Below are positions 1-64,000 of a stretch of DNA of 64,000 nucleotides, piece after piece. This stretch comes from Rubrivivax gelatinosus IL144 (GTDB lineage Bacteria > Pseudomonadota > Gammaproteobacteria > Burkholderiales > Burkholderiaceae_C): contig NC_017075.1 in assembly GCF_000284255.1 (NCBI RefSeq), forward strand, positions 4,774,001-4,838,000, read 5' to 3'. The notes beneath the pieces were generated by a model. That model saw only the letters and a program-made list of their open reading frames with translations. It was not told the origin of the DNA and did not search any database. Position 1 is the stretch's first letter. Each line of letters opens with the position of its first letter. Both the position numbers and the translations under genes were made by a program.

Positions 1-399
1 CCCGCCGCCTTCCACGACGCGATGGCCGCACGCTGGCGCCGCTGCATGGCCTGGGTCGTGCCGGCGCAGGCCGGGCCGGCGACGTTCTGCCTGGCCGGTG
101 TGCTGACGCCCGAGCTGCACGGTGCCGACACGCGCCCGGTCTTCGAGCGTGTGCTCGCCGCGCTGGGCCCCGGGCGCGCGCCGCAGGCGCTGCACTTCGC
201 CGACTGGCGCTACGAGGTGTGTTTCGAGTCGCTGGCCGCGGCCCAGGCGCACGTCATCGAACGCCTGCGGCTGCCGCCCGGCGACGAACGCCGGCCGCAG
301 GTGCTGGCCCAGGTCGCCGCCTCGGCGCGGCCCGGCCGTCGCGGCCTGCGCCTGGGCTGCGCCAAACGCAGCGCGGTGCTGCTCTGGCGCCGCGATTGA
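1..399 (+). CDS. C-terminal part of an unidentified protein (possible methyltransferase)
   Basis: The reading frame is open from the first base of the window and stops at a TGA at 397-399, so only the last 132 codons are present. The visible part has no motif I can assign with confidence. It ends in a basic, hydrophobic segment (KRSAVLLWRRD), and its overall feel resembles the C-terminal half of small SAM-dependent methyltransferases, but the SAM-binding motifs would lie upstream of the window. It sits 38 nt ahead of the TonB-dependent receptor on the same strand, so it may be the first or an early gene of that uptake operon. The function is not established. Confidence 0.55.
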   Translation, partial: PAAFHDAMAARWRRCMAWVVPAQAGPATFCLAGVLTPELHGADTRPVFERVLAALGPGRAPQALHFADWRYEVCFESLAAAQAHVIERLRLPPGDERRPQVLAQVAASARPGRRGLRLGCAKRSAVLLWRRD

Positions 400-437
400 C
401 CCTGTTTTCCCTCCCTCCAAAAGAAGAGACGAAGAAG

Positions 438-2564
438 ATGAAGCCACAGGAAAGATCACCGTCGCGCCGCTGGCGCCCCGTCGTGCTGGCGCTGGCGCTG
501 CCGGCCGTCGCGCAGGCCCAGAGCGAGGCCGTCGAGACGGTGCAGATCACCGCCGAACGCCGCGTCGTCACCGCGACGCGCGCCGCCGAGGACCCGCTGG
601 ACCTGCCGTTCAGCACCTACGCCGTCGGCCGCGACGAGATGGACGCCGTCGGCGCGCGCACGCTCGAGGACGCGCTGCGCGCGGTGCCCGGGCTGCAGCA
701 CGGCACCCAGGGCAACTACTTCACGCGTTTCGAGACCCGCGGCCTGCGCGACACCCAGGACGTGCTGGTGCTGATCGACGGCGTGCCGCTGCGCCTGCTG
801 CAGGGCAATGCCGACCTGACGCTGGTCGCGCCCGACCTGCTGGAACGCATCGAGTTCATCAAGGGCCCGGCTTCGGCGCTGTACGGCCGCAACGCGATCG
901 GCGGCGTCGTGCAGATGTTCATCGAGCCCGAGGCCGAAGGCGGCAGCGCGCGCGCGACGCTGGGCAGCTTCGGCCGCCGCGACCTCGGCCTGCGCCAGCG
1001 CTGGGACGGCGAACGCGGCCACCTGTCGGTGGGCGCGGCCTACAGCCGCGTCGACGGCTTCCAGGACGGCACGCCGCGTGACCAGGCCACCGCCAGCGTC
1101 GGCGGCGAGCTGGCGATGACACGCGACTGGGCCAGCAGCGTGCAGCTCTTCTCCAGCCAGGTGAACGCCAAACGCGGCTCGATCGTGCCGCTGAAGGACG
1201 GCCACCCGATGTTCGGCATAGCCCCGGAAGACAACTACGGCATCCCCGGCGCCCACGTCGACGGCGAGTACCTGAGCCTGGCCTGGCGCAACCGCGTGCG
1301 CCTGACGCCGGCGCTGAGTTTCGAGCACCTGAGCAGCTGGGCGCGCTACGACCGCCTGTTCCAGGGCGGCATCACCATCGTGCCGCCGCCGGCCGCGGTG
1401 ACCAAGGGCTGGTCGGAGACCGACACCCAGGACCGCGGGCTGTTCCACGAGTTCACGCTGAACGCCAAGGCCGAGCTGGGCGCGACGCATCACGCGCTGC
1501 AGCTGGGGCTGAACCTCGAGTCCGGCTGGCAGGACCAGGCCTCGCCGTCGTTCAGCGGCGCGCCGACCTACCGCGGCCCCGACTACGACACGCCGGTCAG
1601 CAACATCGGCAAGGACCCGCGCGGCATCCGCGGTGCGGTGACCGACTCGCGTTTCGACCAGAGCGTGCGCAGCCTGTACCTGCAGGACCGCATCGACATC
1701 GGCACGCTGAGCCTGAGCGCCGGCCTGCGTCGCGACCACTTCGAGCAGACGCTGTGGCGCAGCGGCACCGCCGTGCAGGCGCGCCAGGACGAAGGCCGCA
1801 CCAGCCCGCGCCTGGGCGCCGACTGGCGCTACGCGGCGTCCGCCACCAGCGAGAACGCGCTGTTCGCCAACTGGGCCGAAGGCTTCCGGCCGCAGGCCGT
1901 GGCGCTGAACACGCGCTCGGGCGTCGTCGTGCCGGCGCTGCTGCGCCCGGAGGTCACGCGCAGCCTCGAGATCGGCGCCAAGGGCCGCGCCGTCGACGAG
2001 CGCTGGAGCTACCAGGTGGCGCTGTTCCAGGCCGACAAGACCGACGGCCAGCGATCGTTCCGCACCGGGCCCGACAGCTTCATCTTCACCAACGCCAGCT
2101 CGCGCGTGCGCGGGCTGGAAACGCTGCTGCGCGGGCGGCTGTCGGCCGCCTGGTCGGGTTATGCCCACTACACCTGGCAGGACGCGCGGCTGCGCGACTT
2201 CCCGACTTTCGACGCCGCCGGCAACCCGGGGCCCAACTACGCCGGCAACCGCATGCGCATGTCGGCACGCCACATCGCCGGCGCCGGCCTCGCCTGGTCG
2301 CAAGGCGACTGGCGGTGGACGGGCAGCGCCAACTACGTCGGCCGGCGCCCGCTGCGCGACAACGTCGAGCACTCGCAGATCCTGCCCTCGTACACGCTGC
2401 TGTCGACGGCCGTCACCTGGCAGGCGACGCCGCGGCTGTCGGTGCAGGCCGGCGTCGACAACCTGGCCGACGTCGAGTACATCGCCGACGACTTCTCGGC
2501 CCAGGACGCGGGCTGCTTCGGCACGCCGCGCAGCCTGTTCCTGCGGCTGAAAGCGCAGTGGTGA
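438..2564 (+). CDS. TonB-dependent outer-membrane receptor
   Basis: This is an outer-membrane, TonB-gated active transporter of 708 residues. The ATG at 438 is preceded by a purine-rich stretch (gacgaagaag) and opens a signal peptide ending near AVAQAQ (about residue 30). A TonB-box-like segment (VETVQITAER) and a plug domain follow, with plug hallmarks such as LIDGVPLRL and RIEFIKGPASALYGRNAIGG at about residues 110-155. The rest is a beta-barrel ending in the aromatic residue W (LFLRLKAQW), as expected for outer-membrane barrels. The receptor is followed without a gap by a binding protein, permease and ATPase, so it probably takes up a chelated metal or corrinoid. The ligand cannot be told from sequence alone; siderophore, cobalamin and haem are all possible. 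Confidence 0.93.
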   Translation: MKPQERSPSRRWRPVVLALALPAVAQAQSEAVETVQITAERRVVTATRAAEDPLDLPFSTYAVGRDEMDAVGARTLEDALRAVPGLQHGTQGNYFTRFETRGLRDTQDVLVLIDGVPLRLLQGNADLTLVAPDLLERIEFIKGPASALYGRNAIGGVVQMFIEPEAEGGSARATLGSFGRRDLGLRQRWDGERGHLSVGAAYSRVDGFQDGTPRDQATASVGGELAMTRDWASSVQLFSSQVNAKRGSIVPLKDGHPMFGIAPEDNYGIPGAHVDGEYLSLAWRNRVRLTPALSFEHLSSWARYDRLFQGGITIVPPPAAVTKGWSETDTQDRGLFHEFTLNAKAELGATHHALQLGLNLESGWQDQASPSFSGAPTYRGPDYDTPVSNIGKDPRGIRGAVTDSRFDQSVRSLYLQDRIDIGTLSLSAGLRRDHFEQTLWRSGTAVQARQDEGRTSPRLGADWRYAASATSENALFANWAEGFRPQAVALNTRSGVVVPALLRPEVTRSLEIGAKGRAVDERWSYQVALFQADKTDGQRSFRTGPDSFIFTNASSRVRGLETLLRGRLSAAWSGYAHYTWQDARLRDFPTFDAAGNPGPNYAGNRMRMSARHIAGAGLAWSQGDWRWTGSANYVGRRPLRDNVEHSQILPSYTLLSTAVTWQATPRLSVQAGVDNLADVEYIADDFSAQDAGCFGTPRSLFLRLKAQW

Positions 2565-3484
2565 GCGGGCCCTCGTCGCCCGCGCGGCGTGCGCTGCTGG
2601 CCGGCGCGGCGCTGTGCGGCGCCGGGCACGAGGCCCGGGCGGCCGCCTGGCCGCGCAGCGTCGTCGACGCGAGCGGGCGAACGCTGCGGCTGGCGGCGCC
2701 GCCACAGCGCATCGTCGCGATCTTCCCGAGCAACATCGAGATCGTCTTCGCGCTCGGGCTGGAGGCGCGCGTCGCGGCGATCGGCGGGCGTGTGCGATAT
2801 CCCGAGGCGGCGCTGGCCAAACCCTCGGTCGGCGGCGCGCTCGGCTACTCGCCCGAGGCGGTGGCGGCGCTGCGGCCGGACCTGATCGTGCTGACGCCGT
2901 CGCACGGCAGCGCGCTGGGCCTGGTCGAGCCTTTCGAACGCGCCGGCGTCGCGGTGCTGGTGCTGGCGCATCCGGACCTGGCGGCGGCGCGGCGCAACAT
3001 CGAGCTCGTCGGCCGCGCCACCGGCAGCGAAACCGCCGCGGCGGCGCTGCTGGCGCGTTTCGACGGCTCGCTGGCGTCGATCCGCCAGGCCTGGCAGGGC
3101 CGGCCGCAGCCGAGCGTGTACCTGGAGACCGCGGCCGCCGCACGCGGCGCCTACCAGACCGTCGGCCGCGGCCATTACGCCGACGACGCGCTGGCCTGCG
3201 CCGGCGGGCGCAACGTCTTCAGCGACCTGGCCGGCGCGCAGCAGGTCAGCGCCGAGGCGGTGCTGCTGCGCGACCCGGAAGTCATCGTCTCGCTGCAGGC
3301 GGTGCCGCGGCCGGCCGCGGAGATCGCCGCCCGGCCGGGCTGGTCGCGGCTGCGCGCGGTGCGCGAGGGGCGGGTCGTCGTGCTGCCGCGCAGCCACTTC
3401 CTGATCCCCGGGCCGCGCCAGACCGAGGCCGTGCTGGCCTACGCCCGCGCGCTGCATCCGCAGGCCTTCGGAGCGGCAGCATGA
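2561..3484 (+). CDS. periplasmic metal-chelate/cobalamin-type binding protein (BtuF/FhuD family)
   Basis: This is the solute-binding component of an ABC importer, 307 residues. The GTG at 2561 overlaps the receptor stop by 4 nt (GTGA), so translation is likely coupled. A short signal peptide ends near EARAAAW. The mature part starts with VDASGRTLRL, then APPQRIVAIFPSNIEIVFALG, the typical opening of the PF01497 class III binding-protein fold: two lobes joined by a long helix. Further conserved pieces are ALRPDLIVL and ADDALACAGGRNVFSDL. The neighbours are a FecCD permease and an ATPase, so the whole set is a TonB-to-cytoplasm route. The substrate class is Fe-siderophore or B12; no residue I can see decides between them. 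Confidence 0.9.
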   Translation: MSGPSSPARRALLAGAALCGAGHEARAAAWPRSVVDASGRTLRLAAPPQRIVAIFPSNIEIVFALGLEARVAAIGGRVRYPEAALAKPSVGGALGYSPEAVAALRPDLIVLTPSHGSALGLVEPFERAGVAVLVLAHPDLAAARRNIELVGRATGSETAAAALLARFDGSLASIRQAWQGRPQPSVYLETAAAARGAYQTVGRGHYADDALACAGGRNVFSDLAGAQQVSAEAVLLRDPEVIVSLQAVPRPAAEIAARPGWSRLRAVREGRVVVLPRSHFLIPGPRQTEAVLAYARALHPQAFGAAA

Positions 3485-4455
3485 GGGCCCGGCATGCGAC
3501 GCCGCTGCTGGCCGCCGCGCTGCTGGTGGCAGCGGTGCTGGCGCTCAGCGGCGGCGCGGCCTGGGTGGCGCCGGCGCAATGGCTGGGCGGCGACGGGCTG
3601 ATGCACGACCTGGTCTGGGTCTGGCGCGCGCCGCGTGTCGCGGCGGCGTTTTTCGTCGGCGCCTGCCTGGCGCTGGCCGGGCTGCTGTTCCAGGGCGTGT
3701 TCCGCAACCCGCTGGCCGAACCCTATCTGCTGGGCAGCGCCTCGGGTGCCGCGGTGGGCGCGGCCATCGCGCTGCTGCTGCCGCAGTGGCTGCCGCCGGG
3801 CTGGTCGCTGCCGCTGCTGGCTTTTGCCGGCGCCTGGGGCGCGAGCTGGCTGGTGCTGGCCGTCGGCCGTGCCGGCGGCGGCTGGCAGCCGGCGCGGCTG
3901 CTGCTGGCCGGCGTCGCGCTGGCGGCCATCCTGTCGGCGCTGCGCGGGCTGCTGCTGATGCTCTTCGGCGACGAGTCGACCAATCTGCGCGCGCTGATCT
4001 CCTGGCAGCTGGGCGGCGTGCAGACGCCGACCGCAGCGCAGTGCGCGGCCTTCGTGCCGCTGCTGGTGCTGCTGGCCGCCGGCGCCCGGCGGCTGGCGTT
4101 CGGGCTGGACGCGCTGGGCCTGGGCGAACAGGCGGCACACGGCATGGGCGTGCGCGTGCCGCGGCTGGTCGCGCAGGCGGTGCTGCTGGCGGCGCTGGCC
4201 ACCGCGCTGGCGGTCTGCTGGGGCGGGCTGATCGGCTTCGTCGGCCTGGTGGTGCCGCATCTGCTGCGCTGGTGGCTGGGGCCGCTGCACGGCCGGCTGG
4301 TGCCGGCCTGCGTGCTCGCCGGTGGCACGGCGATGGTGCTGGTGGACCTGATCGCCCGCGCGGCGCTGGCGCCCAGCGAGATCCCGGCCGGGCTGCTGAC
4401 GGCGCTGGTCGGCGGGCCCTTTTTCCTGGGCTTGCTGCTGAGGCGACGGGAGTGA
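3481..4455 (+). CDS. FecCD/BtuC-family ABC transporter permease
   Basis: This inner-membrane permease of 324 residues should carry about ten membrane helices and work as a homodimer. The ATG at 3481 overlaps the preceding stop (ATGA). The family signature is clear at about residues 45-85: RAPRVAAAFFVGACLALAG, then FQGVFRNPLAEPYLLGSASG. A second conserved region near the C-terminus reads GGLIGFVGLVVPHLLRWWLG, the coupling region that touches the ATPase, and the protein ends with the expected GGPFFLGLLLRRRE. It works with the flanking binding protein and ATPase to import the ligand delivered by the upstream TonB receptor. Confidence 0.93.
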   Translation: MRARHATPLLAAALLVAAVLALSGGAAWVAPAQWLGGDGLMHDLVWVWRAPRVAAAFFVGACLALAGLLFQGVFRNPLAEPYLLGSASGAAVGAAIALLLPQWLPPGWSLPLLAFAGAWGASWLVLAVGRAGGGWQPARLLLAGVALAAILSALRGLLLMLFGDESTNLRALISWQLGGVQTPTAAQCAAFVPLLVLLAAGARRLAFGLDALGLGEQAAHGMGVRVPRLVAQAVLLAALATALAVCWGGLIGFVGLVVPHLLRWWLGPLHGRLVPACVLAGGTAMVLVDLIARAALAPSEIPAGLLTALVGGPFFLGLLLRRRE

Positions 4456-4457
4456 CG

Positions 4458-5195
4458 ATGGAGACGACGACATGTCCCGCCCTGGCGGTGCAGGGGCTGC
4501 AGGTGCGTGCCGGCGCTCGCACGCTGCTGCACGGCATCGACGCCTCGTGGCCGGCGCGCGGCCTGTTCGCGCTGGTCGGCGCCAACGGCGCCGGCAAGAG
4601 CACGCTGCTGCAGGCCTTGATCGGGCTGCGCCCGGCACACGCCGGCGAGGTGCGCCTGCTCGGCCGCCCGCTGGCCGGCTGGAAGCCGCGCGCGCTGGCG
4701 CAGGCCATCGGCTACCTGCCGCAGCAGACGCACAGTCACTGGGACCTGACGGTCGACGAGCTGCTGCAGCTGGCACTGGCGCCGCCGAGCGCGGCGCTGA
4801 TCGAGGCCTGCGAACTCGGGCCGCTGCGCCAGCGCCGGCTGCACACGCTGTCCGGCGGCGAGGCAGCGCGCGCGGCGCTGGCGCGCGCCATCGCGCACCG
4901 CCCGCCGCTGCTGCTGGCCGACGAGCCGGCCGCGCACCTGGACCTGCCGCACCAGCACCAGCTGATGCGCCTGCTGCGCGCCTGCGCCGCCGACGCCGCG
5001 GTGCTGGTGGTGCTGCACGACCTGCACCTGGCGGCGCGCTACTGCGACGAGGTCACGCTGCTGGCCGAGGGCCGCGTGATGGCCGCCGGCCATCCGGACG
5101 AGGTGCTGCGCAGCGCTTCGCTGAGCCAGGCCTACGGCAGCGCCGTGGTGCGCTGCGACCTGGGCCGCCAGCGCTTCTTCACTGCCGAGGACTGA
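4458..5195 (+). CDS. ABC transporter ATP-binding protein (FecE/BtuD-like)
   Basis: This is the cytoplasmic ATPase of the metal-chelate importer, 245 residues, starting 2 nt after the permease stop. Walker A is GANGAGKST, the Q-loop lies in IGYLPQQT, the ABC signature is LSGGE, Walker B is LLLADEP, and the H-loop is VVLHDLHLA. All catalytic elements are intact. This subfamily usually has roughly 250-260 residues, so it is complete. It is the last gene of the operon, because the two tRNA genes on the other strand begin 55 nt later. The substrate is undetermined, as for its partners. Confidence 0.93.
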   Translation: METTTCPALAVQGLQVRAGARTLLHGIDASWPARGLFALVGANGAGKSTLLQALIGLRPAHAGEVRLLGRPLAGWKPRALAQAIGYLPQQTHSHWDLTVDELLQLALAPPSAALIEACELGPLRQRRLHTLSGGEAARAALARAIAHRPPLLLADEPAAHLDLPHQHQLMRLLRACAADAAVLVVLHDLHLAARYCDEVTLLAEGRVMAAGHPDEVLRSASLSQAYGSAVVRCDLGRQRFFTAED

Positions 5196-5213
5196 ACGGC
5201 GCCGAAAAGACAA

Positions 5214-5243
5214 AGGGCCCGGCTTCTTCCGAAACCGGGCCCT
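5214..5243 (-). terminator. intrinsic terminator of the tRNA pair
   Basis: An inverted repeat with arms GGGCCCGG (5215-5222) and CCGGGCCC (5235-5242) encloses a 12-nt loop. Read on the minus strand the hairpin is followed by tttgtctttt, a U-rich tail, so it ends the tRNA-Phe/tRNA-Gly transcript. Read on the plus strand the U-tract is missing, although the hairpin could still slow transcription coming from the ABC operon. Confidence 0.85.
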
Positions 5244-5250
5244 CGAATCT

Positions 5251-5326
5251 TGGAGCGGGATAAGAGGCTCGAACTCTCGACCTATACCTTGGCAAGGTAT
5301 CGCTCTACCAACTGAGCTAATCCCGC
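5251..5326 (-). tRNA. tRNA-Gly (anticodon GCC)
   Basis: The minus strand folds as a 76-nt tRNA with an encoded CCA end. The acceptor stem is GCGGGAT/ATCCCGC, the D-loop GCTCAGTTGGTAGAGC, the anticodon loop TTGCCAA (GCC, glycine), and the T-arm contains GTTCGAGC. It lies 6 nt downstream of tRNA-Phe on the same transcript and is followed by a terminator hairpin. Confidence 0.96.
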
Positions 5327-5332
5327 ATCTCT

Positions 5333-5408
5333 TGGTGGCCTGGGGCGGAATCGAACCACCGACACGCGGATTTTCAATCCGCTGCTCTACCAACTGAGCT
5401 ACCAGGCC
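5333..5408 (-). tRNA. tRNA-Phe (anticodon GAA)
   Basis: The minus strand encodes a 76-nt tRNA with CCA. The acceptor begins GGCCTGG and pairs with CCAGGCC, the D-loop is GCTCAGTTGGTAGAGC, the anticodon loop TTGAAAA reads GAA (phenylalanine), and the T-loop is GGTTCGATTCC. It is the first gene of a two-tRNA transcript with tRNA-Gly. Confidence 0.96.
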
Positions 5409-5419
5409 AAGAGCCCGCG

Positions 5420-5425
5420 ACTATA
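5420..5425 (-). promoter_or_regulatory. -10 box of the tRNA-Phe/tRNA-Gly promoter
   Basis: On the minus strand TATAGT is followed by the GC-rich run CGCGGGC and then by the 5' end of tRNA-Phe 11 nt away. A strong -10 followed by a G/C-rich discriminator is the known design of stringently controlled stable-RNA promoters. No good -35 is visible; it would fall in the 3' end of the response-regulator gene. Confidence 0.55.
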
Positions 5426-5434
5426 GCACAGGTT

Positions 5435-6148
5435 TCAGGAAGTGCCGCGTTTGTTGCGCGAAAGATCGACGCCCAGCTGCTTGAGCTTGCGGTACAGGTG
5501 GGTGCGCTCGAGGCCGGTCTTCTCGGCCACGCGCGTCATCGAGCCGCCTTCCTTGGCGAGGTGGAACTCGAAGTAGCTCTTCTCGAATGCGTCGCGCGCC
5601 TCGCGCAGCGGGCGGTCGAGGTCGAAGCTCTGCTCGGGGCGCGGACCGCTGGGCACCGGCGCGGCCGGCACCGGGACGGCGGCCGACGGCGCCAGCGGGC
5701 TGCCGTTGACGTAGGGCCGCGTCATCGCCAGCGGATCGCGCAGGCCGGGCACCGCCGGGGCCGCGGCAGCGGCCAGGCGCTGGCCCGGGCGCACCAGGGC
5801 CTGCTCGACGGCGCGCAGCAGCTTCTGCAGCGTGATCGGCTTTTCGAGGAAGGCCACGGCGCCGTGTTTGGTCGCCTCGACCGCGGTGTCGATCGTGCCG
5901 TGGCCGCTCATCATGATGACCGGCATCGTCAGCAGCCCCGTCGCGCCCCATTCCTTGAGCAGCGAGATGCCGTCGACGTCGGGCATCCAGATGTCCAGCA
6001 GCACGAGGTCGGGGCGCAAGGACTCGCGCACGTGTCGGGCCTGGGCCGCGTTCTCCGCGAGTTCGACCGTGTGGCCTTCGTCGCTGAGGATCTCCGAGAG
6101 CAGGGCGCGAATGCCCAGCTCGTCGTCCACTACCAGAATCGTTGCCAT
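5435..6148 (-). CDS. NtrX-like response regulator without AAA+ domain (receiver plus Fis-type HTH)
   Basis: This is a DNA-binding response regulator of 237 residues. Residues 1-120 form a receiver: acidic pocket VVDDE, phospho-acceptor Asp in LVLLDIWMPD, switch Ser in MMSGHG, and Lys in EKPI. A Pro/Ala-rich linker of about 60 residues follows. The C-terminal end is a Fis-type helix-turn-helix (MTRVAEKTGLERTHLYRKLK). NtrX itself carries a sigma-54-interacting AAA+ ATPase between these parts; here it is absent, with no GAFTGA or Walker motif. The protein therefore cannot act as a standard sigma-54 activator and probably represses or activates by simple binding. It begins 9 nt after the NtrY-like kinase, its evident partner. 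Confidence 0.88.
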   Translation of the reverse strand: MATILVVDDELGIRALLSEILSDEGHTVELAENAAQARHVRESLRPDLVLLDIWMPDVDGISLLKEWGATGLLTMPVIMMSGHGTIDTAVEATKHGAVAFLEKPITLQKLLRAVEQALVRPGQRLAAAAAPAVPGLRDPLAMTRPYVNGSPLAPSAAVPVPAAPVPSGPRPEQSFDLDRPLREARDAFEKSYFEFHLAKEGGSMTRVAEKTGLERTHLYRKLKQLGVDLSRNKRGTS

Positions 6149-6157
6149 GCGCTGAGG

Positions 6158-8443
6158 TCAATGCACCTGCGTTGCGTCACCGGAAGCCGTCGCCGGACCG
6201 TCGTCGGTCGCGGGATTCGGCGCAGGTGCGAGTAAGGAAAATGATAGCGAAACTCGTGCCCCGATCACCGGATGTTCGATCCCCTCGCCGGCATGCAGGT
6301 TGACGACCCGCAGCCGCGCGTGGTGTTCGTCGGCGATCTTCTTGACGACGGCCAGCCCGAGGCCCGTGCCCTTGGCCTTGGTCGTCACGTAGGGCTCGAA
6401 GGCCCGCTTGAGCACTTTCTCGGGGAAACCGGGCCCGTTGTCCTGCACGAACAGGCGCACCGAACGCAGCTCGCCGTTGTCGCCCACCGAACGCGCCGTG
6501 CCGATCTCGACATGCCCGTCGGGGCGCTCGGAGATCGCGTCGAGCGCGTTCTGCACGAGGTTGTGGATGACCTGGCGCAGCTGCGTCGCGTCGCCCATGA
6601 TGCGCGGCAGCGGCTCGGCCAGCCGCACGACGAGCTGGCCGCCGTCGTGCGCCTGGCCGTACAGCCCCAGCACCTCGTGGGCCAGCGCGTTCAGGTCCAG
6701 CGGCTTCATCTGCGCCGCCGGCAGCCGGGCGTAGTCGCGGAACTCGTTGACCAGGCGCTGCATCGCGTCGACCTGCGAGACGATGGTCGCCACCGAGCGC
6801 AGCAGCAGCGCCTGGTCGTTGCCTTCGAGCTTGCTCTCCAGCCGGTGCTGCAGGCGCTCGGCCGAGAGCTGGATGGGCGTCAGCGGGTTCTTGATCTCGT
6901 GCGCCAGCCGGCGCGCGACCTCGGCCCAGGCCTGCGAGCGCTGCGCCGAGACGACTTCGGTGATGTCGTCGAAGACCATCAGCCGCTGCTCGCCGGGCAG
7001 CGGCGCGCCGCGCACCAGCAGGGTCAGCGTCACGCCTTCGGGGCGCGCCAGCTCGAAGGCATCCTGCCAGTGGTCGCCGCCGGCTTCGGTGCGGTCGGCG
7101 AGCTGCTCGTAGCGCTGCTCGACGCTGCGCGCGAAGCCCTCCAGCTCGGGCAGCTCGCCCAGGTGGCGGCCGCGCCAGGCCGCCACCGGCAGGCCGAGGA
7201 TGCGCGTCGCGCCCGGGTTCACGGTGTCGATGCAGCCTTCGCGGTCGAAGACGATGACGCCGGCGGTCAGCGTGTCCAGGATGGTCTGCAGCCGGGTGCG
7301 CGCGCCTTCGAGCTGGGCGACGCCGCGCTGCACCTGCTCGCGCGCGTCGGCGAGCTGCGCCGTCATGTCGGCGAACGAACGCGTCAGCCCGCCGAGCTCG
7401 TCGCCCGAGGCGAACACCGGCTTGGGCTGCAGATCGCCGGCGGCCACCTGGCGCACGCCGTCGGCCAGCAGCAGCAGCGGCCGCGCGAGCTGGTTGCCCA
7501 GCAGGATGGCCAGCAGCACGGCGCCGAAGACGGCCAGGATCAGCGCCAGCGTCAGCGTGCCGATGTACATGCGCGACAGGCTGTCGCGCGCCAGCGCACG
7601 CTGCTGGTACTCGCCGTGCGCGGCCTGCACCGCCAGCGCGTCCAGCGCCAGCTTGCGCGGCAGCGGCTGCATCACCATCAGGAAGCGGTCCTGGCCGGGC
7701 GCCAGGCGGATGCTGGCGTCGGGCAGCAGGGCCAGCGCGCGCACGCGTGGCGCGGCCGGCTCGCCGGCGGCCAGCGCCTCCTCGTCCAGGCCTTCGATCT
7801 GGCTGGCCCAGCCCAGCGAGCGCGCCTGGCGCAGCAGCGTCGTCGACGGCCGCTCCGGCGGCGTCGCGCCGGGCGAGACGCCGGCGGTGGCCAGGATCTG
7901 GCCCGAGTGGCCGAGCAGCGCCAGCTCGCGCGCGCCGAGCTGCTCGCGCAGGCGTTCCAGCGTCAGCGGCGACGGCGAATGCATGTCGCCCAGGCGTTCG
8001 GCGGCCAGCCGCGCCTTGGCGCCGACGTCGGCCTGCAGCGCGTCCAGCGTCGTCTTGCCCAGCGACAGCCCGGCGTCCAGCGCGCCGGCCACCTTGACGT
8101 CGAACCAGGCGTCGATGCTGCGCGAGACGAACTGGTAGGACACGGTGTAGATCACCAGCCCCGGCAGCACGCCGACCAGCGCGAAGATGCCGGCCAGCTT
8201 GATCAGCAGCTTGCTGCCGAACTTGCCGCGTTTGAGCCGCAGCACCAGCCGCACCGAGGCAATGCCGATGACCAGCAGCAGCAGCCCGGCGACTGCGGCG
8301 TTCACCCAGAACAGCCAGACGAAATGGCGCTCGTAGAAACCGCCGCCGGCCGTCGACAGCGACAGCACGAAGGCCAGCACGAGCGCGGCGCCGGTGCCCG
8401 CGACCAGCGCGACGATCCAGATCCAGCGGGCCGTGCGACTCAT
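6158..8443 (-). CDS. NtrY-like membrane sensor histidine kinase
   Basis: This 761-residue sensor kinase has three hydrophobic segments in the first about 110 residues, a periplasmic stretch, and a fourth membrane helix (TLALILAVFGAVLLAILLG, near residue 300). These lead into a HAMP domain (LARPLLLLADGVRQVAAGDL), a PAS domain (about 385-490) and the kinase core. The phosphorylated His is residue 515 in RRLAHEIKNPLTPIQLSAER. The ATP-binding lid follows: NALDAI (N box), DNGPGFP (G1) and TGLGLAVVKKI (G2). The HEIKNPLTPIQ form of the H box is typical of the NtrB/NtrY class. The start codon overlaps the DUF4390 stop (ATGA), and the regulator gene follows at once. The signal sensed is unknown; family members affect nitrogen and redox metabolism. 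Confidence 0.93.
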   Translation of the reverse strand: MSRTARWIWIVALVAGTGAALVLAFVLSLSTAGGGFYERHFVWLFWVNAAVAGLLLLVIGIASVRLVLRLKRGKFGSKLLIKLAGIFALVGVLPGLVIYTVSYQFVSRSIDAWFDVKVAGALDAGLSLGKTTLDALQADVGAKARLAAERLGDMHSPSPLTLERLREQLGARELALLGHSGQILATAGVSPGATPPERPSTTLLRQARSLGWASQIEGLDEEALAAGEPAAPRVRALALLPDASIRLAPGQDRFLMVMQPLPRKLALDALAVQAAHGEYQQRALARDSLSRMYIGTLTLALILAVFGAVLLAILLGNQLARPLLLLADGVRQVAAGDLQPKPVFASGDELGGLTRSFADMTAQLADAREQVQRGVAQLEGARTRLQTILDTLTAGVIVFDREGCIDTVNPGATRILGLPVAAWRGRHLGELPELEGFARSVEQRYEQLADRTEAGGDHWQDAFELARPEGVTLTLLVRGAPLPGEQRLMVFDDITEVVSAQRSQAWAEVARRLAHEIKNPLTPIQLSAERLQHRLESKLEGNDQALLLRSVATIVSQVDAMQRLVNEFRDYARLPAAQMKPLDLNALAHEVLGLYGQAHDGGQLVVRLAEPLPRIMGDATQLRQVIHNLVQNALDAISERPDGHVEIGTARSVGDNGELRSVRLFVQDNGPGFPEKVLKRAFEPYVTTKAKGTGLGLAVVKKIADEHHARLRVVNLHAGEGIEHPVIGARVSLSFSLLAPAPNPATDDGPATASGDATQVH

Positions 8444-9018
8444 GGCAGCTCGACCGGCAACTCGCGCTCCGCGCCGATCGCCCAGTCGGCCTGGCCGCCC
8501 AGGCCGATCTGCATCGGGCTGGGCAGCTGGCTGGTGTCCAGGCGCCAGCTGAACTCGATGTAGTAGTCCTTGCCGGACTCGAGCTGCGACAGGTCGGCGA
8601 TGCGCCAGCCGGCGCTGCGCGTGACCGCGGCCATCGCCTCGGCCAGCGTGGGGTAGGTCTGGTTCAGGCCGCCGAGGCCGACACGCCAGCTGGAGGTCAG
8701 CGCCTGGTAGACGACGCGCCAGCTGCGCGAGACGCGCGCGATGCGTTCGTCGCGCCAGTACCAGCGGTCGCGGCGCAGCGTCGCCTGGGCGACGAAGTAC
8801 ACCGGCACGCCGCGCATCATCGCGTCCTCGACGGCCTTGGGCAGCGTCACGCGGGCGGCGAACTCCAGCGTCAGCGCACCTTCGCTGCGGCCGGTCTGCA
8901 GCTGGATCAGCTCGACGCCCTGGCCCCCGGGAGCGGCGCCGGCCGCACCCGCCCAGCCGAGCAGGACCGACAGCCCCAGGCCCAGCAGCAGTCTTCGGCG
9001 GACCGGCGGCAATCGCAT
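8440..9018 (-). CDS. DUF4390 secreted protein
   Basis: This 192-residue protein has a basic N-terminus and a hydrophobic stretch (LLLGLGLSVLLGWAGAAGAA) that reads as a signal peptide cleaved near AGAAPGG. The mature part contains conserved DUF4390 pieces: FAARVTLPKAVEDAMMRGVPVYF and YYIEFSWRLDTSQLPSPMQ, each quoted only in part. The biochemical role of the family is unknown. It is regularly found between rsmB and an NtrY-type kinase in Burkholderiales, exactly as here, so it may feed a periplasmic signal to the kinase; that last point is inference. Its stop overlaps the kinase start. Confidence 0.85.
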   Translation of the reverse strand: MRLPPVRRRLLLGLGLSVLLGWAGAAGAAPGGQGVELIQLQTGRSEGALTLEFAARVTLPKAVEDAMMRGVPVYFVAQATLRRDRWYWRDERIARVSRSWRVVYQALTSSWRVGLGGLNQTYPTLAEAMAAVTRSAGWRIADLSQLESGKDYYIEFSWRLDTSQLPSPMQIGLGGQADWAIGAERELPVELP

Positions 9019-9037
9019 GACGGGAAGGACTCGGGGC

Positions 9038-10375
9038 TCAGGCCTTGTGGATCAGGGCGTAGTAGAAGCCGTCGTGCAGCGCGCGGCGCGGCGTGGCCGA
9101 CGGATGCGGCGAATTGTCGGCCAGCGGCAGCAGGTGTCCGGGCGACTGCGGATCGAGGCTCGCTCCGGCGTCGCCGTGGCGTTGCAAAAACGCGTCGATC
9201 TGCTCGGCACCCTCGCTGCGGAACAGCGAGCAGGTGGCGTAGACCAGGCGCCCGCCGGGGGCTAGCAGCGGCCACAGCGCGTCCAGCATCTCGGCCTGCA
9301 GCCGTGCCAGCGCGGTGATGTCGTCGGGACGGCGCAGCCAGCGCACGTCGGGGTGGCGGCGCACGATGCCCGAGGCGCTGCAGGGCGCGTCGAGCAGGAT
9401 GGCGTCGAAGGGGCGGCCGTCCCACCAGTTCGCGGTGTCGCGCGCGTCGCTGGCGCGTACCTGGGCCTGCAGCTGCAGCCGGTGCAGGTTCTCCTGCACG
9501 CGCACCAGGCGCACCGGGTCGCTGTCCAGCGCCAGCAGGTCCAGGTCGGCAAGTTCCAGCAGGTGCGCGGTCTTGCCGCCCGGGGCGGCGCAGGCGTCGA
9601 GCACACGCGCGCCGGCCGGCAGCCCCGCGCCGACGAGCAGCGGCGCGGCGCGCTGCGCGGCCGCGTCCTGCACCGAGACCTCGCCTTCGGCGAAACCGGG
9701 CAGCTGCGTCACCGGGCAGGGCTCGGCGAGCACGATGGCCTGGCCGCCGAGCGCCGGGTCGTCGACCAGGCTGGCGGCGCGCCCCTGCGCCGCGAGGCGC
9801 TGCAGATAGGCCTCGCCGCTGCCGCGGCGGCGGTTGACGCGCAGCGTGAAAGGCGGGTGCACGTTGGCCGCCGCAAGCAGCGCCTGCCACTGCGTCGGCC
9901 AGTCGTGGCGCACGCGCTCGATCCACCACAGCGGGTGGTTGAAGGCGCCCAGCGGCTGGTGCCGCGCCGAATTGGCGAGGTGCTCGCGCTCGCGCACGAA
10001 GCGGCGCAGCACGGCGTTGATGAAGCCGGCGGCGACCGGCGTGCGGTGGCGCGCCGCATGCACCGCCTGGTCGACCAGCGTGTGGTCGGCATAAGGCGAG
10101 GGCTCGCCGGTCGGCCAGAGCAGCGCCAGCGCGGTCAGCAGCAGCGATTCGACGTGCGGCGGCGGCGTCTTCGGCGCAACGATGGCGCGCACCTCGCCGG
10201 CGCTGCCCAGCCAGCGCATCACGTGAAAAGTGAGCGCCTGCACGCCGGGACGCGCATCGGGCGCCACGCGCGCCAGCACGTCGGTCAGCGAACGGCCCTG
10301 GCGCACCGCGAGCACGGCGTCGGCGGTCAGGTCGAGCAGCCGCGACAGCGGCACGGACGAAGTCGGAGTGGTCAC
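9038..10375 (-). CDS. rsmB: 16S rRNA (cytosine-967-C5)-methyltransferase
   Basis: RsmB methylates C967 of 16S rRNA with SAM. The product has 445 residues and starts with GTG at 10375. The N-terminal about 140 residues are the NusB-like RNA-binding domain (AVLAVRQGRSLTDVLAR through AARHRTPVAAGFINAVLRRF). The C-terminal Rossmann methyltransferase has SAM motif I VLDACAAPGGKTAHLLE, and the two cysteines used by this family are in DAPCSASG and YATCSLF. It heads the operon rsmB-DUF4390-ntrY-ntrX. The GTG start is supported by a TAGACT box 6 nt upstream, which suggests a leaderless mRNA. Confidence 0.94.
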   Translation of the reverse strand: MTTPTSSVPLSRLLDLTADAVLAVRQGRSLTDVLARVAPDARPGVQALTFHVMRWLGSAGEVRAIVAPKTPPPHVESLLLTALALLWPTGEPSPYADHTLVDQAVHAARHRTPVAAGFINAVLRRFVREREHLANSARHQPLGAFNHPLWWIERVRHDWPTQWQALLAAANVHPPFTLRVNRRRGSGEAYLQRLAAQGRAASLVDDPALGGQAIVLAEPCPVTQLPGFAEGEVSVQDAAAQRAAPLLVGAGLPAGARVLDACAAPGGKTAHLLELADLDLLALDSDPVRLVRVQENLHRLQLQAQVRASDARDTANWWDGRPFDAILLDAPCSASGIVRRHPDVRWLRRPDDITALARLQAEMLDALWPLLAPGGRLVYATCSLFRSEGAEQIDAFLQRHGDAGASLDPQSPGHLLPLADNSPHPSATPRRALHDGFYYALIHKA

Positions 10376-10381
10376 CAGGGC

Positions 10382-10387
10382 AGTCTA
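10382..10387 (-). promoter_or_regulatory. -10 box (TAGACT) of rsmB
   Basis: On the minus strand TAGACT ends 6 nt before the rsmB GTG. Normal -10 to +1 spacing would put the transcript start at the start codon. No convincing -35 was seen. Confidence 0.5.
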
Positions 10388-10466
10388 AGCGGAGCCTGCA
10401 CGCTGGCGAAGCGCGCCGCACAATACCGAGTCCCTTCGCCACCGGCCGACCGGCCCGCCTCTTCCC

Positions 10467-11216
10467 ATGGCCAAGACCGTCCTGCCCCCGGAGCCCGCGA
10501 CGCCGCGCCTGCTGCGCAGCGAGGATGAACTGGCCACGCTGCCGGTCTCCGAACGCATCCGCTACCGCCTGGTCTGCGCGGACAAGCGCTTCCACGCCAA
10601 CGACAACATCGCCGACTTCGTGCGCGAGGGCGAACTGCCCGAGCTGAAGAAGGAGGTGCAGGCCAAGCTCGAGGAGCTGCTGCGCGCGCTGGTCATCGAC
10701 ACCGAGAGCGACCACAACACGCAGGAGACGGCCAAGCGGGTGGCCAAGATGTACATCGACGAGGTCTTCCGCGGCCGCTTCCACCCGATGCCGTCGGTGA
10801 CCGAGTTCCCCAACGCCGAGCGCCTGAACGAGCTGATGATCGTCGGCCCGATCACCGTGCGCAGCGCCTGCAGCCACCACCTGTGCCCGATCTTCGGCAA
10901 GGTCTGGATCGGCCTGCTGCCCAACGAGCACAGCAACCTGATCGGGCTGTCCAAGTACGCCCGCATCACCGACTGGATCATGAGCCGGCCGCAGATCCAG
11001 GAGGAGGCGGTGACGATGCTCGCCAACGAACTGCAGGAGCGCGTGCGCCCCGACGGCCTGGCCATCGTGATGGAAGCCGACCACTTCTGCATGCACTGGC
11101 GCGGCGTCAAGGACACCGACAGCGCGATGGTCAACAGCGTGATGCGCGGCGCGTTCCTGAAGGATCCGAACCTGCGGCGCGAATTCCTCTCGCTGCTGCC
11201 GCGCAAGCAAGACTGA
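10467..11216 (+). CDS. folE: GTP cyclohydrolase I
   Basis: This enzyme converts GTP to 7,8-dihydroneopterin triphosphate, the first step of folate (and other pterin) synthesis, as a toroidal decamer. It has 249 residues, slightly longer than the 222-residue E. coli enzyme because of an N-terminal extension. The catalytic and zinc-binding motifs are intact: SACSHHLCPIFG (Cys and His ligands) and ADHFCMHWRGV (second Cys). The GTP-binding region includes VMEADHFCM and GLSKYARI. It is followed after 10 nt by a BLUF photoreceptor gene, an uncommon partner. A CACAAT -10-like box lies at 10419-10424, leaving a 42-nt leader. Confidence 0.95.
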   Translation: MAKTVLPPEPATPRLLRSEDELATLPVSERIRYRLVCADKRFHANDNIADFVREGELPELKKEVQAKLEELLRALVIDTESDHNTQETAKRVAKMYIDEVFRGRFHPMPSVTEFPNAERLNELMIVGPITVRSACSHHLCPIFGKVWIGLLPNEHSNLIGLSKYARITDWIMSRPQIQEEAVTMLANELQERVRPDGLAIVMEADHFCMHWRGVKDTDSAMVNSVMRGAFLKDPNLRREFLSLLPRKQD

Positions 11217-11226
11217 AAGGCCCGCG

Positions 11227-11652
11227 ATGCTCGTCCGCCTCATGTACGTCAGCCGCGCCGTGCCGGCGCTGGACCCCGAGGAGCTGCAGTCCATCCTGCG
11301 CGCCTCGCGTGCGCAGAACCCGGCGCTGGGCATCACCGGGGTGCTGTGTTATTCCGACGGCATCTTCGTGCAGGTGCTCGAAGGCGGCCGCAGCGCCGTC
11401 AACCGCCTGTACGCGCGCATCGTCGGCGACCCGCGCCACACCGAGGTCGAGATCCTCAGCTACGAGGAGATCGGCGAACGCCGCTTCGCCGGCTGGTCGA
11501 TGGGCCAGGTCAGCATCGCGCGGCTGAACCCGGCGCTGCTCCTGAAGTACTCGGAGACCGCGACGCTGGACCCCTACGCGGTCTCGGGCCAGGTCAGCAA
11601 GGCGCTGTTCGACGAACTGGTGGCCACCGCGGCCATCGTCGGCCAGTCCTGA
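11227..11652 (+). CDS. BLUF-domain blue-light photoreceptor
   Basis: This is a short FAD-binding blue-light sensor of 141 residues: BLUF domain (1-93) plus a C-terminal helical cap of about 45 residues. It has no enzymatic output domain, so it should signal through protein-protein contact like PixD or BlrB types. The photocycle residues occupy exactly the spacing of AppA: Tyr7, Asn31, Gln49 (in IFVQVLEGG), Trp90 and Met92 (GWSMG). The flavin pocket motif GITGVLCYSDG is present. It starts 10 nt after folE and probably shares its transcript. Its partner is unknown; the neighbouring pterin enzyme and the LitR cluster 24 kb away are candidates only by context. Confidence 0.94.
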   Translation: MLVRLMYVSRAVPALDPEELQSILRASRAQNPALGITGVLCYSDGIFVQVLEGGRSAVNRLYARIVGDPRHTEVEILSYEEIGERRFAGWSMGQVSIARLNPALLLKYSETATLDPYAVSGQVSKALFDELVATAAIVGQS

Positions 11653-11653
11653 T

Positions 11654-12199
11654 TCAGAGCCGGCCGGCCGGCCCGAAGCGGTACAGCGGCACCAGCAGCC
11701 GCGTCGGGAACTCGGCGATCGCCTCGTCGTAGGCGGCGCCGGCTTCGTTGAAGCGCTGGCGCGCGAAAGCCAGCCGCGAACCGCCGTCGGCCAGCACCAC
11801 GGCCTGCTCGGCGATCGCCGGCTCGACCTTCAGCAGCGGATGCTGCTCCAGCAGCGCCAGCACGCGGCTGGCCGCGGCGCCCATCGCCGCCTCCCCCTTG
11901 ACCAGCACCAGCGCGGCCTCCAGCCGCACCGGACGCGCGCCCAGCGCAGCGGCGGCCTCGCGCACCTGGGCCTCGGCGGCGAGCAGCGCGTCCAGCGCCT
12001 TGGCTTCGCCGGCCATCGGTTCGCGCAGCGCCTGGGCCAGCGCCTGCGCGGCCTCGCCGCGGCGTGCCAGCGCCTCGGCGACCTGCTGCCAGGCGGTGCC
12101 GATGGCCGTGCGCAGCGCCATCAGCCGGTTGTAGGCGCCGACCATCCAGAACACGAGCACGGCCGCAAGGGCCAGCACGGCGATCTGCAGTGCGGACAC
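11654..12199 (-). CDS. LemA-family membrane-anchored coiled-coil protein
   Basis: This is a 181-residue protein with a single N-terminal membrane helix (LQIAVLALAAVLVFWMVGAY, residues 3-22) followed by long amphipathic helices rich in Ala, Glu and Arg. The stretch YNRLMALRTAIGTAWQQVAE corresponds to the conserved LemA start (NxL..LR..v..AW.qV). LemA proteins have a cytoplasmic or periplasmic four-helix bundle and no proven enzymatic activity. The GTG start at 12199 lies 2 nt after the proA stop, so the gene is almost certainly translated from the proA mRNA. It ends head-on against the BLUF gene with 1 nt between. Confidence 0.75.
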   Translation of the reverse strand: MSALQIAVLALAAVLVFWMVGAYNRLMALRTAIGTAWQQVAEALARRGEAAQALAQALREPMAGEAKALDALLAAEAQVREAAAALGARPVRLEAALVLVKGEAAMGAAASRVLALLEQHPLLKVEPAIAEQAVVLADGGSRLAFARQRFNEAGAAYDEAIAEFPTRLLVPLYRFGPAGRL

Positions 12200-12201
12200 G
12201 G

Positions 12202-13485
12202 TCAGCGCCGGATCTCGCCCTGGCCGAGCACGATCCACTTCAGCGAGGTCAGCCCCTCCAGGCCGACCGGGCCGCGGGCGTGGAACTTGTCGGTCGAGAT
12301 GCCGATCTCGGCGCCCAGGCCGTACTCGAAGCCGTCGGCGAAACGCGTGCTGGCGTTGACCATCACGCTGGCCGAATCGACCTCGCGCAGGAAGCGCATC
12401 GCGTTCGGGTGGTTCGTCGTCAGGATGGTGTCGGTGTGGTGCGAGCCGTGGCGGTTGACGTGGGCGATGGCCTCGTCGAGGCCGGCGACGACCTTGATGC
12501 TGATGACCGGCGCCAGGTACTCGGTGTCCCAGTCGGCCTCGGTGGCGTCGACGACCCGCGCGCCGGGCACGGCGGCGAGCATCGCCTTGGCGGCCGGGCA
12601 GCAGCGCATCTCGACGCCCTTGGCGGCGAAGACCGCGCCGATGCGCGGCAGGAAGGCCGCGGCCTGCGCCGCGTGCACCAGCAGCGACTCGGTCGCGTTG
12701 CAGGGGCTGTACTTCTGCGTCTTGGCGTTGTCGGTGACGACGACCGCCTGCTCCAGGTCGACCTCGGCGTCGACGTAAATATGGCAGTTGCCGTCCAGGT
12801 GCTTGATGACCGGCACGCGCGCCTCGGCAGCGATGCGCTCGATCAGGCTCTTGCCGCCGCGCGGGATGACGACGTCGACGTACTGCGGCATCGTGATCAG
12901 CCGCCCGACCGCGGCGCGGTCGGTGGTCTCGACGAGCTGCACCGCGTCGGCCGGCAGGCCGGCTTCGACCAGCGCGCCCTGCACCAGCTTCCACAGCGCG
13001 AGGTTGGAATGCAGCGCCTCCGAGCCGCCGCGCAGGATGCAGGCGTTGCCGCTCTTGATCGCCAGCGACGCGGCCTCGATCGTCACGTTCGGGCGGCTCT
13101 CGTAGATCATGCCGAAGACGCCCAGCGGCACGCGCATGCGGCCCACCGAGATGCCGGTCGGGCGGCGGCGCAGCTCGCTGATCTCGCCGATCGGGTCGGG
13201 CATCGCGGCGATCTGCTCGCAGCCTTCGGCGACCGTCTCGACGACCTTGGCCGTGAGCTTGAGCCGGTCGACCATCGGCTCGGCCAGCCCGGCGGCGCGC
13301 GCGGCGGCGAGGTCGAGTTCGTTGGCCTGCTGCAGCGGGCCGAGCTTCGTGCGCAGCGCGGCGGCCAGGCGGCGCAGCGCGTCGTCCTTGGCGGCGGAGC
13401 CGGCACGCGCCATCGCGGTGGAAGCGGCGCGCGCGGCGGCGCCGACGCGGTCCATGTAGGCGGCGATGTCGTCGATCGGGTTCAT
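12202..13485 (-). CDS. proA: gamma-glutamyl phosphate reductase (glutamate-5-semialdehyde dehydrogenase)
   Basis: ProA reduces L-glutamyl-5-phosphate to glutamate semialdehyde with NADPH, the second step of proline synthesis in the cytoplasm. It has 427 residues, close to the family norm of about 417. The aldehyde-dehydrogenase fold is shown by the conserved [18 protein letters not shown], the nucleotide-binding [16 protein letters not shown] segment, and the active-site Cys in [12 protein letters not shown] chose the ATG at 13485 rather than an in-frame ATG 18 nt upstream because GACAAT, a -10-like box, ends 6 nt before it. No proB is adjacent. A LemA-like gene follows after 2 nt. Confidence 0.95.
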
Positions 13486-13491
13486 GGCGGG

Positions 13492-13497
13492 ATTGTC
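13492..13497 (-). promoter_or_regulatory. -10 box (GACAAT) of proA
   Basis: On the minus strand GACAAT ends 6 nt before the proA ATG, again predicting a leaderless transcript. It would lie inside the coding region if the upstream in-frame ATG at 13503 were used, which argues for the shorter start. Confidence 0.5.
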
Positions 13498-13519
13498 CCG
13501 CATCCGCCCGGGCGGGCTT

Positions 13520-13984
13520 TCAGCGCAGCGTGCCCGGCGGCACCAGGCCGCGGCGCGGGATCGGCGTCGAGAACACGATCTGGGTGCGCGTCTCGCCCCA
13601 GGCGTTGATCGAGCCGAGGAAGGCCTCCAGCGCCGGCAGGTCGGCGGCGACGACGGTCAGCAGATACGAGTCGGCACCGGCGACGTGGTGGCATTCCAGC
13701 ACCTCGGCGGCGCGGCCGATCTGCTCGAGAAAGGCCTTCTTCGCCGGCTGGCCGGAGACGGTGAGGCCGACGATCGCGCGCACCGTGTAGCCGGCACGCG
13801 CGGCGTCGACGTCGGCAGCGACGCCGCGCACGACGCCGGCGTCCTGCAGCCGCTTCAGGCGTTCGGCCGTCGCCGGGATCGACAGCCCGGCGGCTTCGGC
13901 CAGCACCTTCAGCGGGGCGCGACCGTCGCGCTGCAGCGCGAGCAGCAGCTTCCAGGCCTTGTCGTCGAGCACGTTTTCGGTCAT
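13520..13984 (-). CDS. Lrp/AsnC-family transcriptional regulator
   Basis: This 154-residue regulator has an N-terminal winged helix-turn-helix (residues 5-60; [20 protein letters not shown] then [13 protein letters not shown]) and a C-terminal RAM ligand-binding domain (about 68-145; [30 protein letters not shown]). The VAGADSYLL segment is the usual effector-site motif. It is transcribed away from a LysE-family exporter with 92 nt between start codons. That is the classic layout in which the regulator senses an amino acid and controls its exporter, so LysE is the likely main target. Autoregulation is also expected. Confidence 0.93.
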
Positions 13985-13994
13985 GTGGCAGTTT

Positions 13995-14029
13995 GGCCTG
14001 AAATTTAGGTATATCGCAAGAATTCAGCC
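13995..14029. promoter_or_regulatory. candidate Lrp-type operator between the regulator and LysE exporter
   Basis: The AT-rich centre of the 92-bp divergent region holds an imperfect inverted repeat. GGCCTGAA (13995-14002) and TTCAGCC (14023-14029) flank AAATTTAGGTATAT. Lrp-family sites are typically degenerate, AT-rich palindromes of this kind. It lies about 36 nt upstream of the LysE -10 box. Confidence 0.4.
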
Positions 14030-14064
14030 TGAGGAATCGCCTGGATCGACCGCCAAAGGCTTCG

Positions 14065-14070
14065 CACAAT
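14065..14070 (+). promoter_or_regulatory. -10 box (CACAAT) of the LysE-family exporter gene
   Basis: CACAAT ends 6 nt before the GTG at 14077. This spacing places the likely transcript start at the start codon. It also explains why an ATG at 14069, inside the box and in another frame, is not used. Confidence 0.45.
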
Positions 14071-14076
14071 GAAGCC

Positions 14077-14694
14077 GTGGACGCTCAACTCACCCTCTTC
14101 CTGCAAGCCGGCGCGATCGGGCTGTCGATCGCCGCGCCGGTGGGCCAGATCGGCCTGCTGGCGATCCAGCGCACGCTGCAGTACGGCGCCGCCGCCGGCA
14201 TCGCCACCGGGCTGGGCGCGGCGGTCGCCGACGCGATCTACGGCGCCGTCGGCGCCTTCGGCGTCACCGCGCTGATCGCCTTTCTCGTCGAGCAGCGCAC
14301 GCTGCTGGCCGGCGGCGGCTCGGCGCTGCTGCTGTGGATGGCCTGGCGCATCGCGCGCCAGCCGCCGGCGCGGCGCGCGGGCGGGCCCGGCGAGCGGGCG
14401 CCGCTGGCGCGGCTCTTCGCCGGCACCTTCGTGCTGACGCTGGCCAATCCGACGACCATCCTGTCCTTCATCGCCGTCTTCGGCGCGCTGGCCGGGCGCA
14501 GCGCGGTGGCCTCGCCGTGGGTGATGGTCGCCGGCGTCGCCGCCGGCTCGGCGCTGTGGTGGTTCATCCTGGCCGGCGCAGTCGGCCGGCTGCGCACGCG
14601 TTTCGATGCCCGCTGGCAGCACCGGGTCAACCTCGTGTCGGCGGCGCTGCTGGCCGGTTTTGCGCTCTGGCAGCTGGCGGCGCTGCTGCGCTGA
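14077..14694 (+). CDS. LysE/ArgO-family amino-acid exporter
   Basis: This integral inner-membrane protein of 205 residues has about six predicted membrane helices and probably exports an amino acid. The family opening is clear: FLQAGAIGLSIAAPVGQIGL, then a helix with GIATGLGAAVADAIYG, and the central LTLANPTTILSFIAVF, the NPxxI motif seen in LysE/RhtB exporters. It starts with GTG. It is divergent from an Lrp-type regulator that probably controls it. The substrate is unknown; basic or branched-chain amino acids are usual for this pairing. It ends 1 nt before the convergent DUF167 gene. Confidence 0.9.
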   Translation: MDAQLTLFLQAGAIGLSIAAPVGQIGLLAIQRTLQYGAAAGIATGLGAAVADAIYGAVGAFGVTALIAFLVEQRTLLAGGGSALLLWMAWRIARQPPARRAGGPGERAPLARLFAGTFVLTLANPTTILSFIAVFGALAGRSAVASPWVMVAGVAAGSALWWFILAGAVGRLRTRFDARWQHRVNLVSAALLAGFALWQLAALLR

Positions 14695-14695
14695 A

Positions 14696-15007
14696 TCAGC
14701 CGGCGAGCACGCGCTGCAGCCAGGCCGCCACGGCCTCGGGCGCGGCGTCGAGCTCGATCGTCTTGCGCCGCCCGGTCTGGCCGTGAGTCAGCCGCACCGC
14801 ACGCTTGGGCAGGTCCAGCTCGTCGGCCAGCCAGGCGACGAGCGTGTCGTTGGCCTTGCCGTCGACCGGCGGCGCGTTCAGGCGCACGCGCAGCGCGCCG
14901 TCGTGCAGGCCGTCGGCGCCGGTGCGGCGCGCATTGGGCACGACCGCCACGCGCAGCCGGCTGGCCGCCGCGCCGGCCGCACTCAGGCACGGCGGCGCGT
15001 CGTTCAC
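14696..15007 (-). CDS. DUF167 (YggU-family) protein
   Basis: This small cytoplasmic protein of 103 residues belongs to the YggU/DUF167 family. Its hallmark segment is LRVRLNAPPVDGKANDTLVA, followed by LTHGQTGRRKTIELD, both highly conserved in the family. Its molecular function is not established. The GTG at 15007 overlaps the topB stop by 4 nt, so it is co-translated with topB. The N-terminal about 15 residues before RLRVAVVPNA are poorly conserved, and a slightly later start cannot be excluded. Confidence 0.85.
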   Translation of the reverse strand: MNDAPPCLSAAGAAASRLRVAVVPNARRTGADGLHDGALRVRLNAPPVDGKANDTLVAWLADELDLPKRAVRLTHGQTGRRKTIELDAAPEAVAAWLQRVLAG

Positions 15008-17598
15008 GCCGCGGTCTTGCGTGCCGGCGCCTTCTTCGCCGGCGGCCGCGCGGCACGCGGCTCGAACTCGAAACCGACCTTGCCTTCCTTGGTGTCGTAG
15101 ACGAGGAAGGCCTTGAACTTGCGCTTGGTCTTGTTCGAGACGAAGTCCTCGAGCAGCTTGGTGCGGCCGGTGGTCAGCAGGCGCGTCATCTCCTCGTGCG
15201 TCACCGGCTGCTGCAGGATCACGGCGCCGCTCTTGAAGTCGCAGGTCGCGTGCGGGCCGACGGCGTGCTCGCAGACGTAGCTCGTGCCGTGCTCGTAGAC
15301 ATGGCTGCGGCACTTCGGGCACGGGCCCAGGCTCTGCTGGCCGCTGAAGTCCACCGGCTCGCCTTCGCCTTCGGCGGGCTTGTCGTCGTCGCCGAAGTCG
15401 AACTCCAGCTTCCAGTTGCCGATCTCCTCGTCGCGCACGATGCGCAGCTCGGCGCTGAACGGCCAGCCGGCCTTGGAACGGAAGCCTTCCAGCGGGCCCA
15501 GGCGCTTGTCGCGCAGCAGCGCGTCGGCCTCGGCGAGCTCGAAGGTGCGGCCGGCCGGCAGCTTGGTGATGCTGAAGCCGCAGCCGCTACCTTCGGGCGA
15601 ACCGGCGGCGCCGATGCAGGCGAAGCGGCGGTAGTTCTCCTTGACCACGCCGCCGCAGTTCGGGCAGGGCGAGGCCAGCGTCGCGTAGTCGCCGGGAATC
15701 GTGTCGCGGTCGTATTCCTTGGCCTTCTTGACGATGCGCTCGGCCATCTTGGCGATCTCGGCCATGAAGCGCTCGCGGCTCAGCTTGCCGTGCTCCATCT
15801 GCGACAGCTGGTACTCCCAGTTGCCGGTCAGCTCGGGCTTGGTCAGGTCCTCGATCGCCAGGCCGCGGAGCAGCGTCATCAGCTGGAAGGCCTTGGCGGT
15901 GGGCACCAGCTCGCGGCCTTCACGCAGCATGTACTTCTCGAGGATCAGGCCTTCGATGATCGCGGCGCGCGTCGCCGGCGTGCCCAGGCCCTTCTCGGCC
16001 ATGGCCTGGCGCAGCTCGTCGTCGTCGATCAGCTTGCCCGCGCCTTCCATCGCCGACAGCAGCGTCGCTTCGGTGTAGCGCGCCGGCGGCTTGGTCTTCA
16101 GCTGTTTGACGTCCACGCCCTCGGTGCGCACGGTCTCGCCTTGCGTCACCGGCACCAGGTTGGCGTCCTCGTCCTGGGCTTCCTTGCCGTAGACCGCCAG
16201 CCAGCCCGGGTTGACCAGCACCTTGCCGTTGGTCTGGAAGTGGTGCGTCGCGCCGGCCGTCGCGACCTTGCTGATGCGCGTCGTGACCATGTACTCGGCC
16301 GCCGGATAGAACACGGCGATGAAGCGCTTGACGACCAGGTCGTAGAGCTTGGCCTCGATCTCGGTCAGGCTCTTCGGGGCCTGCAGCGTCGGGATGATGG
16401 CGAAGTGGTCCGAGACCTTGGTGTTGTCGAAGACACGCTTGGTGGGCTTCACGTAGCCGGCGTCCAGCCCCTTGCGCGCGTGCTGCGACAGCGCCGCCAG
16501 CGGGCCCGGCAGCTCTTCCTCGGCGAGCATCGCGAAGGTCTGCTTGACGACGGCCACGTAGTCCTCGGGCAGCGCGCGCGAGTCGGTCCGCGGGTAGGTC
16601 AGCACCTTGTGCTTTTCGTACAGCGCCTGGGCGATCGACAGCGTCGTCTTGGCCGAGAAACCGAAGCGCGAGTTGGCCTCGCGCTGCAGCGTCGTCAGGT
16701 CGTAGAGCAGCGGGCTGCTCTGCGAGCTGGGCTTGGCTTCCTCGGTGACGGTGGCCGGCTGGCCGCGCACGGCGGCGGCGATGGCCTGGGCGTCGGCCTC
16801 GTTCCACAGGCGGTCGGCACGCGCTTCGGCGTCGTCGGGGTTCTTCTTCCACTTCGGGTCGAACCACTTGCCCTCGTACTGCCCGGCCTGGGCGTCGAAG
16901 GCGGCGCGCACTTCCCAGTAGTCGCGTGCAACGTGCTTGCGGATCTTCTCCTCGCGCTCGACGACGATCGACAGCGTCGGCGTCTGCACCCGGCCCACCG
17001 TGGTGAGGAAGAAGCCGCCGTCGCGCGAGTTGAAGGCCGTCATCGCGCGCGTGCCGTTGATGCCGACCAGCCAGTCCGCCTCGGAACGGCTGCGCGCGGC
17101 GTCGGCCAGGCCCTGCATCTGCTCGTCGCTGCGCAGCTTGTCGAAGCCGTCGCGGATGGCCTGCGGCGTCATGCTCTGCAGCCACAGGCGGCGGATCGGC
17201 TTGGTGAAGGGCTTGCCGGCCGCGGCGTACTGGACGATCAGGCGGAAGATCAGCTCGCCTTCGCGCCCCGCGTCGCAGGCGTTGACGAGATCGGTGACGT
17301 CCTTGCGCTTGACCAGCTTGACCACCGCCGACAGCCGCGACTTGGACTTGTCGATCGGCGCCAGCTCGAAGTGCGGCGGCACCACCGGCAGATGGGCGAA
17401 GCTCCACTTGCCGCGCTTGACGTCGTAGGCCTCGGGAGCCTTGATCTCCACGAGGTGGCCGACCGCCGAGGTGACGACGTACTGGTCGTTCTCGAAATGG
17501 TCGGCGTGTTTCTCGAACTTGCCGGCGACCGGCGTCAGCGCACGCGCGATGTCCTGCGCGACGCTGGGCTTCTCCGCAATGATGAGAGTCTTGGTCAT
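15004..17598 (-). CDS. topB: DNA topoisomerase III (type IA)
   Basis: TopB relaxes and decatenates DNA through a 5'-phosphotyrosine link. This one has 864 residues, much longer than the 653-residue E. coli enzyme because of a C-terminal extension. The N-terminal Toprim domain begins TLIIAEKPSVAQDIARAL and includes the acidic ACDAGREGELIFR. The active-site Tyr is in VLTYPRTDSRAL. The C-terminal part holds a zinc ribbon (CPNCGGVVKEN...), a topoisomerase-tail segment and a second Cys-rich ribbon (CPKCRSHV), then a Lys/Ala-rich tail. The tail probably adds single-strand DNA binding. DUF167 follows with a 4-nt overlap; a SET-domain gene diverges 89 nt upstream. Confidence 0.96.
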   Translation of the reverse strand: MTKTLIIAEKPSVAQDIARALTPVAGKFEKHADHFENDQYVVTSAVGHLVEIKAPEAYDVKRGKWSFAHLPVVPPHFELAPIDKSKSRLSAVVKLVKRKDVTDLVNACDAGREGELIFRLIVQYAAAGKPFTKPIRRLWLQSMTPQAIRDGFDKLRSDEQMQGLADAARSRSEADWLVGINGTRAMTAFNSRDGGFFLTTVGRVQTPTLSIVVEREEKIRKHVARDYWEVRAAFDAQAGQYEGKWFDPKWKKNPDDAEARADRLWNEADAQAIAAAVRGQPATVTEEAKPSSQSSPLLYDLTTLQREANSRFGFSAKTTLSIAQALYEKHKVLTYPRTDSRALPEDYVAVVKQTFAMLAEEELPGPLAALSQHARKGLDAGYVKPTKRVFDNTKVSDHFAIIPTLQAPKSLTEIEAKLYDLVVKRFIAVFYPAAEYMVTTRISKVATAGATHHFQTNGKVLVNPGWLAVYGKEAQDEDANLVPVTQGETVRTEGVDVKQLKTKPPARYTEATLLSAMEGAGKLIDDDELRQAMAEKGLGTPATRAAIIEGLILEKYMLREGRELVPTAKAFQLMTLLRGLAIEDLTKPELTGNWEYQLSQMEHGKLSRERFMAEIAKMAERIVKKAKEYDRDTIPGDYATLASPCPNCGGVVKENYRRFACIGAAGSPEGSGCGFSITKLPAGRTFELAEADALLRDKRLGPLEGFRSKAGWPFSAELRIVRDEEIGNWKLEFDFGDDDKPAEGEGEPVDFSGQQSLGPCPKCRSHVYEHGTSYVCEHAVGPHATCDFKSGAVILQQPVTHEEMTRLLTTGRTKLLEDFVSNKTKRKFKAFLVYDTKEGKVGFEFEPRAARPPAKKAPARKTAA

Positions 17599-17687
17599 GT
17601 CTGCCTTGGCTCACGGCGAAGCAAGCCGTGCCTAAAATCCGCCGTCTTTCACGCGCACGCACACACGCGCGCGCCCCTGTAATTTCA

Positions 17688-18185
17688 ATGTACCCAATGA
17701 AGAAGACCGTGCAACCAGCGGCGCCAAGGGGCGATGCGCGACGCATCCAGGTGCGGCGCAGCGGCGTGCACGGCAAGGGGGTGTTCGCATTGCAGGCGAT
17801 CGCCGCCGGCACGCGTCTGATCGAATACAAAGGCGAGCTGATCGACTGGCCAGAAGCGCTGCGCCGCCACCCGCACGACCCGGCCCAGCCCAACCACACC
17901 TTCTACTTCCACGTCGACGACGGCCACGTGATCGACGCCAACGTCGGCGGCAACGCCTCGCGCTGGATCAACCACGCCTGCGACCCGAACTGCGAGGCCC
18001 AGCAGCTGGCCGACGGCCGCGTCTTCATCGACGCGCTGCGCGACATCGAAGCCGGCGAAGAGCTTTTCTACGACTACGGCCTGGTGATCGACGAGCGCTA
18101 CACCGCCAAGCTTAAGAAGGAATACGCCTGCCACTGCGGCAGCCCGAACTGCCGCGGCACGATGCTCGCGCCCAAGCGCCGCTGA
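17688..18185 (+). CDS. SET-domain protein-lysine methyltransferase
   Basis: This compact 165-residue SET-domain protein probably transfers methyl groups from SAM to lysines. The fold markers are in order: RRSGVHGKGVFALQAIAAGT (SET start), SRWINHACDPNCEA (the NHxxxPN SAM and knot motif), ELFYDYG (catalytic Tyr region) and a post-SET Cys cluster CHCGSPNCRGTML that can bind zinc. All key residues are present, so it should be active. Start codons at 17688 and 17697 are both possible. A TAAAAT box lies at 17633-17638. It sits 4 nt before birA and is probably co-transcribed with it. The target protein is unknown; free-standing SET proteins are uncommon in bacteria. Confidence 0.92.
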   Translation: MYPMKKTVQPAAPRGDARRIQVRRSGVHGKGVFALQAIAAGTRLIEYKGELIDWPEALRRHPHDPAQPNHTFYFHVDDGHVIDANVGGNASRWINHACDPNCEAQQLADGRVFIDALRDIEAGEELFYDYGLVIDERYTAKLKKEYACHCGSPNCRGTMLAPKRR

Positions 18186-18189
18186 GACC

Positions 18190-19113
18190 ATGGACGCCCC
18201 GGTGCCCACGCCATTTCACGCCGGCCAGGCCGAGCCGCTGCGCTGGGGTGCCGAGGAAGTCTGGCAACAGCTGCAGCCGCTGCTGCCCGGCGTCAGCGTC
18301 GAGGTCGTCGCGAGCACCGATTCCACCAACACCCGCCTGATCGAACGCGCCCGCGCCCAGGCCGGCCAGCGCGACGCGCCGGTCACGCGCCCGGGCGAGC
18401 TGCGCGGCTTCGGCGACCTGCCGCGGGCGCCCTACGGCCGCCGCGCCGGCGACACCGAGCCCTGCCTGCTGGTGGCCGAACACCAGACCGGCGGCCGCGG
18501 CCGCCTGGGCCGCGACTGGCTGGGTGCGGCGGGTGCGTCGCTGACCTTCTCGCTGTCGCTGCCGCTGGCGCCGCGCGACTGGTCGGGGCTGTCGCTGGCG
18601 GTCGGCGTCGCGCTCGCCGAGGCGCTGGACGTCGCGCCGCCGCGCATCGGGCTGAAGTGGCCCAACGACCTCTGGATCCTCGACGGCCCCGGCCGCGGCC
18701 GCAAGCTCGGCGGCATCCTGATCGAGACCGTGCCGGTCGGCCAGCGCCGCATGTGCATCGTCGGCGTCGGCCTGAACGTGCTGCCGCAGCCGGCCGAAGG
18801 CCTGACCCACGGCTACGCTTGCCTGCAGGAGCTCGACGGCGAGGCCAGCGCGCCGCGTGCGCTGGCCGCGGTGGCGGCGCCGCTGGTGCAGGCGCTGCTG
18901 CGTTTCGAGGCCCAGGGCTTCGCCGCCTTCCAGGCCGGCTTCGAACGCCGCGACCTGCTCGCCGGCCTGCCGGTGACGACCACCGGCCCCGAACCGCTGC
19001 ACGGCGTCGCCGAAGGCGTCGACGAACGCGGCGCGCTGCGCGTGCGCGCCGGCACGCTGCACACGCTGGTCAGCGGCGAGGTCAGCGTTCGCCTGCGGGA
19101 CGACACATGCTGA
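18190..19113 (+). CDS. birA: biotin--[acetyl-CoA-carboxylase] ligase
   Basis: BirA activates biotin with ATP and attaches it to the carboxylase carrier protein. The protein has 307 residues. It lacks the N-terminal winged helix of E. coli BirA, so it is a monofunctional class I ligase rather than a repressor. The catalytic biotin-binding loop is GGRGRLGRDW, preceded by AEHQTGG, and the conserved KWPNDLW segment follows; the C-terminal SH3-like cap includes GVAEGVDERGALRVR. It begins 4 nt after the SET gene and overlaps the SPOR gene by 7 nt. The N-terminal 35 residues are variable. Confidence 0.93.
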   Translation: MDAPVPTPFHAGQAEPLRWGAEEVWQQLQPLLPGVSVEVVASTDSTNTRLIERARAQAGQRDAPVTRPGELRGFGDLPRAPYGRRAGDTEPCLLVAEHQTGGRGRLGRDWLGAAGASLTFSLSLPLAPRDWSGLSLAVGVALAEALDVAPPRIGLKWPNDLWILDGPGRGRKLGGILIETVPVGQRRMCIVGVGLNVLPQPAEGLTHGYACLQELDGEASAPRALAAVAAPLVQALLRFEAQGFAAFQAGFERRDLLAGLPVTTTGPEPLHGVAEGVDERGALRVRAGTLHTLVSGEVSVRLRDDTC

Positions 19114-19754
19114 GGGCCCTGGCCGCCCTGCTGATCGGCGCCAACCTGCTGTTCTTCGCCTGGGCGCGGGGCTGGCTCGACCCCGCCGTGCCGCCACCGC
19201 AGCACGGCCAGCGCGAGCCGGCACGGCTGGCGGCGCAGATCCAGCCCGAGACGATCCGCATCGTCACGCCTCAGGCCGCCAGCGCCGCGGCGGCCAGCGT
19301 CGCCTGCGTCGAGGCCGGCCCGTTCAACGACGCCGACGCCGCCAGCGCCGAACAGGCGCTGATCGCCACCGGCCTGCCGGGCGACCTTTGGAAGCGGCGC
19401 GACCAGGCCCAGCCCTCGGTCTGGCTGGTCTACATCGGCCGCTTCCCCGACGGCGCCTCGATGCGCTCGCGCGCCGACGCGCTGCAGAAGCTGCGTGTGC
19501 CCTACGAGACGCTGGAGGCGCCGCCGGAGCTGGCCCCCGGCCTCGTGCTGTCGCGCCACGACTCGCGCGAAGACGCCGAACGCGGGCTCGCCGCCATCTC
19601 GACCAAAGGCGTGAAGACGGCCCGCGCCGTCGCCCTGCCGCCCCCGCCGCCGCAGCACTGGCTGCGGGTCGCGCGCGCCGACGCGACGTTGCAGGCGCGC
19701 CTGGCCGACGCGGCGCTGCCCGGCGGCACACGCTTTCACCGCTGCGCGCGCTGA
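19107..19754 (+). CDS. SPOR-domain membrane protein
   Basis: This 215-residue protein has one N-terminal membrane helix (LRALAALLIGANLLFFAWARG, residues 2-22) and a periplasmic tail. The part from about residue 100 to 175 (SVWLVYIGRFPDGASMRSRAD, LRVPYETL, VLSRHDSREDAERGLAAI) fits the SPOR fold, which binds denuded peptidoglycan glycan strands at division sites. The start overlaps the end of birA by 7 nt. This arrangement of birA with a SPOR-like gene recurs in related betaproteobacteria. A role in the cell envelope or division is likely but not shown. Confidence 0.75.
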   Translation: MLRALAALLIGANLLFFAWARGWLDPAVPPPQHGQREPARLAAQIQPETIRIVTPQAASAAAASVACVEAGPFNDADAASAEQALIATGLPGDLWKRRDQAQPSVWLVYIGRFPDGASMRSRADALQKLRVPYETLEAPPELAPGLVLSRHDSREDAERGLAAISTKGVKTARAVALPPPPPQHWLRVARADATLQARLADAALPGGTRFHRCAR

Positions 19755-19774
19755 ACTCGCGCCGGCCATGAAAA

Positions 19775-19795
19775 ACGGCCCCGCGTGGGGGCCGT
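19775..19795 (-). terminator. intrinsic terminator of gap
   Basis: The hairpin has arms ACGGCCCC (19775-19782) and GGGGCCGT (19788-19795). On the minus strand the second arm is followed by TTTTT, so it terminates the gap transcript 35 nt after its stop. On the plus strand only a weak cttc follows. Confidence 0.85.
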
Positions 19796-19829
19796 CTTCG
19801 AGTCCCGGCCGCAGCCGGGTTCAGGGTCT

Positions 19830-20939
<1,110 letters not shown>

Positions 20940-20995
20940 TCACGCGCCGCCCTGCAGGCGGTGGTGGGCAAAGGCGAACGGTGCCTGCCACCGGG

Positions 20996-23023
20996 TCAGC
21001 GGTCGAGCACCTTGCGCACGACCGCGGCGACGTTCTCCGGCGTGAAGCCGAAGAGCTTGAACAGCACGCCGGCCGGCGCGCTTTCGCCGTAGCGGTCGAG
21101 ACCGACGACGGCCGCGCAGCCGTACTTCCACCAGCCGTCGGTGACGCCGGCCTCGACGGCGATGCGCGGCAGCTTGGCCGGCAGCACCGAGAGCTTGTAC
21201 TCGACGCTCTGGCGGTCGAAGGTCGTCGTGCTGGGCATGCTCACGACACGCACCGCGATGCCGGCGGCGGCCAGCTGCGCCTGCGCGTGCAGCGCCAGCT
21301 GCACCTCGCTGCCGGTGGCGATGATCACCGCCTGCGGCGCCTTCTTCAGGCCCACCTCGGCCGGCTCGGCGAGCACGTAGGCGCCCTTGCCGATGTCTTC
21401 CAGCGTCGCCTTGGGCGCGTAGGGCAGGTTCTGGCGCGACAGCAGCAGCGCCGTCGGGCGGTCGGTGTTGCCGATCGCCACCGTCCAGGCCACCGTCGTC
21501 TCGGCGGTGTCGGCGGGGCGCCAGACGTCCAGGTTCGGGATCAGGCGCAGCGACGCGGCGTGCTCGACGCTCTGGTGCGTCGGGCCGTCTTCGCCCAGGC
21601 CGATCGAGTCGTGGGTGAAGACGTGCACGACACGCTGCTTCATCAGCGCGGCCATGCGGATCGCGTTGCGGCTGTAGTCGCTGAACGTGAGGAAGGTGCC
21701 GCCGTAGGGGATGAAGCCGCCGTGCAGCGCGACGCCGTTCATCACCGCCGCCATGCCGAACTCGCGCACGCCGTAGTTGATGTGGCGGCCGCCGTTGGCC
21801 GCGCCGTCGTCGCCGAAGCGCAGCGCCGGCGTCGAGCTGGTGTTGGTCAGGTTGGAGCCGGTCAGGTCGGCCGAGCCGCCGAGCAGCTCGGGCAGGGCCT
21901 TGGTGAAGGCTTCCAGGGCCAGCTGGCTGGCCTTGCGCGTGGCCACCGTCTCGGCCTTGTCGTGCGCGGCGATCGCGGCGTCGGCGGCGATGCGCGCGAA
22001 GCCGGCGGGCAGCTCGCCCTTCATGCGGCGCTCGTACTCGGCGGCCAGCTCGGGGAAGGCGCTGCGGTAGGCGGCGAAGGCCTTGTTCCAGGCGGCTTGC
22101 GCGGCGCTGCCGGTCTTGCGCGCGTCCCAGGCGGCGTAGGCGGTCTTGGGCACGACGAAGGGCTCGTGCTTCCAGCCCAGGCCTTCGCGCACCAGCGCGA
22201 TCTCGGCGGCGCCCAGCGGCTCGCCGTGCGCCTTGGAGGTGCCGGCGCGGTTGGGCGAGCCCTTGCCGATCGTCGTCTTGCAGATCACCAGCGTCGGCTT
22301 GGTGGCCGAGGCGCGGGCCTGGGTCAGCGCGGCGTCGACGGCGGCGACGTCATGGCCGTCGACCGGGCCGACGACGTTCCAGCCGTAGGCGTCGAAACGC
22401 TTGGCGACGTCGTCGACGTACCAGGGCGTGACCTGGCCGTCGATCGAGATGCCGTTGTCGTCGTACAGCGCGACCAGCTTGTTGAGCTTCCAGGCACCGG
22501 CCAGCGCGCAGGCCTCGTGGCTGATGCCTTCCATCAGGCAGCCGTCGCCGAGGAAGACGTAGGTGCGGTGGTCGACGATCTCGTGGCCCGGGCGGTTGAA
22601 CTGCTGGGCCAGCAGCTTCTCGGCCAGCGCCATGCCGACGGCGTTGGTGATGCCCTGGCCCAGCGGGCCGGTCGTCGTCTCGACACCCGGCGTGACGTCG
22701 ACTTCGGGGTGGCCCGGGGTCTTGCTGTGCAGCTGGCGGAAGTTGCGCAGCTCCTCGACGGGCAGGTCGTAGCCGGTCAGGTGCAGCAGCGCGTAGATCA
22801 GCATCGAGCCGTGGCCATTGCTGAGCACGAAACGGTCGCGCTCGGCCCACTTCGGGTCGGCCGGGTTGTGCTTGAGGTGGCGACCCCAGAGCGCGACGGC
22901 CATCTCGGCCATGCCCATCGGGGCGCCGGGGTGGCCGGAGTTGGCTTGCTGCACCGCGTCCATCGCGAGCGCGCGCACCGCGTTGGCCATCAGCGCGGTG
23001 TCAGGGGAGGAGGTCTTGGCCAT
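20996..23023 (-). CDS. tkt: transketolase
   Basis: Transketolase moves two-carbon ketol units between sugar phosphates using thiamine diphosphate. The product has 675 residues, the usual size. It begins with [20 protein letters not shown], the conserved first helix with the catalytic-site His-containing GHPGAPMG. The ThDP motif is [13 protein letters not shown]...DDNGISIDG. The middle domain has YGVREFGM and the conserved [14 protein letters not shown], which lines the substrate channel. The C-terminal domain includes [10 protein letters not shown]. It is divergent from murU with 78 nt between the genes. Confidence 0.96.
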
Positions 23024-23087
23024 GCTGCGCCGGCGGCCTCGTGGGCGCCGTCGGGGGTGAAGAAAGCCTTGGATTCTAGGGCGCCCC

Positions 23088-23093
23088 TACACT
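23088..23093 (+). promoter_or_regulatory. -10 box (TACACT) of murU
   Basis: TACACT ends 8 nt before the murU ATG, giving a predicted leader of 0-2 nt. There is no Shine-Dalgarno in the space left. Confidence 0.45.
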
Positions 23094-23101
23094 GCCGCCC
23101 G

Positions 23102-23794
23102 ATGAGCGCCCGAGCCCTGATCCTCGCCGCCGGCCGCGGCGAGCGCATGCGACCGCTGACCGACACCACCCCGAAGCCGCTGCTGCCGGTGCGCGGCCGG
23201 CCGATGATCGAATGGCATCTGCTGGCGCTGGCGAAGGCCGGCGTGCGCGAGGTGGTCATCAACACCGCCTGGCTCGAAGAGCAGTTCCAGGCCGCGCTGG
23301 GCGACGGCTCGCGCTGGGGACTCACGATCCGCTGGTCGGCCGAAGGCGCGGCCTGGGGCGGCGCGCTGGAAACCGCCGGCGGCATCGCCACCGCGCTGCG
23401 CTGGCTGGCGCCGAACGGCGACGAAGCCTTCTGGGTCGTCTCGGGCGACATCGTCGCGCCGGACTTCGGCTTCGACGACGCCGACCGCCGCCGCTTCGAG
23501 GACAGCGGCGACCTGGGCCACCTCTGGCTGGTGCCCAACCCCGAGTTCAACGCCCGCGGCGACTTCGCGCTCGGCCCCGGCGGACGCCTGTCACGCGACG
23601 GCGAGCGCGCCTGGACCTACGCCAACCTGGCGCTGCTGCGCCCGGCGATCGTCGCCGGCATCGCGCCCGGCACACGCGCGCCGCTGGGCCCGGCGCTGTT
23701 CGCCGCCGCCGCGGCCGGCCGCCTTTCGGGCCAGGCCTGGCGCGGCGAGTGGCACAACGTCGGCACGCCGGCGCAGCTCGCGGCGCTGGGCTGA
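23102..23794 (+). CDS. murU: N-acetylmuramate alpha-1-phosphate uridylyltransferase (MurU-like nucleotidyltransferase)
   Basis: MurU makes UDP-MurNAc from UTP and MurNAc-1-phosphate in the cell-wall recycling route that bypasses de novo synthesis. The protein has 230 residues, the MurU length. The nucleotidyltransferase signature is RALILAAGRGERMRPLTD followed by TPKPLLPVRGRPMIEW; the metal-binding Asp is in VVSGDIVAPD; the end has GEWHNVGTPAQLAAL, typical of MurU. In pseudomonads murU sits beside the kinase gene amgK. Here the flanks are tkt and an aldo/keto reductase, so the kinase must be elsewhere or the substrate may be another sugar phosphate. Confidence 0.85.
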   Translation: MSARALILAAGRGERMRPLTDTTPKPLLPVRGRPMIEWHLLALAKAGVREVVINTAWLEEQFQAALGDGSRWGLTIRWSAEGAAWGGALETAGGIATALRWLAPNGDEAFWVVSGDIVAPDFGFDDADRRRFEDSGDLGHLWLVPNPEFNARGDFALGPGGRLSRDGERAWTYANLALLRPAIVAGIAPGTRAPLGPALFAAAAAGRLSGQAWRGEWHNVGTPAQLAALG

Positions 23795-23797
23795 CAG

Positions 23798-24781
23798 TCA
23801 GCGGTCGGCCAGCCCGGCGGTGACGGCGTCGATGCGCGCCATCACCTCGGGCGTCAGGCGCTCGACCAGCGCCATCGCACCCAGGTTGGCCTTCAGCTGG
23901 TCGACGCGCGAGGCGCCGGTGATGACGCTGCTGACGCGCGGGTTGCGGGCCACCCAGGCGATCGCCAGCTGGGCCAGCGTGCCACCCAGTTCGGCGGCGA
24001 TCGGTTCGAGCTTGGCGACGGCTTCGTTCTTGGCCGCGTCGGTCAGGCCGTCGCGCAGGAAGGCCATGTTCTCCAGCGCGCCGCGGCTGCCGGCGGGCAC
24101 GCCGCCGCGGTACTTGCCGGTCAGCAGGCCCGAGGCCAGCGGGCTCCAGGTCGTCAGGCCCAGGCCCAGGTCTTCGTAGAGGCGGGCGTACTCCTGCTCG
24201 ACGCGGCGGCGGTGGAACAGGTGGTACTGCGGCTGCTCGACCACCGGCTTGTGCCAGCCGTGGCGCTCGGCCAGTTCCCAGGCGGCGCGGATGTCGGCGG
24301 CGCTCCATTCGCTGGTGCCCCAGTACAGCGCCTTGCCCTGCACGATGAGGTCGTTCATCGCACGCGCCGTCTCCTCGATCGGCGTGTTCGGATCGGGGCG
24401 GTGGCAGTAGACGACGTCGATGAAGTCCAGGCCGAAGCGCTGGAGCGAGCCGTCGACCGCCTGCATCAGGTACTTGCGGTTCAGCGTGTCCTTGCGGTTG
24501 ACGGCATCGCCCGTGCGGTCCAGGCCCCAGAAGTACTTGCTGGTGACGACGTAGTTCAGGCGCGGCCAGGCCAGGCGGCGCAGCGCCTCGCCCATCACGA
24601 CCTCGCTCTGGCCGGCGGCGTAGACCTCGGCGTTGTCGAAGAAGTTGACGCCGGCGTCGTAGGCGGCGGCCATCATCTCGACGGCGGCGTCGACGTCGAC
24701 CTGGTTGTGGTACGTGACCCAGGAGCCCAGCGAGAGCGCGCTGACGCGCAGGCCAGAGCGGCCCAGACGGCGGTATTGCAT
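23798..24781 (-). CDS. aldo/keto reductase, Kv-beta-like
   Basis: This is an NADPH-dependent oxidoreductase with a TIM-barrel fold, 327 residues. The catalytic tetrad of the superfamily can be placed: Asp in FFDNAEVY with Tyr five residues later, Lys in VVTSKYFW, and His in VVYCHRPDP. The sequence [20 protein letters not shown] and the [10 protein letters not shown] region match the bacterial relatives of voltage-gated potassium-channel beta subunits, some of which reduce glyoxal and other carbonyls. The natural substrate is unknown. It converges on murU with only 3 nt between stop codons. Confidence 0.92.
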
Positions 24782-24860
24782 GTGTGAACCTGACGGATGA
24801 GAGGAATGCGGCCGATGCTAGTGGGTCGCTGCGGCGACAGCAGCGCCCGCGCCGGGCGGC

Positions 24861-24866
24861 CACAAT
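24861..24866 (+). promoter_or_regulatory. -10 box (CACAAT) of the histidine phosphatase gene
   Basis: CACAAT ends 7 nt before the ATG at 24874. It favours this ATG over upstream in-frame codons and predicts a leaderless mRNA. Confidence 0.45.
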
Positions 24867-24873
24867 CGGCGCG

Positions 24874-25542
24874 ATGGGAACGCTTTACCTCGTGCGCCAC
24901 GGCCAGGCCTCGTTCGGCGCCGACGACTACGACGTGCTCAGCGAACTGGGCCAGCGCCAGTGCCGCCAGCTGGGCATCTGGTTCCGCGAACGCGGCATCA
25001 CCTTCGACGCCGCCTTCCACGGTTCGCTCAAGCGCCAGCGCGCCTCCTACGAGGCGATCGCCGAGGGCCACGGCGCGGTGCCGCCGGCAGCGCTGCGGCC
25101 GCAGCTCGACGAGTACGACAGCCTGGCGCTGCTGAAGGCCGCACACCCCGAGCCGCTGCCGGCGGCCGACACGCCCGAGTCCTACCGCCGGTACTTCCAG
25201 CTGCTGCGCTCGGCGCTGGTGCGCTGGATGGCCGGCGAGATCGCGCCCGAGGGCATGCCGAGCTACGCCGACTGGCGCGCCGGCATCGTCGGCGTGCTCG
25301 ACGAGGTACAGCGCATCCAGGACGGCAACGTGCTGCTGGTGGCCAGCGGCGGGCCGATCTGCACCGCGCTCGGCCACCTGCTGCGCACGCCGCACGAGGT
25401 GACGATCGACCTCAACCTGCGCATCCGCAACAGCGCGCTGACCGAGGTCGCGATCACGCCGAAGCGGCTGATGCTGGTCGCCTTCAACCACCTGCCGCAC
25501 CTGGACCACCCCGAACGCCGGGACTGGGTGACCTCGACCTGA
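24874..25542 (+). CDS. histidine phosphatase family protein (phosphoglycerate-mutase-like)
   Basis: This 222-residue protein belongs to the branch 1 histidine phosphatases. The phospho-acceptor His is in YLVRHGQASFG (residues 5-15). The second catalytic region is VLLVASGGPICTALG, where the usual second His is replaced by Ser-Gly (typical SHG becomes SGG), so phosphatase chemistry may be altered. The conserved LSELGQRQ and FHGSLKRQRAS segments are present. The substrate is unknown. It is followed after 32 nt by a UbiH-type monooxygenase, which has its own -10-like box. Confidence 0.85.
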   Translation: MGTLYLVRHGQASFGADDYDVLSELGQRQCRQLGIWFRERGITFDAAFHGSLKRQRASYEAIAEGHGAVPPAALRPQLDEYDSLALLKAAHPEPLPAADTPESYRRYFQLLRSALVRWMAGEIAPEGMPSYADWRAGIVGVLDEVQRIQDGNVLLVASGGPICTALGHLLRTPHEVTIDLNLRIRNSALTEVAITPKRLMLVAFNHLPHLDHPERRDWVTST

Positions 25543-25562
25543 GCGGGCCCAAGCCGGACGGC

Positions 25563-25568
25563 GAGAAT
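25563..25568 (+). promoter_or_regulatory. -10 box (GAGAAT) of the UbiH-type gene
   Basis: GAGAAT ends 6 nt before the ATG at 25575. It matches the box-to-start spacing seen at other genes here, although the hexamer itself is a weaker fit. Confidence 0.35.
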
Positions 25569-25574
25569 CGGCCC

Positions 25575-26726
25575 ATGCACGAGGTCCACATCGCCGTCGT
25601 CGGCGCCGGCCCGGTCGGGCTGGCGCTGGCCCTGCACGCCGCGCGGCTGCTGCCGGCCGCGCGCATCACCGTCTTCGACGCCCGAGCGGCGACGCACGAC
25701 GTCGCCGCCGACCCGCGCACGCTGGCGCTGTCGCTGGGCAGCGTGCAGTTCCTGCAGCGCCTGGTCGACTGGGCGCCGCCGCAGGCGATCGCCGAGGTGC
25801 AGGTCTCGCAGCAGCCGCCGTCCTTCGGCGACGCCGAGGTGCGCATCCGCGCCGCCGAGATGGGCGTGCCGCTGCTCGGCGCGGTGGCGACGTATGGCGA
25901 AGTCGTCGCGCCGCTGCAGCGCGGCTGGGAGGCCGCCGTGGCCGCCGAACCGCGCCGGCTGCGGCTGCGCCTGGGCACCGCGGTGCAGGCGGTCAAGCCG
26001 ATGGCCGGCGGCGTCGAGCTCGACGCCGACATCGCCGAGTGTTTCGACCTCGCCGTCGTCGCCGAAGGCGGCGTCTTCGCCGGCCAGGTGCGCAAGGCCG
26101 TCGTGCACGACTACCGCCAGACGGCCTGGGTCGGCACGCTGGCGCTGGACGGCCTGCCGCCGGGCGTGGCCTTCGAACGTTTCACGCGCGAGGGGCCGCT
26201 GGCGCTGCTGCCGCGCGCCGACGGCCGCGCCGCGCTGGTCTGGTGCGTGCCCAGCGACGCCGACCCGGTGCGCCCACTCGATGCGCGCCAGCGCCTGGCG
26301 CTGCTGGCCGACCGCCTGCCGGCCGCCGCCGGGCGGCCGCGCGAGATCACGCCGCTGAAGGACTTCGCGCTCGGCCTGAATGCCGAACGCACGCTGGTCG
26401 ACGGCCGCTCGGTGCGCATCGGCAACGCCGCGCAGACGCTGCACCCGGTCGCCGGCCAGGGCCTGAACCTGGGGCTGCGCGACGCCCACGAACTCGTCGC
26501 CGCGCTGCGCCATGCGGCCGACGTCGACGCCGCGCTGGCGCGCGTCGAATGGGCGCGTTCGCCCGACCGCTGGGCGACGATCGCGACGACCGACTTCCTG
26601 GCGCGCAGCTTCACCTGGCAGCTGCCCGGGCTGGGCCTGGCGCGCGGTCTCGGCCTGGCGGCGCTGCAGCAGGTCGCGCCGGCGCGCCACTGGCTGGCGC
26701 GGCGGATGATGTTCGGCAGCCGCTGA
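25575..26726 (+). CDS. UbiH/UbiF-family FAD-dependent monooxygenase
   Basis: This flavoprotein hydroxylase of 383 residues probably acts in ubiquinone ring hydroxylation. The FAD-binding Rossmann motif is [23 protein letters not shown] at residues 5-22 (sequence [15 protein letters not shown]). The second FAD motif, [20 protein letters not shown], is the diagnostic GD/GNAAHxxxPxxGQGxN element of the UbiH/COQ6 family, with Gln-Thr in place of the usual His. It is the only such gene in the window. Which ring position it hydroxylates cannot be told. It ends directly against the convergent nitrilase gene with no spacer. Confidence 0.88.
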
Positions 26727-27527
26727 CTACAGCCGCCGGTGCGCCAGCGCCGGCAGCTGAGTGCGCACCTCGGCCAGGCGCTGCGCCGAGACCTCGGCGA
26801 GCACCACGCCTTCGCCCTCCGGCCGCACCGCCAGCACCTCGCCCCAGGGGTCGGCGACCAGGCTGTGGCCCCAGGTGCGGCGGCCGCTCTCGTGCTGGCC
26901 GCCTTGGGCCGGCGCGAGCACGTAGCACTGGTTCTCGACGGCGCGGGCGCGCAGCAGCAGCTCCCAGTGCGCGCGGCCGGTCGTGTAGGTGAAGGCCGCG
27001 GGCACGCACAGCAGGTCGCAGGGCGGGGCCATCAGCGCGCGGTACAGCTCGGGGAAACGCAGGTCGTAGCAGACCGACAGGCCGACCCGCAGCGGCCCGC
27101 ACTGCAGCGCCACCGGGGTGTCGCCGGGCGCGAGCGTCGTCGCCTCGGCATAGCGTTCGCGGCCGTTGTCGAAGGCGAAGAGGTGGATCTTGTCGTAGTG
27201 CGCGGCCTCGACGCCGTCGGGGCCGTAGACGCAGCAGCGGTTGTAGACACGCTGGCCGTCGGGCGCACGCAGCGGCAGCGTGCCGCCGACCAGCCAGACG
27301 CCGTGGCGGCGCGCGGTGTCGGCGAGGAAACGCTGGATCGCGCCGTCGCCCTCGGGTTCGGCGAACGGCAGCTTGTCGGTGTCGCGCAGGCCGATCAGGC
27401 AGAAGTACTCGGGCAGCGCGACGAGGCCGGCGCCGGCGGCGGCGGCTTCGCCGACCAGGCGTGCGGCGGCTTCGAGATTGCGCCCGAGATCGGGCGTGCT
27501 GACCATCTGGACGGCGGCGACTTTCAT
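26727..27527 (-). CDS. carbon-nitrogen hydrolase (Nit1/Nit2-type amidase)
   Basis: This nitrilase-superfamily amidase of 266 residues probably repairs deaminated glutathione or acts as an omega-amidase. The Glu-Lys-Cys triad is intact: Glu in ALPEYFCL, Lys in [10 protein letters not shown] and Cys in [14 protein letters not shown]. The last motif is the signature of the Nit family. I use the ATG at 27527 because the protein then starts [17 protein letters not shown], as in homologues. A CAGAAT box lies 6 nt upstream; the longer in-frame extension looks non-coding. It is divergent from glnE. Confidence 0.92.
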
Positions 27528-27533
27528 GGAGCC

Positions 27534-27539
27534 ATTCTG
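27534..27539 (-). promoter_or_regulatory. -10 box (CAGAAT) of the nitrilase-family gene
   Basis: On the minus strand CAGAAT ends 6 nt before the ATG at 27527. It supports that start and predicts a leaderless message. Confidence 0.45.
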
Positions 27540-27648
27540 CGTCAGCGCAGTCGCGCAGTTCACGTTCGGCCCTGCCGCCTGCACGCCGAGGGCCTTCAGC
27601 GCAGAATCGGCGCCCTCGACAAGAGCCAAGACCTTCGGAGGGTCGTCC

Positions 27649-30378
27649 ATGTCAGCCGTCCAGAGCGCCGCGCCGTCGGCGGCGCACAGCCGTTTCGTGC
27701 AGCGCATCCGGCGCCGCTACGAAGCCGAGCGTGCGTTGCTGCCGCCGGGAGCGCCCGGTTTCGAGACCATCGTCGCGCTCGTCGCCACGCTGCGCGAACG
27801 TGGCCGCGAACTGCCGGCCGCGCTGCGTGTCGCGCGCCAGCTGGTGCTCGAACGGCTGGCGGTGCTGGATGTCGAAGACGCCGCGCCGCTGGAGACCGTC
27901 ACCGCGACGATGACCTGGCTGGCCGAGGCCTCGCTGGAACTGGCGCTGGCCCAGGCGCGCCTGGACGCCGACGAACGCTACGGCGCGGCGCTGGACGCCG
28001 ACGGCCGCCCGGTGGACCTGTGGATCATCGGCATGGGCAAGCTCGGCGCGCGCGAGCTCAACGTCTCGTCGGACATCGACCTGATCTACGTCTACGAGGA
28101 CGAGGGCCAGACCGCCGGCCCGCGCCCGGTCTCGTTCCACGAGTACTTCGCCTTCGTCGCCAAGCGGCTGTACGCTCTGGTCGGCGAGACCACCGAGGAC
28201 GGCTTCGTCTTCCGCGTCGACCTGGCGCTGCGGCCCAACGGCAACTCGGGGCCGCCGGTCGTGAGCCTGGGCATGCTGGAGGAGTACTTCCAGGTCCAGG
28301 GCCGCGAGTGGGAGCGTTTCGCGTGGCTGAAGAGCCGCATCGTCGCACCGCGTGCGGCGGTCGGCACGCAGCGCGCGCTGGCGCTGCGCTCGCTGGTCAC
28401 GCCTTTCGTCTACCGCCGCTACCTGGACTACGGCGTCTTCGAGGGCCTGCGCCAGCTGCACCGCAAGATCCGCGACGAGGCCCAGCGTCGCGCCGCCGGC
28501 CGGCCCGAACGCGCCAACGACGTCAAGCTCTCGCGCGGCGGCATCCGCGAGATCGAGTTCATCGTCCAGCTGATGCAGGTGGTGCGCGGCGGCCAGTTCC
28601 CCGAGATCCGCACGCGCAGCAGCTTGCGCGCGCTGGGCAAGCTGGCGGCCGGCGGGCTGATGTCGCCCGAGACCGCGCAGCGCCTGGCCGACGCCTACGC
28701 GCTGCTGCGGCGCATCGAGCACCGCATCCAGTACCTCGACGACCAGCAGACGCATCTGCTGCCCACCGGCGACGAGGACCTGGCCTGGATCGCCGCCAGC
28801 CTGGACGGCGGCGACACCGGCACGATGCTCGACCGCCTCTGCGAGGCGCGCGAAACGGTGGCCGCCGAGTTCGACGCCTTGCTGATGGAAGGCGCCGGCG
28901 GCGCCAAGAGCCAGGGCCGCAACGGCTGCCGCCAGTGCGGCACCGGGCCGCTGCCGATCGACAGCGAGCAGTTGCTGGAGAAGATGCCGGCGGCGCTGGC
29001 CGAGCGGCTGCGCCACTGGGCGACACAGCCGCGCGTGCAGGCGCTGCGCGACGAGAGCCGGCTGCGCCTGGGCCGGCTGATGCAGGCCGCGGCACGCGGC
29101 ATCGCCGAGGGTGGCTGCACCGAGCAGGCGGCGCTGCGTTTCGTCGACTGGGTCGAGCCGCTGCTGCGCCGCGAAAGTTATCTCGCGCTGCTCGCCGAGC
29201 GTCCCGAGGTCCAGCGCCGGCTGCTGCGCCTGCTGGGCCTGGCGCGCTGGCCGATGCAGTACCTGATGCGCCACCCGGGTGTCATCGACGAACTGGCCGA
29301 CGCCAGGCTGCAGCACCAGCGTTTCGACCGCGAGAGCTTCGCCGCCGAGCTGGAGGAACGCCGCGCCGCCTGGGACCGCGCCGGCGAATGCGACGAGGAG
29401 CGGCTGCTGGACATGCTGCGCCAGGCGCACCACGCCGAGGTCTTCCGCACGCTGGTGCGCGACGTCGAAGGCGAGCTGACCGTCGAGCAGGTCGCCGACG
29501 ACCTGTCGGCACTCGCCGACACCATGCTCGCGATCACCGTGCGCTGGGCCTGGAGCCGCTTCCGCCAGGCCCACCGCGAGCAGCCGGCGCTGGCCGTCAT
29601 CGCCTACGGCAAGCTCGGCGGCAAGGAGCTGGGCTACGGCAGCGACCTGGACGTCGTCTTCCTCTTCGACGACGCCGACGAAGCCGACCCGGCACGCGCC
29701 CAGGAGATCTACGGCGCCTTCGTGCGCAAGCTGATCACCTGGCTGACGCTGCGCACCGCGGCCGGCGAGCTGTTCGACATCGACACCGCGCTGCGGCCCA
29801 ACGGCAACTCGGGGCTGCTGGTGACCTCGATCGCGTCCTTCGAGCGCTACCAGGTCGGCCGCGGCAGCAACACCGCGTGGACCTGGGAGCACCAGGCGAT
29901 CACGCGCGCGCGCTGCGCCGCCGGCGGCCCGGCTCTGGCCGCGGCCTTCGACGCCACGCGGCGCGCGGTGCTGGTCGCCGAACGCGACCCGCAGGCGCTG
30001 CGCGAGGAGATCGGCGCGATGCGCCGCAAGGTGCGCGACGCCCATCCGGTGCGCGCCGGGCGCTACGACGTCAAGCACTCTGCGGGCGGCATGATGGACG
30101 TCGAGTTCGCCGTCCAGTACCTGGTGCTGGCGCATTCGCGCACCCATCCGGAGCTGATCGGCAACCTGGGCAACATCGCGCTGCTGCTCATCGCCGAAGA
30201 CGGCGGCCTGCTGCCGGCCGGCGTCGGCCGCGCCGCCGCCGACGCCTACCGCGAGCTGCGCCGCGCGCAGCACACCGCACGCCTGGACGAGCAGCCGACG
30301 CAGTTCGAGCCCGAGCGCCTGGCGCCGCAGCGCGACGCCGTGCTGGCGCTCTGGCGCGCGGTCTTCGGCGAAGGCTGA
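27649..30378 (+). CDS. glnE: bifunctional glutamine-synthetase adenylyltransferase/deadenylase
   Basis: GlnE adds AMP to glutamine synthetase when nitrogen is plentiful and removes it when nitrogen is scarce, under PII control. It has 909 residues, near the usual 945. Both nucleotidyltransferase domains are visible: the N-terminal deadenylase with GMGKLGARELNVSSDIDLIY (near residue 127) and the C-terminal adenylylase with AYGKLGGKELGYGSDLDVVF (near 652). Each carries the GxxxxxxxxDxD metal motif. The ATG at 27649 has a good Shine-Dalgarno (ggaggg). A CAGAAT -10-like box at 27601-27606 leaves a 42-nt leader. An EamA transporter follows after 8 nt. Confidence 0.96.
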   Translation: MSAVQSAAPSAAHSRFVQRIRRRYEAERALLPPGAPGFETIVALVATLRERGRELPAALRVARQLVLERLAVLDVEDAAPLETVTATMTWLAEASLELALAQARLDADERYGAALDADGRPVDLWIIGMGKLGARELNVSSDIDLIYVYEDEGQTAGPRPVSFHEYFAFVAKRLYALVGETTEDGFVFRVDLALRPNGNSGPPVVSLGMLEEYFQVQGREWERFAWLKSRIVAPRAAVGTQRALALRSLVTPFVYRRYLDYGVFEGLRQLHRKIRDEAQRRAAGRPERANDVKLSRGGIREIEFIVQLMQVVRGGQFPEIRTRSSLRALGKLAAGGLMSPETAQRLADAYALLRRIEHRIQYLDDQQTHLLPTGDEDLAWIAASLDGGDTGTMLDRLCEARETVAAEFDALLMEGAGGAKSQGRNGCRQCGTGPLPIDSEQLLEKMPAALAERLRHWATQPRVQALRDESRLRLGRLMQAAARGIAEGGCTEQAALRFVDWVEPLLRRESYLALLAERPEVQRRLLRLLGLARWPMQYLMRHPGVIDELADARLQHQRFDRESFAAELEERRAAWDRAGECDEERLLDMLRQAHHAEVFRTLVRDVEGELTVEQVADDLSALADTMLAITVRWAWSRFRQAHREQPALAVIAYGKLGGKELGYGSDLDVVFLFDDADEADPARAQEIYGAFVRKLITWLTLRTAAGELFDIDTALRPNGNSGLLVTSIASFERYQVGRGSNTAWTWEHQAITRARCAAGGPALAAAFDATRRAVLVAERDPQALREEIGAMRRKVRDAHPVRAGRYDVKHSAGGMMDVEFAVQYLVLAHSRTHPELIGNLGNIALLLIAEDGGLLPAGVGRAAADAYRELRRAQHTARLDEQPTQFEPERLAPQRDAVLALWRAVFGEG

Positions 30379-30386
30379 AGTCCCCG

Positions 30387-31286
30387 ATGTCCCCGACCGA
30401 CCGCCGCGCGCGGCTGGACGGCCGCGCCGTCGTGCTCGTCGTCGTCTGCTGCGCGCTCTGGGGCCTGAACCAGGTGGCGACCAAGCTCGCGCTGGCCGAG
30501 ATCCCGCCGCTGATGCAGGCCGCGATGCGCTCGGCCGGCGCCGCGCTGCTGGTCGCGGCCTGGGCACGCTGGCGCGGCATCCGCTTGTTCGAACACGACG
30601 GCACGGCGTGCGCCGGGCTGGCGATGGGGCTGCTGTTCGCGCTGGAATTCGGCTGCATCTTCATCGGCCTGCAGCACACCGCGGCCTCGCGCATGGTGGT
30701 CTTCATCTACCTCGCGCCCTTCGTCGTCGCGCTGGGCATGCCTTTCGTCGCGCACGACGAACGCCTGCGCCCGGCGCAGCTGGCCGGGCTGGCGGCGGCT
30801 TTCGCCGGCGTCGTCTGGGCCTTCGCCGAGGGGCTGCACGCGCCGACCGCCGGTAGCCGCAAGTGGCTGGGCGACGCGCTCGGCGTCGCCGCGGCGGTGA
30901 TCTGGGGCCTGACGACGCTGACGCTGCGCGGCAGCCGGCTGGCCAGCGCGGCGCCCGAGAAGACGCTGCTGTGGCAGCTCGCGGTGTCGGCGCTCGCGCT
31001 GGCTGCGGCGTCCTGGGCCGGCGGCGAGACGCTGGTGGCGGTGCCGGGGCCGGGCGCGCTGTGGCCGCTGGCCTTCCAGATCGTCGTCGTCACCTTCGCC
31101 AGCTACCTCGTGTGGTTCTGGCTGCTGCGCCACTACCCGGCGACGCGGCTGTCGGCGTTCACGCTGCTGACGCCGGTGTTCGGGCTGCTGGCCGGCGTGC
31201 TGATCCTCGGCGAACCGGCGACGGCGCGCCTGCTGGTCGCGCTGGCGGCGGTCTGCGCCGGCATCGCGCTGGTCAATCGCGCCTGA
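30387..31286 (+). CDS. EamA/DMT-family transporter
   Basis: This is an inner-membrane protein of 299 residues with about ten hydrophobic helices in two repeated EamA halves. The first half opens VVLVVVCCALWGLNQVATKL; the second includes LGDALGVAAAVIWGLTTLTL. Such proteins export metabolites, often amino acids or purine derivatives. It begins 8 nt after glnE and may share its transcript, which would fit nitrogen metabolism, but the substrate is not evident. Its last 14 nt overlap the convergent ArnT-like gene. Confidence 0.9.
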   Translation: MSPTDRRARLDGRAVVLVVVCCALWGLNQVATKLALAEIPPLMQAAMRSAGAALLVAAWARWRGIRLFEHDGTACAGLAMGLLFALEFGCIFIGLQHTAASRMVVFIYLAPFVVALGMPFVAHDERLRPAQLAGLAAAFAGVVWAFAEGLHAPTAGSRKWLGDALGVAAAVIWGLTTLTLRGSRLASAAPEKTLLWQLAVSALALAAASWAGGETLVAVPGPGALWPLAFQIVVVTFASYLVWFWLLRHYPATRLSAFTLLTPVFGLLAGVLILGEPATARLLVALAAVCAGIALVNRA

Positions 31287-32742
31287 TCACCAGCGCCGCG
31301 TAACGCCGCGCCTGGCGCGCGTCGCGCGTGTACAGCGGCAGCAGCGTCCATTCGTGCGGCCGGGCATCGGGCTGCGCGGCCAGCGTGCGGGCCTCGTCGG
31401 CCGCGTCCTCGCCGGCGGCGACGTAGACCGTCACGCCACGCGCCGCCGCCGCTTCGGCGGGCAGCAGCAGCCGCGCCTGCGGGAACTGCGGGCGCAAGCC
31501 GGCGGCCAGGCGCGGCGGCGAGACGACCAGCGTGTCGACCCGGGGCGCGACGGCGCGCAGTTCGCCGGCCAGCGCGCCGACCGGTTCGTTCAGTTCGTCG
31601 GGATCGGCCTTCCAGCCGGCCAGCGGCGCGCGCAGCGTGATGCCCACCAGCAGCAGCGCGGCCAGCACGACGGTGGCGAGCTCGAAGCGGCGCACCGCGG
31701 CGGCCGGCGGTGCCGCCGGCAGCAGCAGCCAGCCGGCCAGCGGCACGAGGAACAGCATCGGCTGCATCCAGCGCCCCTTGAAGTGCGTCACGCCACCGGC
31801 CAGCGCCATCGCCACCAGCATCAGCGCCAGCAGCCCGAAGTAGACGAGCACCGCGCGGCGCACCTGCGGCGGCTGCGCCGGCGCGGCCCCGGCGCGGGCG
31901 GCGCGCCAGGCCGGACGCACGACCATCAGCCCGAAGACCAGCCCCCAGAGCGCGACCATGCTGACGACCGCGTTCACCGCGCTCCAGACGCCGGCCAGGC
32001 GCGCCACGAAGCCGCCGTCGCCGTGGTCCAGCGCCATCTTCTGTGCCGTGCCGCGGGTGACTTCGGCGGCGTGCTGCAGCGCCCAGGCCGCGTGCGGCAG
32101 CACGACGAGCAGCGCCACGGCGACGGCCGCCAGCGTCCAGCGCGAGAACACGCGATCGCGCAGCGTCGGTGACACGAGCGCGGTGCCGACCAGCAGCGCA
32201 TGCAGGATCAGCAGGTTGTACTTGGCCAGCAGACCGAACCCGACCGCGGCGCCGAAGGCGAGGTAGAGCGCCGGCCGCGGCCGCAGCATCAGTCGCACGA
32301 ACACCCCCAGCGCCAGCGCCGCGCAGGCGGTGGCCAGCACGGTGTGCGTCAGGTCGCGCTGCGACTCCCAGCCGATCTGCGGCAGCCACAGCATCGCCGC
32401 GGCAACCAGGCCGGCTGCCGAGCCGACCAGCGGCCAGGCGGCCCAGGCCAGCGCCGCATAGGTGCCCAGCAGCAGCAGGTTCTTCAGCAGCGCCAGGCCG
32501 GCGATCGAGGGCCCGGTGATCTGGAACACCGCCCATTGCAGCCAGGTGTAGAGCGGCGGCTGGGCGCCGTAGCCCCAGGCGAGGTGGCGCGTCCACAACA
32601 GCTGCTCGGCCTCGTCCAGTTCCGGCGCCGGCGACACGAGCACCCGCGACAGGGCCTGCAGCGCGAAATAGGCGAATGCGATCCAGATCCAGCGCCGCAC
32701 ACCCGAATCGGGTGGTAGGCCAACGTGGGCAGAAGAAGACAT
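31273..32742 (-). CDS. ArnT/PMT-superfamily membrane glycosyltransferase
   Basis: This polytopic membrane protein of 489 residues has about eleven hydrophobic segments and a C-terminal periplasmic domain of about 120 residues. The first periplasmic loop has the acidic motif SPAPELDEAEQLLWTRHLAWG, where the Asp-Glu pair is the catalytic feature of the PMT/ArnT (GT-C) fold. These enzymes move sugars from polyprenyl-phosphate donors to lipid A, proteins or glycans. It is divergent from a DPM1/GtrB-like enzyme that makes polyprenyl-phosphate sugars, so the two probably form donor-synthesis and transfer steps of one envelope modification. Confidence 0.85.
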   Translation of the reverse strand: MSSSAHVGLPPDSGVRRWIWIAFAYFALQALSRVLVSPAPELDEAEQLLWTRHLAWGYGAQPPLYTWLQWAVFQITGPSIAGLALLKNLLLLGTYAALAWAAWPLVGSAAGLVAAAMLWLPQIGWESQRDLTHTVLATACAALALGVFVRLMLRPRPALYLAFGAAVGFGLLAKYNLLILHALLVGTALVSPTLRDRVFSRWTLAAVAVALLVVLPHAAWALQHAAEVTRGTAQKMALDHGDGGFVARLAGVWSAVNAVVSMVALWGLVFGLMVVRPAWRAARAGAAPAQPPQVRRAVLVYFGLLALMLVAMALAGGVTHFKGRWMQPMLFLVPLAGWLLLPAAPPAAAVRRFELATVVLAALLLVGITLRAPLAGWKADPDELNEPVGALAGELRAVAPRVDTLVVSPPRLAAGLRPQFPQARLLLPAEAAAARGVTVYVAAGEDAADEARTLAAQPDARPHEWTLLPLYTRDARQARRYAALVIRRD

Positions 32743-32839
32743 CGATCCAGCGGATGGACTACGGGTTAACTCGGGTCTAATGCGCAGCGTATTCCATCGG
32801 GACGAAACTTTGCCTGCACGAAACGTCCCGCGCTGTCTG

Positions 32840-33862
32840 ATGCTGCAACCCGTCGATTCTTCCTCCTCCATGGCCGCCGGCACGGTGCCGGCGGTGACGG
32901 CGCCCGAGGTTTCGGTCGTCATCCCGATCTACAACGAAGCCGAGAACCTGCGCGACCTCGTCGCCCGCGTGCACGAGGCGCTGGCCCCGCGGCCGGGCGG
33001 CTTCGAGCTGATCTGCGTGGACGACGGTTCGCGCGACGGCAGCGACAAGCTGCTGGTCGAGCTCGCCGCCGAACGTCCCTGGCTGAAGCCGGTGATCCTG
33101 GCACGCAACTACGGCCAGTCGACGGCACTGCAGGCGGGCTTCGAACGGGCGCTGGGGCGCTACGTCGCGACGCTCGACGGCGACCTGCAGAACGACCCGC
33201 TGGACCTGCCGGCGCTGCTCGACCGCCTCGAAACCGACGATTCGATCGACATGATCTCGGGCTGGCGCGAGCACCGCCAGGACCGCGCGATCTCGCGCCG
33301 CCTGCCTTCGCGCATGGCCAACCGGCTGATCTCCTGGGCGACCAAGGTCGAGCTGCACGACTACGGCTGCGCGCTGAAGGTCTACCGCCGCGAGATCATC
33401 GAGCGCATCCACCTCTACGGCGAGCTGCACCGTTTCATCCCGTCGCTGGCCAAGGAGGCCGGCGCGCGCATCGCCGAGGTGCCGGTGCGCCACCACGCAC
33501 GCACGCGCGGCGTTTCCAAGTACGGCATCGACCGCACCTTCCGCGTCATCCTGGACCTGCTGCTGATCGTCTTCGTGCTGCGCTATCGGCAGCGGCCGCT
33601 GCACGTCTTCGGCGGGCTGGGGCTGTCGCTGGCGACGCCGGGCGTGCTGATCCTGGCCTACCTGATGGCGCTGAAGATCCTGGGCGAGGAGATCGGCCAC
33701 CGGCCGCTGCTGATGGCCGGCACGATGCTCGTGCTCGTGGGCCTGCAGTTCATCGTCGCCGGGCTGATCAGCGAGATGCTGGTGCGCATCTATCACGAAG
33801 GCGGGGCGAGGCCGCAGTACCACGTGCGCAGCGCGCGCATGCCGGCCGACGGCAGCCGGTGA
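32840..33862 (+). CDS. GT2 polyprenyl-phosphate glycosyltransferase (GtrB/DPM1-like)
   Basis: This enzyme of 340 residues probably transfers a sugar from a nucleotide donor to a polyprenyl phosphate on the cytoplasmic face. The GT-A start is VSVVIPIYNEAENLRDLV; the donor-binding acids are in CVDDGSRDGS and ATLDGDLQNDP. The C-terminus has two membrane helices (DLLLIVFVLRY and the segment near GTMLVLVGLQFIVAGL), as in GtrB. I prefer the ATG at 32840; an in-frame ATG at 32780 overlaps a TCTAAT -10-like box. The GTG of the next gene overlaps its stop. Confidence 0.9.
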   Translation: MLQPVDSSSSMAAGTVPAVTAPEVSVVIPIYNEAENLRDLVARVHEALAPRPGGFELICVDDGSRDGSDKLLVELAAERPWLKPVILARNYGQSTALQAGFERALGRYVATLDGDLQNDPLDLPALLDRLETDDSIDMISGWREHRQDRAISRRLPSRMANRLISWATKVELHDYGCALKVYRREIIERIHLYGELHRFIPSLAKEAGARIAEVPVRHHARTRGVSKYGIDRTFRVILDLLLIVFVLRYRQRPLHVFGGLGLSLATPGVLILAYLMALKILGEEIGHRPLLMAGTMLVLVGLQFIVAGLISEMLVRIYHEGGARPQYHVRSARMPADGSR

Positions 33863-34812
33863 CCGGCGGCTTCGCCAAACGCGGCTGGCGGCTGGTCGCC
33901 GCGCCGCTGCTGCTGGCGGCGGTGTTCTGGCTCGCCGGGCCGGCCGACGTCTGGGGCACGCTGCGCCGGGCCGACGCCGGCTGGCTGGCCGTCGGGCTGG
34001 CCAGCGCCTTCGCCGCGAACCTGGTGTCGGCGCTGCGCTGGCGCGCGCTGTGCGCCTGGATGCAGATGGTGGTGACGCGGCGCTGGGCCGTCGTCACCTA
34101 CTTCCGCGGCGTGGCGGTCAACGTCGCGCTGCCGGGCGCGGTGGTCGGCGGCGACGTGCTGCGCGCCACGGCGCTGCAGCGCCAGGGCCATCCCGGCGTG
34201 CCGGCGGCGATGTCGGTGCTCGGCGACCGCGTCAGCGGGCTGTGGATGCTGATCGCGCTCGGGCTCGCGGCGCTGGTCTGGGGGCTGGGCTCTCCCGAGT
34301 GGCAGGCCTTCGTCACCCGCTGGCCGGCGCTGGCGCCGTGGGGCTCGCGGCCGCTGCTGCTGGGCTTGCTGGCGGCCTTCGTCGCGCTGCCCTGGCTCGT
34401 GCTGCGGCTGGCCGCGCGCGGGCTGGCGGTGGGCACGCGGCTGGCCGGTGCGCTGGCGCCGCTGCTGCAGCACCCAAAGGCGGCGCAGCAGTACGCGGCG
34501 CAGGTGCTGCTGTCGCTGGCGGTGCAGGCCTTGTCGGTGCTGGCGCTGGGCTGCGGTGCCGCCGCTGTCGGCGCGCCGGTGGCGCCCTGGGCGCTGGCTG
34601 CCGCCGCGGTGCCGATCTTCCTGATGGCGACGCTGCCGGTCAGCTTCGGCGGCTGGGGCACGCGCGAGGCGGCGGCGGCCGTCTGCCTGGTCCCGCTGGG
34701 CGTGGCGCCGGCGCAGGCGGTGACGCTGTCGGTGATCTACGGCCTGTACCCGATCGTGCAGGCGGCCGTGGCGCTGGCCTCGGCCGAGGGCGGCCTGAAG
34801 CCGCCGCGCTGA
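33859..34812 (+). CDS. UPF0104/LPG-synthase-TM family membrane protein (flippase-like)
   Basis: This membrane protein of 317 residues has about eight hydrophobic helices and belongs to the family related to the flippase domain of MprF. Recognisable pieces are NLVSALRWRALCAW, FRGVAVNVALPGAVVGGDVLRA, and LPVSFGGWGTREAAAAVCLVPLG, the two last being the core conserved motifs. It starts with GTG and overlaps the GtrB-like gene by 4 nt. With the adjacent GtrB-like and ArnT-like genes it may move a lipid or lipid-linked sugar across the inner membrane. No aminoacyl-transferase domain is attached. Confidence 0.85.
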   Translation: MTGGFAKRGWRLVAAPLLLAAVFWLAGPADVWGTLRRADAGWLAVGLASAFAANLVSALRWRALCAWMQMVVTRRWAVVTYFRGVAVNVALPGAVVGGDVLRATALQRQGHPGVPAAMSVLGDRVSGLWMLIALGLAALVWGLGSPEWQAFVTRWPALAPWGSRPLLLGLLAAFVALPWLVLRLAARGLAVGTRLAGALAPLLQHPKAAQQYAAQVLLSLAVQALSVLALGCGAAAVGAPVAPWALAAAAVPIFLMATLPVSFGGWGTREAAAAVCLVPLGVAPAQAVTLSVIYGLYPIVQAAVALASAEGGLKPPR

Positions 34813-34825
34813 GCCCCGGCGCCGC

Positions 34826-35665
34826 TCAGGCCGGCTGGGCGCCGCGCCCGAGTTCCTTGCGGTAGCGGTTGAGGTCCTGGACGCTGGCGAAGCTGCGCCC
34901 GAACAGCAGGCTGAGGTTGTGCAGGATGCGTTCGACGACGCGGCCTTCCCACTCGGCGTCGAAGCGGATCTGGCGGTCCAGCCAGGCTTCGAGCCAGGCC
35001 GGGTCGGGCAGCCGGCTCTGCACCGTGTCGTTGGGGAACAGCTTGGCGTTGACGTGCAGGTTGGTCGGGTGCAGCGCCTGCGCGGTGCGGCGCGCGCTGG
35101 CCATCAGCACGCCGACCTTGGCGAAGGCGCTGCGCGCCTCGTCGCCGCAGCGCACGAGCGCCCGCTTCATGTAGCGCAGGTAGGCGCCGCCGTGGCGCGC
35201 TTCGTCGCGCGCCAGCGTCTCGTAGATCGCCTGGATCACCGGCTCGGTGTGCCACTCGGCGGCGCGGCGGTACCAGTGGTTGAGCCGGATCTCGCCGCAG
35301 AAGTGCAGCATCAGCGTCTCCAGCGCCGGCGCCGGGTCGAACTCGAAACGCACCGCGTGCAGTTCGTCCTCGGTCGGCGCGAGGTCGGGGCGGAAACGCC
35401 GCAGGTACTCCATCAGCACCAGCGAGTGTTTCTGCTCCTCGAAGAACCAGACGCTCATGAACGCCGAGAAGTCGCTGTCCTCGCGGTTGTCGCGCAGGAA
35501 CATCTCGGTGGCCGGCAGCGCCGCCCACTCGGTGATGGCGTTCATCTTGATGGTCTGCGCCTGCTCGTCGCTGAGGCGTGCGGCATCGAAGCGCTCCCAC
35601 GGAATGTCCGTGTCGAGGTTCCAGCGCACGGCTTCGAGCTGCTTGAAGAGTTCGGGATACAGCAT
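34826..35665 (-). CDS. ferritin-like diiron protein related to acyl-ACP desaturases
   Basis: This soluble helical protein of 279 residues shows two ExxH di-iron motifs: Glu77-His80 in FFEEQKHS and Glu155-His158 in LARDEARHGG. Further candidate ligands are Glu46 or Glu54 and Glu125. The wording and spacing resemble the EENRHG and DEKRHE motifs of plant-type acyl-ACP desaturases, so a fatty-acyl desaturase or oxygenase is my best guess. The family assignment is from motifs only. It lies 68 nt downstream of the LitR-type regulator on the same strand, with a TAGACT -10-like box between them (35693-35698). Context ties it to the light-responsive lipid cluster opposite. Confidence 0.7.
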   Translation of the reverse strand: MLYPELFKQLEAVRWNLDTDIPWERFDAARLSDEQAQTIKMNAITEWAALPATEMFLRDNREDSDFSAFMSVWFFEEQKHSLVLMEYLRRFRPDLAPTEDELHAVRFEFDPAPALETLMLHFCGEIRLNHWYRRAAEWHTEPVIQAIYETLARDEARHGGAYLRYMKRALVRCGDEARSAFAKVGVLMASARRTAQALHPTNLHVNAKLFPNDTVQSRLPDPAWLEAWLDRQIRFDAEWEGRVVERILHNLSLLFGRSFASVQDLNRYRKELGRGAQPA

Positions 35666-35733
35666 GGCGGGCTCGTGAAGTCGTGACGCCCGAGTCTAGG
35701 CAGCCGCGTGCAACCGCGTGCGCGTCGGGTTGT

Positions 35734-36672
35734 TCAGCGCGGCGTCTCGCGCCAGCGGCGCAGCTCGGGCGCGATCTGGTCCAGCGCATCGATCGGCAGC
35801 ACGCCCTCCAGGCGACGCCGGAACAGCACCGGCGCGCTGCCGCCGACCCAGATGCCGACCTCGGCCGGCAGCTTCTCGCGCAGCTCGGCCAGACCGTCGA
35901 CGACCTGGTTGGGACTCATGCAGCCGGAGAAGCTGAGGGCGACGATGTCGGCGCGATAGGCGCCCGCGGCCAGCACGATGTCCCACAGCGGCGTCTGCGT
36001 GCCCAGGGCGATGCAGCGGCAGCCGTCCATCGCCATCAGCGTCTCGCACATCAGCAGGCCCAGGCCGTGCGGCTCGCCGGGGAAGGTGCTCAGCAGCACC
36101 GACGGCGTGCCGCCGTCCAGCGGCTCGGGCACCGAGGCGATCGCCTGGCGCAGCAGGCTCTGCACGGTCTCGGTGTACAGGTGCTCCTCGTAGACCTCGA
36201 CCTGGCCGCGCAGCCAGGCGTCGCCGACGGCGGTGTTCAGCGGCGCGACGACGTCGACGACGAAACGCGAGATGCCGTGGCGCACCAGCATCCGGCCGAG
36301 CTCGCGCCGCAGGCCGGCGGGGTCGTGGCGGCGCAGGAGGTCGAGGGCGCGCTCCAGGTCGGCGGAGGCCACCGTGTTGTCGGCGCGGCGCTGCGGCTGG
36401 TCGACGGTGGACGCGGTCAGTTCGTTGAGCTCGGCGGCCGGCATCGGGACGATGCGGCCGGGGCGGTGGCCGGCATCGAGCAGGCGCTTGATGAGGCGGA
36501 GCTTCTCGACCTGTTCCAGGGGGTAGGCGCGTTCGCCCTGCGGATCGCGCGAGGGGGACGGGAAGCCGTAGCGACGCTCCCAGACACGCAAAGTGTCCTT
36601 GCTGAGGCCGGTGTCGCGTTCGACGGCGGCGATCGACAGCGTCAGCGCTTCAACGTTGGTGCGCTCGTTCAT
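35734..36672 (-). CDS. litR: CarH/LitR-type B12-dependent photoreceptor, MerR-family regulator
   Basis: This 312-residue regulator has a MerR-type DNA-binding head (residues 11-75; LSKDTLRVWERRYGFPSP) followed by a B12-binding domain. The photochemical signature Wx9EH is exact: Trp153 then Glu163-His164 in the four-helix bundle. The cobalamin-binding loop reads Glu200-Pro-His202-Gly-Leu-Gly205, matching ExHxxG with the axial His. Proteins with both motifs bind adenosylcobalamin in the dark as DNA-bound tetramers and fall apart in light, freeing their targets. The likely targets are the divergent operon from 37154 and its own gene. Palindromes with TTGTCC/GGACAA lie just upstream. Confidence 0.9.
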   Translation of the reverse strand: MNERTNVEALTLSIAAVERDTGLSKDTLRVWERRYGFPSPSRDPQGERAYPLEQVEKLRLIKRLLDAGHRPGRIVPMPAAELNELTASTVDQPQRRADNTVASADLERALDLLRRHDPAGLRRELGRMLVRHGISRFVVDVVAPLNTAVGDAWLRGQVEVYEEHLYTETVQSLLRQAIASVPEPLDGGTPSVLLSTFPGEPHGLGLLMCETLMAMDGCRCIALGTQTPLWDIVLAAGAYRADIVALSFSGCMSPNQVVDGLAELREKLPAEVGIWVGGSAPVLFRRRLEGVLPIDALDQIAPELRRWRETPR

Positions 36673-36688
36673 CCGCAGCGCCTTGGTG

Positions 36689-36701
36689 TTGTCCTGGACA
36701 A
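36689..36701. promoter_or_regulatory. candidate LitR operator 1 (perfect palindrome)
   Basis: TTGTCC-T-GGACAA is a perfect 13-bp palindrome 16 nt upstream of the litR start codon. That is a natural place for autoregulation. A related imperfect copy lies 63 bp away. Confidence 0.5.
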
Positions 36702-36751
36702 AGCCATGATGGATTTCGAAAGTTGACCTAATATAGGCCTAAGTCGCACGT

Positions 36752-36764
36752 TTGAACAGGACAA
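36752..36764. promoter_or_regulatory. candidate LitR operator 2 (imperfect copy)
   Basis: TTGAACAGGACAA keeps 10 of 13 positions of the perfect palindrome at 36689-36701. The centre-to-centre distance of 63 bp is six helical turns, so a tetramer could bind both on one face of the DNA. Confidence 0.4.
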
Positions 36765-36805
36765 GACATCGTCAAAGCCGCGACCTGCACTGCAAGAACT
36801 TAAAT

Positions 36806-36821
36806 GTGACTGTATAGTCAC
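36806..36821 (+). promoter_or_regulatory. inverted repeat over a likely -10 box of the light-cluster operon
   Basis: GTGACT-GTAT-AGTCAC is a perfect inverted repeat with 6-bp arms. It covers TATAGT (36813-36818), a good -10 hexamer for the plus-strand operon. A regulator bound here would block RNA polymerase directly. No strong -35 is visible at 36790-36795. It lies in a short AT-rich patch (taaatgtgactgtatagtca) in otherwise GC-rich DNA. Confidence 0.5.
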
Positions 36822-36842
36822 TAAGCATACCGAGAGGTTCAC

Positions 36843-37154
36843 ATGACGCCGATGCCGCAGCAGATCCCACGTTCCGCCACCTGTCCGCCGTCAAGGTCTG
36901 CGGAACTTTGCGCGCCGACGCCGGTCACAGCGGGCAAGAAGGTCGCCAACGCGGCCGCAGTTCTCCTGTCGTGCGGACTCACGGGTCTCCTGTCTGCCAA
37001 GCCTGAGCGTTTCTCCTCCTCCTCCCTCCCTCCCTCGTTCGCTCAGCGCCGCCGCACGGCAGTCTTTCTCTCCCGGCGTACCGCCTCGTGCGGTACGCCG
37101 GCCCTCCGGGGTCGGGTCCACCTGAACGCGCACGGCGCGGCGGGGAGTCGCTGA
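36843..37154 (+). other. long 5' leader of the light-cluster operon with a possible small ORF
   Basis: The region between the -10 box and the FAD oxidoreductase is about 330 nt. It contains an open frame of 103 codons that starts at an ATG preceded by gagagg. Its stop at 37152-37154 shares one base with the next ATG (TGATG), the layout of translational coupling. The encoded peptide is Ser/Arg/Pro-rich and unlike any family I know. The middle holds a pyrimidine tract (37011-37036) and the end a strong hairpin (37073-37101). It could be a real small gene, a leader peptide, or an untranslated regulatory leader. I see no other gene here. Confidence 0.35.
37073..37101 (+). promoter_or_regulatory. 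strong hairpin in the leader of the FAD-oxidoreductase operon
   Basis: CCGGCGTACCGC (37073-37084) pairs perfectly with GCGGTACGCCGG (37090-37101) around a 5-nt loop (CTCGT). No U-tract follows, so it is not a simple terminator. Its position 52 nt before the operon's first major start suggests a role in mRNA stability or translation control. Confidence 0.5.
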
Positions 37155-38446
37155 TGCGCCGCGTCGCTGTCGTCGGCTCCGGGATCGCCGGCCTGGCCGC
37201 TGCCTACGAACTGTCCTCCGATGCCCGCGTCACGCTGTTCGAGGCGGGCGACTATTTCGGCGGCCACACGAACACGATCGACCTGACGGTCGACGGCGTC
37301 ACGCACGGCGTGGACACCGGCTTCCTGGTCTTCAACCACCGCACCTACCCGAACCTGCTGCGCCTGTTCGCCGAACTCGGCGTCGAAACCGCACCGTCGG
37401 ACATGTCGTTCTCGGTGCAGGCGCGCGAGCACGGCCTGGAATGGAGCGGCTCGGACCTGAACTCCGTCTTCGCCCAGCGCCGCAACCTGCTGCGCCCGCG
37501 CTTCCTGAAGATGCTGGCCGAGATCGTGCGCTTCAACCGCCTGGCCACCGCGATCGCCGAGGCCAGCGCCGAGGACGCGCTGGCCGAGCCGATCGGCGAG
37601 TTCCTCGACCGCCACGGCTTCGGCAACGACTTCCGCGACTGGTACTTCCTGCCGATGATCGGCTGCATCTGGTCCTGCCCGACCGAACAGATGCTGCGCT
37701 TCCCGGTCGCGACGATGATCCGGTTCTGCCACAACCACGGCCTGATCCAGGTGAACGACCGGCCGCAGTGGCACACCGTGCGCGGCGGCGCCCGCAACTA
37801 CGTCGAGAAGATGCTGCCGCGCATCGCCGACGCGCGCGTGTCCAGCCCGGTGTTCCAGGTGCGCCGCGATGCCGACGGCGTGGCCGTCACCTCGACGGCG
37901 GGCACCGAGCGTTTCGACGAACTGGTGCTGGCCTGCCACAGCGACCAGGCGCTGGCGCTGCTGGCCGACGCCAGCGAGGACGAACGCGCCGTGCTCGGCG
38001 CGATCCGCTACCAGCCCAACCGCGCCGTGGTGCACGCCGACGCCTCGGTGCTGCCCCAGCGCAAGCTGGCCTGGGCCTCGTGGAACTACGTGCGTTCGCC
38101 CGACCGCGGCCGCGAGCAGGCCGCCGTCTGCCTGCACTACCTGCTCAACCGGCTGCAGCCGCTGCCCTGGACAAAGCCGGTCATCGTCTCGCTGAACCCC
38201 GAGATCGAGCCGGCGCCGGAGACCGTCTTCCGCGAGATCGAGTACGCACACCCGGTGTTCGACCTCGGCGCGATCGAGGCCCAGCGCCGCGTGCCGGCGC
38301 TGCAGGGCCGCAGCCGCACCTGGTTCTGCGGCGCCTGGACCCGCTACGGCTTCCACGAAGACGGCCTGGCCTCGGCGCTGGACGTCGTGCGCGCGGTGCG
38401 CGCCCACTGGCAGGCCGGCCGCCCGGCGCTGCACGAGGCCGCGTGA
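37154..38446 (+). CDS. NAD(P)/FAD-dependent oxidoreductase (amine-oxidase-like)
   Basis: This FAD enzyme of 430 residues starts with a complete dinucleotide-binding motif, RRVAVVGSGIAGLAAAYELS, then the ADP-ribose acid in TLFEAGDYFGGHTNT, typical of the amine-oxidase/phytoene-desaturase superfamily. The C-terminal FAD motif is RTWFCGAWTRYGFHEDGLAS. Homologues in singlet-oxygen and light-response clusters always travel with DUF1365 and a CFA-synthase-like gene, exactly as here. Their substrate is thought to be a membrane lipid or fatty acid; that is inference. The next gene overlaps its stop (TGATG). Confidence 0.93.
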   Translation: MRRVAVVGSGIAGLAAAYELSSDARVTLFEAGDYFGGHTNTIDLTVDGVTHGVDTGFLVFNHRTYPNLLRLFAELGVETAPSDMSFSVQAREHGLEWSGSDLNSVFAQRRNLLRPRFLKMLAEIVRFNRLATAIAEASAEDALAEPIGEFLDRHGFGNDFRDWYFLPMIGCIWSCPTEQMLRFPVATMIRFCHNHGLIQVNDRPQWHTVRGGARNYVEKMLPRIADARVSSPVFQVRRDADGVAVTSTAGTERFDELVLACHSDQALALLADASEDERAVLGAIRYQPNRAVVHADASVLPQRKLAWASWNYVRSPDRGREQAAVCLHYLLNRLQPLPWTKPVIVSLNPEIEPAPETVFREIEYAHPVFDLGAIEAQRRVPALQGRSRTWFCGAWTRYGFHEDGLASALDVVRAVRAHWQAGRPALHEAA

Positions 38447-39216
38447 TGGACGCCACCACGGGCACCACGCCGCAGGCCCTGCTGGGCACCGGCGTCGTGC
38501 GCCACCGGCGCCTGAAGCCGGCCGGGCACGCCTTCGAGTACACGACCTACTTCATGCTGCTGCCGATGCGACGGCTGCGCGCCGCGCCCGAGGCCGCGGT
38601 GCGGCGCAACCGCTTCGGCCTCGTGGCCTTCCACGACGCCGACCACGGCGACGGCCGCGCCGACTCGCTGGCCTGGCTGGAGGAACTGCTGGCCGCCGAA
38701 GGCATCGCCGACGCCGACGGCGAGATCTGGCTGCACACCTACCCGCGCGTGCTGGGCTACGTCTTCAAGCCGGTGAGCTTCTGGTACTGCGAGCGGCGCG
38801 ACGGCTCGCTGGCGGCGATCGTCGCCGAGGTCAACAACACCTTCGGCGAGCGCCACTGCTACTTGCTCGCCGGCGAGGACCTGCGCTGGGGCCGCGAGCT
38901 CGTCGCGCGCAAGGTCTTCCACGTCTCGCCGTTCTGCCGCGTCGAAGGCCGCTACCGTTTCCGCTTCCTGCGCACCGCCGAGCGCACGGTGGCGCGCGTG
39001 GACCACGACGACGACGAGGGCCCGCTGCTGCTGACCAGCGTCAGCGGCCGCCTGGCCCCGCTGACCGCGGCCGCCGCACGCGCGGCCTTCTTCGGCATGC
39101 CGATGATGTCCCTGGGCGTCATCGTGCGCATCCACTGGCAGGCGCTGCAGCTATGGCTCAAGCGCGTGCCGTTCATCAGCAAGCCCGAACCGCCCCGGGC
39201 GTTCACGACCCGCTGA
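38446..39216 (+). CDS. DUF1365 protein
   Basis: This protein of 256 residues belongs to DUF1365, a family of unknown biochemical role. Conserved segments are GVVRHRRLKPAGHAFEYTTY near the N-terminus, LHTYPRVLGYVFKPVSFWYC in the middle, and EVNNTFGERHCYLL. It nearly always accompanies an FAD oxidoreductase and a CFA-synthase-like methyltransferase, so it probably takes part in the same fatty-acid modification. The start overlaps the previous stop. The C-terminus (FFGMPMMSLGVIVRIHWQAL) is hydrophobic and might touch the membrane. Confidence 0.92.
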   Translation: MDATTGTTPQALLGTGVVRHRRLKPAGHAFEYTTYFMLLPMRRLRAAPEAAVRRNRFGLVAFHDADHGDGRADSLAWLEELLAAEGIADADGEIWLHTYPRVLGYVFKPVSFWYCERRDGSLAAIVAEVNNTFGERHCYLLAGEDLRWGRELVARKVFHVSPFCRVEGRYRFRFLRTAERTVARVDHDDDEGPLLLTSVSGRLAPLTAAAARAAFFGMPMMSLGVIVRIHWQALQLWLKRVPFISKPEPPRAFTTR

Positions 39217-39229
39217 CCCAGGAACCGCC

Positions 39230-40453
39230 ATGACGACGACGACCGCCAACGCCTTCGCCCTGCCCGAGTCCGCTCCCGCGGCCGCCCGCACCGTCTTCCG
39301 CCTGCTGCGGCGGCTGGCCGTCGGCACGCTGGACGTGCAGCTGCCCGACGGCAGCCTGGCCCATTTCGGCACCGGCCGCGAAGGCGAGCCGCGCGCTTCG
39401 ATGCGCATGCTCGACTGGAGCGTCTGCTCGGCGACGCTCAAGAGCGGCGACATCGGCTTCGCCGAGGCCTACCTCGACGGCCTCTGGACCTCGCCCGACG
39501 TCGTCGCGCTGCTGCAGCTGTTCATCGCCAACCGCGAGGCCGTCGAGGACGCGATCTACGGCCGTTGGTGGGGCTCGCTGCTGCACCGCTTCAAGCACCT
39601 GCTCAACCGCAACTCGCGCCGCGGCAGCCGCAAGAACATCCACGCCCACTACGACCTGGGCAACACGTTCTACCGGCTCTGGCTGGACGAGACGATGAAC
39701 TACTCGAGCGCCTGGTTCGACGGCGACACGAGCAAGCCCATGCCCGAGGCCCAGCGCGCCAAGGTGCGGCGCGCGCTGCGCGAGTGCGGCGTGCGCGCCG
39801 GCGACCGCGTGCTCGAGATCGGCTGCGGCTGGGGCGCGGTGGCCGAGGCCGCGACCAACGAGTTCGGTGCCCGCGTCACCGGCGTCACGCTGTCGACCGA
39901 GCAGCTGGCCTACGCCCGCGAGCGCCTGGCGCGCCTGGGCCTGGGCACCCAGGCCGACCTGCGGCTGCAGGACTACCGCGACATCCAGGACGGCCCGTTC
40001 GACGCCGTCGTCTCGATCGAGATGTTCGAGGCCGTCGGCCGCGAGTACTGGGGCAGCTACTTCCGCACCGTGCGCGACCGGCTCAAGCCCGGCGGCCGCG
40101 CCTGCATCCAGTCGATCACGATCCGCGACGACCTGTTCGCGCGCTACCTGCGCTCGACCGACTTCATCCAGCAGTACGTCTTCCCCGGCGGCCTGCTGCC
40201 CAGCGCCTCGGCCTTCCGCGCCGAGGCGCGCAAGGCCGGGCTGGAGGTCGTCGGCGAACTCGCTTTCGGAGCCGACTACGCCGAGACGCTGCGCCGCTGG
40301 CGCGTGGCCTTCCTCGCCCAGGAGAACACGGTGCGCGCCCAGGGCTTCGACACGCGCTTCGTGCGCATCTGGGAGTTCTACCTCGCGTACTGCGAGGCGG
40401 CCTTCGCCACCGGCAACACCGACGTCGTGCAGTTCACGCTGCGCCGGACCTGA
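39230..40453 (+). CDS. cyclopropane-fatty-acyl-phospholipid synthase family methyltransferase
   Basis: This SAM-dependent enzyme of 407 residues modifies unsaturated acyl chains in phospholipids. The SAM site is DRVLEIGCGWGAVAEAA; the acceptor-binding part has NIHAHYDLGNTFYRLWLDE and NYSSAWFD, both diagnostic of the family, and VSIEMFEAVGREYWGSYF follows. It could make cyclopropane fatty acids or, like the UfaM-type relatives found in singlet-oxygen regulons, a methylated precursor of furan fatty acids. The companion genes here (FAD oxidoreductase, DUF1365) favour the latter kind of chemistry, but I cannot prove it. Confidence 0.93.
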   Translation: MTTTTANAFALPESAPAAARTVFRLLRRLAVGTLDVQLPDGSLAHFGTGREGEPRASMRMLDWSVCSATLKSGDIGFAEAYLDGLWTSPDVVALLQLFIANREAVEDAIYGRWWGSLLHRFKHLLNRNSRRGSRKNIHAHYDLGNTFYRLWLDETMNYSSAWFDGDTSKPMPEAQRAKVRRALRECGVRAGDRVLEIGCGWGAVAEAATNEFGARVTGVTLSTEQLAYARERLARLGLGTQADLRLQDYRDIQDGPFDAVVSIEMFEAVGREYWGSYFRTVRDRLKPGGRACIQSITIRDDLFARYLRSTDFIQQYVFPGGLLPSASAFRAEARKAGLEVVGELAFGADYAETLRRWRVAFLAQENTVRAQGFDTRFVRIWEFYLAYCEAAFATGNTDVVQFTLRRT

Positions 40454-40996
40454 ATGGACGCCACGCGTCGCGCCCTGCTGGCCGCCGCGTTCGCCCCCGG
40501 CGTGGTGCTCGCGTCCCGGCCGCTGACGCCGCCGCCCGAGCTGGCCGCCTATGCGCCGCTCGCGCTGCGCGGCGAAGGCCGGCTGCGCGTGCTCGGCTTC
40601 GCGATCTACGACGCCCGGCTGTGGACCGGCGAGGGCTTCGCGCCCGAGCGCTGGGCCGACGCGCCGCTGGCGCTGGAGATCCGTTACGCGCGCGGCTTCG
40701 CCGGCCGCGACATCGCCGAGCGCTCGATCGCCGAGATGCGCCGCCAGGGTGAACTGCCCGAGGCCCAGGCCCGGGCCTGGCAGCAGGCGATGGCCACGAT
40801 GTTCCCCGACGTGAAGCCCGGCGACCGCCTGGTCGGCGTGCGCGGAGCCGACGGCGGCACGCGTTTCTACGCCAACGGCCGGCGCATGGGCGAGCTCGAC
40901 GACACCGAGTTCGGCCGCCGCTTCTTCGGCATCTGGCTGGCGCCGCAGACCTCGGAGCCGACGCTGCGCTCGCGCCTGCTCGGCCAGATCGGATGA
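40454..40996 (+). CDS. chalcone-isomerase-like secreted protein
   Basis: This 180-residue protein starts directly after the methyltransferase stop. It has an N-terminal RR-containing signal-like stretch (RRALLAAAFAPGVVLASRP). The core reads LRVLGFAIYDARLWTGEGF and LALEIRYARGFAGRDIAERS, matching the bacterial chalcone-isomerase-like family (PF16036), whose fold binds fatty acids. No true chalcone isomerase activity is expected. It probably binds or carries a modified acyl chain in the periplasm. It overlaps the transporter gene by 4 nt. Confidence 0.85.
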   Translation: MDATRRALLAAAFAPGVVLASRPLTPPPELAAYAPLALRGEGRLRVLGFAIYDARLWTGEGFAPERWADAPLALEIRYARGFAGRDIAERSIAEMRRQGELPEAQARAWQQAMATMFPDVKPGDRLVGVRGADGGTRFYANGRRMGELDDTEFGRRFFGIWLAPQTSEPTLRSRLLGQIG

Positions 40997-42291
40997 ACGC
41001 CATGGGCCTGGAGACACGCGCGGGCGCCGGCGCGGCGCCGCGCTGGCGTGGCGGCTTCGCCGACGGCCTGCGCTACGGCGCGCTCGGCCTGCCGCTGGCC
41101 TTCGTCGCGCTGCCGCTGTACGTGCTGCTGCCGGCGCACTACGCCGCCGAATACGGCGTGCCGCTGGCGACGCTGGGCGCGCTGCTGCTCGCGGTGCGCG
41201 CGTTCGACGCCGTCGTCGACCCGGCGATCGGCCGCCTCGTCGACCGCCTGTTCGCCGGCTCGCCGGCGCGGCTGCTGGCCGTCGCCGCGGCGGCGGCGCT
41301 GCTGCTGGCCGCCGCCTTCCACGGCCTGTTCTTCCCGCCGGTGGCCGGCGGCACGGCGCTGCTGGCCTGGTGCGCGGCGCTGCTCGTCGCCGCCTACCTG
41401 GCCTACAGCCTGCTCGCCGTGCTGCACCAGGCCTGGGGCGCGCGCCTGGGTGGCGACGCCGCGGTGCGTGCACGCATCGTCTCCTGGCGCGAAGGGCTGG
41501 CGCTGGCCGGCGTGCTGGTCGCCAGCGTGCTGCCCTCGCTGGCCGGGCTGCAGGCCACCAGCGCGGTCTTCGCCGTCGCGCTGGCGCTCGCGCTGCTGCT
41601 GCTGGCCGGTGCACCGCGCGCCGAGCCGGCGCCGGCCGCCCAGCGCTTCGATTGGCGCGCACCGCTGGCGACGCCGGCCTTCCGCCGCCTGCTCGCCGTC
41701 TTCCTCGTCAACGGCATCGCCAGCGCGGTGCCGGCGACGCTGGTGCTGTTCTTCGTGCGCGACCGGCTGCAGGCCCAGTCCTGGGAGCCGGTGTTCCTGG
41801 CCGCCTACTTCGCCGCCGGCGCGCTGGCGATGCCGCTGTGGGTGAGGCTGGTGCCGCGCCTCGGCCTGGCCGGCGCCTGGCTGGCCGGCATGGCGCTGGC
41901 CGTCGCCGCCTTCGTCTGGGCGGCGACGCTGGGGCCGGGCGACACGACGGCTTTCGCCGCGGTCTGCGTGGCCAGCGGCGTCGCGCTGGGCGCCGACCTG
42001 GCGCTGCCCGGCGCGCTGCTGGCCGGCATCGTGCGCGGCGCCGGCCACGGCGGCCGCGAAGGCGCGTACTTCGGCTGGTGGAACCTGGCCACCAAGCTGA
42101 ACCTGGCGCTGGCCGCCGGGCTGGCGCTGCCGCTGCTGGGCCTGGCGGGTTACGCGCCGGGCGCCCGTGAACCCCAGGCGCTGGCGGCGCTGGCCGCCGC
42201 CTACTGCCTGCTGCCCTGTGTGCTGAAAACCGCCGCCGCCGCGCTGCTGTGGCGCTGGCGGCACCGACTCGACGAGGAGAACCCACGATGA
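40993..42291 (+). CDS. MFS transporter of the GPH/MFS_2 type
   Basis: This inner-membrane protein of 432 residues has about twelve hydrophobic helices. The first helix region reads LRYGALGLPLAFVALPLYVLLP, followed by LLLAVRAFDAVVDPAIGRLVDR, the conserved helix 2-3 motif of the melibiose-type (GPH) family. Relatives in similar photo-oxidative clusters are of this type. In eukaryotes one branch (MFSD2) carries lipids, so a lysophospholipid or fatty-acid cargo is conceivable here, but that is inference. The start overlaps the upstream stop and its own stop overlaps the DUF3833 start (ATGA). Confidence 0.88.
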   Translation: MNAMGLETRAGAGAAPRWRGGFADGLRYGALGLPLAFVALPLYVLLPAHYAAEYGVPLATLGALLLAVRAFDAVVDPAIGRLVDRLFAGSPARLLAVAAAAALLLAAAFHGLFFPPVAGGTALLAWCAALLVAAYLAYSLLAVLHQAWGARLGGDAAVRARIVSWREGLALAGVLVASVLPSLAGLQATSAVFAVALALALLLLAGAPRAEPAPAAQRFDWRAPLATPAFRRLLAVFLVNGIASAVPATLVLFFVRDRLQAQSWEPVFLAAYFAAGALAMPLWVRLVPRLGLAGAWLAGMALAVAAFVWAATLGPGDTTAFAAVCVASGVALGADLALPGALLAGIVRGAGHGGREGAYFGWWNLATKLNLALAAGLALPLLGLAGYAPGAREPQALAALAAAYCLLPCVLKTAAAALLWRWRHRLDEENPR

Positions 42292-42815
42292 ACCGACGCC
42301 TGCTGCTAGGGCTGGCCGCCGCCGCGGCGCTGGCCGGCTGCGCCGGCCCGACCCCCGCCGACTACGCCGCCGAGAGCCCCAAGCTCGACCTGAAGACCTT
42401 CTTCAACGGCGAGATGACGGCGCACGGGATGTTCGCCGACCGCTCGGGCAAGGTGGTGCGCCGCTTCACGGTGCAGATGACCGGCACCTGGAACGGCGAC
42501 GACGGCGTGCTCGACGAACGTTTCACCTACAGCGACGGCAAGACCGAGCGCCGCGTCTGGAAGCTCAAGTCGCTGGGCGGCGGGCGCTACGAGGGCCGCG
42601 CCGACGACGTCGTCGGCGTCGCCCTGGGCACGGCCGCCGGCAACGCGCTGAACTGGCGCTACACGCTGAAGCTGCCGGTCGACGGCAGCGTCTACGAGGT
42701 CCAGTTCGACGACTGGATGTTCCAGATGGACGACAAGGTGATGCTGAACAAGGCCGAGATGAGCAAGTTCGGCGTTCGCCTCGGCGAAGTCACGCTCGCC
42801 TTCCAGAAGCACTGA
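42288..42815 (+). CDS. DUF3833 lipoprotein
   Basis: This is a 175-residue lipoprotein. The signal peptide LLLGLAAAAALAGCAGP ends at a lipobox LAGC with Cys18 as the lipidation site. The mature part matches DUF3833: LDLKTFFNGEMTAHGMFADR, WKLKSLGGGRYEGRADDVVG and MFQMDDKVMLNKAEMSKFGV. The fold is lipocalin-like, so it may bind a lipid. It is the sixth gene of the operon and is co-translated with the transporter through a 4-nt overlap. Confidence 0.9.
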   Translation: MNRRLLLGLAAAAALAGCAGPTPADYAAESPKLDLKTFFNGEMTAHGMFADRSGKVVRRFTVQMTGTWNGDDGVLDERFTYSDGKTERRVWKLKSLGGGRYEGRADDVVGVALGTAAGNALNWRYTLKLPVDGSVYEVQFDDWMFQMDDKVMLNKAEMSKFGVRLGEVTLAFQKH

Positions 42816-42818
42816 ACA

Positions 42819-43604
42819 ATGGCCCTGAACCCCCCGCTGGCCGACTGGAAGGGCCGCAGCGCCTGGCTCGTCGGCGCCTCCACCGGCATCGGCCGCGCGA
42901 CCGCCTCGCGGCTGCATGCGCTGGGTGCCCGCGTCACCGTCTCGGCGCGCGACGCCGAAGCGCTGGCACGTTTCGTCGCCGCGCATCCGGGCAGCGTCGC
43001 GCTGCCGCTGAACGTGACCGACCGCGCCGCGGTGCAGGCCGCGGCCAAGCAGGTGTTCACACAAAGCGGCACGCCCGACCTCGCGCTGTACTGCGCCGGC
43101 ACCTACACGCCGATGCGCGCCACGGCCTTCGACCTCGACGTCGCGCTGCAGCACGTGCAGGTCAACTACGCCGGCGCGCTGCACTGGCTGGACGCGCTGC
43201 TGCCGGCAATGCGCGCGCGCGCCGCCGCCGGCCAGGGCGCGCACCTGAGCCTGGTCGGCAGCGTCGCCGGCTACCGTGGCCTGCCGCAGTCGCTGGCCTA
43301 CGGGCCGACGAAGGCGGCGCTGATCAACCTCGCCGAGACGCTGTACCTGGACCTGCACCCGGCCGGCGTCGGCGTGTCGATCGTCAACCCGGGGTTCGTC
43401 GACACGCCGCTGACGGCGCAGAACGGTTTCCGCATGCCGGCGCTGCTGACGCCCGAAGAAGCCGCCGAAGCCATGCTGCGCGGCTGGGCGCGCGGCGACT
43501 TCGAGATCCACTTCCCGCGCCGCTTCACGCTGTGGCTGAAGGCGCTGCGCCACATCGGCTACGGCCCGTACTTCGCCGCGGTGCGGCGTTCCACCGGCCT
43601 GTGA
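42819..43604 (+). CDS. short-chain dehydrogenase/reductase
   Basis: This NAD(P)-dependent oxidoreductase of 261 residues has the classical SDR layout. The cofactor motif is LVGASTGIGRA, the structural motif lies in LYCAGTYTP, the catalytic Ser is in LVGSVAGYRG, and the YxxxK pair is in LAYGPTKAALI. The C-terminal about 30 residues (HFPRRFTLWLKALRHIGYG) are basic and amphipathic, consistent with a membrane-facing substrate. It begins 3 nt after the DUF3833 stop, within the lipid-modification operon. Confidence 0.92.
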   Translation: MALNPPLADWKGRSAWLVGASTGIGRATASRLHALGARVTVSARDAEALARFVAAHPGSVALPLNVTDRAAVQAAAKQVFTQSGTPDLALYCAGTYTPMRATAFDLDVALQHVQVNYAGALHWLDALLPAMRARAAAGQGAHLSLVGSVAGYRGLPQSLAYGPTKAALINLAETLYLDLHPAGVGVSIVNPGFVDTPLTAQNGFRMPALLTPEEAAEAMLRGWARGDFEIHFPRRFTLWLKALRHIGYGPYFAAVRRSTGL

Positions 43605-43606
43605 CG

Positions 43607-44047
43607 ATGAAGACCGCACACCCCGACCCGCGCGTGCAGCGCCTGGTGCAGGCCTTCGAGACGCTGTCGCCGGCCGACCTGGCGCGGCTGGGCGAGGTCT
43701 ACGCACCTGATGCCGTCTTCAAGGACCCGTTCAACGAGGTCCGCGGCGCTCCCGCGATCGCGGCGATCTTCGAGCACATGTTCCGCACGCTGGAAGCGCC
43801 GCGTTTCGTCGTGCACGAAGCGGTGGCCGCCGGCGAGCAGTGTTTCCTGACCTGGGACATGCACTACCGCATGAAGCGCTTCGTGCGCGGCGAGCAGACG
43901 ATCCGCGGCGCGACCCACGTGCGCTTCGCCGCCGACGGCCGCGTCGCGCTGCACCGCGACTACTGGGACGCCGCCGAGGAGCTCTACGAGAAGCTGCCCG
44001 CCGTCGGCGCCGCGATGCGCTGGCTCAAGCGCCGCGCGTCGAGCTGA
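43607..44047 (+). CDS. NTF2-like (SnoaL-type) protein
   Basis: This small alpha+beta cone-fold protein of 146 residues begins 2 nt after the SDR. Conserved features are YAPDAVFKDPFNEVRGAPAI and ATHVRFAADGRVALHRDYWD, typical of nuclear-transport-factor-2-like proteins of the steroid-isomerase/SnoaL class. Members of this form regularly end these operons. It may bind a lipid intermediate or be a small isomerase; catalytic residues cannot be assigned. Its stop codon lies in the left arm of a long inverted repeat (44043-44085). Confidence 0.88.
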   Translation: MKTAHPDPRVQRLVQAFETLSPADLARLGEVYAPDAVFKDPFNEVRGAPAIAAIFEHMFRTLEAPRFVVHEAVAAGEQCFLTWDMHYRMKRFVRGEQTIRGATHVRFAADGRVALHRDYWDAAEELYEKLPAVGAAMRWLKRRASS

Positions 44048-44085
44048 CCGAAGCCGCCCGCGTCTAGCGTTGTCCTTCGGTCAGC
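44043..44085. terminator. inverted repeat between convergent genes, possible shared terminator
   Basis: GCTGACCGAAG (44043-44053) pairs perfectly over 11 bp with CTTCGGTCAGC (44075-44085), with a 21-nt loop. The left arm holds the stop of the NTF2-like gene and the right arm lies in the 3' end of the opposing gene. Neither side has a U-tract, so it would need Rho or act by RNA pairing. Confidence 0.5.
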
Positions 44086-44546
44086 GCATCCACCTGGAAG
44101 CGCCCGCTCTTGTCGACGAGCCAGATCTCGGTGAACCGCGCGAAGCCCAGCCGCGCCGGCGCCGGGTAGGGCGCGGCGCGTTTGATCATCGCGACGACCC
44201 AGGGCGCGACCTCGTCGGCCGCCGGCTTGCGCACGACGTGCACGTTGGCGACCTGGCCCATCGCGTCGATCTCGGTCTCGACGACCATCACCGAATACAG
44301 CAGCGGCGGCAGGCGGCCCTTGTAGATGCGCGCCGGATAGGCGGAATAGAGGTGGCGCGCGGCCTCCACGCGGTACTGCTTCTCGTGCTCGGCGGCCGAC
44401 GCCGGCGGCGGCGTGCCCAGCTCGGGGGCGGGCACGGTGGCGAACTGGGCCTGGGCCGGGCCGGCAAACGCCAGCGCCGTCAGCACGGCGACCGCGGCGG
44501 CGCGTCGCAGGCGGGCGCTCGCGGTCAGGGGCAAGAGTCGATTCAT
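44064..44546 (-). CDS. secreted protein with TonB-C-like fold
   Basis: This protein of 160 residues has a signal peptide ending at GPAQAQF (about residue 34). The mature part includes YPARIYKGRLPPLLYSVMVV then ETEIDAMGQVANVHVVRKP and VVAMIKRAAPYPAP, the pattern of the TonB C-terminal domain (a ...YP...G.v.v.f.id..G.v..v.v..s... layout). There is no membrane anchor or proline-rich spacer, so it is not a full TonB. It is probably a small periplasmic protein of unknown role. It converges on the light-cluster operon. Confidence 0.65.
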   Translation of the reverse strand: MNRLLPLTASARLRRAAAVAVLTALAFAGPAQAQFATVPAPELGTPPPASAAEHEKQYRVEAARHLYSAYPARIYKGRLPPLLYSVMVVETEIDAMGQVANVHVVRKPAADEVAPWVVAMIKRAAPYPAPARLGFARFTEIWLVDKSGRFQVDALTEGQR

Positions 44547-44670
44547 GGGTCCTGCGTCCGAATCGTGTCGAGGCGACCGTGACGGGCAGTCGCGGCCAGA
44601 GCCTACACGATGCGCGGAGGCCGGCGCATCGTCGCCGGCTTGGCCCGGCGCCGCAATTGCTGGGCAGGAA

Positions 44671-45648
44671 CTAACGCAACCAGCCTTTTCGGCGGAAGTA
44701 AAGAAAGGGCGCGGCCACCGAAGCGACCATCAGCGCGATCGCGAACGGGTAGCCGTAGGTCCAGTCGAGCTCGGGCATCGAGCGGAAGTTCATGCCGTAG
44801 ATGCTCGCGATCAGCGTCGGCGGCAGCAGCCCGACCGAGGCGACCGAGAAGATCTTGATGATCTTGTTCTGGTTGATGTTGATGAAGCCGACGGTGGCGT
44901 CCATCAGGAAGTTGATCTTGTCGAACAGGAACGCGGTGTGCGAGTCCAGCGAGTCGATGTCGCGCAGGATCTGGCGCGCCTCCTCGAACTGCTCGGCGTT
45001 CAACATGCGGCTGCGCATCAGGAAGCTAAGCGCGCGCCGCGTGTCCATCATGTTGCGGCGGATGCGGCCGTTCAGGTCTTCCTCGCGCGCGATCGCTGCC
45101 AGCGCCTCGCCGGCGCTGCGGTCGTCGACGTCCTGCGTCAGCACGCGCGCGCTGACACGCTCCAGGTTGTCGTAGACGCCTTCCAGCGCATCGGCCGAGT
45201 ACTCGGCGTCGGCGTCGTAGAGCTTGAGCAGCACGTCCTTGGCGTCCTCGATCAGCGCCGGGATGCGGCGTGCGCGCAGACGCAACAGGCGGAACACCGG
45301 CAGGTCCTCGGCGTGCACCGAGAACAGCACCTTCTCGTAGAGGATGAAGGCCACGCGCACGTTGCGCGAGCCCTGGCGTTCGGGGCCGGTGTCGCCGTCG
45401 ATCAGGAAGTCCGAGCGGATGTGCAACTCGCCGTTGTCTTCCTCGTAGAAACGGGCCGATTCCTCCAGGTCCTCGTCGACGACGTCCTCGGGAATCGACA
45501 GGCCGAAACGCGAGCGGACCCAGTCCTTCTCTTCGGCGGTAGGCGCTTCGAGATCGACCCAGACCGGCTGCAGGCCGGCCAGCGCATCGGGGTTGTCGAT
45601 CTCTTCCTGGAACAGCCGGCCGTTGGCCAGCGTGAAGACGTTGAGCAT
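44671..45648 (-). CDS. corA: magnesium/cobalt transporter CorA
   Basis: CorA is a homopentameric Mg2+ (and Co2+) channel in the inner membrane. The protein has 325 residues. The large cytoplasmic N-terminal domain runs to about 260 and includes the long helix leading to the pore. Two C-terminal membrane helices follow; the signature YGMNF (GMN selectivity loop) is at the end of the first, followed by MPELDWTYGYPFAI. The tail FRRKGWLR is basic as expected. The 166 nt upstream up to the histidine kinase contain no gene. Confidence 0.95.
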   Translation of the reverse strand: MLNVFTLANGRLFQEEIDNPDALAGLQPVWVDLEAPTAEEKDWVRSRFGLSIPEDVVDEDLEESARFYEEDNGELHIRSDFLIDGDTGPERQGSRNVRVAFILYEKVLFSVHAEDLPVFRLLRLRARRIPALIEDAKDVLLKLYDADAEYSADALEGVYDNLERVSARVLTQDVDDRSAGEALAAIAREEDLNGRIRRNMMDTRRALSFLMRSRMLNAEQFEEARQILRDIDSLDSHTAFLFDKINFLMDATVGFININQNKIIKIFSVASVGLLPPTLIASIYGMNFRSMPELDWTYGYPFAIALMVASVAAPFLYFRRKGWLR

Positions 45649-45814
45649 CGCGATCTCTCGGCGTCGCGCCGCCGCGGTCCTGATGCCGCTGCGGCCGGTC
45701 GATGGTCTGGAGGGGGTTGTAGACCGCCACGCTCCAGGCTTCGACGCCGGAGCGGACGGTCAACGACTAGGGGGTTGTTCCATGGGGTGGTCCCGGTGAA
45801 CGGGGAAGCCGGGA

Positions 45815-48448
45815 TTATTGCACCGCACCGGTGGCACCCGCGTGACGCGCGGGCCGCTGCGAGTCCCTCGCCAGAGGCAGCCAGAGGGTCACCGTCGTGC
45901 CGCGTCCGGGGGTGCTGGCGATGTCGACGCGGCCGCCCTGCAGCTCGACGATTTCCTTCACCAGGCTCATGCCCAGCCCGGTGCCCGGGATGCTGCCGGA
46001 AGGGTCGGCGCGGTAGAAACGCTCGAAGATGCGCGCCAGCTGTTCCGGCGACATGCCGATGCCGTGATCGGTGACCCGCACGCCGACCGCCGGCTCGCCG
46101 CGCAGCTCGCCGGACTGCGTCGTGACCAGGATCGAGCCGCCCTCGGGCGAATACTTCACCGCGTTGGACAGCACGTTGGTCAGCGCGCGGTTGGTCTTCT
46201 CGGGGTCGACGTCGAGCACGCAGTCCGGGTGCGCGACGTCGATCTGCAACTCGTGCGCGGCGCCTTCGATCAGCATCGGCCCGACGGCCTGGGTGACCAG
46301 GCTGTCCAGGCGGCAGGGTTCGCGCTTCAGGTCCTTGCCCTGGCGGGCCTCGATGCGCGCCAGGTCGAGCAGCTCGTTGACCATGTTGATCAGCAGCGAG
46401 GCCTGGCGGTGGATGGTCTCCAGCATGTCGCGCCGGCGCTCCTCGGACACCGGGCGGCGCAGCAGCAGCTCGGTGAAGCCGAAGACGCTGACCATCGGCG
46501 TGCGCAGCTCGTGCGCGGCGGTGGTCAGGAACTCGCTCTTCATGCGGTCGACCTCGGTCTCGCGCGTGATGTCGCGGAAGAACAGGATGGTCTCGTGGTG
46601 GCCCGGCCCGGCGCGGCGCGCCATGCGCGCGAGCACGCGGCGCTCGGGGCGCACCAGCTGCAGCAGGTCGGGGCCGTCGGTGCGGTCGCCGGCGGCCAGC
46701 GCCAGCGACACCGGCGCGTAAGGCGTGGCCGGGTCGCACTGCTTGAGGAAACGCCGGTCGAACTCGTCGACGCCGATGCCGGCTTCGGCGCTGGCCGCAT
46801 CCCAGCCCGACATCGCGAGGAAGGCCGGGTTGCAGTAGACGAGCTGGCCGCCTTCGGCCTCGTCGCCGGCGTCGAAGACGACGAAGCCGTCGGGCGACAG
46901 GTCGAAGACCGCGTTCAGCCGCGCGCTGCGCTCGGCGATCGCCATGCGCGCGCGTTCGCGCTCGGTGACGTCGTTGAGCACGCCGACGTAGTGCTGCGGC
47001 GCGCCTTCGGCGTTGGGCACCGGCGAGACCGTCAGCTCGTTGAAGAACAGCGTGCCGTCCTTGCGGTAGTTGCGCAGCACGACCTGGGTCGACTGGCCCT
47101 GCTCGATGGCCTGCTTGAGCTCGGCGAGCTGCGGCTGCTCGCGGTCCTCGCCCTGCAGGAAGCCACAACCGCGCCCGATGCTCTCGTCGCTGGCGTAGCC
47201 GGTGATGCGGCCGAACGCCGGGTTGGCGTAGAAGATCGGGAAACCCGGCAACGACATGTCGCAGATGATGACGCCGTTGGTCGTGCACTCCAGCGCCCGG
47301 CTGTACAGGTTGAGCATCGAGAAGGTCATGCGCTGCTCGGTCATGTCGCGCACGACCGCGGCGTAGCGCAGGCCGTCGGTGGTCTCGGTGCGCGACAGCG
47401 ACACCTCGGCCGGGAACGGCGTGCCGCCGCGGCGGCTGGCCTCGATCTCGAAGCGCGCGACGTAGGTGCCGCTGGAGCGCATGTACAGCCCCGCCAGCGT
47501 GCGCCGCTCGGCGTCCTCACAGCTCAGGCCGGGCAGCAGGTCGGACACCGGGCGGCCCAGCGCCTCCTCGGGCTGCAGGCCGAAGATGCTGCTGACGCCG
47601 GGGTTGACGACGCGCACGCGACCGGCGGCATCCAGGCCGAGGATGACGTCGGGCACGGCCTGCAGGATGGCCTCGTTGCGCGACTCGGCGCGGCCGATCG
47701 CTTCCATCTGGTCGCGCAGCCGGGTCGAGGTCTCGTTGAGCGCATCGGCCAGCTCGCGGAACTCGCGGCTGCCGCCGTGCGGCTGGATCTGCGCGCCGGC
47801 GTTGCGGCCCAGCTCGGCCGAGAACTGCACCAGGCGCTGCAACGGCGCCAGCGCGCGCTGGATGAACCAGTAGGTCGCGACGATGGTCATCAGGCTGACC
47901 AGCGCGATCGCCAGCACCGCCTCGTAGGACAGCGCACCGAGCCGGCTGCGCTCGGCATCCAGCGAATAGGTGAGGCCGAAGCTGCCGAGCCGCCCGCCGG
48001 GGCCGGCCGGCGCCCAGACCTGCACCGCGCCCTCGCCGACGAAACCGGTGCGCCCGGCCAGCGCCGGCACGCCGCGCGCAGGCGTCGCACTGGGCGTCTC
48101 GCGCCCGACCAGGCCTTCGGCCGACTGGCGCAGCGACAGCAGCTGCACGCCGCCGGCGTCGACGACTTCCAGCCGCTCGACGCCGGGCATGCCGGCGAAG
48201 CTGCGCAGCAGCGCATCCAGCTCGGCAGCGTCACCGGCTTCCAGCGCCGGCGTGGCGGCCGCCGCGGCACCGAGCGCGATGGACTGCGCCCAGCGCTGCG
48301 CGGTGTCGACGGCGACGTCGTCCAGGCGCGAGGCCGAGACGCGGAACAGCAAGGCCATCGCCAGCACCATGCTGACGACGAGCAGGGCCAGCAACTGGTG
48401 GCGCAGCCGCCGCGGCCACCCGGGCACGCGCCACGGCCGCGCCGCCAT
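45815..48448 (-). CDS. multi-PAS membrane sensor histidine kinase
   Basis: This 877-residue kinase has an N-terminal membrane helix (LLALLVVSMVLAMALLFRVSA), a periplasmic sensor of about 130 residues and a second helix near 180 (AIALVSLMTIVATYWFIQ). A HAMP-like linker follows, then three PAS domains (about 255-370, 385-500, 510-630; pieces RVRVVNPGVSSIFGL and FYANPAFGRITGY). The phosphorylated His is residue 646 in TTAAHELRTPM. The ATP site has NAVKYSPEGG, DHGIGMS and GTGLGMSLVKEIV. The start overlaps the stop of a single-domain receiver (TGATG), its probable partner. The signal is unknown; PAS cofactors cannot be told. Confidence 0.93.
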   Translation of the reverse strand: MAARPWRVPGWPRRLRHQLLALLVVSMVLAMALLFRVSASRLDDVAVDTAQRWAQSIALGAAAAATPALEAGDAAELDALLRSFAGMPGVERLEVVDAGGVQLLSLRQSAEGLVGRETPSATPARGVPALAGRTGFVGEGAVQVWAPAGPGGRLGSFGLTYSLDAERSRLGALSYEAVLAIALVSLMTIVATYWFIQRALAPLQRLVQFSAELGRNAGAQIQPHGGSREFRELADALNETSTRLRDQMEAIGRAESRNEAILQAVPDVILGLDAAGRVRVVNPGVSSIFGLQPEEALGRPVSDLLPGLSCEDAERRTLAGLYMRSSGTYVARFEIEASRRGGTPFPAEVSLSRTETTDGLRYAAVVRDMTEQRMTFSMLNLYSRALECTTNGVIICDMSLPGFPIFYANPAFGRITGYASDESIGRGCGFLQGEDREQPQLAELKQAIEQGQSTQVVLRNYRKDGTLFFNELTVSPVPNAEGAPQHYVGVLNDVTERERARMAIAERSARLNAVFDLSPDGFVVFDAGDEAEGGQLVYCNPAFLAMSGWDAASAEAGIGVDEFDRRFLKQCDPATPYAPVSLALAAGDRTDGPDLLQLVRPERRVLARMARRAGPGHHETILFFRDITRETEVDRMKSEFLTTAAHELRTPMVSVFGFTELLLRRPVSEERRRDMLETIHRQASLLINMVNELLDLARIEARQGKDLKREPCRLDSLVTQAVGPMLIEGAAHELQIDVAHPDCVLDVDPEKTNRALTNVLSNAVKYSPEGGSILVTTQSGELRGEPAVGVRVTDHGIGMSPEQLARIFERFYRADPSGSIPGTGLGMSLVKEIVELQGGRVDIASTPGRGTTVTLWLPLARDSQRPARHAGATGAVQ

Positions 48449-48819
48449 CAGGCGGTCTCCAGCAGGCGCTCGATGGTGTCGATCAGCTGCAGCGGGCTGA
48501 AGGGCTTGACGAGGTACTCGTCGGCGCCGGCGGCCTGGCCGGCCTCGCGGTCGCGCGCCTGGCCGCGCGCGGTGAGCAGCACGATCTTAATCGGGCGTGT
48601 CACCGGGTCGCTCTTCAGGCGCTGGCAGACCTGCAGGCCGTCGAGCTCGCCGGGCATCATGACGTCGAGCAGCACCAGATCCGGATGCACCGCCTGCGCC
48701 AGCCGCAGGCCGTAGGCGCCGTCGGCGGCTTCGTGGATCTCGTAGGCCTCGAACTCCAGCGTCATGCGGATCAGCTTGCGGATGTCGGCCTGGTCTTCGA
48801 CGATGAGGACGCGCTTCAT
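48448..48819 (-). CDS. single-domain response regulator (receiver only)
   Basis: This CheY-like protein of 123 residues has no output domain. The phosphorylation site is complete: acidic pair in VEDQAD, Asp in LVLLDVMMPG, Thr in VLLTARG and Lys in LVKPFSP. It is translated just ahead of the multi-PAS kinase with overlapping stop and start, so it should receive or relay that kinase's phosphate. The REC-Hpt protein 3.5 kb away could take the phosphate further; that is inference. A degenerate kinase gene ends 31 nt upstream. Confidence 0.93.
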   Translation of the reverse strand: MKRVLIVEDQADIRKLIRMTLEFEAYEIHEAADGAYGLRLAQAVHPDLVLLDVMMPGELDGLQVCQRLKSDPVTRPIKIVLLTARGQARDREAGQAAGADEYLVKPFSPLQLIDTIERLLETA

Positions 48820-48850
48820 GGCGGCTCCTGGTGAAACGGGTGCGGGCGGA

Positions 48851-49960
48851 TCAGCGCGGCGCCGAATCGGCGGAACGCTTGCGGGCGCGCGCCATCAGCG
48901 CGGCCAGATCACGGGCGTATTGCTGCGCCTGGACGATGTCCAGCTGCGAGTTGTCGTTGCGGAACGGCGCGCCGGTCGGCAGGTCGATGACGAAGTTGCG
49001 CATGCCGTCGTCGTCCTCCTCGCGCAGCTGGCCGCCGTGCAGCGAGACGATGTGCTGGCAGAGCTTGAAACCGATCTGGTCGCGGGCGTCGCGCTTGGCC
49101 GGCGCGCGCTGCCCGGCCACCTGGCTGCGCGGCAGGTCGACGGCGTCGGCGTATCGTGGCGCGAACATGCCGCAGTCGCGGAAGACGATGACCGCACGCG
49201 GGCCCATTTGGCGGTGTTCGATGTCGAGCACAGCACCGGCCGGCGAGCTGCGCAGCGCCGACTCCAGGCACTCGAGGAAGACGCGGCGCAGCCAGTGCTC
49301 GCTGCCGTACAGCGTCGCCAGGCTGGCGGCGTCGGTCTGGGCACGGAAGCGCACCTTGATCTGGCGCGACATCGCGACCGGTTCCACCTCGGCCCAGACG
49401 GTCTGCAGCAGCGACCAGAGTTCGATGCGGTCGTTGGCGAACAGCGCGCCGCTCCCCCAGAGCTGCGCCAGGTCGACGAGCTTGTCGAGCACGCGCACGA
49501 GCTCGTGCACGCCGTCGACGAGGGCGTCGACCTCGGGCCCGCCGCCGTGCTCGCGCGCCAGCGCGATCGCGTTGCGCGTCTCGGCCATCGGGTCGCGCAG
49601 GTCGGTGCGGATCACCTGCATCAGGTTGTCGAATGCCGAACCGGCGTCGTCCGACGCGTCAGGGGCGATCAGCACGAAGGCGTCCTCGCGCGAGAGCCCC
49701 GGGATCACCCGGCACTGCAGTTCGGGAGCGGGCAGTCCGGGAGCACTGGCCACGCCGACCGAGACGAGCTTCCTGGCGGTTTGCTGGGTCACCGCGGCGG
49801 ACACGGCTGCGACCATGTCCGGATCGAAGAGCTTGTGGCCCGGCGCGAGGCCGGTGCGCAGACAGGCGTCGCTGTTGGCATAGCGCACCGTCGCGTCGCG
49901 ATGGACCCACAGCAACCCCGATTTCAGGTTCTCGAGCAGCTCGGTCAGCGTGGAGTGCAT
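48851..49960 (-). CDS. PAS protein with degenerate histidine-kinase module (probable pseudokinase)
   Basis: This 369-residue protein opens with a PAS-like segment (LLENLKSGLLWVHRDATVRY, residues 8-27). The place of the H box (about 112-134, IRTDLRDPMAETRNAIALAR) keeps the hydrophobic and Pro pattern but lacks the phospho-accepting His. The ATPase part is also worn: the N box is FLECLESALRSS, G1 reads FRDCGMFAP and G2 reads GFKLCQHIVSLHGGQL, without the usual glycines. It probably senses and binds partners without kinase activity. It is upstream of the receiver and kinase on the same strand. An AT-rich promoter-like stretch precedes it. ATG at 49960 is chosen; other in-frame ATGs lie upstream. 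Confidence 0.75.
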   Translation of the reverse strand: MHSTLTELLENLKSGLLWVHRDATVRYANSDACLRTGLAPGHKLFDPDMVAAVSAAVTQQTARKLVSVGVASAPGLPAPELQCRVIPGLSREDAFVLIAPDASDDAGSAFDNLMQVIRTDLRDPMAETRNAIALAREHGGGPEVDALVDGVHELVRVLDKLVDLAQLWGSGALFANDRIELWSLLQTVWAEVEPVAMSRQIKVRFRAQTDAASLATLYGSEHWLRRVFLECLESALRSSPAGAVLDIEHRQMGPRAVIVFRDCGMFAPRYADAVDLPRSQVAGQRAPAKRDARDQIGFKLCQHIVSLHGGQLREEDDDGMRNFVIDLPTGAPFRNDNSQLDIVQAQQYARDLAALMARARKRSADSAPR

Positions 49961-49983
49961 GGTTGGCGTTCGTCCCTGAGTCG

Positions 49984-50010
49984 CATTTTGCATATTTATC
50001 ATTTTTGCGT
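49984..50010 (-). promoter_or_regulatory. AT-rich promoter-like stretch before the pseudokinase gene
   Basis: The run ttttgcatatttatcatttt is the most AT-rich DNA of this region. On the minus strand it offers several -10-like hexamers (TAAATA, TATGCA) about 30-40 nt from the start. TTGCCG upstream could be a -35. Exact elements cannot be fixed. Confidence 0.35.
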
Positions 50011-50119
50011 GCGGCAATCGATCACGCTTTGTCGGCCGGCGACGCGCAAAAGCGACGCCCGGCCAGCCCGCGGCGGCCGGGATATCCTGCGCACCCTCTT
50101 TCCTCGCCCGAGGCCTGTC

Positions 50120-52276
50120 GTGATCCGCCTGTCCTTCATCGCCGCGCCGCTGCTGCTGGCCGCCGCGGCCGTCGCCGCGCCGCGCGACGCCGGCGCCCCC
50201 GCGCCCACTTCCGACCGCTTCTATGGCGTGCAGGTCGACGACCCGTACCGCCAGCTCGAGAACGTGCGCGACCCCGCGGTCGCAGCCTGGATGAAGGCCC
50301 GTGCACGCGAGGCGCGGAAGACGCTGGACTCGATCCCCGGCCGGCCGGCGATGGCCCGCCGCGTCGCGCAGCTGATGGCCGACGCCGGCACGCGCTTCGG
50401 CGCGCTGCAGCGCCGCCCCGGCGAACGCCTGTTCTACGAGAAGCGCGGCGCGCGCGACGACCAGTTCCGGCTCTACGTGCGCGACGGCGCGCACGAGCGG
50501 CTGCTGGTCGACCCGCTGGCCGCTGCGCCGCGCGGCACGCCGCACGCGATCGACTACTTCGAGGCCTCGCCCGGCGGACGCTACGTCGCCTACGGCCTGT
50601 CGGCCGGCGGCTCCGAGGACGCCGAGCTCTACGTCGTCGAAGCCGCCAGCGGCCGGCGCGTGCTCGGCCCGGTGAGCCGCGCGCAGTACGGCAACGTCGC
50701 CTGGCTCGACGACGAGAGCGGCTTCTTCTTCACCCGGCTGCGCCCGAGCGCGGCCGACGCGCCGCCGGCAGCCAAGTACGCCGGTTCGCGCGCCGTCTTC
50801 GTGCGCCTGGGCAGCGACGTCGAGAAGGCGCCGGTGGCGCTGTCCTTCGAGACGCCCGGCGTCGTGATCGACGAAGCCCAGGACGCGCCTGCCGTGCAGC
50901 CGGTGCCTGGCACCGGCTGGGCGCTGGCGCTGGTCAGCCACGGCACCGACCACGAGATCGCCGCCTGGGTCGCGCCGCTGGCCGACGCCGTCGCCGGCAC
51001 GGCGCGCTGGAAGCCGCTGTTCGACCGCGAAGCCGGGGTCACCGCGCTGCAGACCGTCGGCGAACGCCTGTTCCTGCTGAGCCACCGCGACGCCCCGCGC
51101 TACCGCCTGCTGGAGAGCACGGTCACCGCCGCCGGCCTGGACACGGCGCGCGTGCTGGTGCCCGAAGGCGAGGGCGTGCTGACCGGTCTGGCGCGCGGCG
51201 CCGACGCGCTGTACCTGCGCCGCCGCGACGGCAGCGCCTCGTCGCTGCTGCGCCTGGCGCTGACCGACGGCGGCCGGCTCGAGGAAGTGACGCTGCCGGT
51301 GCGCGGCGCCTTCGAGATCGAAGGCTACGACCCGCGGCTGCCCGGCGTGACGCTGGCGCTGCAGGGCTGGACCGAGCCCGAGCGGCTGTGGTCGGTGAAG
51401 CCCGGCGCCGACGGCAGGGTCGCCGTCACCGACACCCAGCTGCTGCGCCCCGGGCGTGTCCCGGGCGCCGGCCGCTACGTCGTGCGCGAGGTGCTGGTGC
51501 CCAGCCACGACGGCGCCAAGGTGCCGCTGGCCATCGTGCACCGCGCCGACCTGAAGCTCGATGGCCGCGCGCCGACGCTGCTCTGGGGCTACGCCAGCTA
51601 CGGCATGACCGACGAACCCTGGTACTCGGCGACGCGGCTGGCCTGGCTGGAGAAGGGCGGCGTCTTCGCCGTCGCCAACCCGCGCGGCTCGGGCGCCTTC
51701 GGCGAGGACTGGTACCGCGCCGGCAAGCGCGAGACCAAGCCCAACAGCTGGAAGGACTTCATCGCCACCGGCGAGTACCTCGTCGCCCAGGGCTACACGA
51801 CGCCGGCGCGGCTCAGCGCCTGGGGCGGCAGCGCCGGCGGCGTGCTCGTCGGCCGCGCGATCACCGAGCGCCCCGACCTGTTCGGCGCCGCGGTGATCTC
51901 GGTCGGCGCGCTGGACATGGTGCGCGCCGAACTCGAGCCCAACGGCCCGCCGAACATTCCCGAGTTCGGCAGCGTCGCCACCGAGGACGGATTCCGCGCG
52001 CTGCTGGCGATGAGCAGCTACCACCAGGTGCACGACGGCGTGCGCTACCCGGCGGTGCTGCTGACGCACGGCATCAACGACGCCCGGGTCGAGGTCTGGC
52101 AGAGCCTGAAGATGGCGGCGCGGCTGCGCCAGGCCACGGCCAGCGGCAAGCCGGTGCTGCTGCGTCTGGACTTCGACGGCGGCCACGGCATCGGCGCCAC
52201 GCGCGCCCAGCAGGCGGCCGAGATCAGCGACGTCTACGCCTTCCTGCGCTGGCAGGCGACGGGCAGCGCGCGCTGA
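50120..52276 (+). CDS. prolyl oligopeptidase family serine peptidase (secreted)
   Basis: This S9-family peptidase has 718 residues and cleaves short peptides after proline. The GTG at 50120 gives a signal peptide (LSFIAAPLLLAAAAVAAPRD), so the enzyme should be periplasmic. A seven-bladed propeller spans about 80-430. The alpha/beta-hydrolase domain follows; the catalytic triad is Ser571 (GGSAGG), Asp654 (GINDAR) and His689 (GGHGIG). The segments PTLLWGYASYG and FAVANPRGSGAFGEDWYRAG are family hallmarks. It lies between signalling genes of opposite orientation and shows no obvious functional link to them. Confidence 0.93.
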   Translation: MIRLSFIAAPLLLAAAAVAAPRDAGAPAPTSDRFYGVQVDDPYRQLENVRDPAVAAWMKARAREARKTLDSIPGRPAMARRVAQLMADAGTRFGALQRRPGERLFYEKRGARDDQFRLYVRDGAHERLLVDPLAAAPRGTPHAIDYFEASPGGRYVAYGLSAGGSEDAELYVVEAASGRRVLGPVSRAQYGNVAWLDDESGFFFTRLRPSAADAPPAAKYAGSRAVFVRLGSDVEKAPVALSFETPGVVIDEAQDAPAVQPVPGTGWALALVSHGTDHEIAAWVAPLADAVAGTARWKPLFDREAGVTALQTVGERLFLLSHRDAPRYRLLESTVTAAGLDTARVLVPEGEGVLTGLARGADALYLRRRDGSASSLLRLALTDGGRLEEVTLPVRGAFEIEGYDPRLPGVTLALQGWTEPERLWSVKPGADGRVAVTDTQLLRPGRVPGAGRYVVREVLVPSHDGAKVPLAIVHRADLKLDGRAPTLLWGYASYGMTDEPWYSATRLAWLEKGGVFAVANPRGSGAFGEDWYRAGKRETKPNSWKDFIATGEYLVAQGYTTPARLSAWGGSAGGVLVGRAITERPDLFGAAVISVGALDMVRAELEPNGPPNIPEFGSVATEDGFRALLAMSSYHQVHDGVRYPAVLLTHGINDARVEVWQSLKMAARLRQATASGKPVLLRLDFDGGHGIGATRAQQAAEISDVYAFLRWQATGSAR

Positions 52277-52286
52277 GCGGCGGCGC

Positions 52287-53021
52287 CTAACCGGCTTCGA
52301 CGATGGCCAGCAGCGACGCGCGCAGCGTCGCCCAGTCGGCCTGGGCGACGGCCGTGTCGCCCGCGGCGGCGGCGCGGTCGAGTGCCGCGGCGCGCTCGCT
52401 GTCGCTGCCGTAGCCCAGCGTCAGCAGCACCGACTTCAGGCTGTGCGCCAGGCGGCGCAGCGCGCCCAGGTCGCCGGCCGCCAGCGCCGCGTCGCCCTGG
52501 CGCACGTCGCGCAGGAACTGCGGCAGGCAGCTCGCGCGGTAGGCCTGGTAGAGCGCGGCGTCGCCGGCGAAGTACTGCGTGACCGCGCCCGGCGCCGGCG
52601 ACGGCGACGCCGCCGGGGCGTCGTCGAGCGCACGCTGGGCGCAGGCTTCGAGCTGGTCCAGCGGCACCGGCTTGGCCAGCGCCTCGTCGACGCCCAGGCC
52701 TTCGAGCTGCTCGCGGCGTTCGGCCGAGATCCCGGCGCTGAAGGCCACCAGCCGCGGCCGGCTGCTGGCGCCGCGCGCGGCGGCCAGCTCGTGCAGCAGG
52801 TCGACACCGCTGCCGTCGGGCAGCATCAGGTCGCAGATGACGAGCCGCACCGCGCCTTCGGCCAGCGCGGCACGCGCTTCGGCCAGTGTCGCGGCTTCGA
52901 CGAGATCGATCGGCAGCTCCTCCAGCGCGATCTGGACGAAGCGTCGGATGGAAGGGTCGTCCTCGACCAGCAGCACCCGCGGCGGCGACGCCTTGACGTC
53001 GGCGGCGGGTGCCGTGCTCAC
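52287..53021 (-). CDS. REC-Hpt phosphorelay protein
   Basis: This 244-residue protein joins a receiver to a histidine phosphotransfer domain. The receiver (15-130) has Asp21/Asp22 in VEDDPS, phospho-Asp64 in VICDLMLPDG, Ser in AFSAG and Lys117 in LAKPV. After a Pro/Ala linker comes a helical Hpt domain with the phospho-His193 in LRRLAHSLKSVLLTLG. There is no DNA-binding output. It should shuttle phosphate between kinases and regulators, and the flanking kinases and HTH-REC regulator are natural partners. Confidence 0.9.
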   Translation of the reverse strand: MSTAPAADVKASPPRVLLVEDDPSIRRFVQIALEELPIDLVEAATLAEARAALAEGAVRLVICDLMLPDGSGVDLLHELAAARGASSRPRLVAFSAGISAERREQLEGLGVDEALAKPVPLDQLEACAQRALDDAPAASPSPAPGAVTQYFAGDAALYQAYRASCLPQFLRDVRQGDAALAAGDLGALRRLAHSLKSVLLTLGYGSDSERAAALDRAAAAGDTAVAQADWATLRASLLAIVEAG

Positions 53022-53088
53022 TGGCGCACCCTGTGTCCTGCGACAGGTCCCGCCGAGCGGGAATGAGCCCCGGACAAGTCCTGAAGGC

Positions 53089-53712
53089 TCATGCGGCCTC
53101 GACGGTCGTGTCCAGCGCCGCCTTCAGCAGGCCCGGGAGCTGGGCCACGAGCTGCGGCTTGTGCACGACCGGCACGCCTTCGAGCGCGAAGGCGTAGGGC
53201 GCGCGGCCGGCTTCGTCGAGCGAGGTGACGACGATCAGGCGGCTGCGGCTGAACTGCGGATGCGAGCGCAGGCTGGTGATCAGCGTCGCGCCGTCGATGC
53301 CCGGCAGCAGGATGTCGACGATCAGCACGTCGGGCTGCAGCTGGCCGGCGAGCGCCAGGCCGGCGATGCCGTCGTCGGCAACGTGCAGCTCGACGCCGCT
53401 CAGGTGCTGCTTGACCAGCAGCGAGACGAGGTTCTGGTAGTGCGCCGAGTCTTCGATCAGCAGCACGCGCCGGGCCGTCGACGCCGGACGCGGCGCCGTC
53501 GCGGTGCGCGACGGACCCGAGCGGCGGCCTTCACGCCAGCGCTCGACCGAGTCGCGCGAAATACGACGGTGTCCACCCGGGGTCTTCCACGCTTCCAACT
53601 CGCCGCGGTCGACCATCATCTGCACCGAGCGCACCGCCATGCCGAGCAAGCGAGCCACCTCCAGCGTGCTGAAGGTGTCGCGTGCGTCTTCTGACATAGG
53701 GATTTCGGCCAT
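53089..53712 (-). CDS. response regulator with N-terminal MerR/excisionase-type HTH and C-terminal receiver
   Basis: This 207-residue regulator has the DNA-binding domain first, the reverse of the usual order. Residues 10-55 (FSTLEVARLLGMAVRSVQMM then LEAWKTPGGHRRISRDSVER) form an excisionase/MerR-type winged helix. A linker rich in Ser, Arg and Pro follows. The receiver (about 80-200) has VLLIEDSAH, phospho-Asp in VLIVDILLPG, VVTSLDE and the Lys in VVHKPQ. Starts at 53712 and 53697 are both possible. It is divergent from an HD-GYP gene; the region between holds a compact palindrome that may be its operator. Confidence 0.88.
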   Translation of the reverse strand: MAEIPMSEDARDTFSTLEVARLLGMAVRSVQMMVDRGELEAWKTPGGHRRISRDSVERWREGRRSGPSRTATAPRPASTARRVLLIEDSAHYQNLVSLLVKQHLSGVELHVADDGIAGLALAGQLQPDVLIVDILLPGIDGATLITSLRSHPQFSRSRLIVVTSLDEAGRAPYAFALEGVPVVHKPQLVAQLPGLLKAALDTTVEAA

Positions 53713-53759
53713 TGAGTAATTCTGCCGAATTTCCGGGCCTCCGTGGACGCGACTCCAAA

Positions 53760-53784
53760 CTGATAAAAGCAACATTGCTGATAA
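53760..53784. promoter_or_regulatory. candidate operator between HTH-REC and HD-GYP genes
   Basis: A perfect 12-bp inverted repeat AGCAA-CA-TTGCT (53768-53779) is framed by two direct copies of CTGATAA (53760-53766 and 53778-53784) 18 bp apart. The second copy runs into GATAAT, a -10-like hexamer for the HD-GYP gene. This is a plausible site for the divergent HTH-REC regulator. Confidence 0.45.
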
Positions 53785-53816
53785 TTCGTCACGTCAGATC
53801 AGAGGAGTTCCCTTCC

Positions 53817-54596
53817 ATGCACGCCCCGCCGGCCGGCGATGACCGCGCGGACGCAACCGCCTCGCCCAACCGTTTCGACGATGCCGCGCACGCGCAGATG
53901 GAGTGTTTCCTGCGCGACTTCGGCGAGATGTACCAGGAGGTCACGCGCGCGCACCACGAAGCGCTGTTCCGCCTGGCGATGGCGGCCGAATACCGCGACA
54001 ACGACACCGGCGAGCACATCATCCGCATGGGCTTCCTCTGCGAGGCCCTGGCCTTGGCGATGGGCCGCACGCCGCGCTGGGCGGCGATGCTGCGCAAGGC
54101 CGCGCCGATGCACGACGTCGGCAAGATCGGCATTCCCGACAAGGTGCTGCAGAAGCCCGGCGCGCTGGACGAGGCCGAGCGCGCGACGATGAACGAGCAC
54201 GCACGCATCGGCGCCGAGATCCTCGGCCAGTCGCGCATCCCGCTGTTCCGCCTGGCCGCCGAGGTGGCGCTGTCGCATCACGAGCGCTGGGACGGCAGCG
54301 GCTATCCGTCGGGGCTGCAGGGCAGCGCCATTCCGCTGGCCGGGCGTATCGTCGCCGTCGTCGATTTCTTCGATGCGCTGACGATGGACCGCTGCTACCG
54401 CAAGGCCTTCCCGGACGCCCAGGCCCTGCAGATGCTGCGGGAGCAGAGCGGCCGCGCCTTCGATCCCGAGATCGCCTCGGCCTTCCTGGCCCACGCGCCG
54501 CGCCTCGTCGCGCTGCGCGACGCGATCAACCGGCGCAAGCCCAGCTTCGCCGAACTCGTCGACGGCACGACGCCGCCCCAGGCGCTGCCGACATGA
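53817..54596 (+). CDS. HD-GYP domain protein (probable cyclic-di-GMP phosphodiesterase)
   Basis: This 259-residue protein is a near-minimal HD-GYP domain with a short N-terminal helix. The metal-binding HD is in PMHDVGKIGIPDKVLQKPG, further ligands are in LSHHERWDGSGYP, and the GYP motif is complete. The helix after it reads IVAVVDFFDALTMDR. All residues needed for c-di-GMP hydrolysis appear present. It lacks its own receiver, which such proteins usually carry, so the co-encoded kinase or the divergent HTH-REC may control it. The ATG at 53817 has a good Shine-Dalgarno (gaggag), so I prefer it to an ATG 105 nt upstream. Its stop overlaps the kinase start. Confidence 0.92.
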   Translation: MHAPPAGDDRADATASPNRFDDAAHAQMECFLRDFGEMYQEVTRAHHEALFRLAMAAEYRDNDTGEHIIRMGFLCEALALAMGRTPRWAAMLRKAAPMHDVGKIGIPDKVLQKPGALDEAERATMNEHARIGAEILGQSRIPLFRLAAEVALSHHERWDGSGYPSGLQGSAIPLAGRIVAVVDFFDALTMDRCYRKAFPDAQALQMLREQSGRAFDPEIASAFLAHAPRLVALRDAINRRKPSFAELVDGTTPPQALPT

Positions 54597-57025
54597 GCAC
54601 GGCCGCCGATTCGCGTCGCCGGCGCAAGCGCACTCTGACCGCCCGCCTCGTCCTCGCGGGCGGCGCGACACTGGTCGCGCTACTGGCGGCGGTGGTCGGC
54701 GGCATCGCCGCCTACGAGTACGAGGAAGCGTGCCTCGTGCAGCAGGACCGCGCCGAACTGCTGGCGCGCATGGTCGAGGAACACGCGGCGCACGCGCTCG
54801 ACGATGCGACGAACGTGCTCGCCGTGGGCGCCGCCGCGGTCCACCGCACGCCGCCGGAGCGCCTGGCCGAACTCGGCGACGCGTTCGTGCAGATGGCCGC
54901 CGGCCAGCCGCTGGTGGCGGCGATGCTGCTCGTCGACGAGCGCGGCAGCGTCGTCGCGTCCAGCGTGCCGGCCGCACGCGGGCTCAGGCTGGACAGCGCA
55001 CGCTGGACCTTGGCGCGCGCACAGGCCCAGCTGCACTACGGCAGCTATCTCGCCGACGCGGCGCCGGTGCTGCCCGGACGCGACAGCGTGCCGGTGCTGC
55101 GCAGCGTCGTCGGCGCCGACGGCCGGCCGGGAACCCTGGTCGCGCTGCTGGACACGGCCAGGCTCGCCGAGTTCCAGCGCCACGCGCGCGAGGACCCCGG
55201 CACCAGCGCACTGCTCGTGCGCCGCGACGGCGAGGTGCTGAGCGCGACGCCCGAGGCCGGCGTCGGCGCCGGCGGCCGCATCACCGTCCGTCCGGACGGC
55301 GATGTCGAGTTCGACAACGGGCGCCGCGTCGTCGTCGCGACGCACACGCTGGCCTCGCGTCCGGAGCTGACGGTCGTCGTTGTGCGCGACCTGGAGGTGG
55401 GGCTGGCGGTGTGGCGCCGCATGCTGGCCTGGCTGCTCGCCGGCGGCGCGGTGGCCGCCGCGGTGATCGCCGCGATGACCTTCGTCGCCGAACGCAGCGT
55501 GCGCGCCCGCGAGGCGGCGCGACGCCAGCGCGACGCGGCGCAGCACGCCGTCGCGCTGCGCGAACGCGAGCTGAGCGTCATCGTCAAGAGCGTGCAGGAG
55601 CTGATCTTCCGCACCGACCACGAAGGCCGGCTCACCTTCGTCAACGCGCGCTGGCAGGCCGCGACCGGCCAGCCCAGCGAGTCGCTGCTCGGGCGGCGGC
55701 TGCTGGACCTGGTCGCGCCGGCCTCGCGCGAGGCCGTGGCGGCGCTGCTGGCGCCCGAGGCCGCCGGCTCGCGCGCGGCGCAGATCAGTTTCGCCGGCAG
55801 CGAGCGACGCCTGTTCGACCTGGCGCTGTCGCCGCTGATCGAAGGCGGCCGCGTCGTCGGCCACGCCGGCAGCGCTGTCGACGTCACCGAACGCTGCGCC
55901 GCCGAGCGCGAACTGCAGGAGCAGCTCGCGCTGTCGGCGCTGATGCTCGACACGATGCCGCTGCCGGTCGCGCTGATGGACCGCGAGGCCTGCTACGTCA
56001 CCGTCAACCGCGCCTGGGAGCAGCAGGCCGGCATGGCGCGCGAGGAGCTGGTCGGCAAGCGCGCCCGCGACTACCTGCTGCTGGCCGAGGCCGCGGTGCA
56101 CGAGCGCTACAACCGCGAGGTGCTGGAGCACGGCGGCTCGCTGAGCTACGAGTCGGAGGTCTCGCAGGCCGACGGCACGCGGCGCACGATGGCCGTCACC
56201 AAGGCCGCGGTGATCGGCGCCGACGGCCGCCCGCGCGGCCTGCTCGCCGCGCTGACCGACATCACCGAGTTCCGCGAAGCCGATCGCGCGATGCGCGAGG
56301 CGCGCGACATCGCCGAGGAAGCCTCGCGCTCGAAGTCGGAGTTCATCGCCAACATCAGCCACGAGCTGCGCACGCCGCTGCAGGCGATCATCGGCTTCTC
56401 CGAACTGGGCATGGTGCGCGGCCGTGCCCACGAGCGCCTGGCGTCGATGTTCGGCGACATCCACGCTGCCGGGCAGCGCATGCTGGCGCTGGTCAACGAC
56501 CTGCTGGACGTCTCGAAGATCGAGAGCACGGTCGGCACCTTCCACCTCGAGCGCACCGACCTGCGGCCGCTGGTGCGCGAGGTCGCGCGCGAGATCGACC
56601 CGCTGCTGGCGCGCCGCCGGCTGCACCTGGACCTGGTGCTCAGCGAGGGCCAGCTCGTCGCCAAGGTCGACCCGCTGCGCTTCCAGCAGGTGGTGCGCAA
56701 CGTGCTGGCCAACGCGGTGCGTTTCTCGCCCGACGGCGCGACGATCGAGCTGCGCGGCGACATCGACGCCAGCAACCAGATCGTCGTCACGGTGCGCGAC
56801 CACGGCCCGGGCATTCCGCCGGCGGAACTGGAGAAGATCTTCGAGGCCTTCGTGCAGTCGAGCAAGACGAAGGACGGCTCGGGCGGCACCGGCCTGGGCC
56901 TGGCGATCTGCCGCAAGATCGTCGAGGCCCACGGCGGCAGCATCCACGCCGAGAACGCCGAGGGCGGCGGCAGCCGCTTCACGATCGCGGTGCCGGCACG
57001 CGGCTTCGCCGACACGGTGGTCTGA
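54593..57025 (+). CDS. membrane sensor histidine kinase with two PAS domains
   Basis: This 810-residue kinase has a membrane helix at about 17-40, a periplasmic double-Cache-like sensor (about 45-280), and a second helix near 285-305 (MLAWLLAGGAVAAAVIAAMTF). A coiled coil precedes two PAS domains (about 335-445 and 455-570). The H box is NISHELRTPLQAIIGFSELG with phospho-His590; the ATPase domain has NAVRFSPDGA, DHGPGIPP and GTGLGLAICRKIVEAHGG. All elements are intact. It overlaps the HD-GYP gene by 4 nt (ATGA), which strongly suggests one signalling unit. There is no attached receiver, so the REC-Hpt and HTH-REC proteins nearby may be its targets. Confidence 0.93.
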   Translation: MSTAADSRRRRKRTLTARLVLAGGATLVALLAAVVGGIAAYEYEEACLVQQDRAELLARMVEEHAAHALDDATNVLAVGAAAVHRTPPERLAELGDAFVQMAAGQPLVAAMLLVDERGSVVASSVPAARGLRLDSARWTLARAQAQLHYGSYLADAAPVLPGRDSVPVLRSVVGADGRPGTLVALLDTARLAEFQRHAREDPGTSALLVRRDGEVLSATPEAGVGAGGRITVRPDGDVEFDNGRRVVVATHTLASRPELTVVVVRDLEVGLAVWRRMLAWLLAGGAVAAAVIAAMTFVAERSVRAREAARRQRDAAQHAVALRERELSVIVKSVQELIFRTDHEGRLTFVNARWQAATGQPSESLLGRRLLDLVAPASREAVAALLAPEAAGSRAAQISFAGSERRLFDLALSPLIEGGRVVGHAGSAVDVTERCAAERELQEQLALSALMLDTMPLPVALMDREACYVTVNRAWEQQAGMAREELVGKRARDYLLLAEAAVHERYNREVLEHGGSLSYESEVSQADGTRRTMAVTKAAVIGADGRPRGLLAALTDITEFREADRAMREARDIAEEASRSKSEFIANISHELRTPLQAIIGFSELGMVRGRAHERLASMFGDIHAAGQRMLALVNDLLDVSKIESTVGTFHLERTDLRPLVREVAREIDPLLARRRLHLDLVLSEGQLVAKVDPLRFQQVVRNVLANAVRFSPDGATIELRGDIDASNQIVVTVRDHGPGIPPAELEKIFEAFVQSSKTKDGSGGTGLGLAICRKIVEAHGGSIHAENAEGGGSRFTIAVPARGFADTVV

Positions 57026-57342
57026 GCGCCGGAGCGACAGGTCGTGCGAGCCCGGGCAACAGCACATCATGCCTCGCCGAAGGCCCTTTCGTGCGTGCCG
57101 AAACGTGCGTTTCTGCGCGCCGTCAACGGTGCTGAAACAGCCGTTCGAAACGGCCTCGCGACCGCTCCGGAGTCCGCTTGTCATCGTTCTGCAACGGGTG
57201 CACACTGGCCCGGACGGCCCTCGAAAAGACCCTCTTTCACACCCCTCCTGGCACCGCTTCCCCACCCCGCGTTTTCACCCAGCCGAGCCCTCTGCATCAC
57301 CCGGGCACGGCGCGTTCCCACCCCCTCTCTTAGGAGGCATCA
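57026..57342. other. 317-bp gene-free region before hpf
   Basis: No gene is supported here. A small perfect inverted repeat GCCGTT-CGA-AACGGC lies at 57140-57154. Two copies of the word GTGCGT flank CCGAAAC near 57090-57113. An exact AGGAGG Shine-Dalgarno (57332-57337) sits 5 nt before the hpf ATG. In many betaproteobacteria rpoN precedes hpf; it is not present here. Confidence 0.6.
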
Positions 57343-57684
57343 ATGAACCTGACGATCAGCGGCCACCACCTCGAAGTCACGCCGGCCCTTCGTGAGTACG
57401 TGCTCACCAAGCTGGACCGCGTCACGCGACACTTCGACCAGGTCGTGGACGTCACGGTGCTACTCACCGTCGAGAAGCTGAAGGAAAAGGAACGCCGCCA
57501 GAAAGCCGAAGTGACCCTGCGCGTGAAGGGCCGCGACATCTTCGTCGAGCAGTCGCACGAAGACCTGTACGCGGCGATCGATCAGCTGATGGACAAGCTC
57601 GACCGCCAGGTCGTGCGCCACAAGGATCGTGTGCAGGACCACCATCACGCCACGGCCAAGCGGCTGGACGCCAACGCCGGCTGA
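57343..57684 (+). CDS. hpf: ribosome hibernation-promoting factor (short HPF)
   Basis: HPF binds the 30S subunit in the tRNA/mRNA channel and promotes inactive 100S dimers in stationary phase. It has 113 residues, the short form, without the C-terminal dimerisation domain of long HPF. The fold is shown by [20 protein letters not shown], the lysine-rich [19 protein letters not shown] and [20 protein letters not shown]. The start has a perfect AGGAGG. An intrinsic terminator follows 24 nt after the stop, so it is largely monocistronic despite lying before ptsN and hprK. Confidence 0.95.
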
Positions 57685-57708
57685 GGCTGTCGCGCCCCGG
57701 CATCGACG

Positions 57709-57730
57709 ACGGCCCTTCGGGGCCGTTTTT
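57709..57730 (+). terminator. intrinsic terminator of hpf
   Basis: ACGGCCC (57709-57715), a TTCG tetraloop and GGGCCGT (57720-57726) form a 7-bp perfect hairpin followed by TTTT. It is a textbook Rho-independent terminator. Confidence 0.92.
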
Positions 57731-57858
57731 CATGCACCACCCCGGCGAGATCGCACAGGGTTATTCATCTGCCGCAAACACTTGTTGTCATGTAGCCGCA
57801 AGAATTCGCGGTTCCCCTGCATCGGGTGGCCCGCTCTCGAGCCGGCTGGAACCCCGAT

Positions 57859-57867
57859 TGCTATCAT
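57859..57867 (+). promoter_or_regulatory. extended -10 promoter of ptsN-hprK
   Basis: TGC-TATCAT is an extended -10 element (TGn plus a 5/6 match to TATAAT). It lies between the hpf terminator and ptsN and gives a leader of about 60 nt, so ptsN-hprK can be transcribed apart from hpf. Confidence 0.5.
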
Positions 57868-57933
57868 CCTTCGTCTAGCAACACGACGCGGCAGCAGCGC
57901 AGCAGAAACGCGGCCCGCGAGGGGAAGAGCCCC

Positions 57934-58404
57934 ATGAACCGACTCGCCGCCATCCTGCCTGCCAGCAACGTGCTGGTGAACGTCGAAGCGACGAGCAAGA
58001 AGCGCGTCTTCGAACAGGCCGGGCTGCTGTTCGAAAACCAGCACGCGATTGCACGTGGTCTCGTCACCGACAACCTGTTCGCGCGCGAACGCCTGGGCTC
58101 CACCGGCCTGGGCCACGCCGTGGCGATTCCGCACGGCCGCATCAAGGGCCTGAAGAATCCGCTGGCGGCGGTGCTGCGCGTGCAGCAGCCGATCCCGTTC
58201 GACGCCCCGGACGACGAGCCGGTCTCGCTGCTGATCTTCCTGCTCGTGCCCGAGGCGGCGACGCAGCGGCACCTGGAGATCCTCTCCGAGATCGCCGAGA
58301 TGCTGTCCGACCGCGAACTGCGCGAGAAGCTCAAGACCGAGGCCGACGCGGCCGCGGTGCACAAGCTGATCCACGACTGGGAACCGCTGAAGTCCGTCGC
58401 ATGA
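57934..58404 (+). CDS. ptsN: PTS IIA-like nitrogen-regulatory protein
   Basis: PtsN (EIIA-Ntr) ends the nitrogen phosphotransferase relay (PtsP-NPr-PtsN) and regulates potassium transport, carbon storage and stress responses by direct contact. It has 156 residues. The phosphorylatable His is in [13 protein letters not shown]; the flanking [16 protein letters not shown] is highly conserved. The following gene is hprK, 13 nt away, the standard betaproteobacterial pair. Confidence 0.95.
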
Positions 58405-58417
58405 CGGCGCGCGTGCG

Positions 58418-59371
58418 ATGAAGCCGACATCGATCAGCGCCGAAGCGCTGTTCGAGGCGCATCGCGCGGCGCTGCGCTGGGAGTGGATCGCCGGCCACGC
58501 GCACCCGGAGCGTCGTTTCGACGACAGCGCGGTGCGCGACGCGCGCTCGGCGGCCGACCTCGTCGGCTACCTGAACTACATCCATCCGTACCGGGTGCAG
58601 ATCGTCGGCCGGCGCGAGATCGCCTATCTCGTCGCCAGCGCGCCCGAGGACCAGGAGCGGCGCATCGCGCGCATCGTCACGCTCGAGCCGCCGGTGCTGA
58701 TCGTCGCCGACGAGCAGGTGCCGCCGGACCGGCTGGTGGCGATGTGCGACCGCGCCGAGATCCCGCTGTTCATCACGCGCGAGTCCGCCGGCCACGTCAT
58801 CGACGTCGTGCGCGCCTACCTCGCGCACCTGTTCGCCGAACGCACGACGCGCCACGGCGTGTTCATGGACATCCTCGGCCTGGGCGTGCTGCTGACCGGC
58901 GAGTCGGGTCTGGGCAAGAGCGAACTCGGGCTGGAGCTGATCTCGCGCGGCCACGGCCTCGTCGCCGACGACGCCGTCGACCTGTACCGCACCTCGCAGA
59001 CCGCGCTCGAAGGCCGCTGCCCCGAGCTGCTGATGAACCTGCTCGAGGTGCGCGGCATCGGCCTGCTGGACATCAAGGCCATCTTCGGCGAGACCGCGGT
59101 GCGGCGGAAGATGCGCCTGCGCCTCATCGTGCACCTGGTGCGCAAGGAGACGATGGAGCGCGAATTCGAGCGCCTGCCCTACGAGCCGCTGTACGAGGAG
59201 ATCCTCGGCATCCCGGTGCGCAAGGTGGTGATCGCGGTCGACGCCGGGCGCAACCTCGCGGTGCTGGTCGAGGCCGCGGTGCGCAACACGGTGCTGCAGC
59301 TGCGCGGCATCGACACCTATCAGGAGTTCATCGAGCGCCACCAGCGCGCGATGGAACGCGGCCAGAACTGA
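58418..59371 (+). CDS. hprK: HPr kinase/phosphorylase
   Basis: HprK phosphorylates and dephosphorylates a serine of HPr-type proteins. It has 317 residues. The N-terminal DRTGG-like domain covers about 1-130. The kinase P-loop is [17 protein letters not shown], followed by ADDAVDLYR with the catalytic Asp, and the family signature [18 protein letters not shown]. The C-terminal helix with [15 protein letters not shown] closes the protein. In betaproteobacteria without a sugar PTS the enzyme is thought to link the PTS-Ntr to cell physiology. It converges on fur with 26 nt between. Confidence 0.95.
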
Positions 59372-59397
59372 GAACGCGCGCCGGCCGCGCGCGCCCT

Positions 59398-59829
59398 CTA
59401 CTTGCCGTGGCGGTGCTTGCAGTCCGGGCGCGTGCAGCGCGCGTACAGCGCCAGCGCGTGGTCCTGCAGCTCGAAGCCGCGCTGCGCGGCGATGGCGCGC
59501 TGGCGGACCTCGATCTCCGGGTCGTAGAACTCCTCGACGCGGCCGCAGTCCATGCAGACCAGGTGGTCGTGGTGCTGGCCTTCGTTGAGCTCGAAGACCG
59601 ACTTGCCCGACTCGAAGTTGCTGCGCGACAGCAGCCCCGCCTGCTCGAACTGCATCAGCACGCGGTAGACGGTGGCCAGGCCGATGTCGGCGCCTTCGGC
59701 CAGCAGCGCCTTGAACACGTCCTCGGCCGTCATGTGGCGGCGCTCGGCGCTCTGGAAAACCTCCAGGATCTTGATGCGCGGCAGCGTGGCTTTCAGGCCG
59801 CTGCTCTTCAGTTCTTCGGCGTTGGACAT
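59398..59829 (-). CDS. fur: ferric uptake regulator Fur
   Basis: Fur binds Fe2+ and represses iron-uptake genes as a dimer. It has 143 residues, the usual length. The winged helix reads [20 protein letters not shown] and [18 protein letters not shown], the latter being the recognition helix. Metal-binding His residues lie in [19 protein letters not shown], and a second Cys pair is in [10 protein letters not shown] use the ATG at 59829 because the protein then starts [13 protein letters not shown]. It is divergent from bamE, an arrangement conserved in betaproteobacteria. Confidence 0.95.
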
Positions 59830-59869
59830 GTCGGAAATCCTCGAGGGCCGGCGCTGCACGGTCGCCAGC

Positions 59870-59888
59870 TAGAATGCCGGCCATCATA
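59870..59888. promoter_or_regulatory. divergent -10 boxes of bamE and fur
   Basis: On the plus strand TAGAAT (59870-59875) could drive bamE with a leader of about 50 nt. On the minus strand TATGAT (59888-59883) could drive fur with a leader of about 46 nt. The two promoters face away from each other and overlap, so RNA polymerase can probably use only one at a time. Confidence 0.4.
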
Positions 59889-59933
59889 GCCAGCCTATCG
59901 CGCCGTTCTCTGCGGCCGCGCAGGAATCCCCTC

Positions 59934-60467
59934 ATGCTTCGCATCCTGGCCCTGCTGTCCGGCTCGCTGTTGCTGGGCGCGTGCTCGTCGACGCCGTCGT
60001 CCGGTCCCAGCTTCCTCGGGTTCATCACGCCGTACCGCATCGACATCGTCCAGGGCAACGTCGTCACGCGCGAACAGCTTCAGGCGCTGAAGACCGGCAT
60101 GTCGCGCGAACAGGTGCGCAACGTGCTCGGCACGCCGCTGGTCACCGACGCCTTCCACGCCCAGCGCTGGGACTACATCTTCACGATCCGCCGCCCGGGC
60201 ACCGATCCGCAGCGCCGCAGCATCGTCGTGCGCTTCGACGCCAGCGGCACGATGACCGGCGTCGAGGCCCCGGACGATCTGCCGACCGAACGCGAGTTCG
60301 TCGACTCGATCACGCGCCAGAAGGACGAGAAGCCGGTCGTGCCCAAGCTCGAGCTGACCGAGTCCGAGCGCCTGGCGCTGCCGCGCCCGCCCAAGCGCGA
60401 GGAAGCCGCGCCCGAAGCCGAACCGCAAGGGGCCGCGCGCAGCTACCCGCCGCTGGAGGCCTCGTGA
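59934..60467 (+). CDS. bamE: outer-membrane assembly lipoprotein BamE
   Basis: BamE is a small lipoprotein of the beta-barrel assembly machine. The protein has 177 residues. The lipobox LLLGACSS places the lipidated Cys at about residue 17. The BamE core follows: [40 protein letters not shown] and [13 protein letters not shown], with the characteristic PY-IDI-QGN motif that binds phosphatidylglycerol and BamD. The C-terminal about 50 residues are Pro/Glu-rich and not conserved. dapB overlaps its stop. Confidence 0.95.
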
Positions 60468-61267
60468 GCGTCGTCTCGATCGCGGTGGCCGGCGCCTCCG
60501 GGCGCATGGGCCGCATGCTCGTCGAGGCGGTGCTGGCCAGCCCCGACTGCCGCCTGAGCGGCGCGCTCGACCTCCCGGACAGCCCCGCGCTGGGCCAGGA
60601 CGCCGGCGCCTTCCTCGGCCGCACGACCGGCGTCGCCGTCACCGCCGACCTGCGCACCGGCCTGGCCGGCGCCGACGTGCTGATCGACTTCACCCGCCCC
60701 GAAGGCACGCTGACGCACCTGGCGCTGTGCCGCGAGCTCGGCGTGCGCATGGTCATCGGCACCACCGGCTTCACGCCGCAGCAGAAGGCCGAGATCGCCG
60801 CCGCCGCGCAGCAGATCGGCGTCGTCTTCGCGCCGAACATGAGCGTCGGCGTCAACGTCGTGCTCAAGCTGCTGGAGACCGCCGCCAAGGCGCTGGCCGA
60901 CGGCTACGACATCGAGATCGTCGAAGCCCATCACCGCCACAAGGTCGACGCCCCGAGCGGCACCGCGCTGGCGATGGGCGAAGCGGTGGCGCGTGCGCTC
61001 GGCCAGGACCTGTCCGAACACGCGGTCTTCGCGCGCGAAGGCCACACCGGCGAGCGCAAGCCCGGCACGATCGGCTTCGCGACGATCCGCGGCGGCGACA
61101 TCGTCGGCGACCACACGGTGCTGTTCGCCGGCACCGGCGAGCGCATCGAGATCAGCCACCGCAGCAACAGCCGCGCGAACTACGCCGCCGGCAGCGTGCG
61201 CGCGGCGCGTTTCCTCGTCGCCCACGGGCCCGGGCTGTACGGCATGGCCGACGTCCTGGGCCTCTGA
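60464..61267 (+). CDS. dapB: 4-hydroxy-tetrahydrodipicolinate reductase
   Basis: DapB reduces 4-hydroxy-tetrahydrodipicolinate with NAD(P)H in the lysine and diaminopimelate pathway. It has 267 residues and starts with GTG overlapping the bamE stop. The nucleotide site is [18 protein letters not shown]; the substrate site carries [20 protein letters not shown] with the catalytic His-His and Lys. [16 protein letters not shown] completes the family signature. The order bamE-dapB is conserved in Burkholderiales. Confidence 0.96.
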
Positions 61268-61279
61268 GCGCGCCCGCCG

Positions 61280-61933
61280 ATGCAGGGCCTGGAGCACTTC
61301 TGGGGCGAGGCCGACACGGTCGGCCGCATCGTCGCGCTGCTGCTGTTCACGATGTCGGTCGTGGCCTGGCTGCTGATCGTCTGGAAGGGCCTGCTGCTGC
61401 GCCGCGCCGGCGCCGACATCCGCCGCGCCGTGCCGGCCTTCTGGGACTCGGCCTCGATCGGCGACGGCCGCAGCCGCGTGCAGGCGCTGGACCGTGAAGG
61501 CGTGCTGCTGCCGCTGGTCGACGCCGCCGTCGCGCCGGCCGCCGGCGGCACGCTCGAAGGCGCGGCCGCGCTCGAAGCGCGGCTCACGCGCCGCTTGCGC
61601 GACGCGCTGCACCGCGGCCTCGCGCACCTGCAGTTCGGCCAGGTCATCCTGGCTTCGATCGGCAGCACCGCGCCCTTCGTCGGCCTGTTCGGCACCGTCT
61701 GGGCGATCCACCACGCGCTCACCGGCATCGGCGACGCCGGCACGCTGACGATCGAGAAGGTCGCCGGCCCGGTCGGCGAAGCGCTGGTGATGACCGCCGC
61801 CGGCATCGCCGTCGCCGTGCCCGCGGTGCTGGCCTTCAACACCTTCGGCAAGCTGGTCGCCGCCTGCGAGGCCGAGCTCGAAGGTTTCGCCCACGACCTG
61901 CGCCGCATGGTGCTGGACGCACCGCAGGACTGA
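61280..61933 (+). CDS. MotA/TolQ/ExbB proton-channel family protein
   Basis: This inner-membrane protein of 217 residues has three hydrophobic helices. The core motif GQVILASIGSTAPFVGLFGT followed by VWAIHHALTGIG is the family signature of the helices that form the proton path with ExbD/TolR. The start is 12 nt after dapB. It is paired with the ExbD/TolR gene 11 nt downstream. No tonB or tolA lies nearby, so ExbB and TolQ cannot be told apart with certainty; the fur and receptor genes elsewhere in the window make ExbB-like use plausible. Confidence 0.9.
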   Translation: MQGLEHFWGEADTVGRIVALLLFTMSVVAWLLIVWKGLLLRRAGADIRRAVPAFWDSASIGDGRSRVQALDREGVLLPLVDAAVAPAAGGTLEGAAALEARLTRRLRDALHRGLAHLQFGQVILASIGSTAPFVGLFGTVWAIHHALTGIGDAGTLTIEKVAGPVGEALVMTAAGIAVAVPAVLAFNTFGKLVAACEAELEGFAHDLRRMVLDAPQD

Positions 61934-61944
61934 GAGCAGCGGCG

Positions 61945-64000
<2,056 letters not shown>

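Follow-up and report, generated by a model that had tools for sequence, protein, structure and literature searches.

How is a set of lipid-modifying genes controlled when it lies opposite a regulator gene of the LitR/CarH type, and what might its products do to the membrane? This question is raised by a locus within the stretch of 64,000 nucleotides analyzed here (the window), whose host bacterium is probably phototrophic and for which a sequence-only reading had proposed light-controlled modification of phospholipid acyl chains.

Gene content and gene order

All genes named in that reading proved to be intact open reading frames (ORFs), each matching its expected protein family:

34826..35665, minus strand: diiron protein (DII) with a predicted acyl-ACP-desaturase-like fold (ORF, family match, ligand set)
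35734..36672, minus strand: litR, MerR-type regulator (family match, CarH motifs)
37154..38446, plus strand: ufaD-like FAD desaturase/oxidoreductase (ORF, Amino_oxidase match; PMC7380195)
38446..39216, plus strand: ufaO-like DUF1365 protein (family match; PMC7380195)
39230..40453, plus strand: CFA/UfaM-like SAM-dependent fatty-acyl methyltransferase (CMAS match)
40454..40996, plus strand: chalcone-isomerase-like protein (Chalcone_3 match)
40993..42291, plus strand: MFS_2 transporter (family match)
42288..42815, plus strand: DUF3833 protein (family match; N-terminus lipoprotein-like by eye)
42819..43604, plus strand: short-chain dehydrogenase/reductase, SDR (adh_short match)
43607..44047, plus strand: SnoaL/NTF2-like protein (SnoaL_2 match; start assigned at 43607)

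The eight genes from ufaD to the SnoaL_2-type gene have overlapping start and stop codons at several junctions, so that the block resembles a single operon. LitR and ufaD are at most 12 kb apart in 58 of the 67 genomes of the order that hold both, and the order of the cluster genes recurs among 80 fetched loci, 65 of which were chosen for ufaD lying near the diiron gene or LitR. These 80 chosen order-level loci (L054-L133) comprise 65 of the 69 regions with that arrangement (the window itself, G232, G355, and G361 were left out) and 15 further loci, in which the diiron gene mostly lies away from ufaD. A second set, the named loci, represents the best 80 of 585 and is therefore biased towards close relatives; it shares one record with the order-level loci and three with the 20 family loci used for the RNA below. 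Judged by the proximity of LitR and ufaD and by the recurring gene order in these sequences, the gene set goes beyond chance. Overall, the earlier interpretation stands with regard to the conservation of the diiron gene, the fold of its product, and the ufa gene types, but not with regard to the novelty of LitR at this place or an assured light switch.

Putative furan fatty acid genes

According to family profile matches, the window encodes an FAD desaturase, a DUF1365 protein, and a CFA-like methylase, and the corresponding genes are present in 66 (ufaD), 66 (DUF1365), and 65 (CFA) of the 80 chosen loci. The CFA-type protein matches CMAS, yet it falls short of the cut-offs of all the NCBIfam models listed and is a candidate UfaM. 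Rhodobacter makes furan fatty acids via UfaM, UfaD, and UfaO (RSP2144, RSP1091, and RSP1090 in Rhodobacter sphaeroides), and the ufa genes of Rhodopseudomonas palustris are RPA2569-2571 (PMC7380195). The proposal that the products desaturate, methylate, and oxidize acyl chains is in line with the three gene types in the operon, which have been shown to form furan fatty acids elsewhere (PMC7380195), and the gene content suggests that the cluster probably converts fats of the membrane to furan fatty acids protecting against light. The diiron step, however, is superfluous in the known pathway, since no such protein is among the three Rhodobacter enzymes (PMC7380195). The genes here resemble those of Rhodobacter and Rhodopseudomonas in the FAD desaturase, the DUF1365 oxygenase, the CFA-like methylase, and the link to photo-oxidative stress (PMC7380195); they differ in forming one eight-gene operon, which adjoins LitR and a diiron partner and is preceded by a GGAACTT-type promoter and a structured RNA.

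The diiron protein and LitR

The motifs EEQKH and DEARH, which the sequence-only reading had compared to acyl-ACP desaturases, were located in the diiron protein at E76-E77-Q78-K79-H80 and D154-E155-A156-R157-H158. Across 48 homologues, remote ones at 21-23% identity among them, the ligand residues E46, E77, H80, E125, E155, and H158 never vary, and the predicted structure together with the alignment indicates a four-helix diiron fold with E-ExxH-E-ExxH ligands. The predicted fold agrees with the claimed likeness, as a fold search with the model placed acyl-ACP desaturases on top, above R2-like oxidases, and in Foldseek they also outranked the AurF relative CmlI. At the sequence level, the protein matched FA_desaturase_2 (PF03405) with 33.1 bits (cut-off 22.7) over residues 134-184 only (51 residues), scored 24.9 bits against AurF, below the cut-off of 29.6, and reached an E-value of 0.0044 for its best PDB desaturase match. 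Predicted fold, diiron ligand pattern, and FA_desaturase_2 match are shared with plant acyl-ACP desaturases and M. tuberculosis DesA2, from which the protein is set apart by an identity of only 14-18% in the structure rows and a sequence match of about 50 residues. Its model suggests that it is most likely an acyl-ACP-desaturase-like oxidase performing a further O2-dependent step on an acyl chain, which might introduce a double bond or modify one.

The proposed tie of this gene to the cluster was borne out by a genome survey for co-occurrence, in which it is conserved beside the cluster in relatives, but it is often found beside an rfaE2-type gene (44 of the 80 chosen and 19 of the 80 named loci) and sometimes away from ufa. 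It occurs without ufaD in the flank in 30 of the 80 named loci, some flanks being short, and L214, a third genome from another order, holds the diiron gene and no ufa. For remote homologues (21-27% identity), the fetched flanks contained no ufa-type match except a weak SDR.

LitR, the single match in the genome, contains the domains MerR_1, B12-binding_2, and B12-binding (the last with 30.7, just under the cut-off of 32.1), and its residues 12-249 align with CarH structures. Among 106 LitR rows, 95 of them distinct, the adenosyl-capping Wx9EH motif (W153, E163, H164) is kept in 94, 95, and 93 and the B12 motif E200xH202xxG205 in 94, 93, and 94 of the distinct homologues, and the GG of the B12 motif is found in 104 of the 106 rows. 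The strict ExHx2G...SxV/T...GG pattern nevertheless fails at the SxV/T step, where the window protein has SFS and 88 of the 106 rows have SFS or SFT. A histidine at the position of CarH His132 is present in none of the 95 distinct homologues including the window protein, which has Leu154 there. In Thermus CarH, His132, beside the Trp, ligates cobalt in the light state, and an H132A variant stays mostly tetrameric in light (PMC10442372). LitR is thus like Thermus and Bacillus CarH in its MerR and AdoB12 domains, Wx9EH, and ExHxxG (PMC8156234, PMC10442372), and unlike them in having no His132 equivalent. The light switch implied by the designation B12 photoreceptor is therefore less certain than had been claimed and is not assured. 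None of six words bearing on lipids, Rubrivivax, Burkholderia, His132, and neighbourhoods is present in the main text of the SignatureFinder paper.

Since control of ufa genes in light by LitR has been published for Pseudomonas (PMC9758184), the combination of LitR and ufa genes is not new. In the Pseudomonas PplR/PmlR region, a class II LitR likewise adjoins SDR, FAD oxidoreductase, and ufaM genes; the region is light-induced and contains two operator sites (TGTACA-N12-TGTACA), one of which overlaps the -35, and the regulator, which is missing one of two B12 domains, is governed by a LOV protein (PMC9758184). LitR here differs in having both B12 domains and another palindrome.

Other roles of the two proteins have to be weighed. 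The diiron protein could be a ferritin-like or rubrerythrin-like scavenger of peroxide or O2, or an AurF-type N-oxygenase, acting in the same stress response without acyl chains as its substrate. Matches of family members at E 0.001 to AurF (13 of 14, the window protein being under the cut-off), EncFtn-like (5 of 14), and rubrerythrin (1 of 14) speak for such a role, as do several loci in which the diiron gene adjoins GPx or photolyase genes without ufaD and the Rhodobacter furan pathway, which names no diiron protein in the sections of PMC7380195 considered. We are nevertheless inclined to doubt it, given the lead of acyl-ACP desaturases in the structural searches and the match of all 14 members to FA_desaturase_2. 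It is still less probable that the gene lies near ufa merely by inherited map position, travelling with the rfaE2-type gene while the light cluster adjoins by chance. Loci with the rfaE2-type gene include some without ufa, and the ufa block flanks the diiron/rfaE2 pair in either orientation, as such a history would predict; it is, however, at odds with 37 of the 80 named loci, where diiron gene and ufaD occur without an rfaE2-type gene in the flank, with the window, which holds no such gene anywhere in its 64,000 nt, with 11 of the 80 chosen loci, where the diiron gene is the last of the ufa operon, with the recurrence of the link in another order without rfaE2 (L216), and with genome-level co-occurrence of diiron gene and ufaD (odds ratio 6, p ~5e-10, uncorrected for phylogeny). 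As for LitR, the absence of the light-state cobalt ligand from 95 of 95 distinct sequences and the role of His132 in CarH (PMC10442372) would fit a sensor of adenosyl-B12 or redox state instead of light. We consider this rather unlikely, as both CarH-defining motifs, adenosyl-capping Wx9EH among them, are retained (PMC8156234), photolyase, FolE2, and ufa genes recur near litR in the chosen loci, and PMC10442372 mentions an earlier report in which the H132A variant does dissociate in light.

Palindromes between litR and ufaD

When 40 intergenic regions between litR and ufaD (four duplicates left out) were searched for enriched words, the outcome was TTTGTCC/GGACAAA instead of the Pseudomonas operator or the 11-bp direct repeats of CarH. 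At litR, these words form twin palindromes, TTTGTCC-W-GGACAAA, with a spacing of 63-65 bp. The region contains in the window:

36688..36702, no strand: operator-like palindrome A, GTTGTCCTGGACAAA (word enrichment)
36729..36734, plus strand: -10-like TAATAT between the palindromes, candidate promoter towards ufaD (inference; the -35 is degenerate here)
36751..36765, no strand: operator-like palindrome B, TTTGAACAGGACAAG (spacing to A of 63 bp)
36806..36821, no strand: perfect palindrome GTGACTGTATAGTCAC (two close relatives have a similar core)

By sequence comparison, the twin palindromes are a new feature at litR, which had been overlooked before, and as a putative operator they are unlike the CarH repeats (PMC8156234, PMC10442372). 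The motif analysis covered 96 regions after removal of exact repeats. With a motif derived from part of the very loci used for counting, the palindrome was found in 26 of 82 420-nt regions directly upstream of ufaD at loci with litR and in 7 of 108 upstream regions with the diiron gene but without LitR. The poor -35 in the window and the occurrence of the palindrome in just 26 of 82 regions leave direct LitR control of ufaD no more than putative.

A conserved structured RNA in the leader

The leader contains a feature that had gone unnoticed, namely a structured RNA that is conserved and has a sigmaE-type promoter in many of its copies:

36902..36929, plus strand: sigmaE-type promoter-like GGAACTT-N16-TCACA (sequence scan)
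36959..37086, plus strand: structured RNA, model R1 (covariation)
36966-36976 with 37052-37062, plus strand: RNA stem P1 (model R1)
37003-37009 with 37040-37046, plus strand: RNA stem P3 (model R1)
37012-37039, plus strand: C/U-rich RNA loop (model R1)
37075..37099, plus strand: hairpin GGCGTACCGC-CTCGT-GCGGTACGCC (terminator position in several stand-alone copies)

Compensatory changes were found in 16-18 of the 21 pairs. The alignments comprised 50 copies and then 44/55, omitting near-duplicates (L002, L179, L183) and shifted or atypical loops (L026, L138, L159, L162, L193, L205, L211, L212). As 12 of the 49 copies of the test set were identical to model rows in their cores (10) or one base off (L255, L272), the count was rerun on the 37 others. 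Under a stricter filter, by which weak matches are lost, 144 of 200 family genomes have one match each; in a scan with eight matches under this filter, G368 and G372 were weak and without the loop motif. In a set of 24 family loci, each 14-15 kb long, 11 have the RNA immediately upstream of ufaD; the set is not random, as four loci came from the order search and 20 were hand-picked on long contigs among the 144 family matches. Of 76 distinct copies in a second scan, 34 showed a sigmaE-like signal and 28 a terminator-like one. Rfam 15 gave no family match at the element up to an E-value of 1 in the window and 0.5 in L172, L135, and L174, the sole exception, in the window, being IRES_Bip with 12 bits, far under its gathering score of 40. 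A literature search on sigmaE small RNAs of Rubrivivax/Comamonadaceae found no relevant report, and a Bordetella sRNA paper deals, in the sections considered, with a repeat element; the structured RNA is apparently undescribed.

Its loop is C/U-rich and anti-Shine-Dalgarno-like. The cuckoo/CcsR RNAs are defined by such a motif, C/U-rich and anti-Shine-Dalgarno, which reads CCUCCUCCC and sits in the loop of a hairpin. In alphaproteobacteria, these RNAs occur with a DUF1127 gene under RpoH control, with four tandem copies in Rhodobacter (PMC10253847). The RNA described here resembles them in its loop, stress-type promoter, and phototroph setting (PMC10253847); it differs in being single-copy, sigmaE-type, and from Burkholderiales, and no DUF1127 gene lies beside it in the window, where litR and ufaD flank it. 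As its loop sequence suggests, it would most likely bind to purine-rich ribosome-binding sites by base pairing, thereby dampening the translation of other (envelope) mRNAs.

The RNA might instead act solely in cis as the 5' leader of ufaD, by attenuation or by sequestering the ribosome site, perhaps with a small leader ORF. In the window, the hairpin has no T-run, making read-through into ufaD plausible, the ufaD start follows 55 nt beyond, and the ribosome site of ufaD, GGGGAG (37142-37147), is a possible pairing partner of the C/U loop. Across 69 RNA copies, the TCC loop frame is more open upstream than the other two (8, 26, and 47 copies, respectively, have a stop in the first 30 codons), and two phases are favored in the loop-to-ufaD distance (25, 17, and 5 of 47). 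The same 69 copies, however, show no excess of third-position substitutions in this frame (499, 636, 665), so that the substitution pattern gives no coding support for a leader peptide. Moreover, nine of the 24 family loci carry the RNA but have neither ufaD nor a GPx, LitR, or diiron gene in the vicinity, 144 genomes have one match each, and five of the six copies displayed lack ufaD, all five with hairpin and T-run and four of them with GGAACTT. A purely cis-acting leader is rather improbable in our view, and we prefer a trans-acting small RNA.

Proposed mechanism

Gene content and order, diiron partner, twin palindromes, sigmaE-type promoter, and structured RNA are read from the DNA itself; that they constitute a photo-oxidative-stress module remodelling membrane lipids, with LitR and sigmaE inputs, a small RNA, and a diiron acyl step, has in our estimate slightly better than even chances. 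In the dark, LitR with adenosyl-B12 would occupy both palindromes and close the divergent promoters, which light or loss of adenosyl-B12 would release. Independently, sigmaE would respond at its own promoter to envelope or photo-oxidative damage, yielding the small RNA and, where transcription reads through, the mRNA of the operon. An unsaturated acyl chain of a phospholipid would be methylated by the CFA-type enzyme and desaturated by the FAD enzyme, and the DUF1365 protein would insert oxygen to give a furan fatty acid, a scavenger of reactive oxygen; the diiron protein may contribute an extra O2-dependent acyl step, while the RNA loop would dampen translation of other (envelope) mRNAs.

More broadly, and with chances somewhat short of even, a sigmaE-driven single-copy small RNA, conserved in most of the family and damping the translation of many mRNAs through its anti-Shine-Dalgarno loop, may in Rubrivivax-type lineages have come to head the furan operon, with a CarH-like repressor and a diiron acyl step added. 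If so, one transcript would lower translation elsewhere while making membrane-protecting lipids, and a CarH-like repressor without its usual light-state ligand would add a second input, light or B12. Testable objects are the RNA, which shows strong covariation and sits where membrane protection would be controlled in a phototroph, and the conserved diiron protein, a putative desaturase-like enzyme linked to genes for furan lipids and light stress. The light-switch mechanism itself can be tested on this natural CarH lineage, which is devoid of the presumed trigger histidine.

An ORF in the leader

A 103-codon ORF (36843-37154) overlaps the structured RNA and is open in the window and two close relatives. 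The picture from the 69 RNA copies is mixed, with fewer upstream stops yet the substitution pattern described above, and by sequence comparison the RNA structure is better supported than the ORF. Over 17 sequences, the open stretch of the leader frame ranged from 0 to 218 codons and reached at least 100 in 12.

Gene content and relation to published systems

The cluster described in the sequence-only reading is confirmed, as every gene that it named is present in the window and every family claimed was matched, and its interpretation, in which light would free an operon for acyl-chain modification from LitR, is partially supported. The window's genome (5.04 Mb, a single contig) encodes two Photo_RC proteins, pointing to a host that is very probably a purple phototroph. 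Among named homologues of the diiron protein, the closest belongs to Rubrivivax gelatinosus (95%).

Three papers describe how UfaM, UfaD and UfaO make furan fatty acids (PMC7380195), light induction of ufaM, FAD oxidoreductase and SDR genes under LitR control in Pseudomonas, with a class II LitR and a LOV partner (PMC9758184), and a CFA-synthase gene of Vibrio cholerae that is induced by blue light, with ChrR and a MerR-like protein controlling the response (PMC5241685). Going by these precedents, the core of the cluster is a variation on already published systems. The new parts are the diiron partner, a CarH lineage without the light-state ligand, twin palindromes and a structured RNA, for none of which a description was found in the open-access literature searched. 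It is the RNA that adds most interest.

Conservation of the diiron gene and the ufa operon

Searches of 220 genomes from the order detected the diiron protein in 94, LitR in 76 and a ufaD-like FAD protein in 99. Diiron and ufaD share 65 genomes, in 44 of which they are at most 12 kb apart on the same contig; for diiron and LitR the corresponding figures are 55 and 35, and for LitR and ufaD 67 and 58. The second figure of each pair is a lower bound, because assemblies are fragmented. We chose 80 loci: 65 of the 69 regions in which ufaD has diiron or LitR close by, supplemented with 15 more. The order ufaD (66 loci), ufaO (66), CFA (65), CHI (51), MFS (55), DUF3833 (56), SDR (54) and NTF2 (49) is repeated with few gaps, and contig ends clip some of the loci counted. 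The diiron gene lies behind litR, with or without an intervening photolyase-related gene, or forms the terminal gene of the ufa operon (11 of 80), or is divergent from ufaD without litR (7 of 80). In the best 80 of 585 named loci, its flank contains ufaD 50 times, LitR 30 times and an rfaE2-type gene 19 times. Outside the order it occurs in 3 of 143 class genomes: one locus has photolyase-ufaD-ufaO-CFA divergent from SDR-diiron, another diiron-photolyase-DHFR (ORFs read by eye), and the third a diiron gene without ufa genes. Thus the diiron gene is conserved beside this cluster in relatives, contrary to the outcome that the sequence-only reading had named as refuting its interpretation.

Two observations count against a diiron-ufa tie. 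Many diiron copies have no ufaD nearby, and many loci (L120-L133 and others, ufa-less ones included) have an rfaE2-type cytidylyltransferase gene near diiron; 44 of the 80 chosen loci contain such a gene, and none was found in the window.

Genes for FolE2, glutathione peroxidase (GPx), a photolyase-related DPRP and DNA photolyase recur around litR-ufaD in the chosen loci (L054-L133), and none of the four was found in the window. A remote diiron family from other classes (L233-L242; ~270-280 residues, 21-27% identity) has relatives with the source names acyl-ACP desaturase, rubrerythrin or ferritin-like; no ufa-type neighbours of this family were found. Directly 3' of a stand-alone diiron gene (L174, 10843-10932), a weak Rfam Trp_leader match below gathering (E 0.46) is probably due to chance.

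LitR and its putative operator

Residues 12-249 of the window LitR align with Thermus CarH. Across 95 distinct homologues, the window's included, Wx9EH is kept (W in 94, E in 95, H in 93), as is the ExHxxG histidine (93). By the motif definition in PMC8156234 the protein is thus CarH-like, with a deviating SxV/T step of the B12 motif (SFS). The histidine at the position after the tryptophan (His132 in Thermus CarH) was found in none of the 95. PMC10442372 describes an H132A CarH variant that stays mostly tetrameric under light, and also mentions that disassembly had been reported earlier. Light sensing by the window LitR is therefore likely from its context but not assured.

Words enriched in 40 litR-ufaD intergenic regions yielded the palindrome TTTGTCC-W-GGACAAA. 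Of 96 litR upstream regions, 80 contain one or more copies (at least 11 of 15 positions matching) and 53 contain at least two, with 44 pairs 63-65 bp apart; the shuffled-sequence control gave 5.6 and 0.14. Because the motif was derived from part of the same data, this test is not fully independent, and the constant distance between paired sites carries more weight. Within 420 nt 5' of ufaD the palindrome is present in 26 of 82 loci with litR, where other genes often intervene, and in 3 of 38 without; upstream of diiron it is present in 7 of 108 loci without litR. The consensus derived from the 28 regions whose sites lie 63 bp apart has a TTGAC-like -35 right after site A (the first palindrome) and a TAaTaT-like -10 further on, pointing towards the divergent operon; the window's candidate promoter retains the -10 and has a poor -35.

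A recurrent ORF of some LitR-less clusters (L127 7458-8153; also L056, L073, L087, L096) may control the ufa operon in place of LitR, as suggested by the L127 copy, which is divergent from ufaD and matches a TetR-type regulator (Pfam). A perfect palindrome, GTGACTGTATAGTCAC, lies at 36806-36821 of the window, between palindrome B (the second site) and the sigmaE-type promoter; two close relatives (L218 and L134) have a similar core.

A conserved structured RNA 5' of ufaD

The stretch that the sequence-only reading called the leader holds a conserved structured RNA, as judged by covariation in 44 copies. In these, RNAalifold predicts 21 pairs, and compensatory changes are seen at 18. The covariation score is 0.558, compared to 0.261 (sd 0.012) for shuffles and at most 0.13 for slid partners. 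In 37 copies gathered by the RNA model, whose alignment is therefore biased towards it, the score was 0.505 against 0.275 (sd 0.013), with 16 compensated pairs and 0 of 500 shuffles reaching it; no core is identical to a model row, the closest differing by 3 of 60 bases. Of 55 copies, 36 are preceded, at a distance of no more than 220 nt, by the sigmaE-type promoter-like sequence GGAACTT-N15-17-TCnnA, with one mismatch tolerated in GGAACTT; shuffled sequence gave 0.3 and the opposite strand 0. When the scan was widened to 76 distinct copies, 34 had this sequence and 28 had a hairpin with a T-run.

In the order-wide set the model gives matches in 8 of 220 genomes, including all six that belong to the window's family. 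In a set of 200 genomes from that family it matches 144, once in each. Among 24 hand-picked family loci of 14-15 kb, ufaD, the diiron gene and GPx each accompany the RNA in 11 and LitR does so in 5; another 9 have none of the four. Together, the single match per matched genome and the nine loci without these neighbours argue that the RNA is a gene in its own right, directly 5' of ufaD in many lineages. No match to it was found in Rfam.

The RNA's loop (TCTCCTCCTCCTCCCTCCCTCCCTCGTT in the window), a pattern with a single occurrence in the window's genome, mirrors the anti-Shine-Dalgarno sequence of the ribosome, and by this analogy we infer its function. In this respect it resembles the cuckoo/CcsR RNAs of Rhodobacter. 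It was not assigned to that group, since in the window no DUF1127 gene adjoins the RNA and the promoter type differs, whereas PMC10253847 places cuckoo/CcsR RNAs in a DUF1127 and RpoH setting. The ORF that overlaps the RNA may be translated.
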